Of a stretch of 64,000 nucleotides of DNA, positions 1 to 64,000 are shown piece after piece; positions within the stretch are counted from its first letter, which is position 1, and each line of letters opens with the position of its first letter. The stretch is from Chlorobiota bacterium (GTDB taxonomy: Bacteria > Bacteroidota > Ignavibacteria > OLB7): NCBI GenBank assembly GCA_028287785.1, contig JAQBOZ010000027.1, forward strand, positions 124,001 through 188,000, in the 5' to 3' direction. The notes below the pieces were generated by a model, which was not told the DNA's origin, searched no databases, and saw nothing but the letters and a program-made list of their open reading frames with translations. Position numbers and translations under genes: made by a program.

Positions 1-3000
1 GAAAGGCGGACCAGGACTTTCTCTCCGGCGGAGGGGAGATGGGGGCGCGCATGAGGGCGTTCGACTGGTCGCTCACGCCGCTAGGCCCGGCGGCGGAATG
101 GCCGCAGAGCCTGAAGACCGCGGTGCGGATCGTGCTGACATCCCGCCAGGCGATGTTCGTATGGTGGGGGAAGGATCTGATCAACATCTACAACGATCCC
201 TACAAGGCGATCGTTGGAGGGAAGCACCCGGAGGCGCTTGGACAGCCTGCCTCGCAGGTCTGGCGGGAGATCTGGGACCAGGTTGGCCCGCGCGTGGAAT
301 CGGCGATCAGGAACGACGAGGGGACGTACGATGAGGCGCTGCTGCTGATCATGGAACGCAACGGCTATCCCGAGGAGACATACTACACCTTCTCCTACAG
401 CCCGGTCCCCAATGACGGTGGCGGAATCGGCGGGATCATCTGCGCCAATACCGACGACACGCAGAAGATCATCGGGGAGCGGCAGCTTGCGCTTCTGCGG
501 GATCTGGCGGCAGCCACCGCCGACGCGCGAACGTTCGATGACGCATGCTCGCGGAGCGCCGGCTGTCTCACCGGCAACCCGTTCGATCTCCCCTTCGCGA
601 TGATCTATCTGACCGATCCGGGCCGGGAGCGTCTCTTCCTTGCCGGCACGTCGGGGGTGGAGCCGGGGCATCCGGCCGTGCCCGACTCGGTTCCGTTTGG
701 AGAGGATCGCATCTGGCCGTTTGCCGAGGTGCTGCGGAGCCACTCCCTGCGTCATATCTCCCTGCCGGATGATCTGGCGGCCACGCTCCCCAGAGGCCCC
801 TGGGAATATCCGCCGAGACAGGCGGTGGCAGTTCCGATCGCGCCTTCCGGACAGACCGGCCGGGCGGGTGTGCTGATCGTCGGGCTGAACCCGGTCCGGC
901 TGTTCGACGACAACTATCGGGGGTTTATCGATCTGGTCGCCGCGCAGATCGCCGCCAGCATCGCCAACGCGCAGGCCTATGAGGAGGAGCGGAAACGGAC
1001 CCAGGCGCTCGCGGAGCTGGATCGCGCCAAGACAACATTCTTCTCCAACGTCAGCCATGAGTTCCGCACCCCGCTTACGCTCATGCTCGGGCCGATCGAT
1101 GACATCCTCGCCAAACCCGCGGATCAGGTTACGCCCGATAACCGCGAGCTGCTGACGATCGTCCACCGGAACGGCCGGCGGCTGCTGAAGCTCGTCAACT
1201 CCCTTCTCGATTTCTCCCGCATCGAGGCGGGGCGCGTGCGGGCGGTGTTCCAGCCGGTCGATCTGGCCGCGTTCACGGCGGAGCTTGCAAGCGTCTTCCG
1301 CGCCGCGACGGAGAACGCGGGGCTGCGCCTGGTTATCGATTGTCCCCCGCTGCCGGAGTCCGCCTATGTCGATCGGGACATGTGGGAGAAGATCGTTCTC
1401 AACCTGGTCTCCAACGCGTTCAAATACACGCTCGCCGGCCGGATCACCGTATCGCTGCGCGCCGATGAAACGGCGGGGCATCGCTCCGTGCTCCTCTCGG
1501 TGGAGGATACGGGGATCGGGATACCGGAAGACGAGCTTCCAAGGATCTTCGATCGCTTCCATCGCGTGGAGGGGGCCAGGGGGAGGACCCAGGAGGGAAC
1601 CGGAATAGGACTGGCGCTGGCGATGGAGCTGGTGAAGCTCCATGGGGGCGTTCTCGGCGTGGAGAGCGTGGCTGGCCGGGGGAGCACATTTCGCGTGCGT
1701 CTTCCTCTCGGGAAGGACCATCTGCCGGCCGATCGTATCGATGGCGGCAAGACGCTTGCCTCCACCGCGATCGGCGCCGATGCATTCGTCGAGGAGGCGC
1801 TCCGGTGGCTTCCGGACGCGGGTTCCGTTCCGGCGCAACCCCTGCCGTCGCCAACGGCTGAAGAGGAAACCGCGCGGCTCCCCGATGTCATGGATCATGG
1901 CCGGCCCACGGTGGTTCTTGCCGACGATAACATGGACATGCGGGAATATGTGTACAGGCTGCTCTCCGCGGATTACAACGTGATCGCCGTTGCCGACGGC
2001 AGGCAGGCATTGCGCGCCGTGCTGGAACGCCCCCCCGATCTGGTGCTTACCGATGTGATGATGCCGAACCTGGACGGGTTCGGCCTGCTGGGCGCGATGC
2101 GCGCCGATCCGCGGGTCGCGTCGATACCGGTCATCCTCCTCTCCGCCCGCGCGGGGGAGGAGGCCCGCGTGGAGGGCCTTCAGGCGGGTGCTGACGATTA
2201 TCTGATCAAACCGTTCAGCGCCAGGGAATTGCTTGCGCGTGTCGCCGGAACGCTGGCGCTTGCCAGGCTTCGCCGGCTTGCCTTCCAGCGCGAGGAGGAG
2301 CTGAAGGCGGAGACCAGCAACATCCTCGAAAGCATCACCGAGGGCTTTATCGAGCTGGATGGCGGCTACAATTTCACCTACGTGAATTCCGCCGCGCGGA
2401 ACATCTTCAGGATGGGATGGGATGATCTTGTCGGCAGTGACTTCCGGCTGCTGTTTCCGGAAGCGGTGGGGACGGATCTGGAATCAGGACTGGGGCGGGC
2501 GATGGAGCAGCGCGTTCCCACCAACCTCGTATATCATCATATGGCCTCGGATCGCTGGTACGAGATCAACGCCTATCCGGCAAAGCATGGCGGGCTTGCG
2601 GTGTACTTCCGCGATATCACCGAACGCCGGCGCTCGGATGAGGTGCAGGCCGGCTATGCCCGTATCGCGACGCTCCGGTTCGACATGGCGATGGCGCTTG
2701 CCAGCGGCGATGGCCTGGCAGCCGTGCTTCAGCGGAGCGCCACGCTCCTCGTGGAACATCTCGACATGGCATTCGCCCGCATATGGCTGATCGACAGGGA
2801 GCCCGCGATGCTGGAACTGCGCGCGAGTGCCGGAATATATACCGATCTCGATGGCGCGCACGGTCGCGTGCCGGTGGGCAGGTTCAAGATCGGGCGCATC
2901 GCGGAGAGCCGTCTGCCACACCTGACCAACGACATGGGGAATGATCCCGAAATCGGCGATCCGGAATGGGCCGCGCGCGAGGGGATGGTGGGCTTTGCCG

Positions 3001-4652
3001 GCTACCCTCTGGTCGTGGATGGGCATGTCGTTGGCGTGATCGCGATGTTCTCGCGCCAGCCGATCGCCGATGCCGTGTTCAGCGAGCTGGCTCCCCTGTC
3101 GGACGGGCTGGCGCAGTATATCGAGCGGAAGCGGGCGGAGGAAGGGTTGCGCGATACGCAGCGGAGGCTGGATGCCGCGCTCGCGGCCGGGGCAATCGGC
3201 ACGTTCCGCTGGGATATGGTGGGGAATGGCCTTGAATGGGATGAGAACCTCGACCGGGTGTTCGGCCTGCCGCCGGGAGAAACCGCGCGCAGCCTTGAGG
3301 AGTTTATCGCGCTCGTTCATCCGGCCGACCGGCCGGAGGTGCTCGCGCAGTGCGAGCGGTGCATGAGGGACGGGGCGGACTTCGATATGTATTTCCGCAT
3401 CGTCTGGCCGGATGGCACCGAACGCTGGATCGCCGACCGGGGAAAGACCGTGCTGGATGACGCCGGAAGGCCATCGTTCATGGCCGGCGCATGTATCGAT
3501 ATCACCGAGCGGAAACGCGCGGAGGAGGCGCTCACGGAGGCCGACCGTCGCAAGGATGAGTTCCTGGCAACGCTCGCCCATGAGCTTCGCAACCCGCTGG
3601 CTCCCCTCCGCAGCGGCCTGGAGGTGATGAACCTTATGGGGAGCGACGATCCCACGGTCGAGGAGGTGCGCCAGATGATGGAACGGCAGCTTGGGCAGAT
3701 GGTCCGCCTTATCGATGACCTCATGGACATGAGCCGCATCAGCAGGAACCGGATCGAACTTCGCAGGGGCCCGGTGGATATTGCCGGTATCGTCCACGAC
3801 GCGGTGGAGACCAGCAGGCCGCTGATAGAGGGGGCGGCGCATACGCTGCGGCTTGAACTGCCGGCCGGGCCGGTGATGGTGGATGCCGACGCCACGCGGC
3901 TTTCGCAGGTGTTCAGCAATCTGCTCAACAACGCAGCGAAGTATACCGAGCCGGGAGGGCATATCAGCCTGAGCGTGGGGCCGGACGGAGATACCGTGGT
4001 TGTGGCGGTGGAGGATGACGGCGTGGGAATTCCAGGGGAGATGCTCCCCGGCATCTTCGAGATGTTCACGCAGGTGGATCAATCGCTGGAGAAGGCGCGC
4101 GGGGGACTCGGGATCGGGCTGACGATCGTCAGGCGGCTGGTGGAGATGCACGGCGGGACGGTGGAAGCGCGGAGCGCCGGCGTGGGCCACGGAAGCCGGT
4201 TCATGGTGCGGCTGCCGATGCTTGCGCTCCACGCCGGGGATGCGCCGGCCGGGACGGATGGGGATAGCGTCACCGCCACGCGCCATCGTAGAATTCTGGT
4301 CGTGGATGATAACCGGGATTCCGCCCTCAGCATGACGATGCTGCTGGGGATGATGAACAATGAAGTACGTTCCGCCCACGACGGACGGGAGGCGCTGAGG
4401 CTTGGCGCCGCGTTTCTTCCGGATATGGTTCTGCTGGATATCGGCATGCCGGGGATGAACGGCTACGAGGTGGCCCGCCGGATTCGCGAGGAGTCGTGGG
4501 GACGGAATGTGGTGCTTGTGGCGGTGACGGGATGGGGCCAGCCGGAGGACAGGCGCCGGTCGCGGGAGGCGGGCTTCGATCATCACCTCCTGAAGCCGGT
4601 GGAGCCGGCCATGCTCACAAAGCTGCTGACGGAGGTGTCGGCGGATTTGTGA
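1..4652 (+). CDS. Hybrid sensor histidine kinase/response regulator with two kinase cores (5' end outside window)
   Basis: Multidomain phosphorelay sensor, probably cytoplasmic because no clear membrane segment is visible. Numbered from the internal Met at 39, I read: N-terminal PAS-like domain; GAF near 150-320; HisKA with phospho-acceptor His near 340 (SHEFRTP); HATPase near 445-555; receiver with Asp near 672 (LTDVMMP); PAS; GAF; PAS_3-like near 1035-1155; second HisKA with His near 1181 (AHELRNPL); second HATPase; terminal receiver with Asp near 1467 (LLDIGMP). The frame stays open upstream of 39 (codons from position 3), and the residues read there, FLSGGGEMG, match the usual N-terminal motif leading into the DW..TPLGP block. 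The true start is therefore before the window. The signal sensed is unknown and no cognate output gene is adjacent. Confidence 0.93.
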   Translation, partial: KADQDFLSGGGEMGARMRAFDWSLTPLGPAAEWPQSLKTAVRIVLTSRQAMFVWWGKDLINIYNDPYKAIVGGKHPEALGQPASQVWREIWDQVGPRVESAIRNDEGTYDEALLLIMERNGYPEETYYTFSYSPVPNDGGGIGGIICANTDDTQKIIGERQLALLRDLAAATADARTFDDACSRSAGCLTGNPFDLPFAMIYLTDPGRERLFLAGTSGVEPGHPAVPDSVPFGEDRIWPFAEVLRSHSLRHISLPDDLAATLPRGPWEYPPRQAVAVPIAPSGQTGRAGVLIVGLNPVRLFDDNYRGFIDLVAAQIAASIANAQAYEEERKRTQALAELDRAKTTFFSNVSHEFRTPLTLMLGPIDDILAKPADQVTPDNRELLTIVHRNGRRLLKLVNSLLDFSRIEAGRVRAVFQPVDLAAFTAELASVFRAATENAGLRLVIDCPPLPESAYVDRDMWEKIVLNLVSNAFKYTLAGRITVSLRADETAGHRSVLLSVEDTGIGIPEDELPRIFDRFHRVEGARGRTQEGTGIGLALAMELVKLHGGVLGVESVAGRGSTFRVRLPLGKDHLPADRIDGGKTLASTAIGADAFVEEALRWLPDAGSVPAQPLPSPTAEEETARLPDVMDHGRPTVVLADDNMDMREYVYRLLSADYNVIAVADGRQALRAVLERPPDLVLTDVMMPNLDGFGLLGAMRADPRVASIPVILLSARAGEEARVEGLQAGADDYLIKPFSARELLARVAGTLALARLRRLAFQREEELKAETSNILESITEGFIELDGGYNFTYVNSAARNIFRMGWDDLVGSDFRLLFPEAVGTDLESGLGRAMEQRVPTNLVYHHMASDRWYEINAYPAKHGGLAVYFRDITERRRSDEVQAGYARIATLRFDMAMALASGDGLAAVLQRSATLLVEHLDMAFARIWLIDREPAMLELRASAGIYTDLDGAHGRVPVGRFKIGRIAESRLPHLTNDMGNDPEIGDPEWAAREGMVGFAGYPLVVDGHVVGVIAMFSRQPIADAVFSELAPLSDGLAQYIERKRAEEGLRDTQRRLDAALAAGAIGTFRWDMVGNGLEWDENLDRVFGLPPGETARSLEEFIALVHPADRPEVLAQCERCMRDGADFDMYFRIVWPDGTERWIADRGKTVLDDAGRPSFMAGACIDITERKRAEEALTEADRRKDEFLATLAHELRNPLAPLRSGLEVMNLMGSDDPTVEEVRQMMERQLGQMVRLIDDLMDMSRISRNRIELRRGPVDIAGIVHDAVETSRPLIEGAAHTLRLELPAGPVMVDADATRLSQVFSNLLNNAAKYTEPGGHISLSVGPDGDTVVVAVEDDGVGIPGEMLPGIFEMFTQVDQSLEKARGGLGIGLTIVRRLVEMHGGTVEARSAGVGHGSRFMVRLPMLALHAGDAPAGTDGDSVTATRHRRILVVDDNRDSALSMTMLLGMMNNEVRSAHDGREALRLGAAFLPDMVLLDIGMPGMNGYEVARRIREESWGRNVVLVAVTGWGQPEDRRRSREAGFDHHLLKPVEPAMLTKLLTEVSADL

Positions 4653-4684
4653 TGGATGATGAATCGCGCGGTGACGATCGTCGG

Positions 4685-4727
4685 CGATGGCCGGATGATG
4701 GAATATCGATCCATCATCCGGCCATCG
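4685..4727. terminator. Perfect 18-bp hairpin between convergent genes
   Basis: CGATGGCCGGATGATGGA at 4685-4702 is exactly complementary to 4710-4727 with a 7-base loop. It lies between the histidine kinase stop and the stop of the convergent small T9SS-domain gene. No real T-run follows on either strand, so it is a stem-loop of the kind often found at convergent 3' ends rather than a textbook intrinsic terminator. Confidence 0.55.
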
Positions 4728-4729
4728 TA

Positions 4730-5134
4730 TTATCCGGCAACGGTGAACGTTCTCGATTCCACCTTCATTCCCGTCCGGAGCAGATAGCGATAGATCCCCG
4801 CCGGAAGCCCCGCGGCATCGAACCTGACGTGGTGATTCCCCGCGCGGAGCCGGCCGTCGATAAGCGTGCCGACCACCCGGCCGGTTGCGTCGATGATCCA
4901 GAGGGAGGTCCGCTCATCCGCCGGAAGCTCGAAGGAGATCGTCGTTGCGGTGCTGAACGAAGTGGGGGAGAGCCCGTTGGAAAGATGTTCCGCCGGGGGG
5001 CAGCTCGCCGGTTTCTCCACCAGTTCCTTCAGGGCGCCCGCCGGTTTCCACGCGGCGCTCTGCGACCACGCGGTGCCGGCAAGAAGGATCTGAAGAACGA
5101 TGACGGCGGACGGAAGGTATGGAACTGACCGCAT
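4730..5134 (-). CDS. Short secreted protein consisting mainly of a T9SS-type C-terminal sorting domain
   Basis: 134 aa. A signal peptide (hydrophobic stretch VIVLQILLAG, probable cleavage after TAWSQ) is followed by about 30 residues of linker. The rest is an approximately 80-residue beta-sandwich typical of T9SS type A sorting or FlgD-like Ig modules: TTISFELP, then LWIIDATGRVV, then GNHHVRFDAAGLPAGIYRYLL, ending RTFTVAG. In Bacteroidota such modules are normally the last 70-90 residues of much larger cargo, so a protein that is nearly only the module is unusual. It could be a small cell-surface protein or the remnant of a larger gene. The 3' end faces the histidine kinase gene across a perfect hairpin. 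Confidence 0.75.
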   Translation of the reverse strand: MRSVPYLPSAVIVLQILLAGTAWSQSAAWKPAGALKELVEKPASCPPAEHLSNGLSPTSFSTATTISFELPADERTSLWIIDATGRVVGTLIDGRLRAGNHHVRFDAAGLPAGIYRYLLRTGMKVESRTFTVAG

Positions 5135-5372
5135 GACATGGCTCCGCGCGAATGAATGAAACCACCGGAGGATGATCGGATGGAGGATGCCATCGCCCGA
5201 TCGTTACGCACTCGGTTTCCGGTCGTTCATATTCGATCACCAACGGATATGCCAGCGATGATTTTCGGTCGAATGGTGGATGTTTCCGGGAGCCTGTGGT
5301 GAAACGGGGTCACTATCCGTGCGTTTCGGTCACGATATCGATGGGGCGTGCCGATGCCGCTCCACGCCCCGT

Positions 5373-6011
5373 TCACCGTCGCCAGCGTTCCAGCCGTTTC
5401 TCCAGCAGCGACAGCCCGAAATCGGCCCCGAGCGCCAGCAGCGCCGTCGGTATGGCGCCGGCCAGCATCTCCTCGGGCCTGTAGAGGCTGATCCCGGCAA
5501 AGATGAAATCCCCCAGCCCTCCCGCGCCGATCAGCGATGCCAGGGCGCCCGCCGATATCGCGACCACCGTGGCGGTCCTGATCCCGGCGATGATGTAGGC
5601 GCCGGCCAGCGGAAGCTGGACCGAGCGAAGGATCTGCAACTGTGTCATACCCAGCCCGCGCGCCGCGTCCACGGCGGCGTCGGGGACCGACTGAATGCCG
5701 GTGTAGCAGTTGCGCGCGATCGGCAGAATCGAATAGAGGAGCAGGGCGATCACGGCCGGCACCACGCCGATGCCGAGCAGGCCGACCGCCAGCGCGAGGA
5801 GGGCGAGCGACGGGATGGTCTGCCCCAGCCCCAGAAGGTAGAACACCGGGCCGCGTATCCTCCGCGCCCATCCCCGCGACAGGGCGATGCCGATGCCCAT
5901 GCCGAGCGGAATCGCCAGCAGCAGCGCCACGCCGACGGTGCGGACATGCTCCCCAAGCCGCAGCCCGATATCCTTCAGGTGGTCAGCGAAGAAGGGGAAC
6001 AGCTCGTTCAT
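5373..6011 (-). CDS. ABC transporter permease, OpuC/ProW (osmoprotectant) type
   Basis: 212 aa integral membrane protein with the usual five to six hydrophobic segments of binding-protein-dependent permeases. The EAA-like cytoplasmic loop is visible (DAARGLGMTQLQILRSVQLPLA), as is the downstream IGAGGLGDFI motif typical of OpuCB/OpuCD and ProW proteins. I start it at the Met reading MNELFPFF because the ATG overlaps the stop of the upstream permease gene by 4 bases, a common operon arrangement. The reading frame continues upstream only as a shadow of that gene. It is the last gene of an ATPase-permease-permease operon likely importing glycine betaine, choline or related quaternary amines. No substrate-binding protein or fused binding domain is visible, so the substrate is inferred from family resemblance only. 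Confidence 0.88.
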   Translation of the reverse strand: MNELFPFFADHLKDIGLRLGEHVRTVGVALLLAIPLGMGIGIALSRGWARRIRGPVFYLLGLGQTIPSLALLALAVGLLGIGVVPAVIALLLYSILPIARNCYTGIQSVPDAAVDAARGLGMTQLQILRSVQLPLAGAYIIAGIRTATVVAISAGALASLIGAGGLGDFIFAGISLYRPEEMLAGAIPTALLALGADFGLSLLEKRLERWRR

Positions 6012-6673
6012 CGTCCTCCCCCGCGAACCCGCAACCCTTTCGGCGTCAGCATTCTCTGGACGATTCCCAGCGCGATCTCCACCACCAGCGTCAGCAGGGC
6101 TATGCCGACAGCTCCCGCGATCGTCATCATATCCCACGTCGTCTGAATCCCCCGCACGATGAATATCCCCAGCCCCCCCGCGCCGATGTAGGCCGCCACC
6201 GCCGCCACGCCTATGCTCATCGTCGCGGCGATTCTGATGCCGGCAACGATGCCGGGGGCGGCCAGCGGAAGCGCGACGCGGAGGAATATCTGCCGTTCGG
6301 TCATCCCCAGCCCGCGCGCCGCGTCCAGCGTGGCCGGAGGAATTGCCCGCAGGGCGACCCTTGTGTTCCGGATCACCGGCAGTTGCGCGTAAAGGATCAG
6401 GGCGATGACGGCGGGGAGAAATCCTATCCCGTGGTTGACCATGGCGAGGATCGGGATCATCAGGCCGAACAGCGCGATGCTCGGGATGGTCTGGATGATG
6501 TTGGCGGCAAGCAGCACCGGGCCGGCGCGATGTTCCCCACGAGCAATCCATGCGCCCGTGGGCACGCCGGCCGCCACCGCTATCAGCAGGGCTATCCCCA
6601 CAAGCCGGAGGTGTTCGCCCAGCGCTATCAGCAGGCTCTGATCGTACTCATGAAGAAAATCGAGGAGGCTCAT
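6008..6673 (-). CDS. ABC transporter permease, OpuC/ProW (osmoprotectant) type
   Basis: 221 aa membrane protein paralogous to the gene just downstream. It shares the EHLRLVGIALLIA-like N-terminal helix, the IQTIPSIALFGL segment, the DAARGLGMTERQIFLRVALPLA EAA-type loop and an IGAGGLG motif. The start overlaps the ATPase stop by 4 bases and its stop overlaps the next permease start by 4 bases, so translation of all three is probably coupled. Two distinct permeases would form the heterodimeric channel, as in OpuCB/OpuCD. The family imports compatible solutes in response to osmotic stress. No binding protein is encoded here. Confidence 0.88.
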   Translation of the reverse strand: MSLLDFLHEYDQSLLIALGEHLRLVGIALLIAVAAGVPTGAWIARGEHRAGPVLLAANIIQTIPSIALFGLMIPILAMVNHGIGFLPAVIALILYAQLPVIRNTRVALRAIPPATLDAARGLGMTERQIFLRVALPLAAPGIVAGIRIAATMSIGVAAVAAYIGAGGLGIFIVRGIQTTWDMMTIAGAVGIALLTLVVEIALGIVQRMLTPKGLRVRGGGR

Positions 6674-7638
6674 CGGCGTGGTTCTCCATCGGCCCGCATT
6701 GCCAGCGCCATGTGCCGCTGAATGTCACCGAGCGTGATCTCCCCGAGCATGCCGCCGTTCCCGTCGTGGATGCCGAGATGCTCGCCGTCGCCGCTCATCA
6801 GCGCCAGCAATGCCTCCCTGAGCGTGCTCTCCGCCGCGATCGCCGCGCGCGGGTTGCCGGGGCCGGCCGGGGGGATCGTCATCTCCGCCACGCGGGTCGT
6901 CTCCAGCAGCAGCATCCGCCGGTCGCCTCCAAAGAACCGCTTCACGAACTCAGTTGCCGGGGAGGCGATCAGCTCCGGCGGCGCTCCGACCTGCTCGATG
7001 TTCCCGCTCCGCATCAACGCTATCCGGTCGGCAAGGAAAAGGGCCTCGGGGATATCGTGCGAGACGAAGATGATGGTTTTGCGGAGCCGCCGCTGGAGCG
7101 CAAGAAATTCCTCGCGGATCTCCGCGCGATTGATCGGGTCGATCGCCCCGAACGGCTCGTCCATCAGCAGCAGGGGAGGATCGGCCGCCAGCGCGCGCGC
7201 CACCCCCACACGCTGTGCCTCCCCACCGGAAAGCTGCGATGGATAGCGATCGCGGTAGCGCGCCGGTTCAAGGTTCATCATCGAGAGCAGCTCGTCGGTT
7301 CGCGCGGCGATCTTCCCGGCCGCCATCCCCATCAGCTCCGGCGTGGTCGCGATGTTCTGCGCCACCGTCCTGTGCGGAAACAGCCCCACGCTCTGAATCG
7401 CGTAGCCGATCCGCCTGCGAAGCTCCACGGGGCTGGAGCACATGATATCCTCCCCGTCGATCATGATCGTCCCGGACGTGGGCTCCACCAGCCGGTTCGC
7501 CATGCGGAGAAGCGTGGTCTTGCCGCAGCCGCTCGGGCCAAGGAGCACGCACAGCTCCCCGGTCTCGACCCGGAGCGATACCCCATTCACGGCGATCTCC
7601 CCGCCATATGTTTTCCGGACATCGATGAATTCGATCAT
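6670..7638 (-). CDS. ABC transporter ATP-binding protein, OpuCA/ProV type with C-terminal CBS-like region
   Basis: 322 aa ATPase that should energise the two permeases downstream. Visible motifs are Walker A GPSGCGKTT, signature LSGGEAQRVGVARALA, Walker B LLLMDEPFGAID and the switch histidine in FVSHDIPEAL. After the nucleotide-binding domain, roughly residues 240-320 resemble a single CBS-like unit (STLREALLALMS, then GEITLGDIQRHM). In OpuCA/ProV homologues tandem CBS modules gate transport by ionic strength, so this one appears short. I start at MIEFIDV because GGAG lies 8 bases before that ATG. An in-frame Met 24 codons upstream lacks a site and adds a non-conserved basic leader. Confidence 0.9.
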   Translation of the reverse strand: MIEFIDVRKTYGGEIAVNGVSLRVETGELCVLLGPSGCGKTTLLRMANRLVEPTSGTIMIDGEDIMCSSPVELRRRIGYAIQSVGLFPHRTVAQNIATTPELMGMAAGKIAARTDELLSMMNLEPARYRDRYPSQLSGGEAQRVGVARALAADPPLLLMDEPFGAIDPINRAEIREEFLALQRRLRKTIIFVSHDIPEALFLADRIALMRSGNIEQVGAPPELIASPATEFVKRFFGGDRRMLLLETTRVAEMTIPPAGPGNPRAAIAAESTLREALLALMSGDGEHLGIHDGNGGMLGEITLGDIQRHMALAMRADGEPRR

Positions 7639-7943
7639 AGTGCGTTCTCCAGTGGGCGCCCAAGATAGGAAAAGTTGCCGTCGGGGTTGCCGGGCGTGTC
7701 GCGTCGGCATCGTCCTGGAGCCGGGGGGGTGCTCCGAAACGAGGAGGAGTCATCGCCGCGAGGCAGACAGTCGCCTGCCTCGGAGGCGATCGATCCGTGG
7801 GCCGAATGCCGGCCATGCCCGGCGTCTTTAGCAACATCCGACAGTTACGCTCCCGAAACCCCGGTGTCAGTGGCGGAGCGCCCGGATAAGACTATTCCGT
7901 GGCGCCGGGCGCGGCATGACGACAGAACAACAAGGAATAATCG
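7639..7943. other. Divergent intergenic region between transporter operon and beta-helix gene
   Basis: About 300 bases separate the transporter ATPase gene (leftward) from the secreted beta-helix gene (rightward) and should hold both promoters. I see a small stem (TCGCCT...AGGCGA near 7769-7789) and AAGGA just before the rightward start. I found no substrate-binding protein gene, tRNA or clear promoter box here. Confidence 0.5.
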
Positions 7944-9368
7944 ATGAAGCTGATTTCTACTCTGATCCTTCTCCTGATGATTCGCGTGGCCGCATTCGCG
8001 CAGTGCGATTGCGGCCCGGTCGGGGATCTCCTCAACGGGACGAGGGATACCGTCGGTTCGGTCGATGGGCTGCGCGCGGCGATCGCCGGCGCGAACGGGC
8101 CGACGGCGATCTACCTCCGCGACGGAGAGTATGCGCTTACCGGCGCTGTTACCATCAGCAGGCCGGGGATCATCATACGCTCGCTCTCGGGAAACCGGGG
8201 GGGCGTCGTTATCACCGGCATTGCTCTCTCGCCGGACTCCGCGGCCTTCCGCGTGACGGAGGGGAATTTCACGCTCGCCGATCTCACTGTTCGCGGCATG
8301 GCGTCGAGCGCGGTGGTTATCGATCCGGGCCATCCCATCAGCAACCTGCTGCTTCACAATGTGGACTTCCAGGATGCCGGGACAACGCTGGTGCGTGCGG
8401 ATGGAACGGCGCTGGCGGACGCCGGCAACGGCATCGTGGAGTGTTGCCGGTTCGGCTACTCCGCATCGAAAAGCCGCAATCAGCCGGTCTATGGGATTCG
8501 CGTGAACGGGGGGACGAACTGGTCGATCACCAACTCGGTGTTCGAGGATATCGCGTCAGCCTCGGAGCCCGTGCCGGTCAGCACGGCTATTGTGGTGACG
8601 GGCGGGGCGGGCAATATCCAGATCTCCCGGAACCGGATCACCGGCTGCGATCTCGGGATGTTTGTCGGGGATTCCACCAGCTTTACCACGTTCGTGGAGA
8701 ATGTCATCGTCGGGAACAATTTCATCACCGGCGGTTTCGGCGATGGCGGCGGAATGCTCTTCGCGGCGGCGCAGGGGGTCACGATTCAGCACAACTCCGT
8801 CTACCGTCCCGGCACGCCGAAAACCGGCGCGATCACCATCCGCTATCCGCAGAGCTTCGGGGTCAGCCTGTATGACAATCTCACCGACAACCCGACCGTG
8901 CTGATCGATGTGATCGGCGTTCTCTCCAGCGGAAACTACGATCATATCACCGCCACCAGCTTCGTTGATGTGACGAAGGGGGATCTCCATCTGAGGGCCG
9001 GCTCTCCCGCTATCGACATCGGCTCGCAGCAGGCAAGCAGCGATATCGACTGCGCGCCGGTAACGGACGGCCGCCCGGATGTCGGCGCCGATGAATTTGT
9101 CAAACCCGCGTCGGTCGATGGCGATGAGGATGCCTCGCCGCTTCAATGCTCCTACTCCGGCGCCGAACGGCTGATCCGGGTTCACGCGCGTGGAGGCGTG
9201 GAGGTCACGGCGGAGATGATCGACATCACCGGGCGGATCGTCTTTCACGGAGCCTGCCGGGGCGATGCCGTGCTTCCGGTGCCGGGGATCGCGCCGGGCG
9301 CCTATATTCTGGTCGTTCGTGGCGCGCGCGGAGAGATGGCAGGCAGAAAGATCATCGTCGGGCGTTGA
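7944..9368 (+). CDS. Secreted right-handed beta-helix protein with T9SS-type C-terminal domain
   Basis: 474 aa. A signal peptide is clear (MKLISTLILLLMI, cleavage after AFAQ). Residues about 50-370 show the short imperfect repeats of a parallel beta-helix (GIIIRSLSGNRGG, NLLLHNVDFQDAG, GNIQISRNRITGC, GVTIQHNSVYRPG), followed by a choice-of-anchor-Q-like segment (DLHLRAGSPAIDIGS, then CAPVTDGRPDVGADE). The final 75 residues form a T9SS type A-like sorting domain (VTAEMIDITGRIV, IAPGAYILVVRG). The family includes surface polysaccharide-binding and depolymerising proteins. No catalytic residues can be assigned, so the substrate is unknown. Translation starts 7-8 bases after AAGGA. A strong terminator follows. 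Confidence 0.85.
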   Translation: MKLISTLILLLMIRVAAFAQCDCGPVGDLLNGTRDTVGSVDGLRAAIAGANGPTAIYLRDGEYALTGAVTISRPGIIIRSLSGNRGGVVITGIALSPDSAAFRVTEGNFTLADLTVRGMASSAVVIDPGHPISNLLLHNVDFQDAGTTLVRADGTALADAGNGIVECCRFGYSASKSRNQPVYGIRVNGGTNWSITNSVFEDIASASEPVPVSTAIVVTGGAGNIQISRNRITGCDLGMFVGDSTSFTTFVENVIVGNNFITGGFGDGGGMLFAAAQGVTIQHNSVYRPGTPKTGAITIRYPQSFGVSLYDNLTDNPTVLIDVIGVLSSGNYDHITATSFVDVTKGDLHLRAGSPAIDIGSQQASSDIDCAPVTDGRPDVGADEFVKPASVDGDEDASPLQCSYSGAERLIRVHARGGVEVTAEMIDITGRIVFHGACRGDAVLPVPGIAPGAYILVVRGARGEMAGRKIIVGR

Positions 9369-9395
9369 CCGCGACCCCACGAGAAATGAGATTCG

Positions 9396-9438
9396 CGCGC
9401 AGGCGATCCCGATCGAATCGGGATCGCCTGCGCGTTTT
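9396..9438 (+). terminator. Rho-independent terminator
   Basis: A perfect 18-bp stem (9396-9413 with 9417-9434) with a 3-base loop is followed by TTTT. It lies 27 bases after the stop of the beta-helix protein gene. Confidence 0.85.
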
Positions 9439-9587
9439 CATCCCCGTGCATTCCGCTTCCCGGAATTTTTGATATACTGGGCCGCTGGCCCGCCGGTCGA
9501 GGCCCTTCCATGTTTTCCGTTATCAGATCTTATCCGCGCCTCACGTCCGATTGCGCGATTCGATAATCCTGTAGCTCTGCTGGAACG

Positions 9588-9908
9588 ATGATCTATCATA
9601 TCACGCTTATCCCGGACTGGGAGGCCGCCCGAGGCGGTGACGAGTATACGGCCGCGTCGCTCGGCACGGAGGGCTTCATTCATTGCTCCGAGCGGGAGCA
9701 GGTGGAGCGGAGCCTCAATCGTTTTTATCACGATCGCCCGATCGTGCTTCTTCTCGGCATCGATCCCGCGCTGCTGGCGAACGAGCTGAAATATGAGGCG
9801 GCGCACGGCGAGATATTTCCGCATATCTACGGCCCGCTCAACATCAACGCCGTCCGGACGGTGGAGACGATGGTCCGTGAAGATGGGGTGTACCGGTATT
9901 CGGGATAG
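9588..9908 (+). CDS. DUF952 family protein
   Basis: 106 aa, the full length of the DUF952 family. Family features are the N-terminal YHIT, the block EGFIHCSEREQVERSLNRFY, a central ILLGIDPALL-like strand (read here as VLLLGIDPALLANELKYE) and the terminal FPHIYGPLN segment. Biochemical function is not established. The family resembles a compact ADP-ribosyltransferase/Tpt1-like fold, and that link is general knowledge rather than visible here. It ends 48 bases before the likely ddl start on the same strand, so the two may be co-transcribed. A weak TATACT sequence lies about 115 bases upstream. Confidence 0.85.
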   Translation: MIYHITLIPDWEAARGGDEYTAASLGTEGFIHCSEREQVERSLNRFYHDRPIVLLLGIDPALLANELKYEAAHGEIFPHIYGPLNINAVRTVETMVREDGVYRYSG

Positions 9909-9956
9909 AAATGCATGACGGGAAGCAGGGATATTTTCAGGAACATTCGACAGCCA

Positions 9957-11105
9957 ATGAGTTCGAAACGAATACGCGTCGCGGTGCTGTATGGCGGCCG
10001 TTCCGGCGAGCATGAGGTATCCCTGCAATCGGCCGCTTCGGTGATCCGCAACTTGGACCCGGAGCGCTTTACGATCATCCCGATCGGCATCGACAGGGAT
10101 GGGGGCTGGCATCTGAACGATTTGGCGATGATGGCCGACGGCGCCGCGAAGTCGCTTCCGGTGTTCAGGGACGCTCCCCCCGTCATGCTCCCCCCGTTCT
10201 CCGGCGATGGTGAGCGTTCGCTCCTCAGGCTTGGACCCGGCGGGGAGGCCCAGGGGATCGATGTCGTCTTTCCGGTGATGCACGGCCCTCTCTGCGAGGA
10301 TGGAGCGATTCAGGGGCTCTGCGAGCTGGCCGATGTCCCCTACGTCGGCCCCGGCGTCCTTGCCTCCGCGGTCGGCATGGACAAGGACGTAGCCAAGCGG
10401 CTTGTGGCCGCCGACGGGTTGCCGATCGTGCCGTATCTCTCGCTGAAGCGCGACCGGTGGGATCGCGAGCGGGGGGCCGATGCGGGGGCGGGGCTTGCGG
10501 GATGGGTGGCGGAGAACCTGGGCTACCCGGCGTTCGTGAAGCCGGCGAACATGGGATCGAGCGTCGGCATCCACAAGGTTTCATCGGCGGCGGAGCTTGG
10601 CCGGGCGCTGGACGATGCGTTCCGGTACGATGTAAAGGTGCTGATAGAGCGGGGAGTGGATGCCAGGGAGATCGAGCTTGCGGTGCTTGAGAATATCGCG
10701 TCGAGCGATGAGCCGCTGGTGAGCATTCCAGGGGAGATCGCCCCATCGCACGAGTTCTATTCGTACGAGGCGAAATATCTGGACGAGCATGGTGCCGCGC
10801 TGATGATCCCGGCGGCGCTCGATCCCGCTGAAACGGAGCGGGCGCAATCGATGGCGCGGAGGATCTTCTCGGCGCTTGAATGCGAGGGGATGGCGCGCGT
10901 CGATCTCTTTCTGGACCGGAAGAGCGGTGAGTTCTATTTCAACGAGATCAACACCATCCCCGGCTTCACCACCATCAGCATGTACCCGAAGCTCTGGGAG
11001 GCGTCCGGGATCGGTTACCGGGAGCTTCTCTCCCGCCTGATCGATCTTGCCCTGGCGCGCCATGAGAGGAAGCGCGGGCTGAGCCGGGAGTGGCTGGCGG
11101 AATAA
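9957..11105 (+). CDS. ddl: D-alanine--D-alanine ligase
   Basis: 382 aa ATP-grasp enzyme that joins two D-alanines for the peptidoglycan precursor. Diagnostic blocks are VAVLYGGRSGEHEVSLQSA at the N terminus, FPVMHGPLCEDGAIQGL, PYVGPGVLASAVGMDKDVAK, the ATP-grasp lysine strand FVKPANMGSSVGI, and C-terminal YFNEINTIPGFTTISMYPKLW. I prefer the Met of MSSKRIRV at 9957; a longer in-frame start at 9915 adds 14 non-conserved residues, and neither has a good ribosome-binding site. The insert between PYLSLKRDRW and the ATP-grasp core is typical of VanA/DdlA-length members. A mobile repeat begins 20 bases after the stop. Confidence 0.95.
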   Translation: MSSKRIRVAVLYGGRSGEHEVSLQSAASVIRNLDPERFTIIPIGIDRDGGWHLNDLAMMADGAAKSLPVFRDAPPVMLPPFSGDGERSLLRLGPGGEAQGIDVVFPVMHGPLCEDGAIQGLCELADVPYVGPGVLASAVGMDKDVAKRLVAADGLPIVPYLSLKRDRWDRERGADAGAGLAGWVAENLGYPAFVKPANMGSSVGIHKVSSAAELGRALDDAFRYDVKVLIERGVDAREIELAVLENIASSDEPLVSIPGEIAPSHEFYSYEAKYLDEHGAALMIPAALDPAETERAQSMARRIFSALECEGMARVDLFLDRKSGEFYFNEINTIPGFTTISMYPKLWEASGIGYRELLSRLIDLALARHERKRGLSREWLAE

Positions 11106-11125
11106 TCAGGCAGTGGCTCAGGTTG

Positions 11126-11435
11126 GTAGTGACTCAATGTGAATCCAGCCCTCCGGTTGACAACACCATGATCCATCGACGATCCTCCGATCACTCTTCA
11201 AGCTCCGTCAGGAGCGTGCCGGTTGTAGCAACGATATCTCCGTTCCCCGCGCAAGCTCCATCGGAGCGTACCATTCCGCCGGCATGCGAGGGATGGTACG
11301 CTCCCACGGATCTTGACATCATCAGAGGCGTGGCAGTGCTGCCACCGGTTCGCACCGATGGGGCTGGAATGACAGACGCCATCTGCTCTCCATGATTTCG
11401 ATCATCATCAACCCCATATCAAACTGAGTCACTAC
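11126..11435. mobile_element. Palindromic repeat element with 11-bp terminal inverted repeats, copy 1
   Basis: This 310-bp non-coding block starts GTAGTGACTCA and ends TGAGTCACTAC, a perfect 11-bp terminal inverted repeat. A similar block lies at 46994-47286 in the same orientation and shares long near-identical stretches, including CCGGTTGTAGCAACGAT and CAAGCTCCATCGGAGCGTAC. Inside, GGAGCGTACCAT and ATGGTACGCTCC form a stem around a GCCGGCATGC-containing loop, and CTCCGTCAGGAG forms another. It carries no transposase. I see no convincing target-site duplication for this copy. It resembles a MITE or a REP-like hairpin element. Confidence 0.75.
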
Positions 11436-11782
11436 CTCCGTTGCCGCCTCTTATGAAAATTTAATACATTGCCGATCTGTTTCTGACAGTGCCGCTCCCT
11501 ACGGCCTGATCGTCCGCGTCAACTGCTCCTCCCGCGCAACATTGCGTGGCCGGAGAATCTCTCGAAGCATCCCGCCGGGATATGCCTGCGGCGGGCTTTC
11601 CGGGGATCGACGCGGACGAAACCGGAGCAGCGGTGCTCAGGCCATCGACCATGGTCACCAACCATAGCCCCTTCACATCATCCGAATTCGCGAGCGGAAT
11701 CAGATCCGCGCGGGCAGTTCAGAAATCGTCGAAAAACTCCCATCTCGTTTTTCTTTTTCACCATTGAAACAGTGAAGACTGT
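11436..11782. other. Non-coding stretch upstream of TonB-dependent receptor
   Basis: About 350 bases between the mobile repeat and the receptor gene. I looked for cobalamin-riboswitch boxes, because such receptors often carry them, and found none. The last 60 bases are pyrimidine-rich (CTCGTTTTTCTTTTTCACC) before the start codon. No gene or clear promoter box is recognisable. Confidence 0.4.
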
Positions 11783-14035
11783 ATGACAGCATCCACCAAT
11801 CTCATTCGCGCGCGTCATCTGGCGCTGGCCCTGCTGGCCGTTGCCGCGATATTCCACCATGCCACCGGGGTTGCCCAGCCGCGGGGACGGCGACAGAGGG
11901 ATTCCACCGCGATCGACAGCACGATCAGGGTAACCGGCGCGCCGCTTGTCGTGACCGCTCCGCGAACGCCCACGCTTCAGGCTCTGCCGGACGTGCAGGG
12001 GACATCGCTCTTCAGCGGGAAGAAGAGCGAGCAGATATCGGTGGCGCAGGTCGACGGCAATCTGGCGGTGAACAACACGCGGCAGGTGTTTTCGCATACG
12101 GCGGGGATTCAGATCTGGGAGTTCGATGGATCGGGAATCCAGGCGAACGTGGCGGCGCGAGGGTTGAACCCGCATCGTTCGTCGGAGTTCAACGTGCGGA
12201 TGAACGGCTACGATATCGCCTCCGATCCGTACGGTTATCCGGAGGTGCATTTTACCCCGCCGTTTGAATCGCTGGAGCGGATCGAGGTGGTTCGCGGGGC
12301 GGCGGCGCTGCAATACGGCTCGCAGTTCGGCGGGCTGCTGAACTATATCACCAAAGCGCCGCCGCCGGACAGGCCCCTGGCGCTGGAGGCATCGCAGTCG
12401 GGGGGGAGCTACGGGCTCTATTCAACGTATACATCGCTGCGGGGGACGGTGGATCAATTCAGTTACGACGGCTATCTGGATTTTCGCCGGAGCGATGGAT
12501 GGCGGGAGTCGGGAAGCTACTGGTTTGTCACGGGGAACGGCCGGGTCACCTACGATATCTCCCCGGATGCCCGGCTTGGCGTCGAGCTGACGGCGATGCA
12601 GTTCAAGGAGCATATGCCCAACGGGCTTACCGAGAAGCAGTACGCGGAGAACCCGCGGGCCTCGTATCGTCCGCGCGACTGGTTCGGCGCGCCGAGGATC
12701 ATGCCGGCGCTTACGTACGATCAGAGGATCTCCGACCAGACGCGGCTTTCGGTGAAGGCCGCGGGGCTGGCGGCCGAGCGGAACAGCATCACGCTGGTCA
12801 CCAGCACCGCCATCGCCGATACCGGGACCAATCGCCGCCGCGTCAACCGGGATATCTTCCGCGATGCCAGCCTGGAGGCGCGTCTGCTGACGCAGTTCGG
12901 GCTGTTCAATGACAACCGCGCCACGCTCGCCACCGGCTTCCGCGCCGCGCGGACGAACACGAACAGATCCCAGGGGCTCGGGATGGATGGGAGCGATTTC
13001 AACCTGGAGTACAGGGGGACCAAAACGCTCGATCTCGATTTCGTCTCCTACAACGTCGCCGCGTTCGGCGAGTTGAAGATCCCGCTGGCCGATGGGCTGG
13101 CGGTTACTCCCGGAATTCGGATCGAGCATCTGAATACCGGCGCAACCGGCACATACGCAAAGGAGAAGCCCGCCACATCGCTCTTCGCGTTCGATACGCT
13201 TGGCCCGATCAGGCCGATCGACAGAACGTATCAGGAGACATTCCCGCTGTTCGGGCTTGGCCTCTCCGCAGTGCTTTCGGAGAACGTCAATCTCTACGGC
13301 AACATCAGCCAGGCGTACCGGCCGCTTCTGTATGCCCAGGAATTTCCATACGATCAGATCCCCGTGGACAGCGCGGTCACATCATCGAAGGGATACTCGT
13401 CGGATCTGGGGGTGCGTGGCCGGATCGGGGAAATCGGGAGCTTCGATGTCAACGGGTTTTTCCTTCAGTACAACGATCGCATCGGCATCATCTTCCCGGA
13501 TTCCGCGCGCTATCCCGGCGGTTTGCGGACGAACGTGGGGGCCAGCCGGCATTACGGCATCGAGTCGTTCGGGGAGCTGGATCTGCTGGGGCTTGTGGGT
13601 GGCGTGAATGAGGACCGGGAGAGCTCCCTGACGCTCTTCACGTCGATCGGCTATACCTCCGCGATGTATATGAAAGGGCCGGCGGACGGAAAGAAGGTGG
13701 AGAACAGCCCCGACTGGATCGTCCGTTCGGGGCTCACCTACCGGCTGGGTCGCCGGATCTCCACCACATTGCAGGGGAGCTACGTAAGCTCCGCTTTTTC
13801 CGACGCGGCGAACACGGCCTTCCGGGCGGACGGCCAGCAGGGGATCATCCCTGAATACAGCGTGTTCGATTTCTCCGTGGAGGCGCGGGTGCTGCGGTCG
13901 ATCCGCCTGGAGGCAAGCGTCAACAACCTTCTGGACCGGAAGTATTTCACGGCGCGCGCCACGGCCTATCCCGGCCCCGGAATCCTTCCCGGCGATGGCA
14001 GGACGTTCATGGCCGGGGTGCGGGTCGCGTTGTGA
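11783..14035 (+). CDS. TonB-dependent outer-membrane receptor, FecA (ferric citrate)-like
   Basis: 750 aa. A signal peptide (LALALLAVAAIFHHATGVAQ) is followed by a short linker and the plug domain. The plug shows VAARGLNPHRSSEFNVRMNG and DPYGYPEVHFTPPFESLERI, then VVRGAAALQYGSQFGGLLNY. These are close to FecA-type plugs that bind ferric dicitrate. The rest alternates barrel strands and loops and ends in a typical C-terminal strand (GRTFMAGVRVAL). It has neither the N-terminal signalling domain of transducing FecA proteins nor the carboxypeptidase-like domain of SusC proteins, so it is probably a simple siderophore or metal-citrate importer dependent on TonB. No adjacent sigma/anti-sigma pair or ABC importer is present. 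The ligand is inferred from plug similarity only. Confidence 0.9.
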   Translation: MTASTNLIRARHLALALLAVAAIFHHATGVAQPRGRRQRDSTAIDSTIRVTGAPLVVTAPRTPTLQALPDVQGTSLFSGKKSEQISVAQVDGNLAVNNTRQVFSHTAGIQIWEFDGSGIQANVAARGLNPHRSSEFNVRMNGYDIASDPYGYPEVHFTPPFESLERIEVVRGAAALQYGSQFGGLLNYITKAPPPDRPLALEASQSGGSYGLYSTYTSLRGTVDQFSYDGYLDFRRSDGWRESGSYWFVTGNGRVTYDISPDARLGVELTAMQFKEHMPNGLTEKQYAENPRASYRPRDWFGAPRIMPALTYDQRISDQTRLSVKAAGLAAERNSITLVTSTAIADTGTNRRRVNRDIFRDASLEARLLTQFGLFNDNRATLATGFRAARTNTNRSQGLGMDGSDFNLEYRGTKTLDLDFVSYNVAAFGELKIPLADGLAVTPGIRIEHLNTGATGTYAKEKPATSLFAFDTLGPIRPIDRTYQETFPLFGLGLSAVLSENVNLYGNISQAYRPLLYAQEFPYDQIPVDSAVTSSKGYSSDLGVRGRIGEIGSFDVNGFFLQYNDRIGIIFPDSARYPGGLRTNVGASRHYGIESFGELDLLGLVGGVNEDRESSLTLFTSIGYTSAMYMKGPADGKKVENSPDWIVRSGLTYRLGRRISTTLQGSYVSSAFSDAANTAFRADGQQGIIPEYSVFDFSVEARVLRSIRLEASVNNLLDRKYFTARATAYPGPGILPGDGRTFMAGVRVAL

Positions 14036-14245
14036 CGGGTTCCGCCGGGCGATCGGAATATCGATCCGCCTCATCGCTTTTCGGAACGCTGCGCGATCTG
14101 CCGCGTGGAAGTTGTAATTTCATGGGATTGATCGGCTCCCGCATGCATCAGCGTGCCGGGCCGGTTGCTCCCACGGACATTCTCCGGCGCGCGATGCGGT
14201 CGGGAGATACGCCGGTTACTTCTCCCCGAATTGAAGCGGAATATC

Positions 14246-15511
14246 ATGAACGCGGAAACGACAAGAGCCAGTGATAATGGAATCCAGATCGGCGGGCGCA
14301 CGGCGCGATCGCTGGTCGAGGAATTCGGCAGCCCCCTGTATGTCTACGATGCCGCGGTGATCCGTCGCCAGCATCAACGGCTCATCTCCGCCTTCGACGG
14401 CGTAAAGCTCCGGCTTCTGTATGCGTGCAAGGCGAACAGCAACGCGTCGGTGATCCGCTTCATTCACGATCTCGGCATCGGGGTCGACGCCGTGTCGTCG
14501 TACGAGGTGGAGCTGGCGGTCCGTTGCGGCGTTCCGATCTCCGACATCCTCTACACGCCGAACTGCGTTTCCTTCGCGGAGATCGAGGCGGCGGTGGAAC
14601 GGGGAGTGCTGGTGAACATCGACAACATCTCGGTGCTCGAGCGGTTCGGCCAGCGGTTCGGCGACAGGCCGTGCGCCATCAGGATCAACCCCCATATTCT
14701 GGCGGGCGGCAACGCCCATATTCAGACGGGACATATCGATTCCAAGTTCGGAATCTCGATCCATCAGATGCGCCATATCCTCCGCATCGTCCGCGGCTAC
14801 AACATGCGGATCACCGGCCTCCACATGCACACCGGCTCCGATATCCTGGACGCCGAGACGTTTATCACCGGGGCGGAAATCCTTTTCGAACACGCCGCCG
14901 ATTTTCCTCATCTGGAGTTCATCGATTTCGGCAGCGGCTTCAAGGTCCCCTACAAGCCGGACGACGTGGCGACGGATGTGGAGGCGCTCGGCAAGCGGCT
15001 CTCGGGGCGGTTCCGCGCCTTCTGCGCCGACTACGGCCGCGATCTGGAGCTCTGGTTCGAGCCGGGGAAATTTCTCGTCAGCGAGTCCGGCTGGCTCCTG
15101 ACCACCGCCACGGTGCTGAAGCAGACGCCATCCTGCGTCTTCATCGGGACCGACTCCGGCCTGCATCATCTTATCCGTCCGATGCTCTACGATGCCTATC
15201 ACAGCATCGTCAATGCGGACAGGACGGAGGGGACCGAGCGGATCTACACGGTGGTGGGATGTATCTGCGAGACCGACACATTCGGCGTGGACAGGAAGCT
15301 GACCGAAACGTCCGAGGGGGATATTCTCGCCATCAGGAACGCCGGGGCCTACGGCTTTGCGATGTCCAGCAACTACAATTCCCGTCCTCGTCCCGCCGAG
15401 GTGATGATGGTGGACGGCGATGCCCATCTTATCCGCCGGCGCGAGACGCTGGACGATATGATGGCGACCCTTGTCGATCCGAAGCTGGAGTCGCAGGCCG
15501 CAAGGGGCTAG
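14246..15511 (+). CDS. lysA: Diaminopimelate decarboxylase
   Basis: 421 aa fold-III PLP decarboxylase, the last step of lysine synthesis (meso-DAP to L-lysine). Visible: YACKANSNASVI containing the PLP lysine, GVDAVSSYEVE, the HMHTGSDI block, FGSGFKVPYKPDD, EPGKFLVSESG, the active-site CICETDTFG, and the terminal AYGFAMSSNYNSRPRP. The EPGKFLVSE variant fits Bacteroidota-type LysA. I start at MNAETTRA; 31 in-frame upstream codons read as a basic, non-conserved leader. An arginine or carboxynorspermidine decarboxylase is less likely because of the CxxETDTF motif. A strong palindrome follows the stop. Confidence 0.93.
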   Translation: MNAETTRASDNGIQIGGRTARSLVEEFGSPLYVYDAAVIRRQHQRLISAFDGVKLRLLYACKANSNASVIRFIHDLGIGVDAVSSYEVELAVRCGVPISDILYTPNCVSFAEIEAAVERGVLVNIDNISVLERFGQRFGDRPCAIRINPHILAGGNAHIQTGHIDSKFGISIHQMRHILRIVRGYNMRITGLHMHTGSDILDAETFITGAEILFEHAADFPHLEFIDFGSGFKVPYKPDDVATDVEALGKRLSGRFRAFCADYGRDLELWFEPGKFLVSESGWLLTTATVLKQTPSCVFIGTDSGLHHLIRPMLYDAYHSIVNADRTEGTERIYTVVGCICETDTFGVDRKLTETSEGDILAIRNAGAYGFAMSSNYNSRPRPAEVMMVDGDAHLIRRRETLDDMMATLVDPKLESQAARG

Positions 15512-15538
15512 CCTCCGTCGCGCCGAACGTTTTCGAGA

Positions 15539-15579
15539 ATATTCCCGCGACTCCGGCAAACGCGGAGCCGCGGGAATAT
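15539..15579 (+). terminator. Stem-loop after lysA
   Basis: ATATTCCCGCG at 15539-15549 pairs exactly with 15569-15579, and inside it CTCCG pairs with CGGAG. The stem lies 28 bases after the lysA stop. No T-run follows, so it could be a weak terminator or an mRNA-stabilising hairpin. Confidence 0.5.
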
Positions 15580-15641
15580 CGCCGTCGCCGGGGCTGCCTT
15601 CCGCAGCATCATTCATCTGTTTCATTAATCCTCCTGACGCC

Positions 15642-16157
15642 GTGAACCTGGAATCTCTCTCCACCGATGAGTGTCTTGCGCGGCTCGATGAATCGCGCCG
15701 CGAACTTCTGACCATTGCCGCCGGCCTCCCCGATGCCCAGTTCGGCCTCCGCCCGGATGCCGAGTCCTGGAGCCCCGGGATGGTGCTGGAGCATGTGGCG
15801 ATGGTGGAGGGCTCGGTGGCGCGCGTGCTTCGCGCACTTCGCCTTGCAACGCTTGCGGGAAAACCTGTCCCGCCGCGCAACCGGGACGGACGATGGCATC
15901 CCGACGGCCGCCGTATCGCTCCCGACGGGGTCACGCCGGGTGGTAACGCTCATCGCGAGGAGATTATGCAGAGCCTCGCCGATACGCGGCAGTCCCTGCT
16001 GGGGCAGGCCGCCGAGAGCAGCGCCATGCTGGAGAACTCCATGGTGATGGCTCATCCGTTCTTTGGCGATCTGAACGGCCTTGGCTGGCTTCGGATGGCG
16101 GCGGCGCATGAGCTGAATCATATCGATCAGTTGCGGCGGATCATGGCGACGGCATAG
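15642..16157 (+). CDS. DinB-family metal-binding protein
   Basis: 171 aa four-helix-bundle protein of the DinB/YfiT type. Helix 1 is LARLDESRRELLTIAAGLPD, with the characteristic RPDAESWSPGMVLEHVAMVEG where His can ligand metal, and a C-terminal AAAHELNHIDQLRRI that supplies the second metal-binding His pair. Members are bacillithiol- or other thiol-dependent transferases or stress proteins; the substrate cannot be told here. I use the GTG at 15642 because conserved sequence begins immediately after it. An upstream ATG frame runs through the lysA end and the palindrome. Confidence 0.8.
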   Translation: MNLESLSTDECLARLDESRRELLTIAAGLPDAQFGLRPDAESWSPGMVLEHVAMVEGSVARVLRALRLATLAGKPVPPRNRDGRWHPDGRRIAPDGVTPGGNAHREEIMQSLADTRQSLLGQAAESSAMLENSMVMAHPFFGDLNGLGWLRMAAAHELNHIDQLRRIMATA

Positions 16158-16232
16158 AGGCCGTAAGCGGTCAGCCCGCGATCGATGGCGAAGGATGAAT
16201 CAACAGAACATCTCTCAACATCTTCTATAGAC

Positions 16233-17285
16233 ATGGAAACAGCAACAGCGGGGACGGGGGATAACGTCGCCGCACAACCGGCCGGGGCCAGGCGTCGCGT
16301 CTTCAGCGGCATGCAGCCTTCCGGCGAGTTTCATCTGGGGAATTATATCGGCGCGTTGAAGCGCTGGGTGCTTGGGCAGGAGGAGAAGGAGAATTTCTTC
16401 TGCGTGGTCGATCTTCACAGCCTGACCGTTCCGCAGGACCCGGCGGAGCTGAGGATGCGGACGCGGCAGCTTACCGCGATCTACCTTGCGGCGGGAATCC
16501 ACCCTGACAAGAGCACGCTCTTCGTGCAGAGCCACGTGACGGCCCATGCCGAGGGATGCTGGCTTCTGAACTGCGTCACGCCGCTCGGCTGGTTGAACAA
16601 GATGACGCAGTACAAGGACAAGTCCGCGAAGCAGGAGAGCGTCCTGACCGGCCTTCTGGATTACCCCGTGCTGATGGCCGCCGATATCCTTCTGTACGAC
16701 GCGCAGGAGGTGCCGACGGGGGAGGATCAGAAGCAGCATATCGAGCTTGCGCGGAATATCGCGGAGCGGTTCAACCATCTGTACGGGGAGACGTTCGTGG
16801 TGCCGGAGCCGGTGATCGCGAAGGTCGGGGCACGGATCATGGGGCTGGACAATCCGCTCGTCAAGATGTCCAAAAGCTCCTCCGGCGTGCGGGGGCATTC
16901 GGTGGGACCGCTGGATGATCCGGCGGAGATCGAGCGCTCCTTCAAGCGGGCGGTGACCGATCCGGGAAACGAGATCCGCTTCTCGGACGATCCGGCGAAG
17001 GCCGGCGTCAACAACCTGCTGAGCATCTATCAGGTGATCACGGGCAGGAGCGGCGAGGAAGTGGAGAATGATTTCGCGAACGCGAGGGGCTATGGAGATC
17101 TGAAGAAACGGGTGGCCGAGGTGGTGATCGAGGAGTTCCGCCCGGTTCGCGAGGGGGCCGCGCGCCTGATGGCGGACGCGGCGGAGCTGGACCGGCTGCT
17201 GGCGCGTGGCGCGGAGCAGGCGGCGGCAGTGGCTATGCCGAAGCTCCGCGAGATGAAGGAGAAGATGGGGCTGATTGTGCCGTAG
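16233..17285 (+). CDS. trpS: Tryptophanyl-tRNA synthetase
   Basis: 350 aa class I synthetase charging tRNA-Trp. The Rossmann HIGH-type motif is HLGN in SGMQPSGEFHLGNYIGAL, and the KMSKS loop is KMSKSSSG. Between them are CVVDLHSLTV, LNCVTPLGWLNKMTQYKDKS and the VPTGEDQKQHIELARNIA block characteristic of bacterial TrpRS. The C-terminal GYGDLKKRVAEVVIEEFRPVRE is typical. Two in-frame starts exist (16185 and 16233); I prefer the second because the first adds only a Ser/Thr-rich leader. A convergent terminator separates it from the next gene. Confidence 0.96.
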   Translation: METATAGTGDNVAAQPAGARRRVFSGMQPSGEFHLGNYIGALKRWVLGQEEKENFFCVVDLHSLTVPQDPAELRMRTRQLTAIYLAAGIHPDKSTLFVQSHVTAHAEGCWLLNCVTPLGWLNKMTQYKDKSAKQESVLTGLLDYPVLMAADILLYDAQEVPTGEDQKQHIELARNIAERFNHLYGETFVVPEPVIAKVGARIMGLDNPLVKMSKSSSGVRGHSVGPLDDPAEIERSFKRAVTDPGNEIRFSDDPAKAGVNNLLSIYQVITGRSGEEVENDFANARGYGDLKKRVAEVVIEEFRPVREGAARLMADAAELDRLLARGAEQAAAVAMPKLREMKEKMGLIVP

Positions 17286-17325
17286 GCATACTTGGATCTT
17301 CTCCGGCCGATATCCCGACAACGAA

Positions 17326-17359
17326 AACGCCACCACTCGAACTATCGGGTGGTGGCGTT
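17326..17359. terminator. Bidirectional hairpin between trpS and the convergent protease gene
   Basis: AACGCCACCAC at 17326-17336 pairs exactly with 17349-17359. The stem is flanked by an A-rich stretch (GAAAACG) on the left and GTTCTG on the right, so it could act for both convergent transcripts. Confidence 0.65.
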
Positions 17360-17383
17360 CTGCTATCCATGATCGCGCGGGTA

Positions 17384-18997
17384 TTACCGCATTGTCAGCC
17401 GCGCGATTTTCGATGCCTCCGGGAAGAGCGTCAGCGCCTTCTCGAACTGCTTGTCATCCTGAAGGGCAACCTGATAGAACTCGTTGTTGCCGAAGAGGCT
17501 CCTTGCCAGGCGGGATTTCAGGCGGATCGCGATATGCTTCCGGTCGGCCGCGATCTGCTCGGGCTTCCCTTCCACGCCCTTCTTCTTGGCGAAGGCGAGG
17601 AACTCATTCCACATCGCGTCGTTGATCTGGAACTGCCGGTTGAACTCGGGGAACTTGCCGGAGAACTGCGTCCGCAGGCTCTGCGCGTGCTCCTCGAAAT
17701 ACTGCTCCATGTAATCGAACAGGACGTTCTTGCGGATGAGATCGACCGAGAACGGGGTCAGCGTATCGTACTTCACCACGTAATCCGGGGTGATGCCGCC
17801 GCCGCCGAGAACCTTGCGACCCCCCGCTGTCTTGAAGACCGGGCGGGTGGAGTCGGCCACATCGTTCTGGTGATCGAGGTTGTCCCCCTCGGCATCCTCC
17901 TTCCGGTTCGCCATCTTGTAATACTCTTCCTTCCCCTTGTCATAGGAGCGCTGGATAAGGCGGCCGGACGGGGTATAGTAGCGGGCGATGGTCAGGCGGA
18001 ATGCCGAGCCATCGGCCAGGCTGAACTGGCGCTGAACAAGCCCCTTGCCGAACGTGGTTTCGCCGACGATCAGGCCGCGGTCGAGATCCTGAATGGCGCC
18101 GGAGACGATCTCCGATGCGGAGGCGGAGCCGGCATTGACCAGAACGATCAGCGGGAGCTTCTCGTAGCGCTGGCCGTCCTCGGAAGTATAGACCTCCTCC
18201 TCCGTGCTGCGCGTGCTCTTGGTATAGACGATCCGCTTTCCTCCCGGCACGAACTCATCAACGATCCTGATCGCCTTTTCCATATAGCCGCCGGGGTTGC
18301 CGCGAAGGTCCAGCACCAGGCGCTTCATCCCCTCGCCGGACATCCGGTCCAGGTTCTTCATCATCTCATCGTAGGTCGGCTCGGCGAACCGGTTGATGGT
18401 CAGATATCCCGTGCCGTTCTCATCGACAAACGCGGCATCCACCGTATAGAGGGGGATATCATCGCGGGTGATATCGAACTGCATCGGCCCCTTGGCGCCC
18501 TGGCGGACGATCGAGACCACCACGTGGGTTCCTTTCGGGCCACGCAACTGCTTCGGCACATCCTCGCGCGACATGCCGACGGCGTTCTTATCGTCGATCT
18601 TGACGATCTTGTCGCCGGCCTGGATGCCGAGCGCTTCGGAAGGACCGCCGGTGATGGCCGAGACAATAGTTATCGTATCCTTCACCACATCGAACTCCAC
18701 GCCGATTCCCTGGAAGCTTCCACGGAAGTCCTCCTCCACGCGCTTCTGCTGCTCGGCGGGGATATAGACGGAGTGGGGATCGAGCTCACCCAGCATGCCG
18801 ACGATCGCCGCTTCGACGAGCTTCGGGGTCTGGACTTCATCCACATAATTCTTCTGGACGGTGTTGAGGACCTCGCTGAACTTTCTCATCTGTTCGTAGA
18901 GGCTGTCACCGGACACCAGCGGCTGAATGTAGATGCCAATCAGGATGCCGGCCGCGAGGCCGAAGACCGTAAACCACATTTTTTTTCTTCGTGTCAT
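17384..18997 (-). CDS. S41-family C-terminal processing peptidase (CtpA/Prc type)
   Basis: 537 aa periplasmic or membrane-anchored serine protease. The N terminus MTRRKKMWFTVFGLAAGILIG is a signal anchor. Next come the conserved helix region with YVDEVQTPKLVEAAI and GMLGELDPHSVYIP, a PDZ domain (FQGIGVEF through GIQAGDKIVKIDD), and the catalytic domain with Ser in AGSASASEIVSGAI and Lys in TTFGKGLVQ, the Ser-Lys dyad of the family. A C-terminal extension of about 140 residues follows FRLTIARYYTPSGR, including GGGGITPDYVVKYD. Such proteases trim C termini or degrade tagged periplasmic proteins. No partner gene is adjacent. Confidence 0.93.
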   Translation of the reverse strand: MTRRKKMWFTVFGLAAGILIGIYIQPLVSGDSLYEQMRKFSEVLNTVQKNYVDEVQTPKLVEAAIVGMLGELDPHSVYIPAEQQKRVEEDFRGSFQGIGVEFDVVKDTITIVSAITGGPSEALGIQAGDKIVKIDDKNAVGMSREDVPKQLRGPKGTHVVVSIVRQGAKGPMQFDITRDDIPLYTVDAAFVDENGTGYLTINRFAEPTYDEMMKNLDRMSGEGMKRLVLDLRGNPGGYMEKAIRIVDEFVPGGKRIVYTKSTRSTEEEVYTSEDGQRYEKLPLIVLVNAGSASASEIVSGAIQDLDRGLIVGETTFGKGLVQRQFSLADGSAFRLTIARYYTPSGRLIQRSYDKGKEEYYKMANRKEDAEGDNLDHQNDVADSTRPVFKTAGGRKVLGGGGITPDYVVKYDTLTPFSVDLIRKNVLFDYMEQYFEEHAQSLRTQFSGKFPEFNRQFQINDAMWNEFLAFAKKKGVEGKPEQIAADRKHIAIRLKSRLARSLFGNNEFYQVALQDDKQFEKALTLFPEASKIARLTMR

Positions 18998-19223
18998 CGA
19001 CGGTTCTATGATTAGAGTGCTGTAACTGTTGCTTCGGAATCGGAGGTTGGACGGTTCAGGGCCACCCGTTCACCATAGGACAAGGGCGATTAAGCCCTGG
19101 TTATCGTGTATCGGAAGCGGGGGAACCCGGCTTTCCGCGGAACGGGACAAATCAATAAGCTAATCTAGCCCTCCACCTCCGTAGAAGCAATGCCCTCGAC
19201 ACGGGCCGGCAAATAATACTCAT

Positions 19224-20138
19224 TCAGACGGACTGACCTGATGGCTGTTCCGCCCCCGAGGTCAGCCGATCGTACGCCTCGCGGTATTTCTCCGCGGTTC
19301 CCTCTATCACCGGCCCCGGCAGGTCCGGAGCGGGAGGGGTCTTGTGCCAGTCGGTGGAGTCCAGATAGTCACGGAGGAACTGCTTGTCGAAGTTCTGCTG
19401 TTCGCTTCCGGGCATATATGTCGCAGCCAGCCAGAACCGGGATGAATCGGGGGTCAGCGCCTCATCGATCAGGATCAGACGCCCCGAGGGATCGTGCCCG
19501 AATTCGAATTTCGTATCAGCAATGATGATGCCGCGTTCCAGCGCGATCCGGCTTGCGCGGGTGTACAGCTCCAGCGTCAGCCGGCGCGCCTCCTCGGCTG
19601 TATCCCGTCCGACGATTTCCGCCGCCTCCTCGAACCCGATGTTCATATCGTGGCCCTCCTCCGCCTTCGTGGCCGGGGTGAAGATCGGCTCAGGCAGCCT
19701 GTCCGATTCCACCAGCCCATCCGGCAGCGGAATCCCGCAGACGGTTCCGGCCGCCATGTACTCGCGCCAGCCGGAGCCGGCCAGGTATCCACGGGCGACG
19801 CATTCGATTGCCAGAGGTTTCGTTTTCCTGACGAGCATGGAGCGTCCGCGTAACTCCTCCCGGTAGGGGGCGCATTCGGCGGGGTAGGCGTCCACGTCGG
19901 CGGTGATCAGATGGTTCGGGACGATATCGGCAAGCCGTTCGAACCAGAAGAGGGACATCGCCGTGAGGATCTTTCCCTTGCCGGGGATCGGCTGGTTCAT
20001 GATCACATCGTAGGCGCTCATCCGGTCGCTGGCGACGAAGAGGAGGGCATCGCCAAGATCATAGACATCGCGCACCTTTCCCCGTCGCCAGAGGTTCAGA
20101 GTGGGGAAATCGGTGGAGTAGACTGCAGCTTCAGGCAT
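19224..20138 (-). CDS. purC: Phosphoribosylaminoimidazole-succinocarboxamide synthase (SAICAR synthase)
   Basis: 304 aa ATP-dependent enzyme joining CAIR and aspartate in purine synthesis. Family motifs: RGKVRDVYDL at the N terminus, FVASDRMSAYDVIM, IPGKGKILTAMSLFWFE, KPLAIECVARGYLAGSGW, TPATKAEEGHD, the lysine/aspartate-binding IIADTKFEFG, and DEALTPDSSRFW. The length and the YLAGSGW motif indicate the longer eukaryote-like subtype also seen in Bacteroidota. I start at MPEAAVYS; further in-frame codons upstream are arginine-rich and not conserved. It stands alone rather than in a purine operon. Confidence 0.95.
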   Translation of the reverse strand: MPEAAVYSTDFPTLNLWRRGKVRDVYDLGDALLFVASDRMSAYDVIMNQPIPGKGKILTAMSLFWFERLADIVPNHLITADVDAYPAECAPYREELRGRSMLVRKTKPLAIECVARGYLAGSGWREYMAAGTVCGIPLPDGLVESDRLPEPIFTPATKAEEGHDMNIGFEEAAEIVGRDTAEEARRLTLELYTRASRIALERGIIIADTKFEFGHDPSGRLILIDEALTPDSSRFWLAATYMPGSEQQNFDKQFLRDYLDSTDWHKTPPAPDLPGPVIEGTAEKYREAYDRLTSGAEQPSGQSV

Positions 20139-20243
20139 ATCGATTGATTCGGTTATTCGTATGGAGGAGCGCCGCCGGGAGGTTGGCGGTTGCAATCGGC
20201 CCGATGGCATCGGCCGGTGATCCATACTTTTTGTGACGCAATA

Positions 20244-20274
20244 TTGGTAATCGCGGTGAATTATCTTAAACTTG
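20244..20274 (+). promoter_or_regulatory. Bacteroidota-type promoter for greA
   Basis: TTG at 20244-20246 is followed after exactly 20 bases by TAAACTTG (20267-20274), 7 of 8 matching the TAnnTTTG -7 element known from Bacteroidota. It lies 75 bases before the greA start, in the spacer divergent from purC. Confidence 0.6.
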
Positions 20275-20349
20275 CCTCACGAAGCCGTTGCCGAGCCGCA
20301 ATGGCTTTTGATGTTATTAGCCCTCTTACCTCAATAGATCTACCGACTC

Positions 20350-20823
20350 ATGTCCGACGTTGTGTACCTGACGCGCGAGCGCATGCGTGAACTCGAAGAA
20401 GAGATTCATTATCTGAAAACGGCGGCGCGCAAGGACATCGCCGACAAGATCGCGGAGGCCCGTTCCTACGGCGATCTGTCCGAGAATGCCGAGTATGATG
20501 CCGCCAAGGAAGCCCAGGGGCTTCTGGAAGGGAAGATCTACAAGCTGGAGCAGACCCTTTCGCGCGCCCGCGTGATCGACGGCTCCGGCCTGCCGAACGA
20601 CAAGGTCTATATCCTCTCCATCGTGACCGTGCTGAACAAGGCCAGCAAGACGAAGATAGAGTACACCATGGTCTCCGCCGAGGAGGCGGATGTCGAGACG
20701 CGGAAGCTCGCGGTCTCCTCGCCGATCGGCAAGGCTCTGATGGGGAAGAAAGTGGGTGATGTTATCTCCGTGAAGGTCCCCGCCGGGGATATCACGCTGG
20801 AGATCCTCGACATCCGCCGCTGA
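20350..20823 (+). CDS. greA: Transcription elongation factor GreA
   Basis: 157 aa, full length for GreA. The N-terminal coiled coil contains YLTRERMRELEEEIHYLK and the acidic tip region DLSENAEYDAAKEAQ, whose acidic residues enter the RNA polymerase secondary channel to stimulate cleavage of backtracked transcripts. The C-terminal FKBP-like domain shows SSPIGKALMGKKVGD and ends in VPAGDITLEILDI. It has its own promoter-like sequence upstream and is followed by an ECF sigma factor gene on the same strand after a gap of more than 200 bases. Confidence 0.96.
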   Translation: MSDVVYLTRERMRELEEEIHYLKTAARKDIADKIAEARSYGDLSENAEYDAAKEAQGLLEGKIYKLEQTLSRARVIDGSGLPNDKVYILSIVTVLNKASKTKIEYTMVSAEEADVETRKLAVSSPIGKALMGKKVGDVISVKVPAGDITLEILDIRR

Positions 20824-21041
20824 TGCCGCCTGGTTCCCACCCGGAATTCCGATTCATGCAGATCGCTTCGCCCTCTTTCCCGCTCGTTGTTACGCCCGTC
20901 GTATCGCCGGGTCAACGATCCGGGGGAAATCCATTCGGGAGATGATCCGCTGATCGGACGGCCCGGCTGGTGATTCCGGCATGGGGAATAGTTTTTCATG
21001 AACCTCTTAAACGCAGTCGTCGCTGTCAGGTCGGAGTGGGC

Positions 21042-21713
21042 ATGTACACGCCAGCTTTAACACTTGCAGCGGCGCCAACTCGAGGCGCCATGGTCGAGCT
21101 CGATGACAAGCAGCTTCTCGAACTGTACCGTTCGGGGCAGGTGGACAAGATGTTCAACGAGATGGTCCGCCGGTTCCATTCTCGTATATACTGGGCTGCG
21201 CGTCGCATGGTGAAGAGCCATGAGGATGCCGATGATATCGCGCAGGAAGTATTTGTGCGGGCCTATCAGGCGATCGGCAATTTCCGTGGGGAGTCCGGGA
21301 TCTATACCTGGCTCTACAGGATTGCCATCAACCTGTCGATCAACCATCTCAGAAAACAGAAGGTCCGCAAGCTGCTGGATATCAGCGATTACATCCCGTT
21401 CCTCGGCAAGGATGCCGATCAGGACAAGGGGATGATCCACGATGAAAACGTGTCGCTGATCGAAAAGGCGATCGAGACGCTGCCGGAGAAACAGCGCGCC
21501 GTGTTCATCATGCGCTATTACGATGAGATGCCCTATGAGCAGATCTCCGCGATTCTCGGCACATCGGTCGGTGGCCTGAAGGCGAATTTCCATCATGCCG
21601 TCAAGAAAGTGGCGGCCTACGTGAAAAAAAATCACGGTCAGCTCAACCTTTCGAAGATCGAGGATGTCAATATGCTCGATGACGATGCCGAGGCGGAAAC
21701 CACAGGATGGTGA
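21042..21713 (+). CDS. ECF RNA polymerase sigma factor
   Basis: About 223 aa. Sigma region 2 is visible (MVRRFHSRIYWAARRM, then DADDIAQEVFVRAYQAI and FRGESGIYTWLYRIAINLSI), as is region 4 with its helix-turn-helix (LPEKQRAVFIMRYYDEMPYEQISAIL, then SVGGLKANFHHAVKKV). The start at MYTPAL has GGAG six bases upstream. MVELDDKQL at 21090 is a plausible alternative nearer the conserved core. The next gene encodes a one-segment membrane protein with features of an anti-sigma factor, so the pair probably forms an envelope-responsive module. The C terminus is acidic (DDDAEAETT). Confidence 0.9.
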   Translation: MYTPALTLAAAPTRGAMVELDDKQLLELYRSGQVDKMFNEMVRRFHSRIYWAARRMVKSHEDADDIAQEVFVRAYQAIGNFRGESGIYTWLYRIAINLSINHLRKQKVRKLLDISDYIPFLGKDADQDKGMIHDENVSLIEKAIETLPEKQRAVFIMRYYDEMPYEQISAILGTSVGGLKANFHHAVKKVAAYVKKNHGQLNLSKIEDVNMLDDDAEAETTGW

Positions 21714-21797
21714 ACGCCGATACCATGATCTGATCGACAGCAGATAACCATGATCACCGCCGTTCCAACGGCGGAAATGAGGAGGATGAAAAAACCA

Positions 21798-22274
21798 ATG
21801 AACATCAATCCGGGGCGCGCCAACCATAGCGACCCCATAGATGCCGAGATCGAGCGTGACCTGGCCGAGCTTCGCGGACTCCTGGCGGGGGTCGAAGGAC
21901 CGAAAGAGCCCCATCCCGCCTACTGGCAGAACTTTGTCGTTCGCGTCAGAGGTCGCCTTGATGAGGAGGGTTTTCGTAAGCGGAGGAAGTTTTCCACCGC
22001 GTGGGTTTCCGTAGGCGCCGCCGCGGTGATCGCCGCGGTTGCGATCACCAGCGTGCTGAACACGGGCGGCACTGTTCCCGGTGGCCCGATCGCGCGCACG
22101 AAGGTCGTTGACCAGCCGGCCGAGGCCGCCAGCGCCAGCATGGCGGATGCCTATGCCCAGACCGGAACCAAGAGCCTTGTCCTGAGCGAATCCGATGTGC
22201 AGATGGTGAACGCGATCGTCTCCAATAACGATGATGCGATCTTCGAGGCGATGGTCTCCTCGGATCAGTTATAG
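21798..22274 (+). CDS. Probable anti-sigma factor-like membrane protein
   Basis: About 158 aa. An acidic cytoplasmic N terminus (AEIERDLAELRGLLAGV, then HPAYWQNFVVRVRGRLDEE) resembles that of zinc-free anti-sigma proteins. One membrane segment follows near residues 67-88 (AWVSVGAAAVIAAVAITSVL), and the rest is a short periplasmic tail of about 70 residues. No enzymatic motif is visible. Its position 84 bases after an ECF sigma gene supports an anti-sigma role by context; sequence alone would leave it hypothetical. The start is uncertain: GAGGAGG lies 12 bases before this ATG, with other in-frame Mets at 21750, 21777 and 21786. A terminator follows. Confidence 0.65.
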   Translation: MNINPGRANHSDPIDAEIERDLAELRGLLAGVEGPKEPHPAYWQNFVVRVRGRLDEEGFRKRRKFSTAWVSVGAAAVIAAVAITSVLNTGGTVPGGPIARTKVVDQPAEAASASMADAYAQTGTKSLVLSESDVQMVNAIVSNNDDAIFEAMVSSDQL

Positions 22275-22330
22275 GAGCGTCCGGCGAACGATTCTACTGA
22301 TTATTTCCGCGTCTGTGTCCGTTCAATAGT

Positions 22331-22367
22331 GGGGGCGATCCTGTTTCAGGACCGCCCCGCGCTTTTT
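22331..22367 (+). terminator. Rho-independent terminator after the sigma/anti-sigma pair
   Basis: GGGGCG(a)TCCTG...CAGGA(c)CGCCCC forms a long stem with a TTTC loop between 22331 and 22358, followed by TTTTT at 22363-22367. It lies about 60 bases after the anti-sigma gene stop. Confidence 0.8.
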
Positions 22368-22396
22368 ATCCCCTGCCGCTCCCGCCCGCTCGATCC

Positions 22397-25300
22397 CTAC
22401 ATCGATACGCCGATGGCCCACCGATAGGCGAAGCCGTTCTGAGTCAGCAGGTCGGACCTGGCGTAAAGGGGGACCGTGAAGCTGAGACGGAGCGGTGTGG
22501 GGGCGTCCAGCGCGGCGGTGACCACATCGGGAAGGAATGTCCGCAGAAGATCCACCGAGGCCGTGATCCCTCCCTCGTAATTGAAATCGGAGAAGCCCTT
22601 CCAGGTGAGCGCGTCGCCAAAGATCCATCCGCCGGCGGCGTAGAGCTTCAGATCGATCTTCCCCGCGAACGGGATGGTGAAGTGGGCGAACGGGTTGATG
22701 TTTCCCATCGTCACGCGGGCCGTCATAAGGTTGCCGGTGAGCCGTGCCGCGGGATCGAGCGATGCCAGCGAGAACAGATAGCCCTGCGTGGGAAGCACCA
22801 GATGGTTGCGCGAGGCGAATCCCGGGTTGATGTTCATCATCAACCTGTTCGTCTCGTTCAGGTGCATCTCGCGGGATGTGGCGCCGGCCGGGTTGAAGAG
22901 CCGTTGCGCCGGAGGATCGCCAAGCGAAGCCCCCAGAAACATCTCCCCTCCGAATGTGAATGTCCCGGGAGTCCACGAGGTTCCCGCCGCCAGCCGCCAC
23001 TGCGTGAACTCCGACGCGCTCGCGAAGCTGGCGTCGAAATCAAACGATCCCCGCGCCGTGATGTTCGATTCCCTGAAATTGCCGGCGAAGGAATATCCCA
23101 GATTCACCGTATTGAAGCCGCCGCCGGTCCACGGCGCAATCGCGTTCGGATAGGCGGGGCCAACCAGGGCCTCCCGCTCCGCCCCGATCGTCACCGTGTG
23201 GTTCTGCTGCGTGCTGTAATAGAACGGGCGGATGCGCTTGGAAACCGATGCCCTCCAGCGCTGCACGCCGTCGGCATTGGTGGCGAGAAGAGAGTATGAG
23301 GCATCGCGGCCGAGGATATCGAGCGTGGAGCCGTAGCGGAGGTCGTAGTCCACGCGCTTCGAGAGGAAGTTGTAGTAGACGCCGGCCTTGGCGTTGTAGC
23401 GGTCGAACGCGTAGCCGCCGTCGGCGACAAATCCGAGCTGCGCGCCATCCTTCCGGCCGTACCAGAGGGTGGGGCGGAGGCGGATGGAGTAGAAATCGAG
23501 CGGGCGATGAAGATCCCAGCGACGATAGAACGCGGCCTGGCTCGGCGGCAGCAGGTTCGCCAGAAAGCCGGTGCCGTGGCTGTTGTTGGTGCGGTCGATA
23601 TCGAACAGGATCACCGATGTATCGATGGTGGCCCGTACCACCTGCCGTGGTGTGGCGAATGTTGCGCGGTAGGTCCGGCTGGTCCACTTCCACCGTGGCA
23701 GGTTGAAATCCATCTCCGGCTTCCTCCAGTTCTCCACCGGGATGTTCGCGATCGCGGTGGAGCCGTCGTCGTACGTCAGCGTCAGGTCCAGCGGCATGAT
23801 CGCCTCGTTCCGGTTCGAGAGGTCGATCGTGGTGGCGTAGCCGGAATCGGACCGCTCGGATCGCAGATCATCGACGGCGTAATCGCAGAGCTTGCGGGAG
23901 CCGATCCATTCGTTGAAGAACCAGTCCATCCGCATGCCGCCGGCCTCCTCCATCGATCGCTCGAAATCGCGCGCGTCGGGATGATGGAACTTCCATCTGT
24001 CGTAGTAATGGCGCATCGCGGCGTCGAACAGGGAATCGCCGAACATGTACTGAACCATCCTCAGCATCGCCTCCCCCTTCGAGTAGACAAGCCCCGACGT
24101 TGCATCCTCCCGGAAGCGATCGTGATAGGTGTTGAGCGGCTCGTCGAAGCCCTCCGCCGCCTGCCGGTACGCCTCCTCCACGTTCGCCCATCGTCCCGGA
24201 GTCCAGGGGTAGACCATCCTGTTCAGCCCCGTGTAGGGATTGCCTCCCCCCTGAATACGCAGCAGGTTCCGCGATGCCTCATCGGTCAGGTACTGCGTGA
24301 ATCCCTCGTCCATCCACGCTTCCTGCGTCTCGTTGTTGCCGATCATCCCGTAGTACCATTGATGCCCCAGCTCGTGGGCTATCACCCCGGCCAGCGATCC
24401 GGGCGTTCTGTTGCCGGTGATCATGATCAACTGCGGATATTCCATCCCTCCGTCGCCGGCCATTGCCACGGTGAACTGCGGCCAGGCGTAGCGACCGAAC
24501 CGGGCGCTGTAGTAATCCATGATGGCGGCGGTCCAGAGGTCGCTGCTTTTCCAGAGCGAGGCCAGATACCGGCTGGCGAGGACGTGAATCGTCACATTCT
24601 GCCATCGGGTGATCTTGTGGAAGTAGTCCGGGTCCGCCACCCATGCGAAATCGTGGACGTTCTCCGCGTGAAATCTCCACGTCTTGGTCCCCGATCCCGA
24701 TGCGGGCGACAGTATGGTGGTATCCACCGCGCCAAGCTCGTAGCCGCAGCCGACCTCGCGCGGGTTGGTTACCACCCCCGTTGCCCCGACCACATATTTC
24801 GCCGGGAGGGAGATGGAGACATCGAACGTTCCGTACACCCCGTAGAACTCGCGGCGGACATACTCGTCATCGTGCCAGCCGTTCCTGTCGTACTCCACCA
24901 TCTTCGGATACCACTGCGACATCGAGTACTCGATCCCCTCGCGGCTCATCCATCCCCCGCGGCGCATCAGGCGCGGGATGCGGGTGTGCCAGGCCATCTC
25001 CAGCAGAGTGGAATCCCCCGGCGGCAGCGGGCGGGCCAGCGTCACGTGGAGGATCGTCTCATCCAGGCTCCATCTCAGCGGCGTTCCATTCTGCGTGAGT
25101 GCCCCCACCTTTACCTCCCCCTGCTCCTCGGGGGGGAGCTGCCCGATGCCGAGGCCACCGTTGGGGATGCTGTTGTCGCGCACGTCCATCATGCTCCCCG
25201 GCTTGAACGCCTCGTAATAGAGATGATAATACACCTCGCGCAGCGTATCGGGGGAGTTGTTGGTGTAGACCAGCCGCTGCGTTCCATCGTACGAGTGATG

Positions 25301-25420
25301 TTCCGCATCCAGCCTGATATCCATGGTATAATGGACTTCCTGCTGCCAGGCCTGGGCGATGGTGGGGATAAGCACGAACACGAACAGAATCCACCGGGGG
25401 AGGCGAGAGAATAAGTGCAT
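22397..25420 (-). CDS. M1-family metallopeptidase with probable C-terminal outer-membrane beta-barrel
   Basis: 1007 aa. A signal peptide (WILFVFVLIPTIAQA) leads into an M1 aminopeptidase-like half. The zinc site is HELGH followed after 18 residues by the third ligand Glu (WMDEGFTQYL), and GGMEYPQ is the GAMEN-like motif. Roughly the last 430 residues lose all M1 similarity. They become a series of short amphipathic strands (RLRPTLWYGRKDG, AGVYYNFLSKRVDYDLRYGS, SFDFDASF) ending in YRWAIGVSM, as in outer-membrane barrels. The catalytic half may thus be tethered at the outer membrane. Frame upstream of MHLFSRL is only the shadow of the divergent ygfZ gene. Confidence 0.88.
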   Translation of the reverse strand: MHLFSRLPRWILFVFVLIPTIAQAWQQEVHYTMDIRLDAEHHSYDGTQRLVYTNNSPDTLREVYYHLYYEAFKPGSMMDVRDNSIPNGGLGIGQLPPEEQGEVKVGALTQNGTPLRWSLDETILHVTLARPLPPGDSTLLEMAWHTRIPRLMRRGGWMSREGIEYSMSQWYPKMVEYDRNGWHDDEYVRREFYGVYGTFDVSISLPAKYVVGATGVVTNPREVGCGYELGAVDTTILSPASGSGTKTWRFHAENVHDFAWVADPDYFHKITRWQNVTIHVLASRYLASLWKSSDLWTAAIMDYYSARFGRYAWPQFTVAMAGDGGMEYPQLIMITGNRTPGSLAGVIAHELGHQWYYGMIGNNETQEAWMDEGFTQYLTDEASRNLLRIQGGGNPYTGLNRMVYPWTPGRWANVEEAYRQAAEGFDEPLNTYHDRFREDATSGLVYSKGEAMLRMVQYMFGDSLFDAAMRHYYDRWKFHHPDARDFERSMEEAGGMRMDWFFNEWIGSRKLCDYAVDDLRSERSDSGYATTIDLSNRNEAIMPLDLTLTYDDGSTAIANIPVENWRKPEMDFNLPRWKWTSRTYRATFATPRQVVRATIDTSVILFDIDRTNNSHGTGFLANLLPPSQAAFYRRWDLHRPLDFYSIRLRPTLWYGRKDGAQLGFVADGGYAFDRYNAKAGVYYNFLSKRVDYDLRYGSTLDILGRDASYSLLATNADGVQRWRASVSKRIRPFYYSTQQNHTVTIGAEREALVGPAYPNAIAPWTGGGFNTVNLGYSFAGNFRESNITARGSFDFDASFASASEFTQWRLAAGTSWTPGTFTFGGEMFLGASLGDPPAQRLFNPAGATSREMHLNETNRLMMNINPGFASRNHLVLPTQGYLFSLASLDPAARLTGNLMTARVTMGNINPFAHFTIPFAGKIDLKLYAAGGWIFGDALTWKGFSDFNYEGGITASVDLLRTFLPDVVTAALDAPTPLRLSFTVPLYARSDLLTQNGFAYRWAIGVSM

Positions 25421-25480
25421 ACAGAGGAGTTGATAGTTCGGCGGCCGGCCAGCGATCCCGGCGGAACAATTTGAATCACC

Positions 25481-25488
25481 TATCTTTG
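25481..25488 (+). promoter_or_regulatory. TAnnTTTG promoter element upstream of ygfZ
   Basis: TATCTTTG at 25481-25488 fits the Bacteroidota -7 consensus exactly and lies 34 bases before the ygfZ start. No TTG is found at the expected upstream distance, so support is moderate. Confidence 0.45.
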
Positions 25489-25522
25489 AGGTTCCAGGTG
25501 ATTCGCCCGTAGTTTTGTGACT

Positions 25523-26512
25523 ATGAATATCTTCAATCCCGATCCTGAACAATATCTCGCCGCCCATGCCGGAACGGTGTTCGTCCGCCTGAACCGCGGC
25601 GTGATCCGCGGCACCGGCGCGGACCGGCTGGACCTGCTCCATCGCCTCTCCACCAACGCCACCAGGGAGCTTGCCCCCGGCGACGAGACCACGACGATCC
25701 TCACCTCGGACAAGGGGCGCATCGTCGAGGTGCTGCGCGTTGTCGCGGCGGAAGATCACATCCTGATGATTACCTCGGGGAGCGATACGGAGCCGGTTCG
25801 GACATGGCTGGACAAATATACCATCATGGATGACTTCGCGACGGCCGATGCCACGCCGGAACATGCGGCGATCGGCGTCTACGGCGATCACGCGAAGAGC
25901 CTGCTGGCGGACGCGGTCGGCATGGAGATCGCCAACGCCGGCAAGGTGGCCCGCGGGACGATCGACGGAGCGGAGATACTGGTCCTGCGGGATGTCCGGC
26001 TCACCGGCGCTGGGGCGTTCCTCGTGATCGCGGCCCATGATGCCGTCGGCGGGATGATCGGGCGGCTTGTCGCGGCGGGCGCGGAGGAGATCGATGGGGC
26101 GACGTATGAGACGCTCCGCATCGAGGCGGGGGTGCCGGAGATCGGCCGCGAGCTGACCGAATCGTACAACCCGCTGGAGGCGGGGTTGACGCAGCATATC
26201 TCCTTCACGAAAGGCTGCTATATCGGCCAGGAGGTGATAGCCCGCCTCGATACCTACGACAAGGTCCAGCGCCACATGGTGGGGCTGACGTTCGCCGGTG
26301 GCGCGACCGGGTTCGATGGCGATGAGATCGAGCTGACGGACGCGGAGGAGGGGAAGAAGGTTGGGGCCGTTACGTCGATCGCATACTCGCCACGGCTGGA
26401 GCGGATGATCGGGCTGGCCTACGTCCGGACTGTTTACTCGGTTCCCGGCGGCAGACTGCGCGCCGGCGACGCGGCGGGAACCGCCGTGATCACCAGACTC
26501 CCCTTTGATTGA
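25523..26512 (+). CDS. ygfZ: YgfZ/GcvT-fold folate-binding protein (iron-sulfur cluster repair)
   Basis: 329 aa. The YgfZ signature KGCYIGQE is exact and contains the conserved Cys needed for activity. Upstream are RLDLLHRLSTNATREL and LTSDKGRIVEVLRV, as in the GcvT-like fold. YgfZ proteins use tetrahydrofolate to support assembly or repair of certain Fe-S enzymes, notably radical-SAM proteins. A biotin synthase, which is such an enzyme, is encoded about 22 kb away. Another in-frame Met lies two codons upstream (25517). The stop overlaps the following SDR gene start by 4 bases. Confidence 0.92.
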   Translation: MNIFNPDPEQYLAAHAGTVFVRLNRGVIRGTGADRLDLLHRLSTNATRELAPGDETTTILTSDKGRIVEVLRVVAAEDHILMITSGSDTEPVRTWLDKYTIMDDFATADATPEHAAIGVYGDHAKSLLADAVGMEIANAGKVARGTIDGAEILVLRDVRLTGAGAFLVIAAHDAVGGMIGRLVAAGAEEIDGATYETLRIEAGVPEIGRELTESYNPLEAGLTQHISFTKGCYIGQEVIARLDTYDKVQRHMVGLTFAGGATGFDGDEIELTDAEEGKKVGAVTSIAYSPRLERMIGLAYVRTVYSVPGGRLRAGDAAGTAVITRLPFD

Positions 26513-27258
26513 TGGCGAACACCGTGTTTATCACCGGCGCCGCCCGGCGTATCGGGCGGGGGCTGGCGCTCCGCTTTGCCGCGCGCGGCTGGAATATCGG
26601 GCTCCATTACGGCAGCTCGGAGGAGCGCGCGGAGGAGACACGGCGGGAGATCGAGGCGCTTGGGGCCGATGTCTGCATGGTGCGGGCCGACGTTCGGAAC
26701 CGCGAGGAGATCAGGCGGGCCTTCTTCGAGGCGCGCGATCACTTCGGCTCGATCGACCTGCTGGTCAACAACGCCGGCGTCTATCCGGCGCCGGCGCCGA
26801 TCGAGGATGTGACCGAGGAGATGTGGCGATGGGTGATCGAGACGAACCTGTATGGCGAGTTCTTCGCGGCCCAGGCCGCGGCGGAGGCGATGATGGAGCA
26901 GGAGGAAGGGGGGCGCATCGTCAATATCTCATCGCTCGGCGCCTGTCAGATCTGGAAGAATCGCATCCCCTACAATGTCTCGAAGGCCGGCGTTATCCAG
27001 CTTACGCGCGCGCTGGCGCGAGCCCTTGCCCCGAAGATCGCCGTCAACTCCGTCGCCCCCGGAACCATCGAGCTTCCCGATGATCCCGCCCCCGGCAAGC
27101 TCCTGCCGGCCGATCGCATTCCGATGAAACGGTATGGCACCGTGGACGATATCTTCAGCGCCGTCTGGTTTCTGGGGGTGGATGCCGGCTATATCACCGG
27201 GCAGACGCTGATCGTGGATGGCGGTCTGAACATCGCTCAGGAAGCGTCGCAGATGTAG
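26509..27258 (+). CDS. Short-chain dehydrogenase/reductase (FabG- or pteridine-reductase-like)
   Basis: 249 aa classical SDR. The Rossmann glycine motif reads TGAARRIGRG, whose two arginines suggest NADPH use and resemble pteridine reductases. NNAGVY, the catalytic Ser in NISSLG and YNVSK (YxxxK) are all present. The C-terminal GQTLIVDGGLNI is standard. The ATG overlaps the ygfZ stop; a second ATG follows directly. Translational coupling with the folate-dependent YgfZ makes a folate or pterin substrate attractive, but this is inference from context and the TGAARRIG motif. General 3-oxoacyl reduction remains possible. Confidence 0.88.
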   Translation: MMANTVFITGAARRIGRGLALRFAARGWNIGLHYGSSEERAEETRREIEALGADVCMVRADVRNREEIRRAFFEARDHFGSIDLLVNNAGVYPAPAPIEDVTEEMWRWVIETNLYGEFFAAQAAAEAMMEQEEGGRIVNISSLGACQIWKNRIPYNVSKAGVIQLTRALARALAPKIAVNSVAPGTIELPDDPAPGKLLPADRIPMKRYGTVDDIFSAVWFLGVDAGYITGQTLIVDGGLNIAQEASQM

Positions 27259-27270
27259 TGTAGTACCAGC

Positions 27271-27347
27271 GTCGGGGCCGGTTTGAAACCGGCCCGTCCC
27301 CCCCTGCAAGCGCGAAACGTCGGGGGCGGTTTCAAACCGCCCCCGAC
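27271..27347. repeat. Pair of GTCGGGG...CCCCGAC hairpin repeats
   Basis: Two palindromes lie side by side. The one at 27319-27347 is a perfect 29-base palindrome (GTCGGGGGCGGTTT, one central base, then its complement). The one at 27271-27301 has the same TTTGAAA core but an imperfect right arm. Single copies of the same unit occur at 33792-33820 and 37499-37527. They act like REP units at 3' ends of genes. Confidence 0.8.
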
Positions 27348-27453
27348 ATCGCCAATCGATAGATGCTTTTCCGTCGGCAGGCATGATCGTATCGACGGGA
27401 TCGGAATCTTCCGGTATATTTCGCACTCTTTATCCGACACTTGTCACGAATAC

Positions 27454-28314
27454 ATGCCGACACCATATACGCAAGGCCCCGATCAGCCGCTGCTGAAGTC
27501 CTACAACAACCCGGAGTTCGTCAACAGCCCGGAGGCCCGCATTCTCAGGATCATGGCCGAGTATCTCGAGCCGGAATCCCGGTTTGAGCGGCATAACGTC
27601 CGCGGCGCCATCGTCTTCTTCGGGTCGGCGCGGATCATCCCGCCGGAGAAGGCCGATGAGGAGATCGCGGCGATCGAGCGGCAGATCGCCCAGTCCGATG
27701 GTGAACGGCGGGAGCTGCTGCTGCTGACGCTGGAATCGCTCAGAAACAAGCGTCAGACCAGCCGTTACTACAGCGACGCCACGGAGCTGGCGCGGATGAT
27801 GACCGAGTGGGCGAAGCGCCATACGCCGGAGGGCTCGCAGAAGCGGTTTCTGGTCTGCACCGGCGGCGGGCCGGGGATCATGGAGGCGGCCAACCTTGGG
27901 GCTCATCTGGCCGGCGGCGAATCGGTGGGGCTGAATATCTCTCTTCCGTTCGAGCAGATGCCGAACCAGTATATCTCGGCCACGCTGAACTTCGAGTTCC
28001 ATTACTTCTTCATGCGGAAGCTCTTCTTCATGTCGCTCGCCAACGCGCTGGTGGTCTTCCCCGGCGGCTTCGGCACGCTTGATGAGTTCATGGAGGCGCT
28101 GACGCTGGTGCAGACCCGGAAGGTGCAGAAGCATCTGCCGATTGTCCTGTACGGCAGCGATTTCTGGGATGAGGTGATCAACATGCCACGGATGGTGGAG
28201 CTGGGGGTGATCTCCCCGGAGGATCTCAATCTCTTCCATCGCTCCAACGATGTGCAGGATGCCTTCGATTACCTGACGACGCAGCTCACCAAGTTCCACG
28301 GCCTGGAGCCGTGA
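27454..28314 (+). CDS. LOG-family protein (TIGR00730/lysine-decarboxylase-like fold)
   Basis: 286 aa. The Rossmann-like nucleotide-binding fold is marked by VFFGSARI, the GGGPGIMEAANLGA block and PGGFGTLDEFMEALT, the PGGxGTxxE motif of cytokinin-activating phosphoribohydrolases (LOG) and relatives. The protein is longer than plant-type LOGs because of an N-terminal extension of about 60 residues and a helical insert near residues 65-110. It may hydrolyse nucleotide 5'-monophosphates; true cytokinin activation is not implied. I start at MPTPYTQG because the frame upstream passes through the palindromic repeats. The C terminus IVLYGSDFWDEVI is typical. Confidence 0.88.
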   Translation: MPTPYTQGPDQPLLKSYNNPEFVNSPEARILRIMAEYLEPESRFERHNVRGAIVFFGSARIIPPEKADEEIAAIERQIAQSDGERRELLLLTLESLRNKRQTSRYYSDATELARMMTEWAKRHTPEGSQKRFLVCTGGGPGIMEAANLGAHLAGGESVGLNISLPFEQMPNQYISATLNFEFHYFFMRKLFFMSLANALVVFPGGFGTLDEFMEALTLVQTRKVQKHLPIVLYGSDFWDEVINMPRMVELGVISPEDLNLFHRSNDVQDAFDYLTTQLTKFHGLEP

Positions 28315-28390
28315 AGTCCCCCATATCGATCCGGCGCGATCATCCCCTCTCCCCCGAAGCCGGAGCAACGCAACCCTTTCCTGTCATGTA

Positions 28391-29296
28391 ATGCAAACGC
28401 TTATCGTCGATATCGACCAGCCCACGGTCCCCTCCTCGCAGATGGACGCGATCCTCTCCCTGCTCGATGATCCCGATCCCATTGTTCAGCGTTCGATTCG
28501 CGCGCGCCTGATGGAGCTTGGCGATCTTGCCGCTCCCGCGCTCCGCCATATGAGCTCCACCGCCGACGATGATGTTGCGCGGAGGAACGCGGAGGAGAGC
28601 CTGCGGGAGATCGGCCGGAGGAAGTTTCGCGTGGAGATGGGGCGCCTGGCCGTGGCGCGCGATAACGAGGATGATATCGATCTGGAGCATGGCGCCTTCG
28701 CGCTGGCGCTGCTCCGCTATCCCGAGCTGAAACTCTCCGACTATACCCAGCAGCTTGACACGATGGCCTCGATGCTCGATGACCGGCTGCGCGGCTGCGA
28801 CAACGGCTATATGGCCGTCCGCGAGATCAACCGCTACCTTGTCGATCAGCTCGGATTTCGCGGCTGCCGGCGCGATGATCAGAGCTTCTACGATCCCGAG
28901 AACTCCTTTATGAACCGCGTGCTGGAGCGGCGGACCGGCATTCCGGTGACGCTGTCGGTGGTGTATATTCTTATCGGGCAGCGCCTCCAGGTCCCCCTCT
29001 TCGGCGTCGGCATTCCAACCAACTACATGGTGAAGTATCGCTCGTCGCACGAGGAGTTCTACATCAACCCGTTCAACGGCGGGGCCATCCTGAACTACAG
29101 CGATTGCCGGCGCTATCTCCGCGATGTGAATATCGAGTTCCGGCAGGAGTATTTCGAGCCGGTCAGCAACCGGAAGACGGTGGCGAGGATGATGCGGAAC
29201 CTGGCGGAGATCTACAGGAAGAGCGAGCGGGAAACCACGATCGAGCTGGAGCGGAGCATCGTGGAGCTGCTCGGCGGGGAATCCGCGGGAAGCTAG
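28391..29296 (+). CDS. SirB1-like transglutaminase-fold protein
   Basis: 301 aa. The first 80 residues look HEAT-like (DDPDPIVQRSIRARLMELGD, then RRNAEESLREI). The rest matches the SirB1/transglutaminase-like family: NRYLVDQLGFRGCRRDDQSFYDPENSF, RRTGIPVTLSVVYILIGQRL, then GIPTNYMVKY and FYINPFNGGAIL. In this family the catalytic Cys-His-Asp of true transglutaminases is poorly kept and the biochemical role is unresolved. The stop overlaps the convergent DedA stop by a few bases, so the two transcripts run into each other. Confidence 0.82.
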   Translation: MQTLIVDIDQPTVPSSQMDAILSLLDDPDPIVQRSIRARLMELGDLAAPALRHMSSTADDDVARRNAEESLREIGRRKFRVEMGRLAVARDNEDDIDLEHGAFALALLRYPELKLSDYTQQLDTMASMLDDRLRGCDNGYMAVREINRYLVDQLGFRGCRRDDQSFYDPENSFMNRVLERRTGIPVTLSVVYILIGQRLQVPLFGVGIPTNYMVKYRSSHEEFYINPFNGGAILNYSDCRRYLRDVNIEFRQEYFEPVSNRKTVARMMRNLAEIYRKSERETTIELERSIVELLGGESAGS

Positions 29297-29904
29297 GAAC
29301 GCCGGCGACGGAGGAGGGCGCGGATGATGATGATCGCCACGAATATGACCAGCCCGATGGTGACGATCATGCCATATCGCATGATGATCCTTTCTCCCAT
29401 CCGCCAGTTCCTCCCGAGGATGGAGCCGAACCAGATGATCAGGCCGTTCCAGACCAGTGCCGACGCGGCGCAGAGGAGCGTCGTGGTCCTGAGATCCAGC
29501 TGCGACATCCCCGCGAAGAAGCTGATGACGCCGCGTGTTCCCGCCAGAAACCTGTTCGCCACAATCACCCAGTAGCCGTATTTCCCGAACCAGCGGTCCA
29601 CCTTCGTCAGCGATCCCTCGTTGATGAACGGGAGCTTTTTCATCTCCACCAGCCTCCGCCCGTAGCGCCGGCCGATCATGAACGCCGTGAGAAAGCCCAT
29701 GACGCTCCCCGCCGTGGCAACGCCGATCGCCGGCAGAAACCCGATGGTGCCGACGCCGATCAGCGTGGCGATAAAGAGCATGATCGCATCGCTCGGCGAT
29801 GGCGGGAAGATGTTCTCCACATACGTCGCTCCCCAGAGTGCCAGGTAGATCCCCGCCGGGGGAAGATCGCCGAGCCAAATGATTATCGATTCGAAATCGG
29901 GCAT
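29293..29904 (-). CDS. DedA-family inner-membrane protein
   Basis: 203 aa with four to five hydrophobic segments. Family motifs are YVENIFPPSPSDAIMLF near the N terminus and the central KYGYWVIVANRFLAGTRGVISFFAGM, which contains the conserved R and G residues of the DedA/SNARE-associated (VTT) domain. DedA proteins are lipid scramblases or flippases affecting membrane lipid and undecaprenyl phosphate recycling. I start at MPDFESII, where conservation begins; 26 upstream in-frame codons are arginine-rich and unconvincing. A short basic tail (RALLRRRRS) ends the protein. Confidence 0.88.
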   Translation of the reverse strand: MPDFESIIIWLGDLPPAGIYLALWGATYVENIFPPSPSDAIMLFIATLIGVGTIGFLPAIGVATAGSVMGFLTAFMIGRRYGRRLVEMKKLPFINEGSLTKVDRWFGKYGYWVIVANRFLAGTRGVISFFAGMSQLDLRTTTLLCAASALVWNGLIIWFGSILGRNWRMGERIIMRYGMIVTIGLVIFVAIIIIRALLRRRRS

Positions 29905-30001
29905 CGCTGTTACTGTTGAATAACGTCGGCCATCCGGCCCACGGGATGCGCGCAACCGCCGGGCCATCGCCGTGGCCGGCATGACAGGCGGGGGATGGAA
30001 C

Positions 30002-30036
30002 GAAAACGTCCGACCCCTCGTGAGAGGAGCCGGACG
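30002..30036 (-). terminator. Rho-independent terminator of rpmB
   Basis: On the minus strand CGTCCGgCTCCTC...GAGGGGtCGGACG forms a stem followed by TTTTCG. It lies 31 bases after the rpmB stop. Confidence 0.8.
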
Positions 30037-30066
30037 CCGGATCGGGCCGGAAAGGCCGTCGGAAGC

Positions 30067-30294
30067 TTACTTGCCGCGGTTCAGATCGGCGATCATCGCG
30101 CGATATCCCTTCTTGTCGAGGGTCTTGAGCGCCTTCGCCGTGGCCTTTATCTTGATCCAGCGCTTCTCATCCTCAAGCCAGATGCGCTTGGTCTGGATGT
30201 TCGGCATGAACCGGCGATTGGTTACGTTGTGAGCATGGGAAATGCTGCCGCCGTATGTGGGCCCCAGCCCTGTAAGATCGCACCTGCGAGCCAT
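30067..30294 (-). CDS. rpmB: 50S ribosomal protein L28
   Basis: 75 aa. The N terminus MARRCDLTGLGPTYGGSISHAHN and the RRFMPNIQTKRIW segment are diagnostic of L28, and the basic C terminus (ALKTLDKKGYRAMIADL) is typical. AGGAG lies about 10 bases before the ATG. It is monocistronic here, between its own terminator and a divergent tsaC gene, whereas Bacteroidota often keep rpmB with rpmG. No rpmG is visible nearby. Confidence 0.96.
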   Translation of the reverse strand: MARRCDLTGLGPTYGGSISHAHNVTNRRFMPNIQTKRIWLEDEKRWIKIKATAKALKTLDKKGYRAMIADLNRGK

Positions 30295-30462
30295 GTCTCT
30301 TCTCTCCTGATATGATATCTGAGTGTTTTAGTTCTTTTCAAGAACCGCTAATCTAGAAAAAACCGATCGGTCCACAAAGCGTAAAGTGGTCACGGACCAT
30401 TACAGCGAATCCCATGCAATCGATGGGGCTCATACCGTATATTCCCGGAACATTACATCCCG

Positions 30463-31416
30463 ATGACGACTCTGATATTCGACGCGACCTCCCCCGCATC
30501 AATCGATGACGCCGTGGATGGTGCTGCCCGCCTGCTCCGGCGCGGGGAAGTGGTGGCGTTTCCGACCGAAACCGTTTACGGCCTTGGTGCCGACGCGCTC
30601 GATCCCGAGGCGATTCGCAGGGTTTTTGCGGCGAAGGGGCGCCCTTCCGATAACCCGCTGATCGTTCATCTGGCCGCCGCCGCCGATATGAACAGGTGCG
30701 CGATCCCGGATGAACGGGCGGCCCTGCTGGCCGATGCGTTCATGCCCGGCCCTCTGACGCTGGTGCTCCGGTCGCTTCCGGTGATCCCGGATATCGCGCG
30801 GGCGGGGCTTCCCACCGTGGCTCTCCGGGTTCCTGCCCATCCGGTTGCGGCGGCCCTGCTGGCGCGCTCCGGGCCCCTGGTGGCGCCGTCGGCCAACATT
30901 TCCGGCCGTCCCAGCCCCACGCTGGCACGGCACGTCATCGACGATCTGGCGGGGCGGATCGCGGCGGTGATCGATGGGGGAGCGTGCGGCGTCGGCATAG
31001 AATCGACGGTGGTGGACCTGAGCGGTGCCGATGTCCTGCTGCTTCGTCCGGGGATGATCACGGCGGCGGAGATCGAACTGCTGCTTGGCCTGCCGGTCAT
31101 CACGGCAACCGGCGCCACGGGCGCCCCCCGCGCTCCGGGGATGAAATACCGTCACTACGCCCCCGGCACGCCGGTGCGGCTGGTGATCGCCGATACGCCC
31201 CCGCCGGTCGATCCGGCGCGGCGGATGGTCCTGACCGCTCCACGCCATTACGGGGACTTTCCCGGCATCGATGTCCGCGATCTGAGCGCGCCGACTCTCT
31301 ACGCGGCGTTCCGTGATGCCGACCTGCTCGGCCTGGTGGAAATCGTTATCTATGCCGCTCCGGGTGAACTGGATGCGGGATTGCTCGACAGAATTCGAAA
31401 GGCGGCGGCGGGATGA
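30463..31416 (+). CDS. tsaC: Threonylcarbamoyl-AMP synthase, long Sua5/YwlC type
   Basis: 317 aa. The YrdC domain shows the entrance motif PTETVYGLGADAL, KGRPSDNPLIVH, MPGPLTLVLR, VALRVPAHP and SANISGRPSPT. It makes threonylcarbamoyl-AMP from threonine, bicarbonate and ATP for t6A37 on ANN-decoding tRNAs. A linker with APGMKYRHYAPG and a C-terminal Rossmann-like domain of about 90 residues mark the Sua5/YwlC form rather than short TsaC. Its stop overlaps the earliest possible start of the next gene. Confidence 0.94.
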   Translation: MTTLIFDATSPASIDDAVDGAARLLRRGEVVAFPTETVYGLGADALDPEAIRRVFAAKGRPSDNPLIVHLAAAADMNRCAIPDERAALLADAFMPGPLTLVLRSLPVIPDIARAGLPTVALRVPAHPVAAALLARSGPLVAPSANISGRPSPTLARHVIDDLAGRIAAVIDGGACGVGIESTVVDLSGADVLLLRPGMITAAEIELLLGLPVITATGATGAPRAPGMKYRHYAPGTPVRLVIADTPPPVDPARRMVLTAPRHYGDFPGIDVRDLSAPTLYAAFRDADLLGLVEIVIYAAPGELDAGLLDRIRKAAAG

Positions 31417-31457
31417 TCCCTCGCACAGCCTTTATCTTCCTTATCTGCATATATCGT

Positions 31458-32768
31458 ATGAACTGTTTGTTTGGATCTCTTCGTCCGCTTTCCCTCGCTC
31501 TGCTGATGCTGATTGCTCCCGCTCTCCTGAGAGCGCAGGGGGGGCTGGAACAGGCGAAAGCCGATGTGGCCTACCTCACATCGCCGGAGCTTGGAGGGCG
31601 CGGGTATTCCGACGGGGGGGATCTGAAGGCTGCCTCCTATATCCGCGATCAGTTTACGAAGCTCGGTCTGGAGGGCCTTTCGGAAGGCTATTTCCAGAAC
31701 TTCGAGGTGCAGATGAATGCCCTGGTCGGCCCTCCGATGCTGAAGGTGAACGGAAAGGCTCTGGTGCTGGGAAAGGATTATCTGCCGGACGAGGGCTCGG
31801 GCACCGGCGATATCGACGGGACCCTGAAGGTGGTCACAGTCGGGAGCGGGCTGGTGGTGCCGGAGAAGGGGATCGATGATTACAAGGGGAAGACGGTGAA
31901 GGATGCCGTCGTGCTGCTCGACCTGCGCGTCCCGGACAAGGTGCAGAAGGATAAATCGATCGATCCGGTGCTGTGGGGCCACGATAACCGGATCGCCATC
32001 GCCGCATCGCGTGGGGCCAGGATGGTGATCACCCTGGTCGATCAGCTTTCCTACGGCGAGTATGGCCGGGTGACGGTGATCCCCGTCTTCAAGGTGTTCC
32101 GCAAGACGTTCCCGAAGAACGTCAAGACCATATCGGCCTATATCGCCACATCCATCCGGCCGTTTATCACGCAGAACGTGGTGGCGAAGCTGCGCGGAAC
32201 CAGCTATCCCGACTCGATGATCATCCTGACCGCGCACTACGATCACCTTGGCTCGCTTGGCGATAATGTCTATTTCCCCGGCGCAAACGATAACGCCAGC
32301 GGCGTGGCGATGCTCCTTGGCATGGCCCGCTACTTCAAGGCGCATCCGCTCAAATACTCCATCGTCTTCATCGCCTTTTCCGGCGAGGAGATGGGGCTGC
32401 TGGGCTCCCACTATTTCGTCGGCGATCCGCTGGTCGATCTGGGGAAGGCGCGGTTCCTTCTCAATATGGATATGACGGCGTCCGGCAAGGAAGGGGTGAT
32501 GGCGGTTGGCGGTGTCGATTTCCCGTCGGAGTTCGCGCTTCTCAAGGCCGTCACCGATTCGCTCGGCGTCAAGGATCTCCGGAAGCGCGAGAATGCCCCG
32601 AACAGCGACCAGTTCTACTTTATCCGCAACGGGATGCGCGGCTTCTACATCTATCCCTTTACGGGGCTCCAGCCGTATCACCGCGTGGAGGATCGGCCGG
32701 CAACGCTCCAGTGGGATGTCTACACGCGCCTCGACGCGATCTTCCGGGGCTTCCTGGAAAAGCTGTGA
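31458..32768 (+). CDS. Secreted M28-family zinc metallopeptidase
   Basis: 436 aa exopeptidase-type protein. The signal peptide is LRPLSLALLMLIAPALLRAQ. A PA-like insert follows near residues 100-210, then the M28 core with first zinc His in TAHYDHLG, bridging Asp in PGANDNASGVA, the Glu pair in FSGEEMGLLGSHYF and Asp in LLNMDMT; a distal His in PYHRVEDR completes the site. These proteins are aminopeptidases or carboxypeptidases in the periplasm or outside the cell. I prefer MNCLFGSL as the start because it gives a compact signal peptide. An in-frame ATG at 31413 overlaps the tsaC stop. Confidence 0.9.
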   Translation: MNCLFGSLRPLSLALLMLIAPALLRAQGGLEQAKADVAYLTSPELGGRGYSDGGDLKAASYIRDQFTKLGLEGLSEGYFQNFEVQMNALVGPPMLKVNGKALVLGKDYLPDEGSGTGDIDGTLKVVTVGSGLVVPEKGIDDYKGKTVKDAVVLLDLRVPDKVQKDKSIDPVLWGHDNRIAIAASRGARMVITLVDQLSYGEYGRVTVIPVFKVFRKTFPKNVKTISAYIATSIRPFITQNVVAKLRGTSYPDSMIILTAHYDHLGSLGDNVYFPGANDNASGVAMLLGMARYFKAHPLKYSIVFIAFSGEEMGLLGSHYFVGDPLVDLGKARFLLNMDMTASGKEGVMAVGGVDFPSEFALLKAVTDSLGVKDLRKRENAPNSDQFYFIRNGMRGFYIYPFTGLQPYHRVEDRPATLQWDVYTRLDAIFRGFLEKL

Positions 32769-32807
32769 CGTGGCGGGAATGATGGTGGGCTGGTGATAAT
32801 GATATCG

Positions 32808-32846
32808 CGAAGCGTGGAGACAACGGGTCCCCACGCTTCGTTCGTT
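32808..32846. terminator. Hairpin between the M28 peptidase and aldo/keto reductase genes
   Basis: CGAAGCGTGG at 32808-32817 pairs exactly with CCACGCTTCG at 32831-32840, followed by TTCGTTT on the plus strand. It lies 40 bases after the peptidase stop. Confidence 0.65.
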
Positions 32847-32861
32847 TCAAGGGGCGCCGGC

Positions 32862-33725
32862 CTACTCGCGGCTCAGCATCTTCATCTCCTCATCGCTCAA
32901 TTCCAGCTCCGCCGCCCTCATATTCTCGGCGACATGCTCCACCTTCGTGGTTCCCGGAATCGGGATGATGGCGGGGGAGAGGCCCAGGAGCCAGGCCAGC
33001 GCCACGGTATGCGGCGCCACCTTGTGCGCCTGGGCGATATCCTCGAGCGGGCCGGACTCGCTGCCGAGATCGGCGGCCTTGCCACGTCCCCCCACCGGAT
33101 TCCACGGCAGATAGGTGATGCCGCTCCGCTCGCAGAACTCCAGCAGCTCCCGGTCCTCCCGCTGGTTGACCACCGAAAACTGATTCTGGATGGAGACGAT
33201 CTCCGCCTCCCGCATCACCCGTTCCAACTGCGCCAGCGAGAAGTTCGAGACGCCGATATGGCGGATCTTTCCCTCGCGCTGCATATCCGCCAGCGCGCCC
33301 ACGCTCTCCTCGACCGGGACGTTGGGATCGGGGGCGTGGAGCTGATAGAGTTCTATCCGCTCGGTCTCCAGCGCGCGAAGGCTGGCTTCGCACGCGGCGC
33401 GCAGATGTTCCGGCCGGCCGTTCCGCTCCCAGCGTCCCTCGGGACGGACGCTCCCCCCCTTGGTTGCCACCGTGACTCGCCCTCGCCGCTCCCCCTTCAA
33501 CGCCTTCGCGATCAGGCGTTCGTTGTGTCCCGTCTCGCCGTCGTTGGCGCAGTAGGCATCGGCGGTATCGATGAAATCCAGCCCCAGCTCATCCACCGCC
33601 CGCTGAATCAGGGCGATGGCGTCGGCCTCGGCCGGCCGTTTGAGCGGATCGATCGAGAGGTGCATCGCGCCGTAGCCGATGGGGTTGACGAAGATTCCGG
33701 TGGTTCCGATTTGTCGTGTGCTCAT
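32862..33725 (-). CDS. Aldo/keto reductase
   Basis: 287 aa NADPH-dependent TIM-barrel oxidoreductase. The catalytic tetrad region is visible: FIDTADAYC with Asp and Tyr, TVATKGG with Lys, and LYQLHAPDP with His. GVSNFSLAQLERV and the cofactor-binding C-terminal IPIPGTTKVEHVAEN are standard. It belongs to the YajO/YghZ-like general group acting on aldehydes or ketones; the substrate cannot be predicted. The neighbouring MATE gene on the same strand is about 120 bases upstream across a hairpin repeat, so co-transcription is uncertain. Confidence 0.93.
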   Translation of the reverse strand: MSTRQIGTTGIFVNPIGYGAMHLSIDPLKRPAEADAIALIQRAVDELGLDFIDTADAYCANDGETGHNERLIAKALKGERRGRVTVATKGGSVRPEGRWERNGRPEHLRAACEASLRALETERIELYQLHAPDPNVPVEESVGALADMQREGKIRHIGVSNFSLAQLERVMREAEIVSIQNQFSVVNQREDRELLEFCERSGITYLPWNPVGGRGKAADLGSESGPLEDIAQAHKVAPHTVALAWLLGLSPAIIPIPGTTKVEHVAENMRAAELELSDEEMKMLSRE

Positions 33726-33791
33726 GGTACTTGAAGTTGATCGGTAAGATTGTCTGGAAATCCGTTCCGTGCGGATTACGTGACGTATCGC

Positions 33792-33820
33792 GTCGGGGTC
33801 GGTTTTAAACCGACCCCGAC
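33792..33820. repeat. GTCGGGG...CCCCGAC hairpin repeat
   Basis: A perfect 29-base palindrome with core GGTTTTAAACC, the same unit as at 27319-27347 and 37499-37527. It sits between the MATE gene and the aldo/keto reductase gene. Confidence 0.8.
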
Positions 33821-33844
33821 AGACAGCCGGTCCGCACATGGCTG

Positions 33845-35305
33845 CTATACATTTTTCATCATCCAGTCCCTTCCCCGAACCGCGGCGCTGCCGATGACGG
33901 CGAAGACGAGATAGCTGATCGCGATAGCGGCAAACACCCCCGTCTCCCGAAGCTCCGTGAACCGGCTCAAACCGTAGGCCAGAGGTATCTGTACCACCAG
34001 GAGCATCGCCGCCACGATCCACATCGAACGGGCGGCATGCCCGGCCCCGGAGAGCGAGCGGGTGGCGGTCTGCCCCACGATGAAGAAGAGATAGCCGAAC
34101 ACCGCGATATGAAGATAACGCACCGTCAGCTCCGCGACGCCGGGATCGGCCGTGAAGGTCTCCGCCAGCGGTCGCGCGAACAGGAAGATGGCGACTCCCG
34201 CGAGCGCCGTCCCCGTCCCCAGATGCAGGATCGCCGTTCGCCGGAACTGCGCCACCCGCTCCAGCCGCCCCGCGCCGATATTCTGGCTTGTCAGCGTCTC
34301 GAGAGCTATGCCGGTCGCGAAGATCGGCATGAAGACCAGCACGTCCACCCGCATGCCGATCGTATAGGCGGCCGTGGCCGCCGTGCCGAAGATGTTGATG
34401 ATCGAGATGATGACCACGCGCGTCATGCTGACCGCCAGCGTCTGCATGGACGAGGGGACGCCGATGGCAAAGATGCCGGCGATGATCCCGCGATCGAACC
34501 TGATGGTTGGGCGATAGAGCCGGAGATTGAGCCGGCCCGCGTAGAGCGCGTAGATGGCGATCAGCGCCCCGGCCCACTCCGCGATCGATGTCGATATCGC
34601 CGCGCCCTGCACGCCGAGCCTGGGGCCACCGAATTTCCCGAGGATGAGAAACGGGTCGAGGATCAGGTTCAACACGGCGGTGATGATCAGCACGGTCATC
34701 GGGAAGATGGTGTTGCCGGTGGAGCGGACGGAGGAGTTCGCCTGGAAGAGGATCAGGTTCGCCGGGAAGCCGATCATCAGCGTGGACATGTAGACCGTCG
34801 TGTACTGGAGCACTGCCCCCTTCAGGCCGAGCAGCGGAAGCGCCAGCGGCAGGACGAAGTAGAGGATAATTGCCGCCAGCGTTGAGTAGAGCGCCATAAA
34901 GCTGAACGCCTGCGTTGCGATCACCGACGCCTCCCGCATTCTGTGCTGCCCCACGCGCCGCGCTATCACGATCCCCGTGCCGATGCAGAAACCGCTGCCG
35001 ATTGTGAAGATCACGAAGTTGATCTGATCGCTGAACCCGAGCGCGGCCAGCGCGTCATCCCCCAGGCGGGAGACGAAGTACATGTTGGTCCATGAGTAGA
35101 CGGCGTTGATCACGAAGCCGAGCGCCAGGGGCATCGCCAGCTTCCAGAGGGTCCGGGCGATCGGCCCATCGGTCAGCGAGATGCCGTCGGCGCTGTGAAC
35201 AGGGTGTGCGGCGCGCGCGCGATTGCCGGCAACCGTGGCGGGCGCCTCCCGGTCATCGGGGATGATCTTCTCGATATCGAACCCACCGGTCGGTTCTTCC
35301 TTCAT
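33845..35305 (-). CDS. MATE-family multidrug/metabolite efflux transporter
   Basis: 486 aa with about twelve membrane segments in two pseudo-symmetric halves. The first half begins LWKLAMPLALGFVINAVYSWTN and contains GSGFCIGTGIVIARRVGQ; the second contains IGVPSSMQTLAVSMTRV and TSQNIGAGRLERVAQ, both family signatures. A cytoplasmic acidic leader of about 45 residues precedes the first membrane segment, which is longer than usual. The transporter couples H+ or Na+ entry to export of cationic compounds. An alternative start nine codons upstream (35332) cannot be excluded because neither start has a clear ribosome-binding site. Confidence 0.92.
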   Translation of the reverse strand: MKEEPTGGFDIEKIIPDDREAPATVAGNRARAAHPVHSADGISLTDGPIARTLWKLAMPLALGFVINAVYSWTNMYFVSRLGDDALAALGFSDQINFVIFTIGSGFCIGTGIVIARRVGQHRMREASVIATQAFSFMALYSTLAAIILYFVLPLALPLLGLKGAVLQYTTVYMSTLMIGFPANLILFQANSSVRSTGNTIFPMTVLIITAVLNLILDPFLILGKFGGPRLGVQGAAISTSIAEWAGALIAIYALYAGRLNLRLYRPTIRFDRGIIAGIFAIGVPSSMQTLAVSMTRVVIISIINIFGTAATAAYTIGMRVDVLVFMPIFATGIALETLTSQNIGAGRLERVAQFRRTAILHLGTGTALAGVAIFLFARPLAETFTADPGVAELTVRYLHIAVFGYLFFIVGQTATRSLSGAGHAARSMWIVAAMLLVVQIPLAYGLSRFTELRETGVFAAIAISYLVFAVIGSAAVRGRDWMMKNV

Positions 35306-35518
35306 ACGTTCCAATCCTTCATGCAGCACCATACGGATCGATCGCCGGGAGATGCGTTTTGTCAGGGGGCGATACGTTTCGATGCATACAGGCCGGTTCC
35401 CACGCCCTGCCCATCATGCCGTTACCCTTCCGCGTTTCATTCCGGTAAATGATGGGATCGTCCCGGTCGGCACATTCTTTCGATCTACGGACCGTTGCCC
35501 GGCGGCGGGGGAATTTCT

Positions 35519-36067
35519 ATGTTAGCCGCCATGAAAACCGACACGAAAACGTACACGATCGAGATCGACGGGGTGAAACTTCGGGCCGTTGCCGACGAAC
35601 ATGGCATTCGCATTGAGGATGGCTCGATGCCCGTTCCGATCCGGGAGCGGAGCCGGCTCAGGAGCTTCACCGGGACGCTGCCGGACGGGGGCGAGCTCCC
35701 CGTCTATGTTGAGGAGGGGGAGGGGGAACATGAGTATATCGTGTATCTTCGCGGCCGCTCCGCGCGGCTCCATCTGGTGACCGGGCGGGATGAGCGGCTC
35801 CGCGCGCTTCGCAAGAACACGGCGGCGGAAACCTCCTCCATGCAGATCCTGAAGGCGCCGATGCCGGGGCTTCTCAAGGCGATTCTGGTAGAGGAGGGGG
35901 CGGTGGTTCAGAAGGGGGAATCGCTCTGCATTCTGGAGGCGATGAAGATGGAGAACGAGATCAAATCGCCGGACAGGTTGCTGGTGAGCAGGCTGATCGC
36001 GAAGGGAGGAAACGCCGTCGAGAAGGGGGCTCCGCTGATGGAGTTGAAGCCCGCTCCCGCGGCATGA
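35519..36067 (+). CDS. Biotin/lipoyl-attachment protein (biotin carboxyl carrier-like)
   Basis: 182 aa. The last 75 residues form the hammerhead biotinyl domain with biotin-accepting Lys in EAMKMENEI, preceded by LKAPMPGLLKAILVEEGAVV. The N-terminal 100 residues (KTYTIEIDGVKLRAV through VYLRGRSARLHLVTG) resemble the linker domain of acyl-CoA carboxylase alpha chains. It would carry carboxybiotin for an acetyl-, propionyl- or other acyl-CoA carboxylase, but no carboxylase or transcarboxylase gene is in the window. Its biotin could be supplied by the operon at 47-52 kb. MKTDTK at 35531 is an alternative start. Confidence 0.88.
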   Translation: MLAAMKTDTKTYTIEIDGVKLRAVADEHGIRIEDGSMPVPIRERSRLRSFTGTLPDGGELPVYVEEGEGEHEYIVYLRGRSARLHLVTGRDERLRALRKNTAAETSSMQILKAPMPGLLKAILVEEGAVVQKGESLCILEAMKMENEIKSPDRLLVSRLIAKGGNAVEKGAPLMELKPAPAA

Positions 36068-36105
36068 ACGCCGGGGACGGCCGCACGATACGGAACATCG
36101 ATACA

Positions 36106-36113
36106 TACCTTTG
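36106..36113 (+). promoter_or_regulatory. TAnnTTTG promoter element upstream of pspA
   Basis: TACCTTTG fits the Bacteroidota -7 element exactly and lies 27 bases before the pspA start. No TTG is seen at the expected spacing. Confidence 0.4.
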
Positions 36114-36140
36114 GCTATTCACAAATAGGGGTACAGCACA

Positions 36141-36842
36141 ATGAGCATTTTCGGGCGCATGAGCGACATCTTCAAGGCCAACATCAATGATCTGCTCGAC
36201 CGGGCCGAAGATCCGGAGAAGATGATCAAACAGATGGTTATTGAGATGGAGGAGGCGGTGAACAAGGCGACGATCGCGGTCGGATCGGCCATCGCCAACG
36301 AGAAATCGCTCGAGCGGCAGTATACGAAGCAGCTCGCGCAGGTGAACGACTGGCAGCAGAAGGCGGTTCAGGCCGTCGGCGCGGGACGCGACGATCTGGC
36401 GAAGCAGGCGCTCGAGCGGAAGAACACCATCCAGCGGAACGTCACCGATCTGGAGCGGATGTACGGCGAGGCGAAGACCTCCGCGACACAGCTTCGCGGT
36501 CAGCTCGATCAGTTGAAGTCGAAGCTGGACGAGGCGCGGATGCGCCAGAACACGCTGATTGCCCGCTCGCAGGCGGCGAAGGCGAAGAAGCAGATCGCCC
36601 AGTCGTTCTCCGGCATCGGCAGCGATGCGTTCTCGAAGTTCGATAAACTGGAGCAGCGGGTGGAGAAGACCGAGGCGGAGGCCGATGCATTTGCACAGCT
36701 CGCCGGCGAGAACACATCGCTGGATGACCAGTTCCGCCAGCTTGGCACAAGCAGCGCGGCGGATGATGAGCTGGCGGCGCTGAAGGCACAGCTTGGAGCC
36801 GGATCATCCAGCGCCGGATCGCTTCCGGCCGGCAACCCCTGA
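36141..36842 (+). CDS. pspA: PspA/IM30-family membrane-stress protein
   Basis: 233 aa, almost wholly helical. The N terminus MSIFGRMSDIFKANINDLLDRAEDPEKMIKQ is the conserved amphipathic membrane-binding helix plus the DP-kink of PspA/Vipp1. Long coiled-coil helices follow (LERQYTKQLAQVNDWQQKA through LDEARMRQNTLIARSQAAKA). The Gly/Ser-rich tail (GAGSSSAGSLPAG) is short. The protein oligomerises on the inner membrane to maintain integrity under stress. No pspB, pspC or pspF is adjacent. The next gene, on the same strand 111 bases away, encodes a YbjN-like protein. Confidence 0.93.
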   Translation: MSIFGRMSDIFKANINDLLDRAEDPEKMIKQMVIEMEEAVNKATIAVGSAIANEKSLERQYTKQLAQVNDWQQKAVQAVGAGRDDLAKQALERKNTIQRNVTDLERMYGEAKTSATQLRGQLDQLKSKLDEARMRQNTLIARSQAAKAKKQIAQSFSGIGSDAFSKFDKLEQRVEKTEAEADAFAQLAGENTSLDDQFRQLGTSSAADDELAALKAQLGAGSSSAGSLPAGNP

Positions 36843-36953
36843 CAGGGCGTTTCGTGGCATGGCGCGGCGGTTCCCGGCCCGCAAAGGCCCCGCCGCCGAT
36901 GCCGGCATCCGATGGCCGTTCAATTACGATAAATCAGCAAGGAGCCATTCCTA

Positions 36954-37421
36954 ATGGAAGACAATCAGAACATGATAGATTCGACCAATGAGAAGGTCCG
37001 CGGATACCTTCAGGAGATCTACCCGGATTTCGTCGAGTTCGCCGATGGTTCGTTCACGCTTCAGGAGGGCTCGGCCACGGTCAGCGTGATCGTCCGTCCG
37101 TGGCATGAAGGGGATAGCGCGGTGGAGTTCACCAGCCAGCTTGTCAGCGGCGCCACCATGACGCAGGATGTGATGCGGTGGCTTCTCCAGAAGAACGTGG
37201 CGCTCCACTTCGGCGCGCTCGGCCTTCTGTTCGACGATACCGTGGTCTTTTCCCAGACCCTCCCCGGCTGCGATCTGAGCCGCCAGGAGTTCGAATCCAC
37301 CATCCGCACGGTCGCCACGATCGCCGATCATTACGACGATGAAATCGTCGCGATGGCGGGGGGACGGCTCGGCAGCCAGACGGCGGATGAGGTTGCCAAC
37401 GAGATGGCGCAGAATCCGTAA
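36954..37421 (+). CDS. YbjN-domain (type III secretion chaperone-like) protein
   Basis: 155 aa. The alternation of an N-terminal helix (NEKVRGYLQEIYPDF), strands (GSFTLQEGSATVSVIVRPW), a VMRWLLQKNVALHFGALGLLFDD block and a final long helix (RQEFESTIRTVATIADHYDDEIV) matches the YbjN/T3SS-chaperone-like fold. These are small cytoplasmic proteins, some promoting the folding of partners, without a known enzyme activity. Its position after pspA hints at a role in envelope stress, but the PspA link is by neighbourhood only. A strong terminator follows. Confidence 0.8.
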   Translation: MEDNQNMIDSTNEKVRGYLQEIYPDFVEFADGSFTLQEGSATVSVIVRPWHEGDSAVEFTSQLVSGATMTQDVMRWLLQKNVALHFGALGLLFDDTVVFSQTLPGCDLSRQEFESTIRTVATIADHYDDEIVAMAGGRLGSQTADEVANEMAQNP

Positions 37422-37446
37422 CACCGCGTTCCAGCGCGATAATCGA

Positions 37447-37482
37447 AAGCTCCGGCGGAGAGATTCCGCCGGAGCTTTTTTT
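37447..37482 (+). terminator. Rho-independent terminator
   Basis: A perfect 13-bp stem (37447-37459 with 37465-37477) with a 5-base loop runs into seven T residues. It closes the pspA/YbjN transcript. Confidence 0.92.
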
Positions 37483-37498
37483 GTGCGTTGAGACGCAT

Positions 37499-37527
37499 GT
37501 CGGGGCGGGTTTCAAACCCGCCCCGAC
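37499..37527. repeat. GTCGGGG...CCCCGAC hairpin repeat
   Basis: A perfect 29-base palindrome with TTTCAAA core, the same family as at 27319 and 33792. Here the left arm with its flank (ACGCATGTCGGGGCG) is also complementary to 37529-37543, giving two competing stems. Confidence 0.8.
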
Positions 37528-37595
37528 GCGCCCCGACATGCGTTGACAACTGTTTCAGCAGTAGAAAATTAGAAGATTCATGACGCGTAAAATCG

Positions 37596-37603
37596 TATCT
37601 TTG
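37596..37603 (+). promoter_or_regulatory. TAnnTTTG promoter element upstream of gyrA
   Basis: TATCTTTG matches the Bacteroidota -7 element exactly, 217 bases before gyrA. No TTG is present 20 bases upstream. If used, it gives a long 5' leader. Confidence 0.4.
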
Positions 37604-37820
37604 TGGCTGTTCGCGCCTGTTTTTCGCCGCCGGCGGGGAGCCGGGGAAACGGCCGGAAAACAGTACCTGTCGTTACGGTTTGCGTCCCGGATTCCGGTTC
37701 GTGAAACGTCATGAATGATGGCCGGCCCGGTGCCGGAACATGATCGCGCGGGAAGCCCGTGGCGGCCGGCCGGCGGCCCGAAATGCAATCACTTTTCTAC
37801 TCATAGATTCAGAATAGTTC

Positions 37821-40319
<2,499 letters not shown>

Positions 40320-40352
40320 CCGGCTTCCCGGACCAACCTGAAGAAACGAACA

Positions 40353-40386
40353 ACGCCCGGCCGGATCATTCATCCGCGCCGGGCGT
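40353..40386 (+). terminator. Hairpin after gyrA
   Basis: ACGCCCGGC at 40353-40361 pairs with 40378-40386, and CGGAT pairs with ATCCG inside it, giving a 14-bp stem with only a 1-base bulge. The T content after it is low, so termination strength is uncertain. Confidence 0.6.
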
Positions 40387-40502
40387 CTCGTTCCCGATGC
40401 TTTTCGTGCGGAAACGGGAACCCCATTACTTGCATAGTTTCCCGCCATCGAGTATCATTGCGGCCCGATAATGTATGGCGCCGACGTGTGGCGCCATAAA
40501 GC

Positions 40503-40587
40503 GCAGGAGTGGCGGAATTGGCAGACGCGCTGGACTCAAAATCCAGTGGGCTCAACACCCGTGCGGGTTCAACCCCCGCCTCCTGTA
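40503..40587 (+). tRNA. tRNA-Leu (anticodon CAA)
   Basis: An 85-nt class II tRNA without an encoded CCA. The acceptor arm GCAGGAG pairs with CTCCTGT, including one terminal G-U. The D arm contains TGGCGGAATTGGCAGACGCG, typical of tRNA-Leu. The anticodon stem CTGGA/TCCAG encloses the loop CTCAAAA, so the anticodon is CAA reading UUG. A variable arm (GTGGGCTCAACACCC) and T arm GCGGG-TTCAACC-CCCGC follow. Confidence 0.95.
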
Positions 40588-40594
40588 CATCGCG

Positions 40595-40624
40595 CAAGGG
40601 CGGTCCGGCAGCGGATCGCCCTTG
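40595..40624 (+). terminator. Hairpin after tRNA-Leu
   Basis: CAAGGGCG at 40595-40602 pairs with 40617-40624, extended inward by GTCC/GGAT. It begins 8 bases after the tRNA and ends 15 bases before the stop of the convergent lipoprotein gene, so it can serve either direction. Confidence 0.6.
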
Positions 40625-40639
40625 TCGTATCCGGCGCTG

Positions 40640-41044
40640 TCAGTCCTGATTCATCTTCAGCACCCCGCTCTCGGTCGTCACCTGAATCAGTTTATACCAC
40701 TTGTTGTCGAACTCGAACTCCAGCTTGTTCTCATTCACGCGGAACTGCACCTCCTCTATCGGTTTGCCGAAGGTCTGCTTCAGCTCGAACAGGTTTTTCT
40801 TCCAGAAGTCGAAATGCTTCTGGGCGTAGGCATCGCCCATGGCCTGGCGTTCGGCGGAAAGCTGAGATTTCCACTGCCGTATCTCCCCATGCTCGATGAT
40901 CGCGAAGAGGTTCCGGGCGAACTCCGTCGGGTTGGCGGTGTCCATGACCGGGGCGACCGTTTTACATGATGCCAGCAGGAAGGCGATTCCCAGGCAGATT
41001 GCGGCTGCGCGCCGCGGGCTTCCCACATTTGATGAATGATGCAT
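40640..41044 (-). CDS. Small lipoprotein of unknown function
   Basis: 134 aa. A basic N terminus and hydrophobic stretch (AAAICLGIAFLLASC) end in a lipobox LLASC, giving a lipidated Cys near residue 27. The mature part is about 105 residues, mostly helical and charged. It starts VMDTANPTEFARNLFAIIEHG and ends with strands KLEFEFDNKWYKLIQVTTES, which recall nuclear-transport-factor-2-like or DUF4878-type small lipoproteins. No catalytic residues are visible, so I do not assign a function. MHHSSN is preferred as the start; a Met nine codons earlier is possible. Confidence 0.75.
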   Translation of the reverse strand: MHHSSNVGSPRRAAAICLGIAFLLASCKTVAPVMDTANPTEFARNLFAIIEHGEIRQWKSQLSAERQAMGDAYAQKHFDFWKKNLFELKQTFGKPIEEVQFRVNENKLEFEFDNKWYKLIQVTTESGVLKMNQD

Positions 41045-41243
41045 GGCTGCATGAATTGAATTGAACCGCACTACTGTCTCAGAGGGCTCATCAGTATTGA
41101 TGAGCTTATCAGAACTCCGGCAGATTCATGCCAAATAACGCGCACGGCGGGCCGTCCATGAAATGCAGCGTGTTATCGGGTCGATAAATATATTCGATTG
41201 CGGGTATGAAAATGTGACAAAGGGGGGATGGATTGCCGAAGGC

Positions 41244-41274
41244 TTGTAAGGATGGGCCAAATCGCATATCTTTG
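41244..41274 (+). promoter_or_regulatory. Bacteroidota-type promoter for structured RNA/ribosomal operon
   Basis: TTG at 41244-41246, exactly 20 bases, then TATCTTTG at 41267-41274, a full match to TAnnTTTG. Transcription would start near 41279, just before a series of stem-loops. This is the clearest promoter in the window. Confidence 0.7.
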
Positions 41275-41278
41275 CCTT

Positions 41279-41444
41279 TCTTCAGAGCCCGAAACGGTAT
41301 CGACGCCCCCTCCAGGGCATCCCGTTTCAAGGCTCTCCAGGGCTCTTCCTCCGGGAAGTGACCCCGATTCGGAACAACTCGTAGATGCCGCCTTTGCGCG
41401 GACGACCGAAAGAAGGCGATCCAGCCCGGCCGGTCGCCTTTTTT
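41279..41444 (+). ncRNA. Candidate structured RNA or transcription attenuator leader
   Basis: About 165 nt between a clear promoter and an intrinsic terminator, with no credible reading frame. Hairpin I: AGAGCC (41284) pairs with GGCTCT (41331), GAAACGG (41291) with CCGTTTC (41322), and GCCC (41305) with GGGC (41315). Hairpin II: GGG (41340) with CCC (41362) and CTTCC (41345) with GGAAG (41354). Hairpin III: TCGG (41369) with CCGA (41406), CGT (41380) with ACG (41402), and CCGC (41388) with GCGG (41398). The terminator is AAGGCGA (41413) with TCGCCTT (41434), running into six Ts. It could be a stand-alone small RNA or a leader controlling the DUF4295-like/rpmE/rpsR genes that follow. It does not show the SRP, RNase P, tmRNA or common riboswitch motifs I know. 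Confidence 0.5.
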
Positions 41445-41506
41445 GTTGTCCGAAATTCCGGCCGGCAGGCCTGGTATCAATCATCAACTGAAATCTCGAT
41501 TGCACT

Positions 41507-41677
41507 ATGGCAAAAACGCAAACGTTCCAGGATAAGAGCAAGAAGAAGGGGCTCACCGACCTGATCTCCGTCAAGGTTGTCGTGATGAACCAGTCGGAAA
41601 AGGGAACCTACAAATTTAACGAGCGCTTCATCAAGGTGAAGGATCTCGCGGAAGTCGAGAAGGCCGTCAGAGGCTGA
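41507..41677 (+). CDS. Small basic DUF4295-like protein
   Basis: 56 aa, easily missed because of its size. It starts MAKTQTFQDKSKKK. The central VVVMNQSEKGTYKFNERFIKV followed by DLAEVEKAV resembles the DUF4295 pattern (MVKSxKTGAYxFxE, then EEVxxFF). DUF4295 genes in Bacteroidota lie beside ribosomal protein genes such as rpmB and rpmG, and this one precedes rpmE and rpsR, which supports a ribosome-related role. The role itself is unknown and the sequence match is by eye. No clear ribosome-binding site precedes it. It lies 63 bases after an intrinsic terminator, so its expression may depend on readthrough. Confidence 0.72.
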   Translation: MAKTQTFQDKSKKKGLTDLISVKVVVMNQSEKGTYKFNERFIKVKDLAEVEKAVRG

Positions 41678-41782
41678 TTCCCGGCGCAATAGCCTCCGCT
41701 GCATACAGCGCATTCCAAGCAAGCGGCTGCGCATCGGTGGTACGTAGACGTAGTGCCTCCAGTACTTATATCACATTCAGCC

Positions 41783-42058
41783 ATGAAAGAAGGCATCCAT
41801 CCCAAGTATGTCCCGGCGCGCGTAACCTGCGTCTGCGGGGCGAGCTTCATCACGAAGTCGACAGTTGGGGATATCAAGCTCGAAATCTGCTCCGAGTGCC
41901 ATCCATTCTTCACCGGACGCCAGAAGGTTCTCGATACCGCAGGGCGTATCGATCGCTTCAACCAGCGCTTCCAGAAGTCGAAGGGCATCAAGGCCGCCAA
42001 GGGACAGGCTCAGCCGACCGAGGCCGAGCCGACCGGCGAGACCGGCGAGCAGGCCTGA
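41783..42058 (+). CDS. rpmE: 50S ribosomal protein L31
   Basis: 91 aa. [22 protein letters not shown] and the [29 protein letters not shown] block are diagnostic of L31. Four cysteines (CVC and CSEC) make this the zinc-binding C+ form rather than the zinc-independent paralogue. The tail beyond RFQKSKG is acidic and Pro/Glu-rich ([15 protein letters not shown]), somewhat longer than usual. An in-frame ATG ten codons upstream is not conserved. It is followed 62 bases later by rpsR. Confidence 0.96.
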
Positions 42059-42120
42059 GGCTCAGGGAATATCGCAGCAGTTAAATAGATTTATCCAGCA
42101 AACTTCGGAACAGATATCTG

Positions 42121-42408
42121 ATGAGACGTAGCAATCCTTACGATCGGAACAACAGGAACGGGCAGGACGGACAGATGCGCCAGAAGCGCAATGATCCTCC
42201 ACGCCGCAAGCGGAATCCGCTGAAGGGGATCGAGTATGTCGATTACACGAACACGAAGCTCCTCCAGCGGTTCATCAACGATCAGGGAAAAATCCTCCCG
42301 AAGCGTATTACCGGCGTGACGGCCAAGCAGCAGCGTGCGGTGACCCGCGCGGTGAAGTATGCTCGTCATCTGGCGCTCCTGCCGTTCGTCACGGACGACG
42401 CGCGCTAG
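42121..42408 (+). CDS. rpsR: 30S ribosomal protein S18
   Basis: 95 aa. The conserved core is [36 protein letters not shown] followed by [17 protein letters not shown], unmistakably S18. The first 30 residues are an Arg/Asn-rich extension ([16 protein letters not shown]). S18 is usually with rpsF, ssb and rplI; here it follows rpmE instead and none of the usual partners is present. A bidirectional hairpin lies about 100 bases downstream, before the convergent rpe gene. Confidence 0.96.
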
Positions 42409-42511
42409 GAGACTGCTGACCAACGTCATCTGCGGACAAACAGGCCCCGGAGGGGCGCAATTCCTGGTGTGTGGGGTATATCGCCCCACGCAGCGGTTTA
42501 TGGAATCGGAT

Positions 42512-42543
42512 GATGGGGGCGTGGTTTCGGCCATGCCCCCATC
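42512..42543. terminator. Bidirectional hairpin between rpsR and rpe
   Basis: GATGGGGGCGTGG at 42512-42524 pairs with CCATGCCCCCATC at 42531-42543, with one G-T, across a 6-base loop. A smaller stem (GTGGGG/CCCCAC) precedes it. Confidence 0.65.
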
Positions 42544-42562
42544 GTCGTTCAGTCGCGTATCG

Positions 42563-43249
42563 TCATGCGGCGCACCGCTCCCGCATCGCGCGGAGCGTCG
42601 CCACCGGATCGGGAGTGCCGAACACCCCTGAGCCGCTGACCACCACGTCCACCCCGGCATCGTATACCTCCCTGATATTCTCCAGCTTGATCCCCCCGTC
42701 GGCCTCGATCAGGCAGCCGGTGGAACCGCACGCCTCCAGCATCTTCCGCACCTGTCTCGCCCGGCGGTAGAGCGATGGGATGAACGATTGTCCCCCGAAG
42801 CCCGGCTCCACCGACATCAGCAGCACCATGTCCACATCGGGCAGAATCTCCTCGATCGCCGAAAGCGATGTGGCCGGGTTGAGCGTTACCCCCGCCCGGC
42901 AGCCGAGCTTCCGTATCTGCTGAACCGTCCGGTGGAGATGCACCGCTGCCTCCACATGCACCGTGATATAGGTGGCCCCCGCGTGGGCGAAATCCTCCAG
43001 ATAGCGATCGGGATCGGCGATCATCAGATGGCAGTCGAGCGGGAGATCGGTAACCTTGCGGATCGCCTCCACCACCGGCGGGCCGATGGTGATGTTCGGC
43101 ACGAAATGGCCGTCCATCACATCGACATGGAGGAAGTCCGCCCCTCCCTCTTCCAGAAGCCGTATCTGATCCGCGAGCCGGACGAAATCGGCGGAGAGGA
43201 TGGAGGGGGAGATATGGAGGGGGCCGCGCGGTTGAACAGTGGTCATCAT
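42563..43249 (-). CDS. rpe: Ribulose-phosphate 3-epimerase
   Basis: 228 aa TIM-barrel enzyme interconverting ribulose 5-phosphate and xylulose 5-phosphate in the pentose phosphate pathway. Family motifs: ISPSILSADFVRLADQI, FLHVDVMDGHFVPNITIG with metal-binding His and Asp, PLDCHLMI, VLLMSVEPGFGGQSFIP, EADGGIKLENI with the catalytic Asp, and SGSGVFG at the phosphate site. Two consecutive Mets begin the frame. It is monocistronic and convergent with rpsR. Confidence 0.96.
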   Translation of the reverse strand: MMTTVQPRGPLHISPSILSADFVRLADQIRLLEEGGADFLHVDVMDGHFVPNITIGPPVVEAIRKVTDLPLDCHLMIADPDRYLEDFAHAGATYITVHVEAAVHLHRTVQQIRKLGCRAGVTLNPATSLSAIEEILPDVDMVLLMSVEPGFGGQSFIPSLYRRARQVRKMLEACGSTGCLIEADGGIKLENIREVYDAGVDVVVSGSGVFGTPDPVATLRAMRERCAA

Positions 43250-43332
43250 GACGGGAAAGTATTGAAGGAACGAATTGAGGAGCTAAATTACTGCCCGCTG
43301 ACGCACTCTCCATACATTTCCGCCTGCCGCGA

Positions 43333-44277
43333 ATGAAACGTCTTACTCTCCGGTTCTCCCTTGTCCCGATGTTCCTGCTTCTTGCCGCGCTTTCCGGCGG
43401 TTGCGCGAAGCGGGAGCTTACGATCAACGCCACGCAACGCGAAATCTTCCCGGATTCCTCAAGGCTCGTCGATGTCTATACGGCGATGGGGAGCGATACG
43501 CTCGATTTCGGCACCAGCCGGTTCGTTGAGAATAATCTTTCGTATGCCGGCAGAGGCGGCGAAAACCTGAAGCTGAGAGTCTGGTATCCCGCCGGACGCC
43601 CGGTCGATACATCAAGAGTGATCCTGCTGATCCCGGGATACGGCGGAGGAACCGTCGAGCTTTTTCCGCTGGCGACCGAGTTTGCGCGGCGTGGGTTCGT
43701 CACGGCGATGCTCTCGCCGCGCGGCACGGACCTTAACGCGGGGCTGAAGGAGGATTATGGATTGAATGAGCCGCACGATGCCACCGATGCCATCAACGCC
43801 TACGCGCGCCGTCACAATCTGACGAAGCCGATCGTCGGGGTGTTCGGGGCGTCGCTGGGAGGGGCGATCGCGCTGAATATGGCGCTGGAGGATAAGCGCG
43901 TGGCCGCAATCGCGGTGGAGGGGCTGCCGCTCGATCTTGAGACAACCGCGAAACGTCTCCTCTCCGCGGAGGAGCTTGACGCGCTGAAAAGCCGGTACGC
44001 CGGGCACGAAGCGGAATTCCGCGAGCGATCCCCCGAGATGGTGCTGAAGAAACCCCTCCCCCCGATCTACGCCATCTGGGGCGACAAGGACAAGCTGGTG
44101 ACCGCCGAGGAGCGCGCCACGCTGCGGCGCATGATCGAAATCAGCACGTCGGCATCGGCAAAGGAGATACGGGGAGGAGGGCACAGCATGCGCTACGGCT
44201 TTCCCCTTACGCTCTCCGAGGCACAGGCGGTGAACACGGGCATCGCCGATTTCCTGCAATCATCCATCCGGTACTGA
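43333..44277 (+). CDS. Lipoprotein alpha/beta-hydrolase
   Basis: 314 aa. The lipobox LSGGC follows a hydrophobic signal, so the protein is probably lipid-anchored with Cys near 24. The hydrolase core shows ILLIPGYGGG, the oxyanion-hole-type segment TAMLSPRGTDL, the nucleophile elbow GASLGG (Ser in GxSxG), an acid candidate in YAIWGDKDKLV and the catalytic His in RGGGHSMRYGFP. That is a complete Ser-Asp-His triad for an esterase, lipase or acyltransferase of the peptidase-S9/dienelactone-hydrolase-like group. The substrate is unknown. Its stop is 36 bases before the stop of the convergent Lon-like gene. Confidence 0.85.
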   Translation: MKRLTLRFSLVPMFLLLAALSGGCAKRELTINATQREIFPDSSRLVDVYTAMGSDTLDFGTSRFVENNLSYAGRGGENLKLRVWYPAGRPVDTSRVILLIPGYGGGTVELFPLATEFARRGFVTAMLSPRGTDLNAGLKEDYGLNEPHDATDAINAYARRHNLTKPIVGVFGASLGGAIALNMALEDKRVAAIAVEGLPLDLETTAKRLLSAEELDALKSRYAGHEAEFRERSPEMVLKKPLPPIYAIWGDKDKLVTAEERATLRRMIEISTSASAKEIRGGGHSMRYGFPLTLSEAQAVNTGIADFLQSSIRY

Positions 44278-44313
44278 GCTTCGATCGGATGATGATGATC
44301 GGGACAATATGAT

Positions 44314-46872
44314 TCAGCTTATCTCGCTTTCCCCTTCGTCATCGCCGCCTTCGGCCTGCCCGTTGCGGCTTGTGTCCTCGCCGACCGTCTCGGTGCGGAC
44401 CATGTTCGGCATGCCGTCGGAGAGCATCGAGAAGGTCTGCTTCAGCGCGTTCGCCAGCTCCGCGAGCCGCCGCTCAACCAGGGAGTTGATGGTCCCCTCG
44501 GGGTAGGCGTCCTGTTCATCGCGCCGCCCGGCCGCCACGCCGGTCAGGATCTCGATTCCCTGGTCGATGGATGAGACGGGGTAGATATGGAACTTCCCAT
44601 CGGCCACGGCCTCCACCACTTCATTGTTCAGCATCAGATCGGGGATATTCTGAATCGGGATCATCACCCCCTGCGTGCCGGTGAGCCCGCGCATGCGGCA
44701 TATCTCGAAGAAGCCCTCGATCTTCTCCTTCACCCCGCCGATCGGCTGAATCTCCCCCCACTGGTTTACCGAGCCGGTTACGGCCAGATCCTGCCGGATC
44801 GGAACGCGGCTCAGCGCGGAGAGAAGGGCATAGACCTCGGTCGATGATGCCGAGTCCCCATCGACGCCGCCGTACGACTGCTCGAAGACGATCGACGCGG
44901 CAAGCGAAAGAGGGCGTTTCTGCGCGAACCTGTAGCGGAAGAACCCGAAGAGGATCATCGCCCCCTTGTTGTAGATGCTGCCGCTGAGCCGCGCCTCCCG
45001 GTCGATGTTGACGATTCCCTGCGCCCCCACCGCCACGGTCGCCGTGATCCGCGTCGGCTTGCCGAAGCTGGTCTGGCCGTAGCTGTAGACCGCCAGGCCG
45101 TTGATCTGCCCGACCCGCCGTCCCTCGGTCGCGATCATCAGCGATCCCTCGATGATCCGCTCCAGCGTCTTCTCCTTCCACATCGCGTTCCGGTCCACCA
45201 TCATCGCATATGCCTTCTCCACGTGATAGCGGCTTACCACCTCGGCGGAATCGCGCTGCGCCCAGAAGCTCGCCTCGCGGAGAAGATCGGCGATGTCGCT
45301 GAATCGGAGGGAGATCTTGGAGGAATTCCCCGCCTTCTCCACGGCATATTCGATGATGGTTGCAACGCTCTCCCTATCGAAATGGAGGAGCTGCTCCTCA
45401 TCCGACATCTTCCTGATGAAGCGGGCATATTCCATCAGGATAGGGTCGGTGCGGTTGATCTCGTAATCGAACTGCGCGTTGATCTTGAAGATCTTCCTGA
45501 AGTCCTCCTCCACGTCGAACAGCCCCTGATAGAGTCGCGAGTCGCCGATCATGATCACCTTCACATTCAGATCGATCGCCTGCGGCTTCATCGCGGATGC
45601 GGCCGGCGTCGATGTCTGGAAGAAGCTCTCGATCGACTGTATCTCCAGCTTTCTGTGGAGCAGCACCCGCTTGAGCGCCTTCCAGACGCCCGGCTCCGAG
45701 AGCGCGTCGGCGGCGTTGATGATCAGATAGCCGCCATCGGCCCGGAGAAGCGCCCCACCCTTGATCCGCGTGAAGTCGGTGGTCCAGTATCCTCCGCGCT
45801 GATCGAACACCCGCTCCAGCGTGCCGAACAGGTTTACGAACGTCGGCGTGGTTTCGATGATGACAGGGCATCCCTCGGTCTTCGTGTTGTCCAGGATCAC
45901 ATTCACTTCGTAGAGCCGGAATGTCTCGTTGGCCTTGCCCGGATCGCCGTTCTCCTCATCATTCTCCTGCTTGAAGCTCTCAAGGTGATCGAGGATATGA
46001 TCGCGCACCGAATCGAGATAGCTTCGGACCTCATCGAACGGGAATTTCGCGCGGACCTCCTCCAGCGTGGACTCCACGTTCATCTGGGCCGACTCGTGTT
46101 CGTACTTCTCGATGGCCTTCTGGAAATCCTGCGAGAGCTTCATCCCGCGCTTCGCGATGACGTACAGGCCGTTCTTGAGCTGGTTGTACTGCTGGCGGAT
46201 TTCGGTGGCCTGTTCCGCCGTGAGCGCCTCCTCCTTCACCAGATTCTCCATCGCCTCGATCGGATACGATTTTTCGTTGATGACCGGCATGATCTCCGGC
46301 TGCACCATGTCGCCGTTCTTCCGCTGCCCCAGCTTGAACCCCTTCGGCTTCAGCGTCTCCTCGAACTCATCGAGCATCGCCCGCTCGCGGCCCTGATAAT
46401 CCTCCACGATCCGGGTTCTGCCGCCACGGAAATTCTCCTCATCGAACATCCTGGCGATCCGCTCGCGGAGGAAACGGACCGCCTCCTTCATCGCGTCATG
46501 GAAGGGGAGCACCCTTCCCTTGGGAAATGTGAGAAGCCGCGGGCAATCGGGGTCGCTGAAATTGTAGACGTAGGCGTAGTCGTGCGGCACGGCGCAGTCC
46601 GGGGTGATCCCCTCAAGGATGTTCTTGATGGTGCTGAGCCGTCCGGTGCCGGCAAGCCCGCTGACGAAGATGTTGTAGCCGGGAGAGAAAATCTCCGCCC
46701 CCAGTTTGAGCGCATCCAGCGCCCGCCGCTGGCCGATGATTCCCTGAAGCGGTTCGATAAAGGCGGTGGAGGGAAAATCGAACATCGTCGGATCGGCGTA
46801 CCAGCGGAGCTGGCTGGTGGGAAGCTCGGGATGCTGCGATGCGGGGACCAGATTGGTTGGGGTATCGGACAT
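44314..46872 (-). CDS. Lon-like ATP-dependent protease (LonB-type, AAA_32 family)
   Basis: 852 aa. The N-terminal region contains IIGQRRALDALKLG and a P-loop-like SGLAGTGRLSTIK in which the usual Lys is Arg, a variant I believe is usual for the AAA_32/LonH-like group. A long helical insert follows (about residues 100-300). The Walker B-like segment is GGYLIINAADAL. The C-terminal Lon proteolytic domain has the Ser in GGVDGDSASSTE (near 675) and the Lys in PIGGVKEKIEGF (near 715), forming the Ser-Lys dyad. Such proteases degrade damaged or regulatory proteins. The last 40 residues are acidic and low-complexity. It is divergent from the biotin operon across the second mobile repeat. Confidence 0.92.
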   Translation of the reverse strand: MSDTPTNLVPASQHPELPTSQLRWYADPTMFDFPSTAFIEPLQGIIGQRRALDALKLGAEIFSPGYNIFVSGLAGTGRLSTIKNILEGITPDCAVPHDYAYVYNFSDPDCPRLLTFPKGRVLPFHDAMKEAVRFLRERIARMFDEENFRGGRTRIVEDYQGRERAMLDEFEETLKPKGFKLGQRKNGDMVQPEIMPVINEKSYPIEAMENLVKEEALTAEQATEIRQQYNQLKNGLYVIAKRGMKLSQDFQKAIEKYEHESAQMNVESTLEEVRAKFPFDEVRSYLDSVRDHILDHLESFKQENDEENGDPGKANETFRLYEVNVILDNTKTEGCPVIIETTPTFVNLFGTLERVFDQRGGYWTTDFTRIKGGALLRADGGYLIINAADALSEPGVWKALKRVLLHRKLEIQSIESFFQTSTPAASAMKPQAIDLNVKVIMIGDSRLYQGLFDVEEDFRKIFKINAQFDYEINRTDPILMEYARFIRKMSDEEQLLHFDRESVATIIEYAVEKAGNSSKISLRFSDIADLLREASFWAQRDSAEVVSRYHVEKAYAMMVDRNAMWKEKTLERIIEGSLMIATEGRRVGQINGLAVYSYGQTSFGKPTRITATVAVGAQGIVNIDREARLSGSIYNKGAMILFGFFRYRFAQKRPLSLAASIVFEQSYGGVDGDSASSTEVYALLSALSRVPIRQDLAVTGSVNQWGEIQPIGGVKEKIEGFFEICRMRGLTGTQGVMIPIQNIPDLMLNNEVVEAVADGKFHIYPVSSIDQGIEILTGVAAGRRDEQDAYPEGTINSLVERRLAELANALKQTFSMLSDGMPNMVRTETVGEDTSRNGQAEGGDDEGESEIS

Positions 46873-46993
46873 GTGGAAATTCCAGTATCGTTAGCCGAAA
46901 ATTCGCGTGCGCGCGACCGACCGCGCCTGTCGGCGTTGCCGAATCGAATAATACTACTCCTCGATATCCCCAACAAACAATGTGCTCGAATCG

Positions 46994-47286
46994 GTCGTGA
47001 CTCAGTTTAAATCCAGTCCTCCGGTTGATAGCACCATGATCCATCGACGATCTTCTCTTCAAGCTCCGTCAGGAGCGCGCCGGTTGTAGCAACGATGCCT
47101 CCGTTTCCCACGCAAGCTCCATCGGAGCGTACCATTCTGCCGGCATGCGAGGATGATACGCTCCGATGGAGCTTGAAATCATGAAGCGTGGCGATGCTGC
47201 AACCGGCACGCCCCGATGCGGCTGGGAAGCCGAATGCCGAATATGACTCCGGGCATCATCCACAGCATCTCAACCTGAGTCACTAC
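46994..47286. mobile_element. Palindromic repeat element, copy 2, flanked by 9-bp direct repeats
   Basis: A 293-bp block related to 11126-11435. It begins GTCGTGACTCAG and ends CTGAGTCACTAC (12-bp terminal inverted repeat with one mismatch). GCTCGAATC occurs at 46984-46992 just before it and at 47287-47295 just after it, consistent with a 9-bp target-site duplication. Inside, CAAGCTCCATCGGAGCGTA (47113-47131) is perfectly complementary to 47157-47175, and CCGGTTG(t)AGCA is complementary to TGCTGCAACCGG, so the whole element can fold as one long hairpin. No transposase is encoded. It separates the divergent Lon-like and bioB genes. Confidence 0.82.
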
Positions 47287-47406
47287 GCTCGAATCCTCCC
47301 CCGGCGCTGCCTGTTTTGAGCGCGGTAGCAGATCGTAATGAAGTGGATGCATCATCCGATGTAAATTCGCCGATTCTTGAACGGTCAACTCCCAATTATC
47401 AACCCC

Positions 47407-48402
47407 ATGCCGATCAGAAACGACTGGACCATCGAGGAGATCGCTGATCTCTACCGAACCCCATTGCTCACGCTCGTCTCCCGTGCATCCGCCGTTCATG
47501 CGGCCATGCATACCTACGAGGAGATCCAGTGCTGCACGCTCCTCTCGATCAAAACCGGGGGCTGTCCCGAGGATTGCTCCTACTGCCCGCAGGCAGCCCG
47601 CTACGATACCGGGCTGGGAGCGGAGAAGCTGATGGATGCCGATCTGGTGATCGATGCGGCCCGCAATGCCCGCGATGCGGGGGCCACAAGGTTCTGCATG
47701 GGGGCCGCCTGGCGCGAGGTCCGCGACAACTCCGATTTCGATCGCGTGCTGGAGATGGTCCGCGGCGTCGGCGGGCTGGGGCTGGAAGTCTGCTGCACGC
47801 TCGGGATGCTCACCGCCGCTCAGGCGGAGCGGCTTGCCGATGCCGGGCTCCACGCCTACAATCACAACCTCGATACCTCCCGATCCTTCTACGAGAAAGT
47901 GATCTCGACCCGCGAGTACGATGACCGGCTTGCCACCATCGACAATGTGCGGAAGGCGGGGATCACCGTATGCAGCGGCGGCATCATAGGCATGGGGGAG
48001 AGCGAGATGGACAGGATCGCGTTTCTTCATACGCTCGCCACGCTCCGTCCCCACCCGGAAAGCGTCCCGATCAACGCGCTGGTGCCGGTCCCCGGAACCC
48101 CGCTGGGCGAACAACCGCCGATCGATCCGTTCGAGCTTGTGCGGATGATCGCCTGCGCCCGCATCCTGATGCCGGAGGCCAGGGTCCGTCTCAGCGCCGG
48201 CCGCCTCTCCCTCAGCAACGAGGCGCAGGCGCTGGCGTTCCTGGCGGGCGCCAATTCCATCTTCACCGGCGAGCGTCTGCTCACCACGCCCAATCCATCG
48301 GAGAATGCCGATGAGGGGCTGCTGCGAACGCTGGGGGTGAAGCCGATGCCGCCGCACGGCGTGGAGTTCTCGATCACCGAACCGATCGCCGGGGAACGAT
48401 GA
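47407..48402 (+). CDS. bioB: Biotin synthase
   Basis: 331 aa radical-SAM enzyme inserting sulfur into dethiobiotin. The [4Fe-4S] motif is CPEDCSYC (CxxxCxxC). The companion [2Fe-2S] ligands fit the Cys in RFCMGAAWR, the ones in EVCCTLGML and the Arg in [21 protein letters not shown] and [11 protein letters not shown] are typical. I start at MPIRNDWT; an in-frame Met ten codons earlier is less conserved. The stop overlaps the bioF start by 4 bases, the first of a chain of overlaps. YgfZ, encoded in the same window, often supports this enzyme class. Confidence 0.97.
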
Positions 48403-49541
48403 GCGGGCTTCTCGAACGGCTGAGGAGCGATCTGGAGACGCTGGATGCCGGTCATCGCCGGCGCGGGCTCCGGCGTCCAGGGGGAATCGACTGCTCGTCG
48501 AACGATTATCTGGGGATCGGCGGCCATCCGGCTGTTCGCGCCGCGATTGTCGCGGCCGCGGCGGCGGGCGTGCCGGCGGGATCGGGAGGGTCGCGCCTTC
48601 TCTCCGGCAATCACGAAGAGCACGAGCGGGCGGAGTCGCTGTTCGCGGGTTACGTTGGGCGTGAGCGGTCGCTGCTCTTCGGCTCAGGCTATGCCGCAAA
48701 TCTTGCGCTCCTGTCGGCGCTTCCCGGCCGGCACGATCTTATCCTGCTCGATGCTGGCGCTCACGCATCGTTGAAGGAGGGAGCCCGCGCATCGCTGGCC
48801 GCGAAGCGAACCTTCCGTCACAACGATGCCGCCGATCTGGAAACGATGCTTCGCGATCGTCAGGCATTCCGGGATGTCTTCGTGGTGGCGGAGGGTGTGT
48901 ACAGCATGGATGGCGATCGCGCTCCGCTCGGCGCGCTGGCCCGGATCGCCGCGGAGCGGAACGCGCATCTTGTCGTCGATGAGGCGCATGCCACCGGCCT
49001 GTATGGAGCGCGGCTCCGGGGCGTTCATGAGCTGGAGGGGATTACGCCGCTTGCCACCGTGCATCCGTGCGGCAAGGCGCTGGGATCGTCCGGCGCGTTC
49101 ATCGCCGCCGACGCTCCGGTCATCGATTATCTGATCAACCACGCCCGGCCGTTTCTCTTCAGCACCGCCCCGCCGCCGATTCAGGTTGCCGGCCTTATCG
49201 CCGCGCTGGAGCTTCTTGCGTCGATGGCCGATCGCGCCGCTGAACTTCTGGGGCTTGCCGCCCGGTTCCGCGCGCGTCTGGAGGATCTTTCCCGATGGCG
49301 GATCATCCCATCGGACAGCCCCATCATCCCGATCATCACCGGCTCCGACCAGAGCGCCGTCCGCGCCGCCGCGATGATTCAGGAGGATGGCTTCGACCTC
49401 CGTCCGATACGGCCGCCGACCGTTCCCGCCGGAACATCACGCCTCCGCGTTTCGCTCACCGTCGGCATGAGCCCCGGTGATTGCGATCGTCTTGCCGCGG
49501 TCATTCTCGACGCGGAACGGAAGCTGGAGGATATCGCGTGA
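48399..49541 (+). CDS. bioF: 8-amino-7-oxononanoate synthase
   Basis: 380 aa PLP enzyme of the alpha-oxoamine synthase family, condensing pimeloyl-ACP or -CoA with alanine. Visible: [67 protein letters not shown], the PLP-facing [11 protein letters not shown], and the Schiff-base Lys in [12 protein letters not shown], where most homologues have TxGKA. The C-terminal [17 protein letters not shown] is standard. Overlaps at both ends (ATGA with bioB, GTGA with bioD) indicate translational coupling. Confidence 0.96.
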
Positions 49542-50191
49542 GCGCGATCCGGGGTTCCCGCGGCATTATCGTAACCGGCACCGATACGGGAGTCGGGAAG
49601 ACCGTGCTGTCGGCGATGCTGGCGCTTGCGCTGGATGGATGGTACTGGAAGCCGGTGCAGTCAGGGCTGGAGGAGGAAACCGACACCGACGCGGTGATCC
49701 GCATGACCGGGCTCCCCGCCTCCCGCGCTCTGCCGGAGGCCTATCGTCTCACCCGCCCTCTGTCGCCCGATCAGTCGGCGGCGCACGATGGCGTGGCGAT
49801 CGACCCCGAGCGCCTGAACCCGCCGCGCGCCGGTGGGGCTCTTGTGATCGAGGGGGCCGGCGGGCTGATGGTGCCTCTCAACGACAGCCTGCTTCAGATC
49901 GATCTGTTCGCGTCGTGGGGATTTCCGGTGGTGCTGGCGGCGCGATCCGGGCTGGGGACGTTGAATCATACGCTCCTCTCGGTGGAGGCGCTTCGGCTGC
50001 GCGGCGTGGCGACCTGCGGCATCGTGATGATCGGCCCGGAGAACGTGGGGAACAGAAGCTCGCTCGAACGGCTGGCCGGCGTGCCGGTGCTTGGGGCGAT
50101 TCCGCCGCTGCCGCGGATCGATCGCGAAACGCTGATTGCCGCCTACCACAACGGCATCCTTCCGGTGGAACAATGGAGATGCATGGCATGA
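49538..50191 (+). CDS. bioD: ATP-dependent dethiobiotin synthetase
   Basis: 217 aa. P-loop GTDTGVGKT at the N terminus, KPVQSGL with the carbamate-binding Lys, EGAGGLMVPLN and GTLNHTLLSVEALR are all family motifs. It closes the ureido ring of dethiobiotin using CO2 and ATP. The start is GTG, overlapping the bioF stop, with GGAGG seven bases upstream. The frame further upstream is only the bioF shadow. The stop overlaps the bioA ATG (ATGA). Confidence 0.95.
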   Translation: MSAIRGSRGIIVTGTDTGVGKTVLSAMLALALDGWYWKPVQSGLEEETDTDAVIRMTGLPASRALPEAYRLTRPLSPDQSAAHDGVAIDPERLNPPRAGGALVIEGAGGLMVPLNDSLLQIDLFASWGFPVVLAARSGLGTLNHTLLSVEALRLRGVATCGIVMIGPENVGNRSSLERLAGVPVLGAIPPLPRIDRETLIAAYHNGILPVEQWRCMA

Positions 50192-51489
50192 TGGATGAAA
50201 CGAGCATCGGCGGCGCGCCCGGCGGATGGGTGGAGATGGATCGGCGGCATGTCTGGCATCCCTACACGCAGATGCTCGCCGCGCCCGCGCCCGTGCCGAT
50301 CGCGCGCGGCGAGGGGGCCTATCTGATCACCGGCGACGGCAGGCGGATTCTGGACGCGATCTCCTCCTGGTGGGTGACGCTTCACGGGCATTGCCATCCG
50401 CATATCGTCTCGGCGATCGCGCGGCAGGCGGCGGAGCTGGAGCAGGTGATCTTCGCCGGCTTCACGCACCAGCCGGCGGCGCGTCTGGCATCGGAGCTGG
50501 CGGGAATCCTCCCCGGCGATATCGACAGAGTCTTCTACAGCGACGATGGCTCCACGGCGGTGGAGATCGCCCTGAAGATGTGCATCGGCCTCTGGGCGAA
50601 CCGCGGCGAGCGGCGCGGCAGGTTTCTGGCCCTGGAGGATGCCTATCATGGCGATACCTTCGGGGCGATGGCCGTCAGCGAGCGCTCGGTCTTTACGCGA
50701 CAGTTCAGCGCGCTCCTGTTCGACGTGACGCGCCTTCCGTTTCCCGCCGATGGCGAGCCGGAGGAGCGATTTCTCACGGCGGCGGCGGATGAGCTTCGGA
50801 AGGGGGATGTGGCCGGCGTGATCGTGGAGCCGCTGATCCTCGGAGCCGGGGGGATGCGCCCCTGGAGCCCCGGCGCGCTGGCGCGTCTGGCAGCGCTCTG
50901 CCGGGCAAACGGTGTTCCCCTGATCGCCGACGAGGTGATGACCGGGTTCGGGCGCACCGGGACGATGTTCGCGGTGGAACGGGCGGAAATCGTCCCCGAC
51001 ATCATCTGTCTTTCCAAGGGGCTGAGCGGGGGCTTTCTGCCGTTCGCCGTTACCGCCTGCCGGCCGTGGATCTACGAGGCCTTTCTCAGCGATGATCGCT
51101 CCAGGGCGCTGTTTCACGGCCACTCCTTTACCGCCAACCCGCTCGGCTGCGCGGCGGCTCTGGCAAGCCTTGAGCTGTTCCGAACCGAGCCGGTGATGGA
51201 GCGGATCGCGTCGATCGAGGCGGTGCATCGCGAGCGGATGGCGGCGCTTGCGGCGTCCGGCGCCGTTGCCGATGCCCGGGTGCTGGGGACGATCGCGGCG
51301 TTCAACCTCCGATCCGACACCACCGGATATCTCAGCAACGCGGCCGCGCGCATCGTACGCCGGGGATTCGAGCGGGGATTTCTTCTCCGCCCGCTCGGCG
51401 ATGTGGTTTATATCATGCCTCCATACTGTACATCTTCCCATGATCTCCATCGACTCCATGACTTCCTTGCCGATGAGCTTTCAGACTGA
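50188..51489 (+). CDS. bioA: Adenosylmethionine--8-amino-7-oxononanoate aminotransferase
   Basis: 433 aa class III PLP aminotransferase making 7,8-diaminopelargonate. Motifs: RRHVWHPYTQM at the N terminus, SSWWVTLHGHCHPHI, FYSDDGSTAVEIALKM, LEDAYHGDTFGAMAVSE, the PLP-binding IADEVMTGFGRTGTMFA, the Schiff-base Lys in ICLSKGLSGG, and HGHSFTANPLGCAAA. The WWV and YHGDT segments point to SAM-using BioA rather than a lysine-using BioK. The ATG overlaps the bioD stop. An upstream in-frame ATG at 50173 is possible. Its end overlaps the next gene by 17 bases. Confidence 0.95.
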   Translation: MMDETSIGGAPGGWVEMDRRHVWHPYTQMLAAPAPVPIARGEGAYLITGDGRRILDAISSWWVTLHGHCHPHIVSAIARQAAELEQVIFAGFTHQPAARLASELAGILPGDIDRVFYSDDGSTAVEIALKMCIGLWANRGERRGRFLALEDAYHGDTFGAMAVSERSVFTRQFSALLFDVTRLPFPADGEPEERFLTAAADELRKGDVAGVIVEPLILGAGGMRPWSPGALARLAALCRANGVPLIADEVMTGFGRTGTMFAVERAEIVPDIICLSKGLSGGFLPFAVTACRPWIYEAFLSDDRSRALFHGHSFTANPLGCAAALASLELFRTEPVMERIASIEAVHRERMAALAASGAVADARVLGTIAAFNLRSDTTGYLSNAAARIVRRGFERGFLLRPLGDVVYIMPPYCTSSHDLHRLHDFLADELSD

Positions 51490-52168
51490 ACCCGATGCCG
51501 ACGAGCTGACGCTGCGGGGGGCGTTCGAGGCGTGGCTGCGGGAGGCGGTGCGCGTTCCCCTGCTGCATCTCAGGCTGGCGAACACCCTTTCGATGCTCGA
51601 GCATATCGGCTCGGTGAAGATCGCGCGGACGCAGGCCGGGAACCGCATCACTGCCCGGACGCTCCGGCATCTGGCCGAGGAGACGCGGCACGCGCAGGTG
51701 TTGAAGCGGATTGTTCACGGCATCGACCCCGGTGCCGCGCCTGATTATGACGATCGGTGGCTGCTTGCCGGTCCAACGGCTCGCGGGTATTTCGCGCGAC
51801 TGGATGCCTCCGTCCGTGGCGTTACGCGGGGAATGGCGGGGGATGGGGGGGAGGCCGCATACCTGCTGGTGACATGGCTGGTGGAACTGCGCGCGGCGTG
51901 GCTCTACCCGGTCTATCAGTCGGCGATGGATGATGCGGGCGTCCGGTTCTCGGTGCGCGGGATCATCGGCGAGGAGGACCGGCATCTGGAGGAGGTGGAG
52001 GAGGCGATGAAGCGGCTTGGCCTTGCCGGGGATATCTCGTTGCCGGGGTTGCTTCATGAGGAGCGGTCATGGTTCCGGAGGCTGGCAACGGCGATGATGA
52101 ACGATGCGGGCCGGGATCTTCCCGATGCATCAGCCGGCGATCGATCGGCCCTCGGGGCATTCCGCTGA
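51473..52168 (+). CDS. Ferritin-like diiron-site protein at the end of the biotin operon
   Basis: 231 aa, helical, no signal peptide. I do not recognise the family by name. Numbered from MSFQTEP, it has a complete ferritin-like di-metal carboxylate pattern: Glu43 (SMLEHIG), Glu70-x-x-His73 (LAEETRHAQ), Glu138 (WLVELRAAW) and Glu168-x-x-His171 (IGEEDRHLEE). That is one E, one ExxH, one E and one ExxH on four helices, as in rubrerythrin, ribonucleotide reductase R2 and diiron oxygenases. The start overlaps the bioA end by 17 bases (51440 and 51458 are alternative in-frame starts), so it is very likely co-translated with bioA. The operon has no recognisable bioC, bioH, bioI, bioW or bioZ, which makes a role in making or trimming the pimeloyl precursor an attractive but untested idea. 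Other options are iron storage, oxygen protection of BioB, or an unrelated hydroxylase. Confidence 0.7.
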   Translation: MSFQTEPDADELTLRGAFEAWLREAVRVPLLHLRLANTLSMLEHIGSVKIARTQAGNRITARTLRHLAEETRHAQVLKRIVHGIDPGAAPDYDDRWLLAGPTARGYFARLDASVRGVTRGMAGDGGEAAYLLVTWLVELRAAWLYPVYQSAMDDAGVRFSVRGIIGEEDRHLEEVEEAMKRLGLAGDISLPGLLHEERSWFRRLATAMMNDAGRDLPDASAGDRSALGAFR

Positions 52169-52317
52169 ACATTGGTTCGTGATGGCCTTTTACGCTACTT
52201 TTGCCCTTCGTGTCGCTTCGGCCGCTGGATGGAGGGGGGAAGCATCCCCCGTCCGATCTCCCCGATTTCATCGCGGAGCCGGCCGCCGATCGTGAACTTA
52301 CCAACAACCGAACAGCA

Positions 52318-53727
52318 ATGGCTCTTTCACTCGATACTATCGTTTCGCTCGCCAAGAGGCGCGGTTTCATCTTCCAGTCATCCGAGATCTACGGGGGGCT
52401 GAACGGCTGCTGGGATTACGGCCCTCTCGGCGTCGAGCTTCTCAGGAACATCAAGGAATCATGGTGGCGCGAGATGACCTATCGCGATGACATCGAGGGG
52501 CTCGACGCGTCGATCCTGATGCACCCGCGCGTCTGGGAGGCATCGGGTCATGTGCAGAGCTTCTCCGATCCGATGATCGACAACAAGACCAGCAAGGTCC
52601 GCCATCGCGCTGATCATCTGATCGAGGGGGAGATCGAGAAGCTGCGGAAGAAGGGGCGGACCGACAGGGCGGATGAGCTGCAGGCCAAGCTGGATGCGGC
52701 CGGGGACCCCGCCGCGCTCTTCCAGTTGATTCTGGATAACGAGATCAAGGACCCGGTGAGCGGCACATCGGACTGGACCGAGGTGCGCCAGTTCAACCTG
52801 ATGTTCAAGACGCATATCGGCCCGCTGGAGGAGACCGCATCGGTTGTGTATCTGCGGCCGGAGACGGCGCAGGGGATCTTCGTGAACTTCAACAATGTGC
52901 TCCAGTCCTCGCGGCAGAAGATCCCGTTCGGGATCGGGCAGATCGGCAAATCCTTCCGCAACGAGATCAACACCAAGAACTTCCTCTTCCGCACGCGGGA
53001 GTTCGAGCAGATGGAGATGCAGTTTTTCGTGAAGCCGGGGGAGGATGAGAAGTGGTACGAATACTGGCGCGAGCAGCGCTGGAACTGGTTTCGTGATCTC
53101 GGGATGACGATGGAGAAGCTCCGGATGAAGCCGCACGCAAAGCTGGCGCATTACGCAAAGGCCGCGGTCGATATCGAGTACGAGTTTCCGTTTGGCTGGG
53201 GAGAGCTGGAGGGAATCCATAACCGGAGCGATTTCGACCTGAGCCGCCACACTGAGTATTCCGGCAAGAAGCTGGAGTACTACGAGGAGGCCACCAAGGA
53301 GCGCTTCGTCCCGTACGTGATCGAAACCGCCGTCGGCGCATCGCGCTCCACGATGGCGTTCCTGACCGATGCCTATCGGGAGGAGGAGGTCAACGGGGAG
53401 ACGCGGACGGTGCTTCGCTTCCATCCGAAGCTGGCGCCCTATAAGCTGGCCGTGCTGCCGCTGATAAACAGGGACGGCATGCCGGAGTTTGCAACGAAGC
53501 TCTACCACGATGTACAGCGGAAGTTCAAGACCTTCTATGATACATCGGGCGCCGTCGGCCGCCGTTACAGACGTCAGGATGAGGCGGGAACCCCCTTCTG
53601 CACCACGATCGACGGGCAGACGCTGGAGGATGGAACCGTCACCGTGCGCGATCGCGATTCGATGGAGCAGATCCGCATCCCGGCTGATGGAATCATGGGA
53701 TATATCCAGGAGAAAATCGGCGGATAG
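52318..53727 (+). CDS. glyS: Glycyl-tRNA synthetase, alpha2 (single-chain) type
   Basis: 469 aa class II synthetase. Motifs: SLAKRRGFIFQSSEIYGGLNGCWDYGPLG, class II motif 2 in GIGQIGKSFRNEINTKNFLFRTREFEQMEM, YLRPETAQGIFVNF, EFPFGWGELEGIHNRSDFDL, and motif 3 with IETAVGASRSTMAFL. The C-terminal anticodon-binding domain begins FHPKLAPYKLAVLPL and ends in EQIRIPADGIMGYI. This is the archaeal/eukaryote-like dimeric form rather than the GlyQ/GlyS tetramer. I begin at MALSLDTI; 39 upstream in-frame codons are not conserved. A strong terminator follows. Confidence 0.96.
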   Translation: MALSLDTIVSLAKRRGFIFQSSEIYGGLNGCWDYGPLGVELLRNIKESWWREMTYRDDIEGLDASILMHPRVWEASGHVQSFSDPMIDNKTSKVRHRADHLIEGEIEKLRKKGRTDRADELQAKLDAAGDPAALFQLILDNEIKDPVSGTSDWTEVRQFNLMFKTHIGPLEETASVVYLRPETAQGIFVNFNNVLQSSRQKIPFGIGQIGKSFRNEINTKNFLFRTREFEQMEMQFFVKPGEDEKWYEYWREQRWNWFRDLGMTMEKLRMKPHAKLAHYAKAAVDIEYEFPFGWGELEGIHNRSDFDLSRHTEYSGKKLEYYEEATKERFVPYVIETAVGASRSTMAFLTDAYREEEVNGETRTVLRFHPKLAPYKLAVLPLINRDGMPEFATKLYHDVQRKFKTFYDTSGAVGRRYRRQDEAGTPFCTTIDGQTLEDGTVTVRDRDSMEQIRIPADGIMGYIQEKIGG

Positions 53728-53765
53728 CCGGCGATAATCCTGAGAAACATTGACCTGGATTAATG

Positions 53766-53796
53766 AAGGGGAGCGTCTTTGGGCGCTCCCCTTTTT
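53766..53796 (+). terminator. Rho-independent terminator after glycyl-tRNA synthetase
   Basis: AAGGGGAGCG pairs with CGCTCCCC followed by TTTTT, with an 8-base loop. It begins 38 bases after the stop. Confidence 0.92.
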
Positions 53797-54882
53797 ATGT
53801 ATCGGATTGCAGTGCCCCAATCCATGCCGTTCGCGATGGGATGTAGATGATATCGGCGCCTGTTTCCGAATATTACGCAATGGCATTTATCTGCACTTTT
53901 TCAGGATCACCGTGCATCGCCGGATTTCCGGCGTGCCGGGAAATCCCCGGAATCAAGCGTTTCATGTCAATTTCATGTAGAGATGGTATCATATGAATTG
54001 TCGTCGATGATTTTATGGGCATTTGTTTGAATATGGCTGTTACATCGCATTGAAGCGATATTCGATCCGCGTGCGTTGATTCGATCAACGGGATATTCGG
54101 AGCCGTGGCGATGATATATGGGATAAAATGGCGGTTTCTTCGCTATATCGTCAACATGGGATTGTTCGTCCGGCATGTGATATTCAGGTGCTGCCTGGTG
54201 AATTGATGCCGGCCGTTCCTCGGAATTAATCGTGAAATATTCTGAAAGGGTGGCGATCGGCCAATTTATCGGTGAGCTTGAAAAAGCAGTAATCGACTTG
54301 AAGCATTTATCAGGGTTGCAGCCAATACCCTTGCCATGTCATCCTGAACCGGCGGCGAAGGCCCGAAGGGCTGCTCAGGATGACAGGCCGGGCAGGTCCG
54401 TTGATACGAGGATTATTGATGCGGTCAATTATTGCGGGTCCGGTTCCCCGCTCGCCGGCCTTCGGATCGCGGGAATGATAAATCGAGGTTGTGCCGGTCG
54501 AGGATTTTTCATATCGCCATGCGATGAATCCAGCGTGAGCCACTGCCCGGATTCTGTCGGGATATATACTTCGTCGCGTTAATATCGACCGGATGCCGGC
54601 TCTTTCCGTTCGGCTCGGCCGCGGCCTGGCGGCATTGGGGATGCCGTGCGCGCCGTTCATTGAGCGATGTCTGAATGTACAGGCCTTCATGGAAAACGCC
54701 ACTCAGCAACGCTGAATCGTCCTCGTTTACCTGTCGTGCTGTATATTGAATGCAACGGCCATAGTTCCTCCCGACCGGACCATCGTCGCCATTTGCCATT
54801 CATACACAATTATTCAAAGATTCTCGACGGTTCGATAACTTACCGTTACCGTAGTTGAGGGGGTATTAACCAAGGAGACGCC
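53797..54882. other. About 1.1 kb gene-poor, less GC-rich stretch
   Basis: The sequence here is visibly richer in A and T than its neighbours on both sides. I find no recognisable gene. The longest open frames (about 116 and 130 codons, on opposite strands, near 54232-54702) overlap each other and run through an inverted repeat, with no domain or signal peptide. A GTG-initiated frame at 54232 starts with a helix-like stretch (KYSERVAIGQFIGELEKAV) but has no other support. The region ends in AAGGAG before the regulator gene. It looks like decayed or laterally acquired DNA. Confidence 0.5.
54338..54384. repeat. Inverted repeat GTCATCCTGA...TCAGGATGAC
   Basis: A perfect 10-bp inverted repeat encloses a GC-rich centre with AGGCCCGAAGGGCT. 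Hairpins with these GTCATCCTGA ends are common dispersed intergenic repeats in metagenome-derived genomes and are often mistranslated as small proteins. Only one copy is in the window. Confidence 0.65.
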
Positions 54883-56100
54883 ATGCCACGCAAACGCGAC
54901 GTTGCTGTCAGTGAGAGTCTGAAGGAGCTTCTGCGACTCGAGGCCCGGTACAAGGGAAAACCCGAAGCCGCGCGTATTCTGATGTTGAAGCTGCTGAAGG
55001 AATCTCCCGAACGCGAGTTCGAGGACGTGGTCCCGCTGGTGAACTATTCGCGCACCACCGTAAAACGCTGGTGGCGACTATATCGGGGTGGCGGCATTGA
55101 TGCCCTGCTGAACCTGAGCACCAGGGTGAGGGAGCGCCAGCCGGGACAGCCACTGCATGCGTTGAAAAAGAAGCTGGACGCCGGGGAATTTACCAGTATC
55201 GATGACGTTCAGACCTGGATTGATCTGATCAGAGCGAAGAGCAACGGCAGCGTGGAAAAGGGGCGTATCGGTGTTTCGGAGAACCTGAACGGCGCGTACA
55301 ACCGGCATGTGCCGGCTATTCCACAGTCATTGCCGCAGGGGGGAGCAAGCGAATCGGACAGACTGTTTCGATTTCTCGAGGATCTTCCCGTTACTCATAA
55401 TCTTGATGAATGGGTCGGCGCGTTCAAGGCGGCACTCCGGGAATTATTGCAGGATGTTGATCGAATTACGGTCAGTCTCAACGCGCAATGCGATCTTATC
55501 AACCCCGATAAGTACGAGCCGAATGTGTTCGTGGCGCAGAGCGTAACCACGGGACAGAAAACCGTCGATCCGGGATCGATGGAATCCGGTGAGGATTCGC
55601 GCGATCCGTTCAAACGGTTGCTCGATTATCTGCATCGCGTAAAATTTCCGTTCGAGGATTATCACACTCCACACAGCCAGATATTCTATTTCGGGCGGCA
55701 GGCCTATCTGGGGACAATCCTTCTCTGGCGCGATCGTGGAAATCCCCCGATATCTCAGGAAACCGTCCACCTTATGGAGCGCCTGCACGGTTTTCTGATC
55801 CTCATCCTCTCCGATTTCGTTGCCCGGCATCGCGTGGCGAGGCCGCTGGAGCATGTATTCAACGCGGCATTCAGCGAGCTGGCCCGGGAAACCGGCCTGA
55901 CGATGCAGGAACGCCGCATTTTTATATTGCTGCTGATTGGATTATCCTACGAGGAAGTGGCGAAAACCTTGAATATATCGGTTAATACAGTTCGGTATCA
56001 CCTGAGATCGCTGTATAATAAGACCGGAACCCACGGCCAGACGGAGCTGTTCGCGAAGTACTTCACACCCCGCTATGACCCACCCGCGTCCCAGAAATAA
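54883..56100 (+). CDS. Chimeric transcriptional regulator: IS630-like winged-helix N terminus plus LuxR-type HTH C terminus
   Basis: 405 aa. Residues about 20-85 resemble the DNA-binding region of IS630/Tc1-mariner transposases (KGKPEAARILMLKLLKES, then NYSRTTVKRWWRLYRGGGIDALLN), without any DDE catalytic domain after it. A middle part (about 160-325) with DRITVSLNAQCDLINPDKY and LGTILLWRDRGNPPIS has the feel of a GAF-like sensor. Residues about 342-386 form a LuxR/GerE HTH (LTMQERRIFILLLIGLSYEEVAKTL, then SVNTVRYHLRSLYNKTG). AAGGAG sits six bases before the ATG, a stronger site than most in the window. It precedes two genes for secreted proteins on the same strand and may regulate them. The ligand is unknown. 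Confidence 0.78.
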   Translation: MPRKRDVAVSESLKELLRLEARYKGKPEAARILMLKLLKESPEREFEDVVPLVNYSRTTVKRWWRLYRGGGIDALLNLSTRVRERQPGQPLHALKKKLDAGEFTSIDDVQTWIDLIRAKSNGSVEKGRIGVSENLNGAYNRHVPAIPQSLPQGGASESDRLFRFLEDLPVTHNLDEWVGAFKAALRELLQDVDRITVSLNAQCDLINPDKYEPNVFVAQSVTTGQKTVDPGSMESGEDSRDPFKRLLDYLHRVKFPFEDYHTPHSQIFYFGRQAYLGTILLWRDRGNPPISQETVHLMERLHGFLILILSDFVARHRVARPLEHVFNAAFSELARETGLTMQERRIFILLLIGLSYEEVAKTLNISVNTVRYHLRSLYNKTGTHGQTELFAKYFTPRYDPPASQK

Positions 56101-56274
56101 GGTCCATCGATAAGGTCCGTTTGAGTGCAGAACTACATCTACATGCGGGTGACTTCACCATGCCGGATGTTGCATCTTTGTGCGGCGCTGAAACCAGGTG
56201 TTGCTCAGGCTCCCAACTTCCATGAGCAACATCCCATCGCGTTAGTCTTCACTTGCCAGATTCAAGGAATGCCC

Positions 56275-56877
56275 ATGAAAGGAGCTCTACTCGCGTTCGC
56301 TCTTCTGTTGATCTGTGTTATCTCTGCTCACTCACAGCAGATCCCATGTATTGATGCCGGCTCGACGATCGAGGATACGGTATATCAATCACTTACGATC
56401 CCGGGCGGCATCTTCGGCTTCAGCAGATCCGGTATCACTCCCCTCAGTTCCGGCGGTTTGATCCTCTCCTGGGAGTTCATCTCCGAACGCACTTCGAGCG
56501 GCCAGCATAACTATGTTATCAGCATCCCCTCCATCTCCTTCAGCGGAGATTGCAGTGGGGTGGACGGGATGACCGCCTCGCAGATCCTCGATCTGATAGC
56601 AAAGGCGACGGTGTCTCGTGGCGTTGCTCTTGGATACACCCCCTGTCCGGCCTCGTGTTCGGCCCCGACGCTGACGAAAGTATCGCAGCCGGCGTGCGTC
56701 AAACGCACTGGAAGCGGTTGCGCGACCCATTTCTCCGCATGCGTACCGATCGAATGCTGTGTGCGATTCTACAGCGTTTGCTGCCCGAACGGAACGACAT
56801 CACCTCAAGTCACCCTCCTCGGCGCTTCGAGCGGCGGGTGCTCAGGCCTGGAAGGATGCGAGCCCACCTGCCCATGA
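56275..56877 (+). CDS. Cysteine-rich secreted protein of unknown function
   Basis: 200 aa. A signal peptide (MKGALLAFALLLICVISAHSQ) is followed by a mature chain with 14 cysteines, an even number that suits disulfides. Residues 25-120 form a beta-rich part (TIEDTVYQSLTIPGGIFGF, then GGLILSWEFISER). The Cys-rich second half has clustered motifs CPASC, CVPIECC, SVCC and GCSGLEGCEPTC. I recognise no family and see no T9SS-type C-terminal domain, so export would be by Sec only unless another route exists. AAGGA lies seven bases before the chosen ATG. It sits between a chimeric regulator and a T9SS-domain protein, spaced 175 and 53 bases from them. Confidence 0.7.
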   Translation: MKGALLAFALLLICVISAHSQQIPCIDAGSTIEDTVYQSLTIPGGIFGFSRSGITPLSSGGLILSWEFISERTSSGQHNYVISIPSISFSGDCSGVDGMTASQILDLIAKATVSRGVALGYTPCPASCSAPTLTKVSQPACVKRTGSGCATHFSACVPIECCVRFYSVCCPNGTTSPQVTLLGASSGGCSGLEGCEPTCP

Positions 56878-56930
56878 CCTGAATTGCAATCGAACTATTC
56901 GCGGTAGCCATAAACTGAAAAGGTACAATC

Positions 56931-57467
56931 ATGATGAACGGAAAAAATCTACGAATGGTCGTCGCCGGGATCGCTCTCGGGTTGGTCGCGGCCACAGGCA
57001 CGATGCGCGCACAGATATCCGACCACCGCGAGAACCAGTCGGCGTCCCATTCCAACGTCCAGGTGATGGTGGTGGCAATGGAGCACGGTCGCTATCTCAT
57101 CACGCAGAATGGGGGATCGAGCTGGGGAATCGTTGAGGCGAAGGATATCACCTCGTTGCCGGGGAATATTCTACAGCTTATCAAGCGAACCAGCGCCGAA
57201 AATCCCTCCACGGCGGTTACCGCCATGCCCAACCCCGCGCGGGAACGGGTCACCCTCCGCTATGCGCTGCCAGAGCCGGGCAACGTATCGGTCGCGCTGT
57301 TCGATATGACGGGCCAGCAGGTGCTCAGCAGGAGCCAGCAGATGTTCCAGACCGGCGAGCATGCCGATGTTATCGATATTTCGAGCCTGCCCGGCGGAGC
57401 CTACTACTACCGAATCATTGTTGATGGGGGGGCCATCGGTAATGGTGTAGTCACGGTTGTCCGCTGA
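56931..57467 (+). CDS. Small secreted protein with T9SS-type C-terminal sorting domain
   Basis: 178 aa. The signal peptide ends near MRAQ (residue 28). Residues 29-90 carry a short beta-rich unit (SNVQVMVVAMEHGRYLITQNG, then SWGIVEAKDI). Residues 95-178 are a T9SS type A-like sorting domain: TAMPNPARERVTLRYALP, VALFDMTGQQVL, ADVIDISSLPGGAYYYRI, ending GVVTVVR. Cargo of only about 60 residues is unusual. The gene lies 53 bases after the Cys-rich protein gene, so the two are probably co-expressed and may act together at the cell surface. A long inverted repeat and then a strong terminator follow. Confidence 0.82.
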   Translation: MMNGKNLRMVVAGIALGLVAATGTMRAQISDHRENQSASHSNVQVMVVAMEHGRYLITQNGGSSWGIVEAKDITSLPGNILQLIKRTSAENPSTAVTAMPNPARERVTLRYALPEPGNVSVALFDMTGQQVLSRSQQMFQTGEHADVIDISSLPGGAYYYRIIVDGGAIGNGVVTVVR

Positions 57468-57474
57468 CGCAAAT

Positions 57475-57570
57475 CGGACGGCATTGCAATCACAGTAACC
57501 ACCCGGCCTGCATCACGCAGAAATGCAGGCTCAAACAAGTGTGCAATGCCGTCCGGGCTCGTAATTTTTT
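57475..57570 (+). terminator. Long two-tier inverted repeat ending in a T-run
   Basis: A perfect 14-bp outer stem (CGGACGGCATTGCA at 57475-57488 with 57542-57555) encloses an inner 8-bp stem (GCCTGCAT at 57506-57513 with 57523-57530), and six Ts follow at 57565-57570. It starts 8 bases after the T9SS-domain gene stop. It is larger than a normal terminator and may be a structured 3' UTR or a boundary element. Confidence 0.55.
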
Positions 57571-57599
57571 CACCGCCTCATTGTAGAGGCAGTTTCAAT

Positions 57600-57632
57600 G
57601 GCCGGTCGCAGTCTTGCGACCGGCCTGTTTTA
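57600..57632 (+). terminator. Rho-independent terminator
   Basis: GGCCGGTCGCA at 57600-57610 pairs exactly with 57615-57625 across a 4-base loop, followed by TGTTTTATTT. Confidence 0.88.
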
Positions 57633-57767
57633 TTTCAGGGGATAGCCCAGGCGAATGTCCGGCCGGTCCCCCGATGTGACCAAATCCTTGTCGAATCGTA
57701 AACGGAGCCGCCCTTCCGGAATTCATCAGGATGTCGGTCTCGCAAAAAGCGCTAACTTCGGCGCGAT

Positions 57768-58400
57768 ATGCCAAATCGTGAGACCATATCGAAGGAGGAG
57801 CGGCAGCTCAGAAGCCGCCAGGAGGATTACGACCTGGTGGCGCGCGCGCTTCAGGGTGATCAATCCGCCTATGCCCGCCTCCGCAACAAGTACTGGCGTT
57901 CGATCGAGGCGATGCTCAGCCGGATGATCCGCGATAAGAACGACGCTGAGGATCTGACGCAGGAGGCCTTCATCAAGGCGTTCAACTCGCTTCAGAGCTT
58001 CAACACGGAGTATGCCTTCTCCACCTGGCTCTATAAGATCGCCTCGAACAACTGTATCGATTATCTCAGAAAGCGTCGGCTGAAGACCGTTTCGATCGAT
58101 GCCCCCGTGCAGACCCACGACGGTGAGGTGCATATGGAGATCGCCGATCCCAGCGCCGTCCGTCCCGATGTGCCCCTTACCTCCGCCGAGCGGACAGCCG
58201 TGCTTCAGGATGCCATCAGGAACCTGCCGGAGAAGTACCGCATCGTCATCGAGCTGCGGCATACGCAGGAGATGGAGTACGCCGATATCGCCCGGAAACT
58301 GGAACTCCCGCTCGGCACCGTCAAAGCCCACCTCTTCCGCGCCCGCGCGCTCCTCCTGAAGCGTCTTCAGGGGAAGCTGGTTCACTTCGAGGAGGATTGA
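57768..58400 (+). CDS. ECF RNA polymerase sigma factor (SigW/RpoE-like)
   Basis: 210 aa. Region 2: YDLVARALQGDQSAYARLRNKY, then DAEDLTQEAFIKAFNSLQSF and FSTWLYKIASNNCIDYLRKRR, which is typical for binding the -10 region. Region 4: RNLPEKYRIVIELRHTQEMEYADIARKLELPLGTVKAHLFRARALL with the -35-binding HTH. A linker of about 35 residues (SIDAPVQTHDGEVHMEI) joins them. Unlike the other sigma gene in the window it is not followed by an anti-sigma gene, since the next gene is convergent. Members of this subgroup in Bacteroidota often have near-constitutive roles. Confidence 0.94.
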   Translation: MPNRETISKEERQLRSRQEDYDLVARALQGDQSAYARLRNKYWRSIEAMLSRMIRDKNDAEDLTQEAFIKAFNSLQSFNTEYAFSTWLYKIASNNCIDYLRKRRLKTVSIDAPVQTHDGEVHMEIADPSAVRPDVPLTSAERTAVLQDAIRNLPEKYRIVIELRHTQEMEYADIARKLELPLGTVKAHLFRARALLLKRLQGKLVHFEED

Positions 58401-58425
58401 TACCCCCGCCATGCCGGCTTCGGCT

Positions 58426-59043
58426 CTATCCCAGCTTCCAGCTCCGCATCACCTCGTACGCCGATCCGGCCCCCGAAAGCCTGCTCCGCATCAGCACCAT
58501 CTCCCCCACGTGACTGCACGGAGAAAGGCACTCCCTCCCGATGATATCGTCCACCAGTTCGCGCAGACCGTCCAGCGGCCGGGAAATCCTTCCCAGGGTG
58601 ATATGCGGCCGGTAACGCCGCCCCTCCGGTTGCAGCCCCATCTCCCGCGCGTGCCTCTCCGTCCGTTCCTGCAGGTGGAGAAGCCGATCGCTGTCCGCGC
58701 CGGTCTCTCCGGCCACACCGGCCCAGAATACTTTCGGCGCCCGGAGCATCGGAAAGGCGCCCAGGCCGCTGGCGCGGATGGAGAATCCGTGAAACGCATC
58801 GGCGGGGATATCGATCTCGCCTGCCATGCGAAGCTGATCGGTGGTGATCTCGCCGAGAAATCGAAGCGTTATATGGATGTTCCTCTCCGGAACCCAGCGG
58901 ACGTGGGTCGGGTGACGGCTCAACAGGCCGATCATCTCCGCCAGATAGGCATTTGCCTCCGGCGCCAGCCGGATGGCGTAGAAACAGCGATGCAGCCCCG
59001 CGCCGGTTGCGGTAACGTGTTGTGAACTGGTTTGATGATTCAT
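58426..59043 (-). CDS. thpR: RNA 2',3'-cyclic phosphodiesterase (ThpR/LigT)
   Basis: 205 aa 2H phosphoesterase. The two HxTx motifs are visible: HITLRFLG (near 57-64) and HITLGRI (near 148-154). The N terminus RCFYAIRLAPEANAYLAEMI and VRWVPERNIH are typical, as is the final segment MVLMRSRLSGAGSAYEV. It hydrolyses or ligates 2',3'-cyclic phosphate RNA ends; the physiological role is unclear. The stop faces the ECF sigma stop with 25 bases between. It is divergent from the subtilase gene. Confidence 0.93.
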   Translation of the reverse strand: MNHQTSSQHVTATGAGLHRCFYAIRLAPEANAYLAEMIGLLSRHPTHVRWVPERNIHITLRFLGEITTDQLRMAGEIDIPADAFHGFSIRASGLGAFPMLRAPKVFWAGVAGETGADSDRLLHLQERTERHAREMGLQPEGRRYRPHITLGRISRPLDGLRELVDDIIGRECLSPCSHVGEMVLMRSRLSGAGSAYEVMRSWKLG

Positions 59044-59073
59044 GGCGGCGGTTGATCTTTATGGAGATAGGGC

Positions 59074-60648
59074 ATGCCGCCGGACGCTTCGCTCGTCGCC
59101 GTCCGGTGCCTGCCACGGATCGATAATGGAATGGGAATGAGCCGGAAGATACCGTTGAAAAAGATACTGAAGCCGCGGGAATTTGCGATGCCGACGGAGA
59201 TGGTTCGCGCGCCGGTGGATGATGCATCATTGCCGGATGCCCCGCCATGCCCGCTCTGCGAGGAGGGGGAGCCCGTCCCGGACCCGTCGGAGCTTGTCGG
59301 CATCTTCGATTACGAGACCGATCAGCGCGATCTCCTGATCAGTTTTCTCCGTCTTACCCATCCGGGGCTCGATCCGGCTCAACCATTGCACCGTGGCTGT
59401 CTGGAAAGGAGCGAGCGGGAGCTGCAACGCGCGCAGCTTCGGATGGAGGACGGGCAGGCGCACTATATCGATCTATCGCTTGGCCTTACGCCCATCCTGA
59501 CCACGCCGATCCGGATGAACGCCGATCTCCGCTTCACCGGCCGTGGCGTCACCATCGCCTTCGTCGACAGCGGCTTCTATCCCCATCCCGATCTGATTCT
59601 TCCCCGGAACCGCATCGTGGCGATGTACGATGCCGTCCGCAACCGCGAGGTTCGCGACATCTCCCGCGCCGGCCTTGCCGATCCGCGCATCCCGGCGTGG
59701 CACGGAACCATGGCCGCTTCCTCCGCCGCCGGCAACGGATATCTATCGCACGGCCGCTACCGCGGCATCGCCAGCGATGCCCGGCTGGTGCTGATCAGGG
59801 CGATGACGCCGAACTACCGGATCAGGACTCCGCAGGTGGTGCGGGCGCTTCAGTGGATCAGGGAGAACCGCCGGCGATACGATATCAGGATCGTCAACCT
59901 CTCCCTCGGCGTCGATGAGATAGCGGGGTCGATGGACCATCCGGTGATAGCGCTGGTGGAGGAGCTGTCGGCCAGCGGCGTGGTGATCGTGGCGGCATCC
60001 GGCAACAACCCATCGCTGCCGATCAAGCCCCCCGGCTCCGCCCCGTCCGCCATTACGGTCGGGGGCTACAACGATCATAACTCCACCGAGTGGATGCTTC
60101 GCGAGCTATGGCACAGCTCCTATGGCTCCTTGCCCGGCAACGGGATCAAGCCGGAGCTGCTGGCCCCCGCGATCTGGGTCGCCGCCCCGATTCTTCCCCG
60201 GACCGCCGTCAAGCTGGAGGCGGAGGCGCTCTTCAGCATGGCGGTCGCAGACGATCGCGAGCTCAGGCGTCTGATTCCCGTGCTGGCCCCGCTCACGCCG
60301 GTCGGCGACAGGCTCCGAACGGCGCGCGCGCGGCCGGTGCTGGCCCGTTCCATCGTGTTGAGCCGTATCGCCGCCGAGAAGCTGATCACCCCCGATTACA
60401 AGCATGTGGACGGAACGTCGTTCGCGGCGCCGATCGTCAGCTCGATTGTCGCGCAGATGCTGGAAGCCCGTCCAAACCTGAACCCCGCGGAGGTGAAGGA
60501 GATCCTGTCGACCACCGCCATGCTTCTGACCGATGTCCCCTCGGAGGTTCAGGGGCACGGCATTGTCAACCCCGGAGGGGCGATCGAGATGACGTTGAAC
60601 TCCGTGCGCGATCCCTGGGAGGGGGAGCACCGGCCGGGGACGGGGTAG
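59074..60648 (+). CDS. Subtilisin-like (S8) serine protease without signal peptide
   Basis: 524 aa. The catalytic triad is complete: Asp in IAFVDSGFY, His in WHGTMAASSAAG, Ser in DGTSFAAPIVSS, with the oxyanion Asn in VAASGNNPSL. The first 150 residues form a charged N-terminal extension (IPLKKILKPREF, PPCPLCEEGEPVPD), with no hydrophobic signal. About 90 residues are inserted between the Asn and Ser motifs (AVADDRELRRLIPVLAPL and neighbours). Lack of a leader suggests action in the cytoplasm or export by a non-Sec route. GGAG lies seven bases before the chosen ATG; later Mets at 59131 and 59137 are possible starts. Confidence 0.88.
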   Translation: MPPDASLVAVRCLPRIDNGMGMSRKIPLKKILKPREFAMPTEMVRAPVDDASLPDAPPCPLCEEGEPVPDPSELVGIFDYETDQRDLLISFLRLTHPGLDPAQPLHRGCLERSERELQRAQLRMEDGQAHYIDLSLGLTPILTTPIRMNADLRFTGRGVTIAFVDSGFYPHPDLILPRNRIVAMYDAVRNREVRDISRAGLADPRIPAWHGTMAASSAAGNGYLSHGRYRGIASDARLVLIRAMTPNYRIRTPQVVRALQWIRENRRRYDIRIVNLSLGVDEIAGSMDHPVIALVEELSASGVVIVAASGNNPSLPIKPPGSAPSAITVGGYNDHNSTEWMLRELWHSSYGSLPGNGIKPELLAPAIWVAAPILPRTAVKLEAEALFSMAVADDRELRRLIPVLAPLTPVGDRLRTARARPVLARSIVLSRIAAEKLITPDYKHVDGTSFAAPIVSSIVAQMLEARPNLNPAEVKEILSTTAMLLTDVPSEVQGHGIVNPGGAIEMTLNSVRDPWEGEHRPGTG

Positions 60649-60775
60649 ACCTTCGCGACGCGCGGCTGCGCGATGGGAATGGAGTAACTTCTTCTCTCTA
60701 TCGAGGTTGTTGCGGCGGGCGCGGGAGAGCGCCGCGGGATATCCTTTCGTATACTGAACGCATTCGGGAAGAGCA

Positions 60776-61363
60776 ATGGACGGTGGCATTCTCACCAGCA
60801 TGTTTCATGTCGAGCTACCGGTGATCGAGAAGATCATCAGGCCCATCATCGTCTATATCGCCCTGGTCGTCGGGCTCAGGCTGGCCGGCAAGCGCGAGCT
60901 GGCGCAGTTGAACACATTTGATCTGGTGGTGCTTCTCACGCTTTCAAATACGGTGCAGAACGCGATCATCGGCTCCGATAACTCGGTGAGCGGCGGGCTG
61001 ATCGGCATGGTGACGCTGCTGATCCTCAACTATGCGATCGTACGTTTCATGACCGGGCATAGCAGGATCGAAAAACTTGTCGAGGGGAACTCCGAGTATC
61101 TGATCCGGGATGGAAAGATCCAGACGAAGCGGCTTCGCCAGGAGATGATATCGCTGCACGAGCTTGAGATGGCGGCGCGGAAGCAGGGATTTATCTCGCT
61201 CAAGGATATCGAGGAAGCCGTCCTCGACCCCAGCGGCGCCCTCTGCTTTATCCCGAAAAAGCCCGAGCCGGAGGTGATGCGTTTCAAGGAGCTTGCCGGA
61301 CGGCTGGAACGGATCGAGGCGCTGCTTCTGGCCCGCGACAGGCCCGAACAGGAGAACACGTAA
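60776..61363 (+). CDS. DUF421/YetF-like membrane protein
   Basis: 195 aa. Three N-terminal membrane segments (IIRPIIVYIALVVGLRLAG, NTFDLVVLLTLSNTVQNAI, GLIGMVTLLILNYAIV) are followed by the DUF421 cytoplasmic domain with the family motif GKRELAQLNTFDLV, ...NSEYLIRDGKIQTKRLRQEMIS, LHELEMAARKQGFISLKDIEEAVLDPSG and GALCFIPK. The C terminus is charged and helical. The family is widespread in spore formers and environmental bacteria with no settled function. It is 128 bases after the subtilase gene on the same strand and convergent with the mannosidase gene. Confidence 0.88.
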   Translation: MDGGILTSMFHVELPVIEKIIRPIIVYIALVVGLRLAGKRELAQLNTFDLVVLLTLSNTVQNAIIGSDNSVSGGLIGMVTLLILNYAIVRFMTGHSRIEKLVEGNSEYLIRDGKIQTKRLRQEMISLHELEMAARKQGFISLKDIEEAVLDPSGALCFIPKKPEPEVMRFKELAGRLERIEALLLARDRPEQENT

Positions 61364-61380
61364 CCCGCCGCCCGAGGGAA

Positions 61381-63906
61381 TCAGCTTCGCGGCACGGCCG
61401 TCTCGATCAGATCGGTATCCATCACCTCGCCTTCCAGAATCAGAAGCGTGCGTACCTCATGCGGCGCCAGCGTTCCCCGCCACGCCGCCCGGATGCTGGG
61501 GATGGAAAGGCTCGCGGCGGTTTCCACACCCCCCGATTCATACAGCCGCGCAATCCATCCGCGATCATCCTCGCTCCGTTTCAGCACCGTCATCATCACA
61601 TTCCCCGGCTCAACGGCGATTCCCCCGAACGTCCGGTTCGCCATGCCCTCCGCGCCGCCATGCGCCGACTCGAACTGGACGGCAAGCGGAGCGTTGAGGA
61701 GCGCCGCGTCATGGGACAGCTCCTCCCGCCAGCCGGCGGTGAGGATCGGGGAGATGATGTAGTGAAATCGCTGCATCCCCTGATCGAGAACGTCAGGCTC
61801 CTCATCAGGGTGAAAGGGGTGGGGATCGTGCGTGGCATAGCCTGGGGATCGGAGAAGGGTGATGGCGAGCATGGAGCCATCGGCGCTGAAGCCATGCTTT
61901 GCGTCGTCGATGATGCCGATGCCGGATGCCCCGCTCCGCTCGTGAACAGCGCACCACGAGCCCCTGGGCCGCTCGATGCCGTTGCACGGCTTCGTGGTGG
62001 TGGAGTAGGCGCTCTCGCAGGAGGCCATCGGCTCGCCGACGGCGGCCGGGAACCGGAGCTTCAGCATCGTCCCGGTCTCCCCCCAGAAGATTCTGACGGT
62101 CGCGTGGATCTTCACCGAATCCCGGTAGAGCCTGAAATCCTGCCGCATCCACGAGCCGCGCCACCGGCTCACCACCCGCACCGTGGCGTGCGTCGGGCCG
62201 TTCTCCACCAGCCGCACTTCAGCCTCGCCGAATGTTCCGATGATATCATCGAACCGCTTCACGCCGTGACCCCACGTATCGGTCGGGTCGTTGATCGCCA
62301 CCGGCTCGGCGGCCGGCCCGCTCAGTAACTCGCGGGAGTCGGGTTTGTGAAGAATACGGGTGATGGCGCCGCTCGCGGCCGAGATCTCCACGCGTACAAG
62401 ACCGTTCTCCAGCACCGCCGTGCCGCCGTTTTCAGCGGGGGGGATGAAGTCGCATGCGTTCCCCGTTTCCGCGCGCGATGGCTCGCCGTAGAAGACCCTG
62501 TAGCAGCGCCATCCCAGCGCCGGGGCGTTTGCCGGGAACGTCACGGCAATCCTGTCCTTCCCGATCTTCCCCGATGTAAAGCCGGGCTGCACCGGGAGAT
62601 CGTTTCCCTCATCATCGGTTACGCGGATCACCACCGGCAGGGGCCAGAGCCTCTTGTCGATATCGTGCCACAGCTCGAATGTGACGTGCGTGGTGATCTC
62701 CCTCGCATGCGGGTTGAAGACGATCAGCGTTCTCCCATCGCCGGTTGTATCGATCGACCGGGCCAGCCGCTGAAGCGCGTACCGGCTGCTCTTCCGGGCC
62801 ACCGTAAGCGCCTCGCCGTACATTCCGATGGCATCATCGAGCGCCTCGCGGATCGCCACGCCGCAGAGGATATCGTGGAAGTGGTTGAAGCAGACATTCT
62901 CCCATGCGCGTTTCAGATCGGCCGCCGGATACGGGGCGCCGGCCAGCATCGACGCAAGCGCGGAGAGCCGTTCCGCCGCCATCAGCGAATGCTCGGCAAG
63001 CCGGTTGAGACGCTTGATCTCCGAGTGAGCGGAGTAGCAGCCGGGGGCGTTCAACTGCAGATCGCCGCGCCACTCCGGCACCGTCCGCCCGGCGCTCCGC
63101 GATTCCACGGCGCGGAAGAACCGGTCGGGATCGCTGAAGAGAAGGGCCGGGGCCGATGGGTCGATATCGATGGAGATGATTTGCGCGATATGTTTACGTG
63201 TAGGGCCGCCGCCGTGATTCCCAACACCGTAGAAAAGCATCCACTCCGAACCAAACCGGCGCAGCGTTCCTCCGTCCGCCACCAGCGTGGAACCGTTGTC
63301 CAGGGCATCTTCCAGGTCCGTCACCTTCTTCGGAACCGAGGTCTCGTACATGTTGTAGTGGAAGGGAACGCGGTAGCCGAGCACGCTCGATCCATCCGCG
63401 CCGATCCAGCGGAAAAGAGGAGAGGGGAGCGCCAGCTCCGTCGGGTCGGGCCGGCAGAAGATATAGCCGGTCATGCCGGCGCGCGCCAGAAGCTGCGGGA
63501 GCCCGCCATCGTGCCCGAACGCATCGGGGCTGTAGCCGGTGAGCGCCGCGCGACCGAACTTCTCCAGGAAATATCGCTGCCCCAGCAGCGCCTGCCGCGC
63601 AAACCCCTCACCCGACGGAAGGTTGCAGTCGGCCTGCGTCCACCACCCGCCAACGACGATCCAGCGCCCCTCCAGCACGCGGCGTCGTATCGCGTCGAAC
63701 AGCTCGGGCTCCACCTCCTCCACCCATCGGTAGTGGGCAGCGGAGCTGCATGTGAAGATGAACTCCGGGGTTTCCTCCATCCGGTCGAGCGCGGAACGGC
63801 ATGTGGCGATAAACGCCTCCATCCCCTCGCCCCAGCTCCACATCCAGGCCGGATCGAGATGGGCGTTGCCGATCATGTGGATAATGGTTCCGCGCGATTC
63901 GTTCAT
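61381..63906 (-). CDS. GH38-family alpha-mannosidase
   Basis: 841 aa. The N-terminal catalytic domain has metal-binding HMIGNAHLDPAWMW and the nucleophile Asp in GYSPDAFGHDGGLPQLL. VGNHGGGPTRKHI and FNHFHDILCGVAIREALDD follow, the latter supplying metal-binding His and Asp; the central helical and C-terminal beta-domains are complete (RTLIVFNPHAREIT, then ASCESAYSTTTKPCNG). It removes alpha-mannose from glycans or glycoproteins. No signal peptide is visible, so it probably works in the cytoplasm on imported or internal oligosaccharides. In-frame Mets at 63927 and 63948 are alternative starts. No glycan transporter or other glycosidase is adjacent. Confidence 0.93.
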   Translation of the reverse strand: MNESRGTIIHMIGNAHLDPAWMWSWGEGMEAFIATCRSALDRMEETPEFIFTCSSAAHYRWVEEVEPELFDAIRRRVLEGRWIVVGGWWTQADCNLPSGEGFARQALLGQRYFLEKFGRAALTGYSPDAFGHDGGLPQLLARAGMTGYIFCRPDPTELALPSPLFRWIGADGSSVLGYRVPFHYNMYETSVPKKVTDLEDALDNGSTLVADGGTLRRFGSEWMLFYGVGNHGGGPTRKHIAQIISIDIDPSAPALLFSDPDRFFRAVESRSAGRTVPEWRGDLQLNAPGCYSAHSEIKRLNRLAEHSLMAAERLSALASMLAGAPYPAADLKRAWENVCFNHFHDILCGVAIREALDDAIGMYGEALTVARKSSRYALQRLARSIDTTGDGRTLIVFNPHAREITTHVTFELWHDIDKRLWPLPVVIRVTDDEGNDLPVQPGFTSGKIGKDRIAVTFPANAPALGWRCYRVFYGEPSRAETGNACDFIPPAENGGTAVLENGLVRVEISAASGAITRILHKPDSRELLSGPAAEPVAINDPTDTWGHGVKRFDDIIGTFGEAEVRLVENGPTHATVRVVSRWRGSWMRQDFRLYRDSVKIHATVRIFWGETGTMLKLRFPAAVGEPMASCESAYSTTTKPCNGIERPRGSWCAVHERSGASGIGIIDDAKHGFSADGSMLAITLLRSPGYATHDPHPFHPDEEPDVLDQGMQRFHYIISPILTAGWREELSHDAALLNAPLAVQFESAHGGAEGMANRTFGGIAVEPGNVMMTVLKRSEDDRGWIARLYESGGVETAASLSIPSIRAAWRGTLAPHEVRTLLILEGEVMDTDLIETAVPRS

Positions 63907-64000
63907 GCTGTTTCCGGTCGGTTGCATATCGAACATGCCGGCGAACATGGCCGGAGGGTTTGAATGGTGATCACTGAACGGCTGCCGGCATCGCGCATCC

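Follow-up and report, generated by a model that had tools for sequence, protein, structure and literature searches.

Three consecutive same-strand genes, encoding a regulator, a Cys-rich secreted protein and a very small protein carrying a type IX secretion system (T9SS) sorting domain, stand near the end of the 64,000-nt stretch of Chlorobiota DNA analysed here (the window). Do they form a unit, and, if so, what might that unit do? All three open reading frames (ORFs) called in a first-pass annotation, which had been made from the sequence by itself, are present (Table 1). Below, genomes are labelled G### and loci L###; G000 is the window's own genome (4.75 Mb), and G001 corresponds to a public MAG, 'Bacteroidetes bacterium SZAS-92', the two being the genomes of the window's genus.

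Table 1. Features of the three-gene locus and its surroundings, in window coordinates
Feature	Position	Strand	Details
Regulator gene	54883..56100	+	405 aa; Pfam/NCBIfam
Putative operator	56130..56156	+	GAACTACATCTACATGCGGGTGACTTC, degenerate dyad; footprint common to orthologous locus L073 (AAATCACATTCGCATGCGAGTGATTTT)
Putative Bacteroidota-type promoter	56149..56180	+	GTG (-33), 21 nt, CATCTTTG (-7)
Cys-rich secreted protein gene	56275..56877	+	200 aa, 14 mature Cys, signal peptide
Small T9SS type A cargo gene	56931..57467	+	178 aa, signal peptide, Por_Secre_tail CTD
Long inverted repeat 3' of trio	57474..57556	.	one copy in genome
Intrinsic-terminator-like hairpin, then T-rich tail	57600..57625	+	
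glyS (glycyl-tRNA synthetase)	52201..53727	+	upstream syntenic anchor, outside module

The trio is a genuine, repeatedly retained unit in one Bacteroidota family. In profile searches of 149 related genomes, the Cys-rich family turned up 16 times and in just four genomes (with 5, 6, 2 and 3 copies), which all belong to one taxonomic family. A regulator homologue lies directly upstream, on the same strand, of 15 of these genes, with gaps of ~130-750 bp; the upstream side of the 16th (L082) is off the contig. G000 alone has six further regulator homologues and four further Cys-rich homologues, each of the four adjoining such a regulator. When five genomes of the family were searched with the small T9SS protein, exactly seven full-length matches were obtained (202-224 bits; the next best, at 69 bits, covers the tail only), located in the window, G001:C25, G001:C15, G003:C81, G003:C54, G004:C75 and G004:C91. 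Every one lies directly 3' of a Cys-rich-family gene, giving seven trios across four genomes. Thus the families, whose co-occurrence the first-pass annotation had proposed to check, do recur together elsewhere. The unit consists of the regulator and the secreted protein; the T9SS gene is confined to it and is an optional third member, since nine of the 16 secreted genes lack such a partner. Seven regulator homologues are orphans with no secreted partner.

Outside the family, a phylum-wide search of 395 genomes returned no secreted homologue beyond partial matches at E > 7e-4, and the regulator matches there were to the LuxR HTH only. We found no description of this regulator/Cys-rich/T9SS module in the literature. 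The sole regulator homologue found outside the family (L086; G099:C3, Ignavibacteriae palsa_1295, contamination 7%) adjoins an 837-aa secreted-type protein and may reflect transfer or bin contamination. Some loci carry additional genes: in the orthologous loci L027 (7874-10600) and L079 (137-2800), a MalT-like large LuxR regulator of ~900 aa lies upstream of the regulator/secreted pair, and in the flipped locus L030 the C2 pair is followed by a second, unrelated-looking Cys-rich secreted ORF (9151-9660, 169 aa) and by a sigma-factor-like ORF.

The locus had been called an accessory-looking segment that follows a less GC-rich stretch. The GC profile bears out the composition (0.52-0.56 over 53.5-57 kb versus 0.60-0.68 in the preceding 5 kb), and GC is below that of the flanks in nearly all copies of the module. 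The label 'accessory' is contradicted by the position of the trio, which directly follows glyS in three species, represented by the window (G000), L073 (G001) and L085 (G004); this rules out an accessory or mobile island. The genes preceding glyS are also common to the window and L073, and some of the other regulator/secreted pairs are likewise syntenic between genomes. In the regulator tree, five well-supported orthologue groups each unite G000 and G001 sequences and predate the split of these two genomes. Together, the glyS synteny, the orthologue groups and the lower GC of nearly all copies argue that the locus is old and vertically kept. Between G003 and G004, dN/dS is <0.25 for every module gene compared. 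The long inverted repeat reported to close the block is present; the stretch 57460-57635 folds at z -5.9, an Rfam search gave sub-threshold matches only, and the single copy in the genome rules out a dispersed element.

The regulator, first described as a chimera of IS630-type and LuxR-type HTH domains, matches both in Pfam/NCBIfam searches. It comprises an IS630-like HTH region (residues ~1-120), a GAF/LuxR-sensor-like domain (~155-320) and a LuxR/GerE HTH (335-397). The GerE HTH (PF00196) scores 40.2 bits (cut-off 23.5) and is matched by all 22 homologues. The N-terminal IS630 HTH is a partial NCBIfam match (33.9 bits; cut-off 100); the same region matches HTH_23, HTH_28 and HTH_29, with HTH_32 and HTH_33 in some members, and the DDE catalytic domain of IS630 transposases is absent. 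Of the 13 partnered regulators with a covered start, 10 carry the IS630-like region; none of the seven orphans does. This extra DNA-binding region may be derived from IS630 or may simply be IS630-like. One homologue (L074:54-1025) has a C-terminal extension resembling an XRE HTH, another added DNA-binding domain.

The sensor region of the window regulator matches no Pfam family; neither a GAF model nor the autoinducer-binding domain PF03472 is among the families at E<=0.01, and the regulator profile matches the solved LuxR receptors SdiA, RhlR and CviR over the HTH only. Structure prediction yielded three parts separated by low-confidence linkers (mean pLDDT 81). The best Foldseek matches of this model are SdiA (E 1.3e-3), TraR-type proteins and RhlR; top matches have probabilities of 0.98-1.00, yet TM values of 0.14-0.27. 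With VIA-align, the HTH aligns to RcsB and others (Z ~9, 62-69 residues, rmsd 1.5-3.6), and the TraR-type structure 2q0o aligns at Z 8.3 (173 aligned, rmsd 8.5). Residues ~155-320 align to the GAF domains of DosP (Z 8.8, 116 aligned, rmsd 4.1), PDE2A (Z 8.5, 141 aligned, rmsd 4.1) and an HD-GYP protein (Z 8.5-8.8 for the three); these GAF-like matches, at Z ~8-9, fall within the range about which the aligner warns.

The second gene was annotated as encoding a secreted protein with 14 mature cysteines and no recognised family, a description that holds after its start is corrected from a GTG ORF (56125) to the ATG at 56275. Signal peptidase I is predicted to cleave before a Gln (+1), and Gln follows the predicted site in nearly all family members, in keeping with the Q-rule, by which Gln follows the cleavage site in Bacteroidetes signal peptidase I substrates (PMC5837995). 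The protein has no Pfam match at E<=1 and no meaningful family match in Pfam, NCBIfam, PHROG, PADLOC or the PDB. Ten cysteines (124, 128, 141, 156, 162, 169, 170, 189, 195 and 199) are kept in at least nine of 11 Cys-rich members. Five family members have lost nearly all of these ten; therefore, disulfides are not essential to the family. Two Cys-poor members (L085:5456-6142 and L082:5638-6222) end in a strongly basic tail (KLDRIRERIRARRAAR).

Structure prediction of the Cys-rich protein alone, as had been suggested, gave a model (mean pLDDT 88, pTM 0.79) with strands at 31-42, 62-72 and 78-91, a helix at 101-119 and further strands after it. The model has no Foldseek match in the PDB at E<=0.001 (best Z 4.4) and nothing significant in the viral fold library BFVD; its structural matches, among them a Listeria 'sex pheromone precursor' protein (Z 4.4), are at noise level. 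A Mantel test for co-evolution is not used as support because it shows a weak correlation overall (r 0.27-0.45) and none within one genus.

The third protein is, as annotated, very small and T9SS-sorted: it scores 42.3 bits with PF18962 (cut-off 27) and 38.2 bits with TIGR04183 (cut-off 23). With this C-terminal domain (CTD) and a signal peptide judged by eye, it is a predicted T9SS type A cargo. The sorting domain itself is ordinary, as ~150 T9SS type A CTDs are encoded in G000. Ahead of the CTD lies a cargo part of ~60 aa with one Asp-box-like motif (TQNGGSSW), the sole feature that the small T9SS proteins share in this part.

How might the regulator be tied to its neighbour? The regulator-to-secreted intergenic regions have in common a palindromic dyad abutting a Bacteroidota promoter (TTG, 20-21 nt, TAnnTTTG); the Bacteroides consensus is TTTG near -33 and TAnnTTTG at -7 (PMC7366714). 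The sequence CAAAAGTGNANTTG occurs in six of 15 such regions (expected 0.0 per shuffle), a post hoc discovery because the motif was derived in the same regions in which it was counted. Its rarity elsewhere is unaffected by that derivation: genome-wide, the exact sequence occurs four times in G000 and three times in G001, six of these seven occurrences fall in the regulator-to-secreted intergenics, and a reversed control has zero matches in both genomes. No exact CAAAAGTGNANTTG match lies upstream of any regulator, as autoregulation by the same box would require. A broad dyad-plus-promoter scan across all loci was set aside, as its matches, enriched in the intergenics, were also numerous in the background.

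The operator type varies among paralogues and is constant among orthologues. By locus, ACTACACAAAAGTGTAGTTGA is found in two, CTCCTCAAAAGTGTACTTG in two, a CAAAAGTG(T/C)AATTG form in two and GTACACAAACATGTACTGTT in two, with a wider form in the window/L073 pair; the operator of the L029/L074 type is ACTACACAAAAGTGTAGT. The dyad is the 24-nt intergenic block with the highest conservation, above every shuffle, in each of the five orthologue pairs. At the sister loci, the dyad terminates at a TTG, and TAnnTTTG, or a version of it with one mismatch, stands 20-21 nt further on; L081 and L083 have no scored promoter. The window operator is a degenerate dyad, identical to L073 at 17 of 24 positions (shuffle maximum 16). 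Its -7 element matches TAnnTTTG at five of six positions and its -33 GTG overlaps the operator, an arrangement seen also in L073. Because the dyad is degenerate and the promoter, scored by itself, falls short of significance (p 0.23), the case for an operator and promoter in the window rests on orthology.

The third gene is connected to the same circuit in two ways. At L074, a second copy of operator and promoter (CTACACAAATGTGTAGTTG-N20-TAGTTTTG) precedes the T9SS gene, which places that gene in the same regulon at this locus. Only 53 bp, with no such box, separate genes 2 and 3 of the window, so one transcript likely spans both. L029, the G000 orthologue of L074, has a perfect operator and a TAGCTTTG promoter (5146-5165, minus strand) after its secreted gene (5195-5884) but, unlike L074, no T9SS gene behind them. 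Downstream in L029 lies a short ORF resembling a regulator fragment, and the arrangement is probably a relic of gene loss. Elsewhere in G000, another CTCCACAAAAGTGGAATTG dyad with a near-consensus -7 element (L155; C35:63994-64012) precedes a 166-aa ORF with no Pfam match, possibly a distant regulon member.

The placement of these dyads would be much like that of the lux box, a 20-bp dyad repeat centred at -42.5 (PMC3376562). A putative dyad operator overlapping the -35/-33 element, as expected for a class-II activator, is present at the sister loci and degenerate in the window. Dyads in such a position may mediate repression too. The adjacent secreted gene thus carries a conserved putative operator, contrary to a regulator that controls only unrelated distant genes, and its predicted regulation by the adjacent regulator is well supported by the sequence.

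With gene unit, operator, promoter geometry and export signals all read from the sequence, we favour a model in which the window trio represents a one-component regulated secretion module that is restricted to the family and exists in several paralogous copies. The LuxR-type regulator, located in the cytoplasm, would sense a ligand, presumably a small molecule, through its GAF/LuxR-sensor-like domain and bind the dyad operator overlapping -33, ~110-160 bp ahead of the neighbouring gene. There it would most likely activate in the class-II manner of LuxR at the lux box, although repression is possible. Its target would be exported through Sec and contain about ten core cysteines. In the trio form, the tiny T9SS protein would be co-expressed, from the same transcript or, at a sister locus, under an operator copy of its own. 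Least certain is the last step, in which the secreted pair may act on the cell surface or in the extracellular space. Taken as a whole, this reading, a multi-copy sensor that switches adjacent secreted proteins by lux-box-like activation, is probably correct.

The strongest competitor is a module for adhesion or extracellular matrix that an environmental sensor switches in the manner of CsgD/curli or VpsT/biofilm matrix, with the Cys-rich protein as structural component and the T9SS protein as anchor or nucleator. Export signals on both proteins, the T9SS CTD and the stable, mainly beta fold predicted for the Cys-rich protein fit such a role. The distant matches to CsgD and VpsT are at the level of the HTH, however, where likeness is generic among LuxR proteins; repeats, amyloid motifs and nearby matrix genes are all absent, and a single Asp-box protein of 178 aa would make a small anchor. 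We regard this role as possible, if on balance rather unlikely.

Signalling was the other half of the initial proposal of a self-contained surface or signalling module. The first half is strongly supported by obligate co-occurrence and a conserved operator and promoter; for a signalling loop, nothing was found beyond the LuxR-like layout, and no signal, receptor or transporter was identified. If the module were a protein-based system for signalling between cells or for kin recognition, the signal would be the Cys-rich protein, whole or in part, and the T9SS protein would be a surface receptor or co-factor, with the regulator closing a LuxR/LuxI-like loop. Such a loop would fit the regulator beside its target, the lux-box-like geometry, the multiple paralogous pairs within a genome, every one having an operator type of its own, and the architecture resembling LuxR quorum-sensing receptors; moreover, the secreted partner has diverged more than the regulator in four of six nearest pairs. 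Yet the loci show no recurrent gene for a transporter, a membrane receptor or signal processing, a ~180-aa disulfide protein would hardly reach a cytoplasmic sensor, and the autoinducer-binding domain has no sequence match, making such signalling unlikely. We are slightly more sceptical of the full joint claim of a protein counterpart of LuxR/LuxI, in which several insulated regulator-operator-exoprotein channels per cell would serve cell-cell recognition or signalling through a co-opted transposase DNA-binding region, a new disulfide-rich exoprotein fold and a dedicated T9SS surface peptide, all in an uncultured lineage of Bacteroidota. The secreted proteins themselves may serve at the surface or in a matrix, or may act in signalling.

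Very unlikely is a bacteriocin-like antagonist of competitors induced by a cue: although the Cys-rich proteins are multi-copy, fast-diverging and secreted, they match no defence or phage family and no known toxin fold, and the purifying selection and the lack of a conserved immunity gene make a toxin role less likely. Chance adjacency in a low-GC accessory segment has a negligible probability, as the lower GC is outweighed by seven trios in four genomes, a third gene exclusive to the unit, and conservation of both the operator and the position after glyS; the recurrence of the trio refutes it.

The switch that we favour would tie two protein families without known relatives, defined here, to a regulator via a conserved putative operator, in a lineage of Bacteroidota whose regulatory biology is little known. 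Several operator types per genome, each kept among orthologues, offer a natural test of insulation among paralogous LuxR-type circuits, and an unusual T9SS cargo of ~60 residues confined to the module provides a handle on the purpose of very small T9SS cargos.

Among known systems, the LuxR quorum-sensing regulators (SdiA, TraR, RhlR) and 'LuxR solos' resemble the module regulator, which has a predicted sensor-like domain, in their C-terminal LuxR HTH and in a dyad of ~18-20 bp beside the -33/-35 element, as in the lux box. The regulator differs from them in its extra IS630-like N-terminal region, in a sequence likeness limited to the HTH, and in having a secreted protein instead of a synthase as its predicted target. 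GAF-LuxR one-component regulators are alike in the predicted structure of the sensor region, but the GAF match is absent at the sequence level. With IS630 family transposases the regulator shares the N-terminal HTH, here fused to a sensor and a LuxR HTH with no DDE domain. CsgD/VpsT-type regulators also control surface or secreted products through a LuxR HTH; here the sensor is different and no curli, Vps or matrix genes are nearby. Finally, the small T9SS protein has a CTD above the curated cut-off in common with T9SS type A sorted proteins, whereas its cargo of ~60 residues occurs only in this module.
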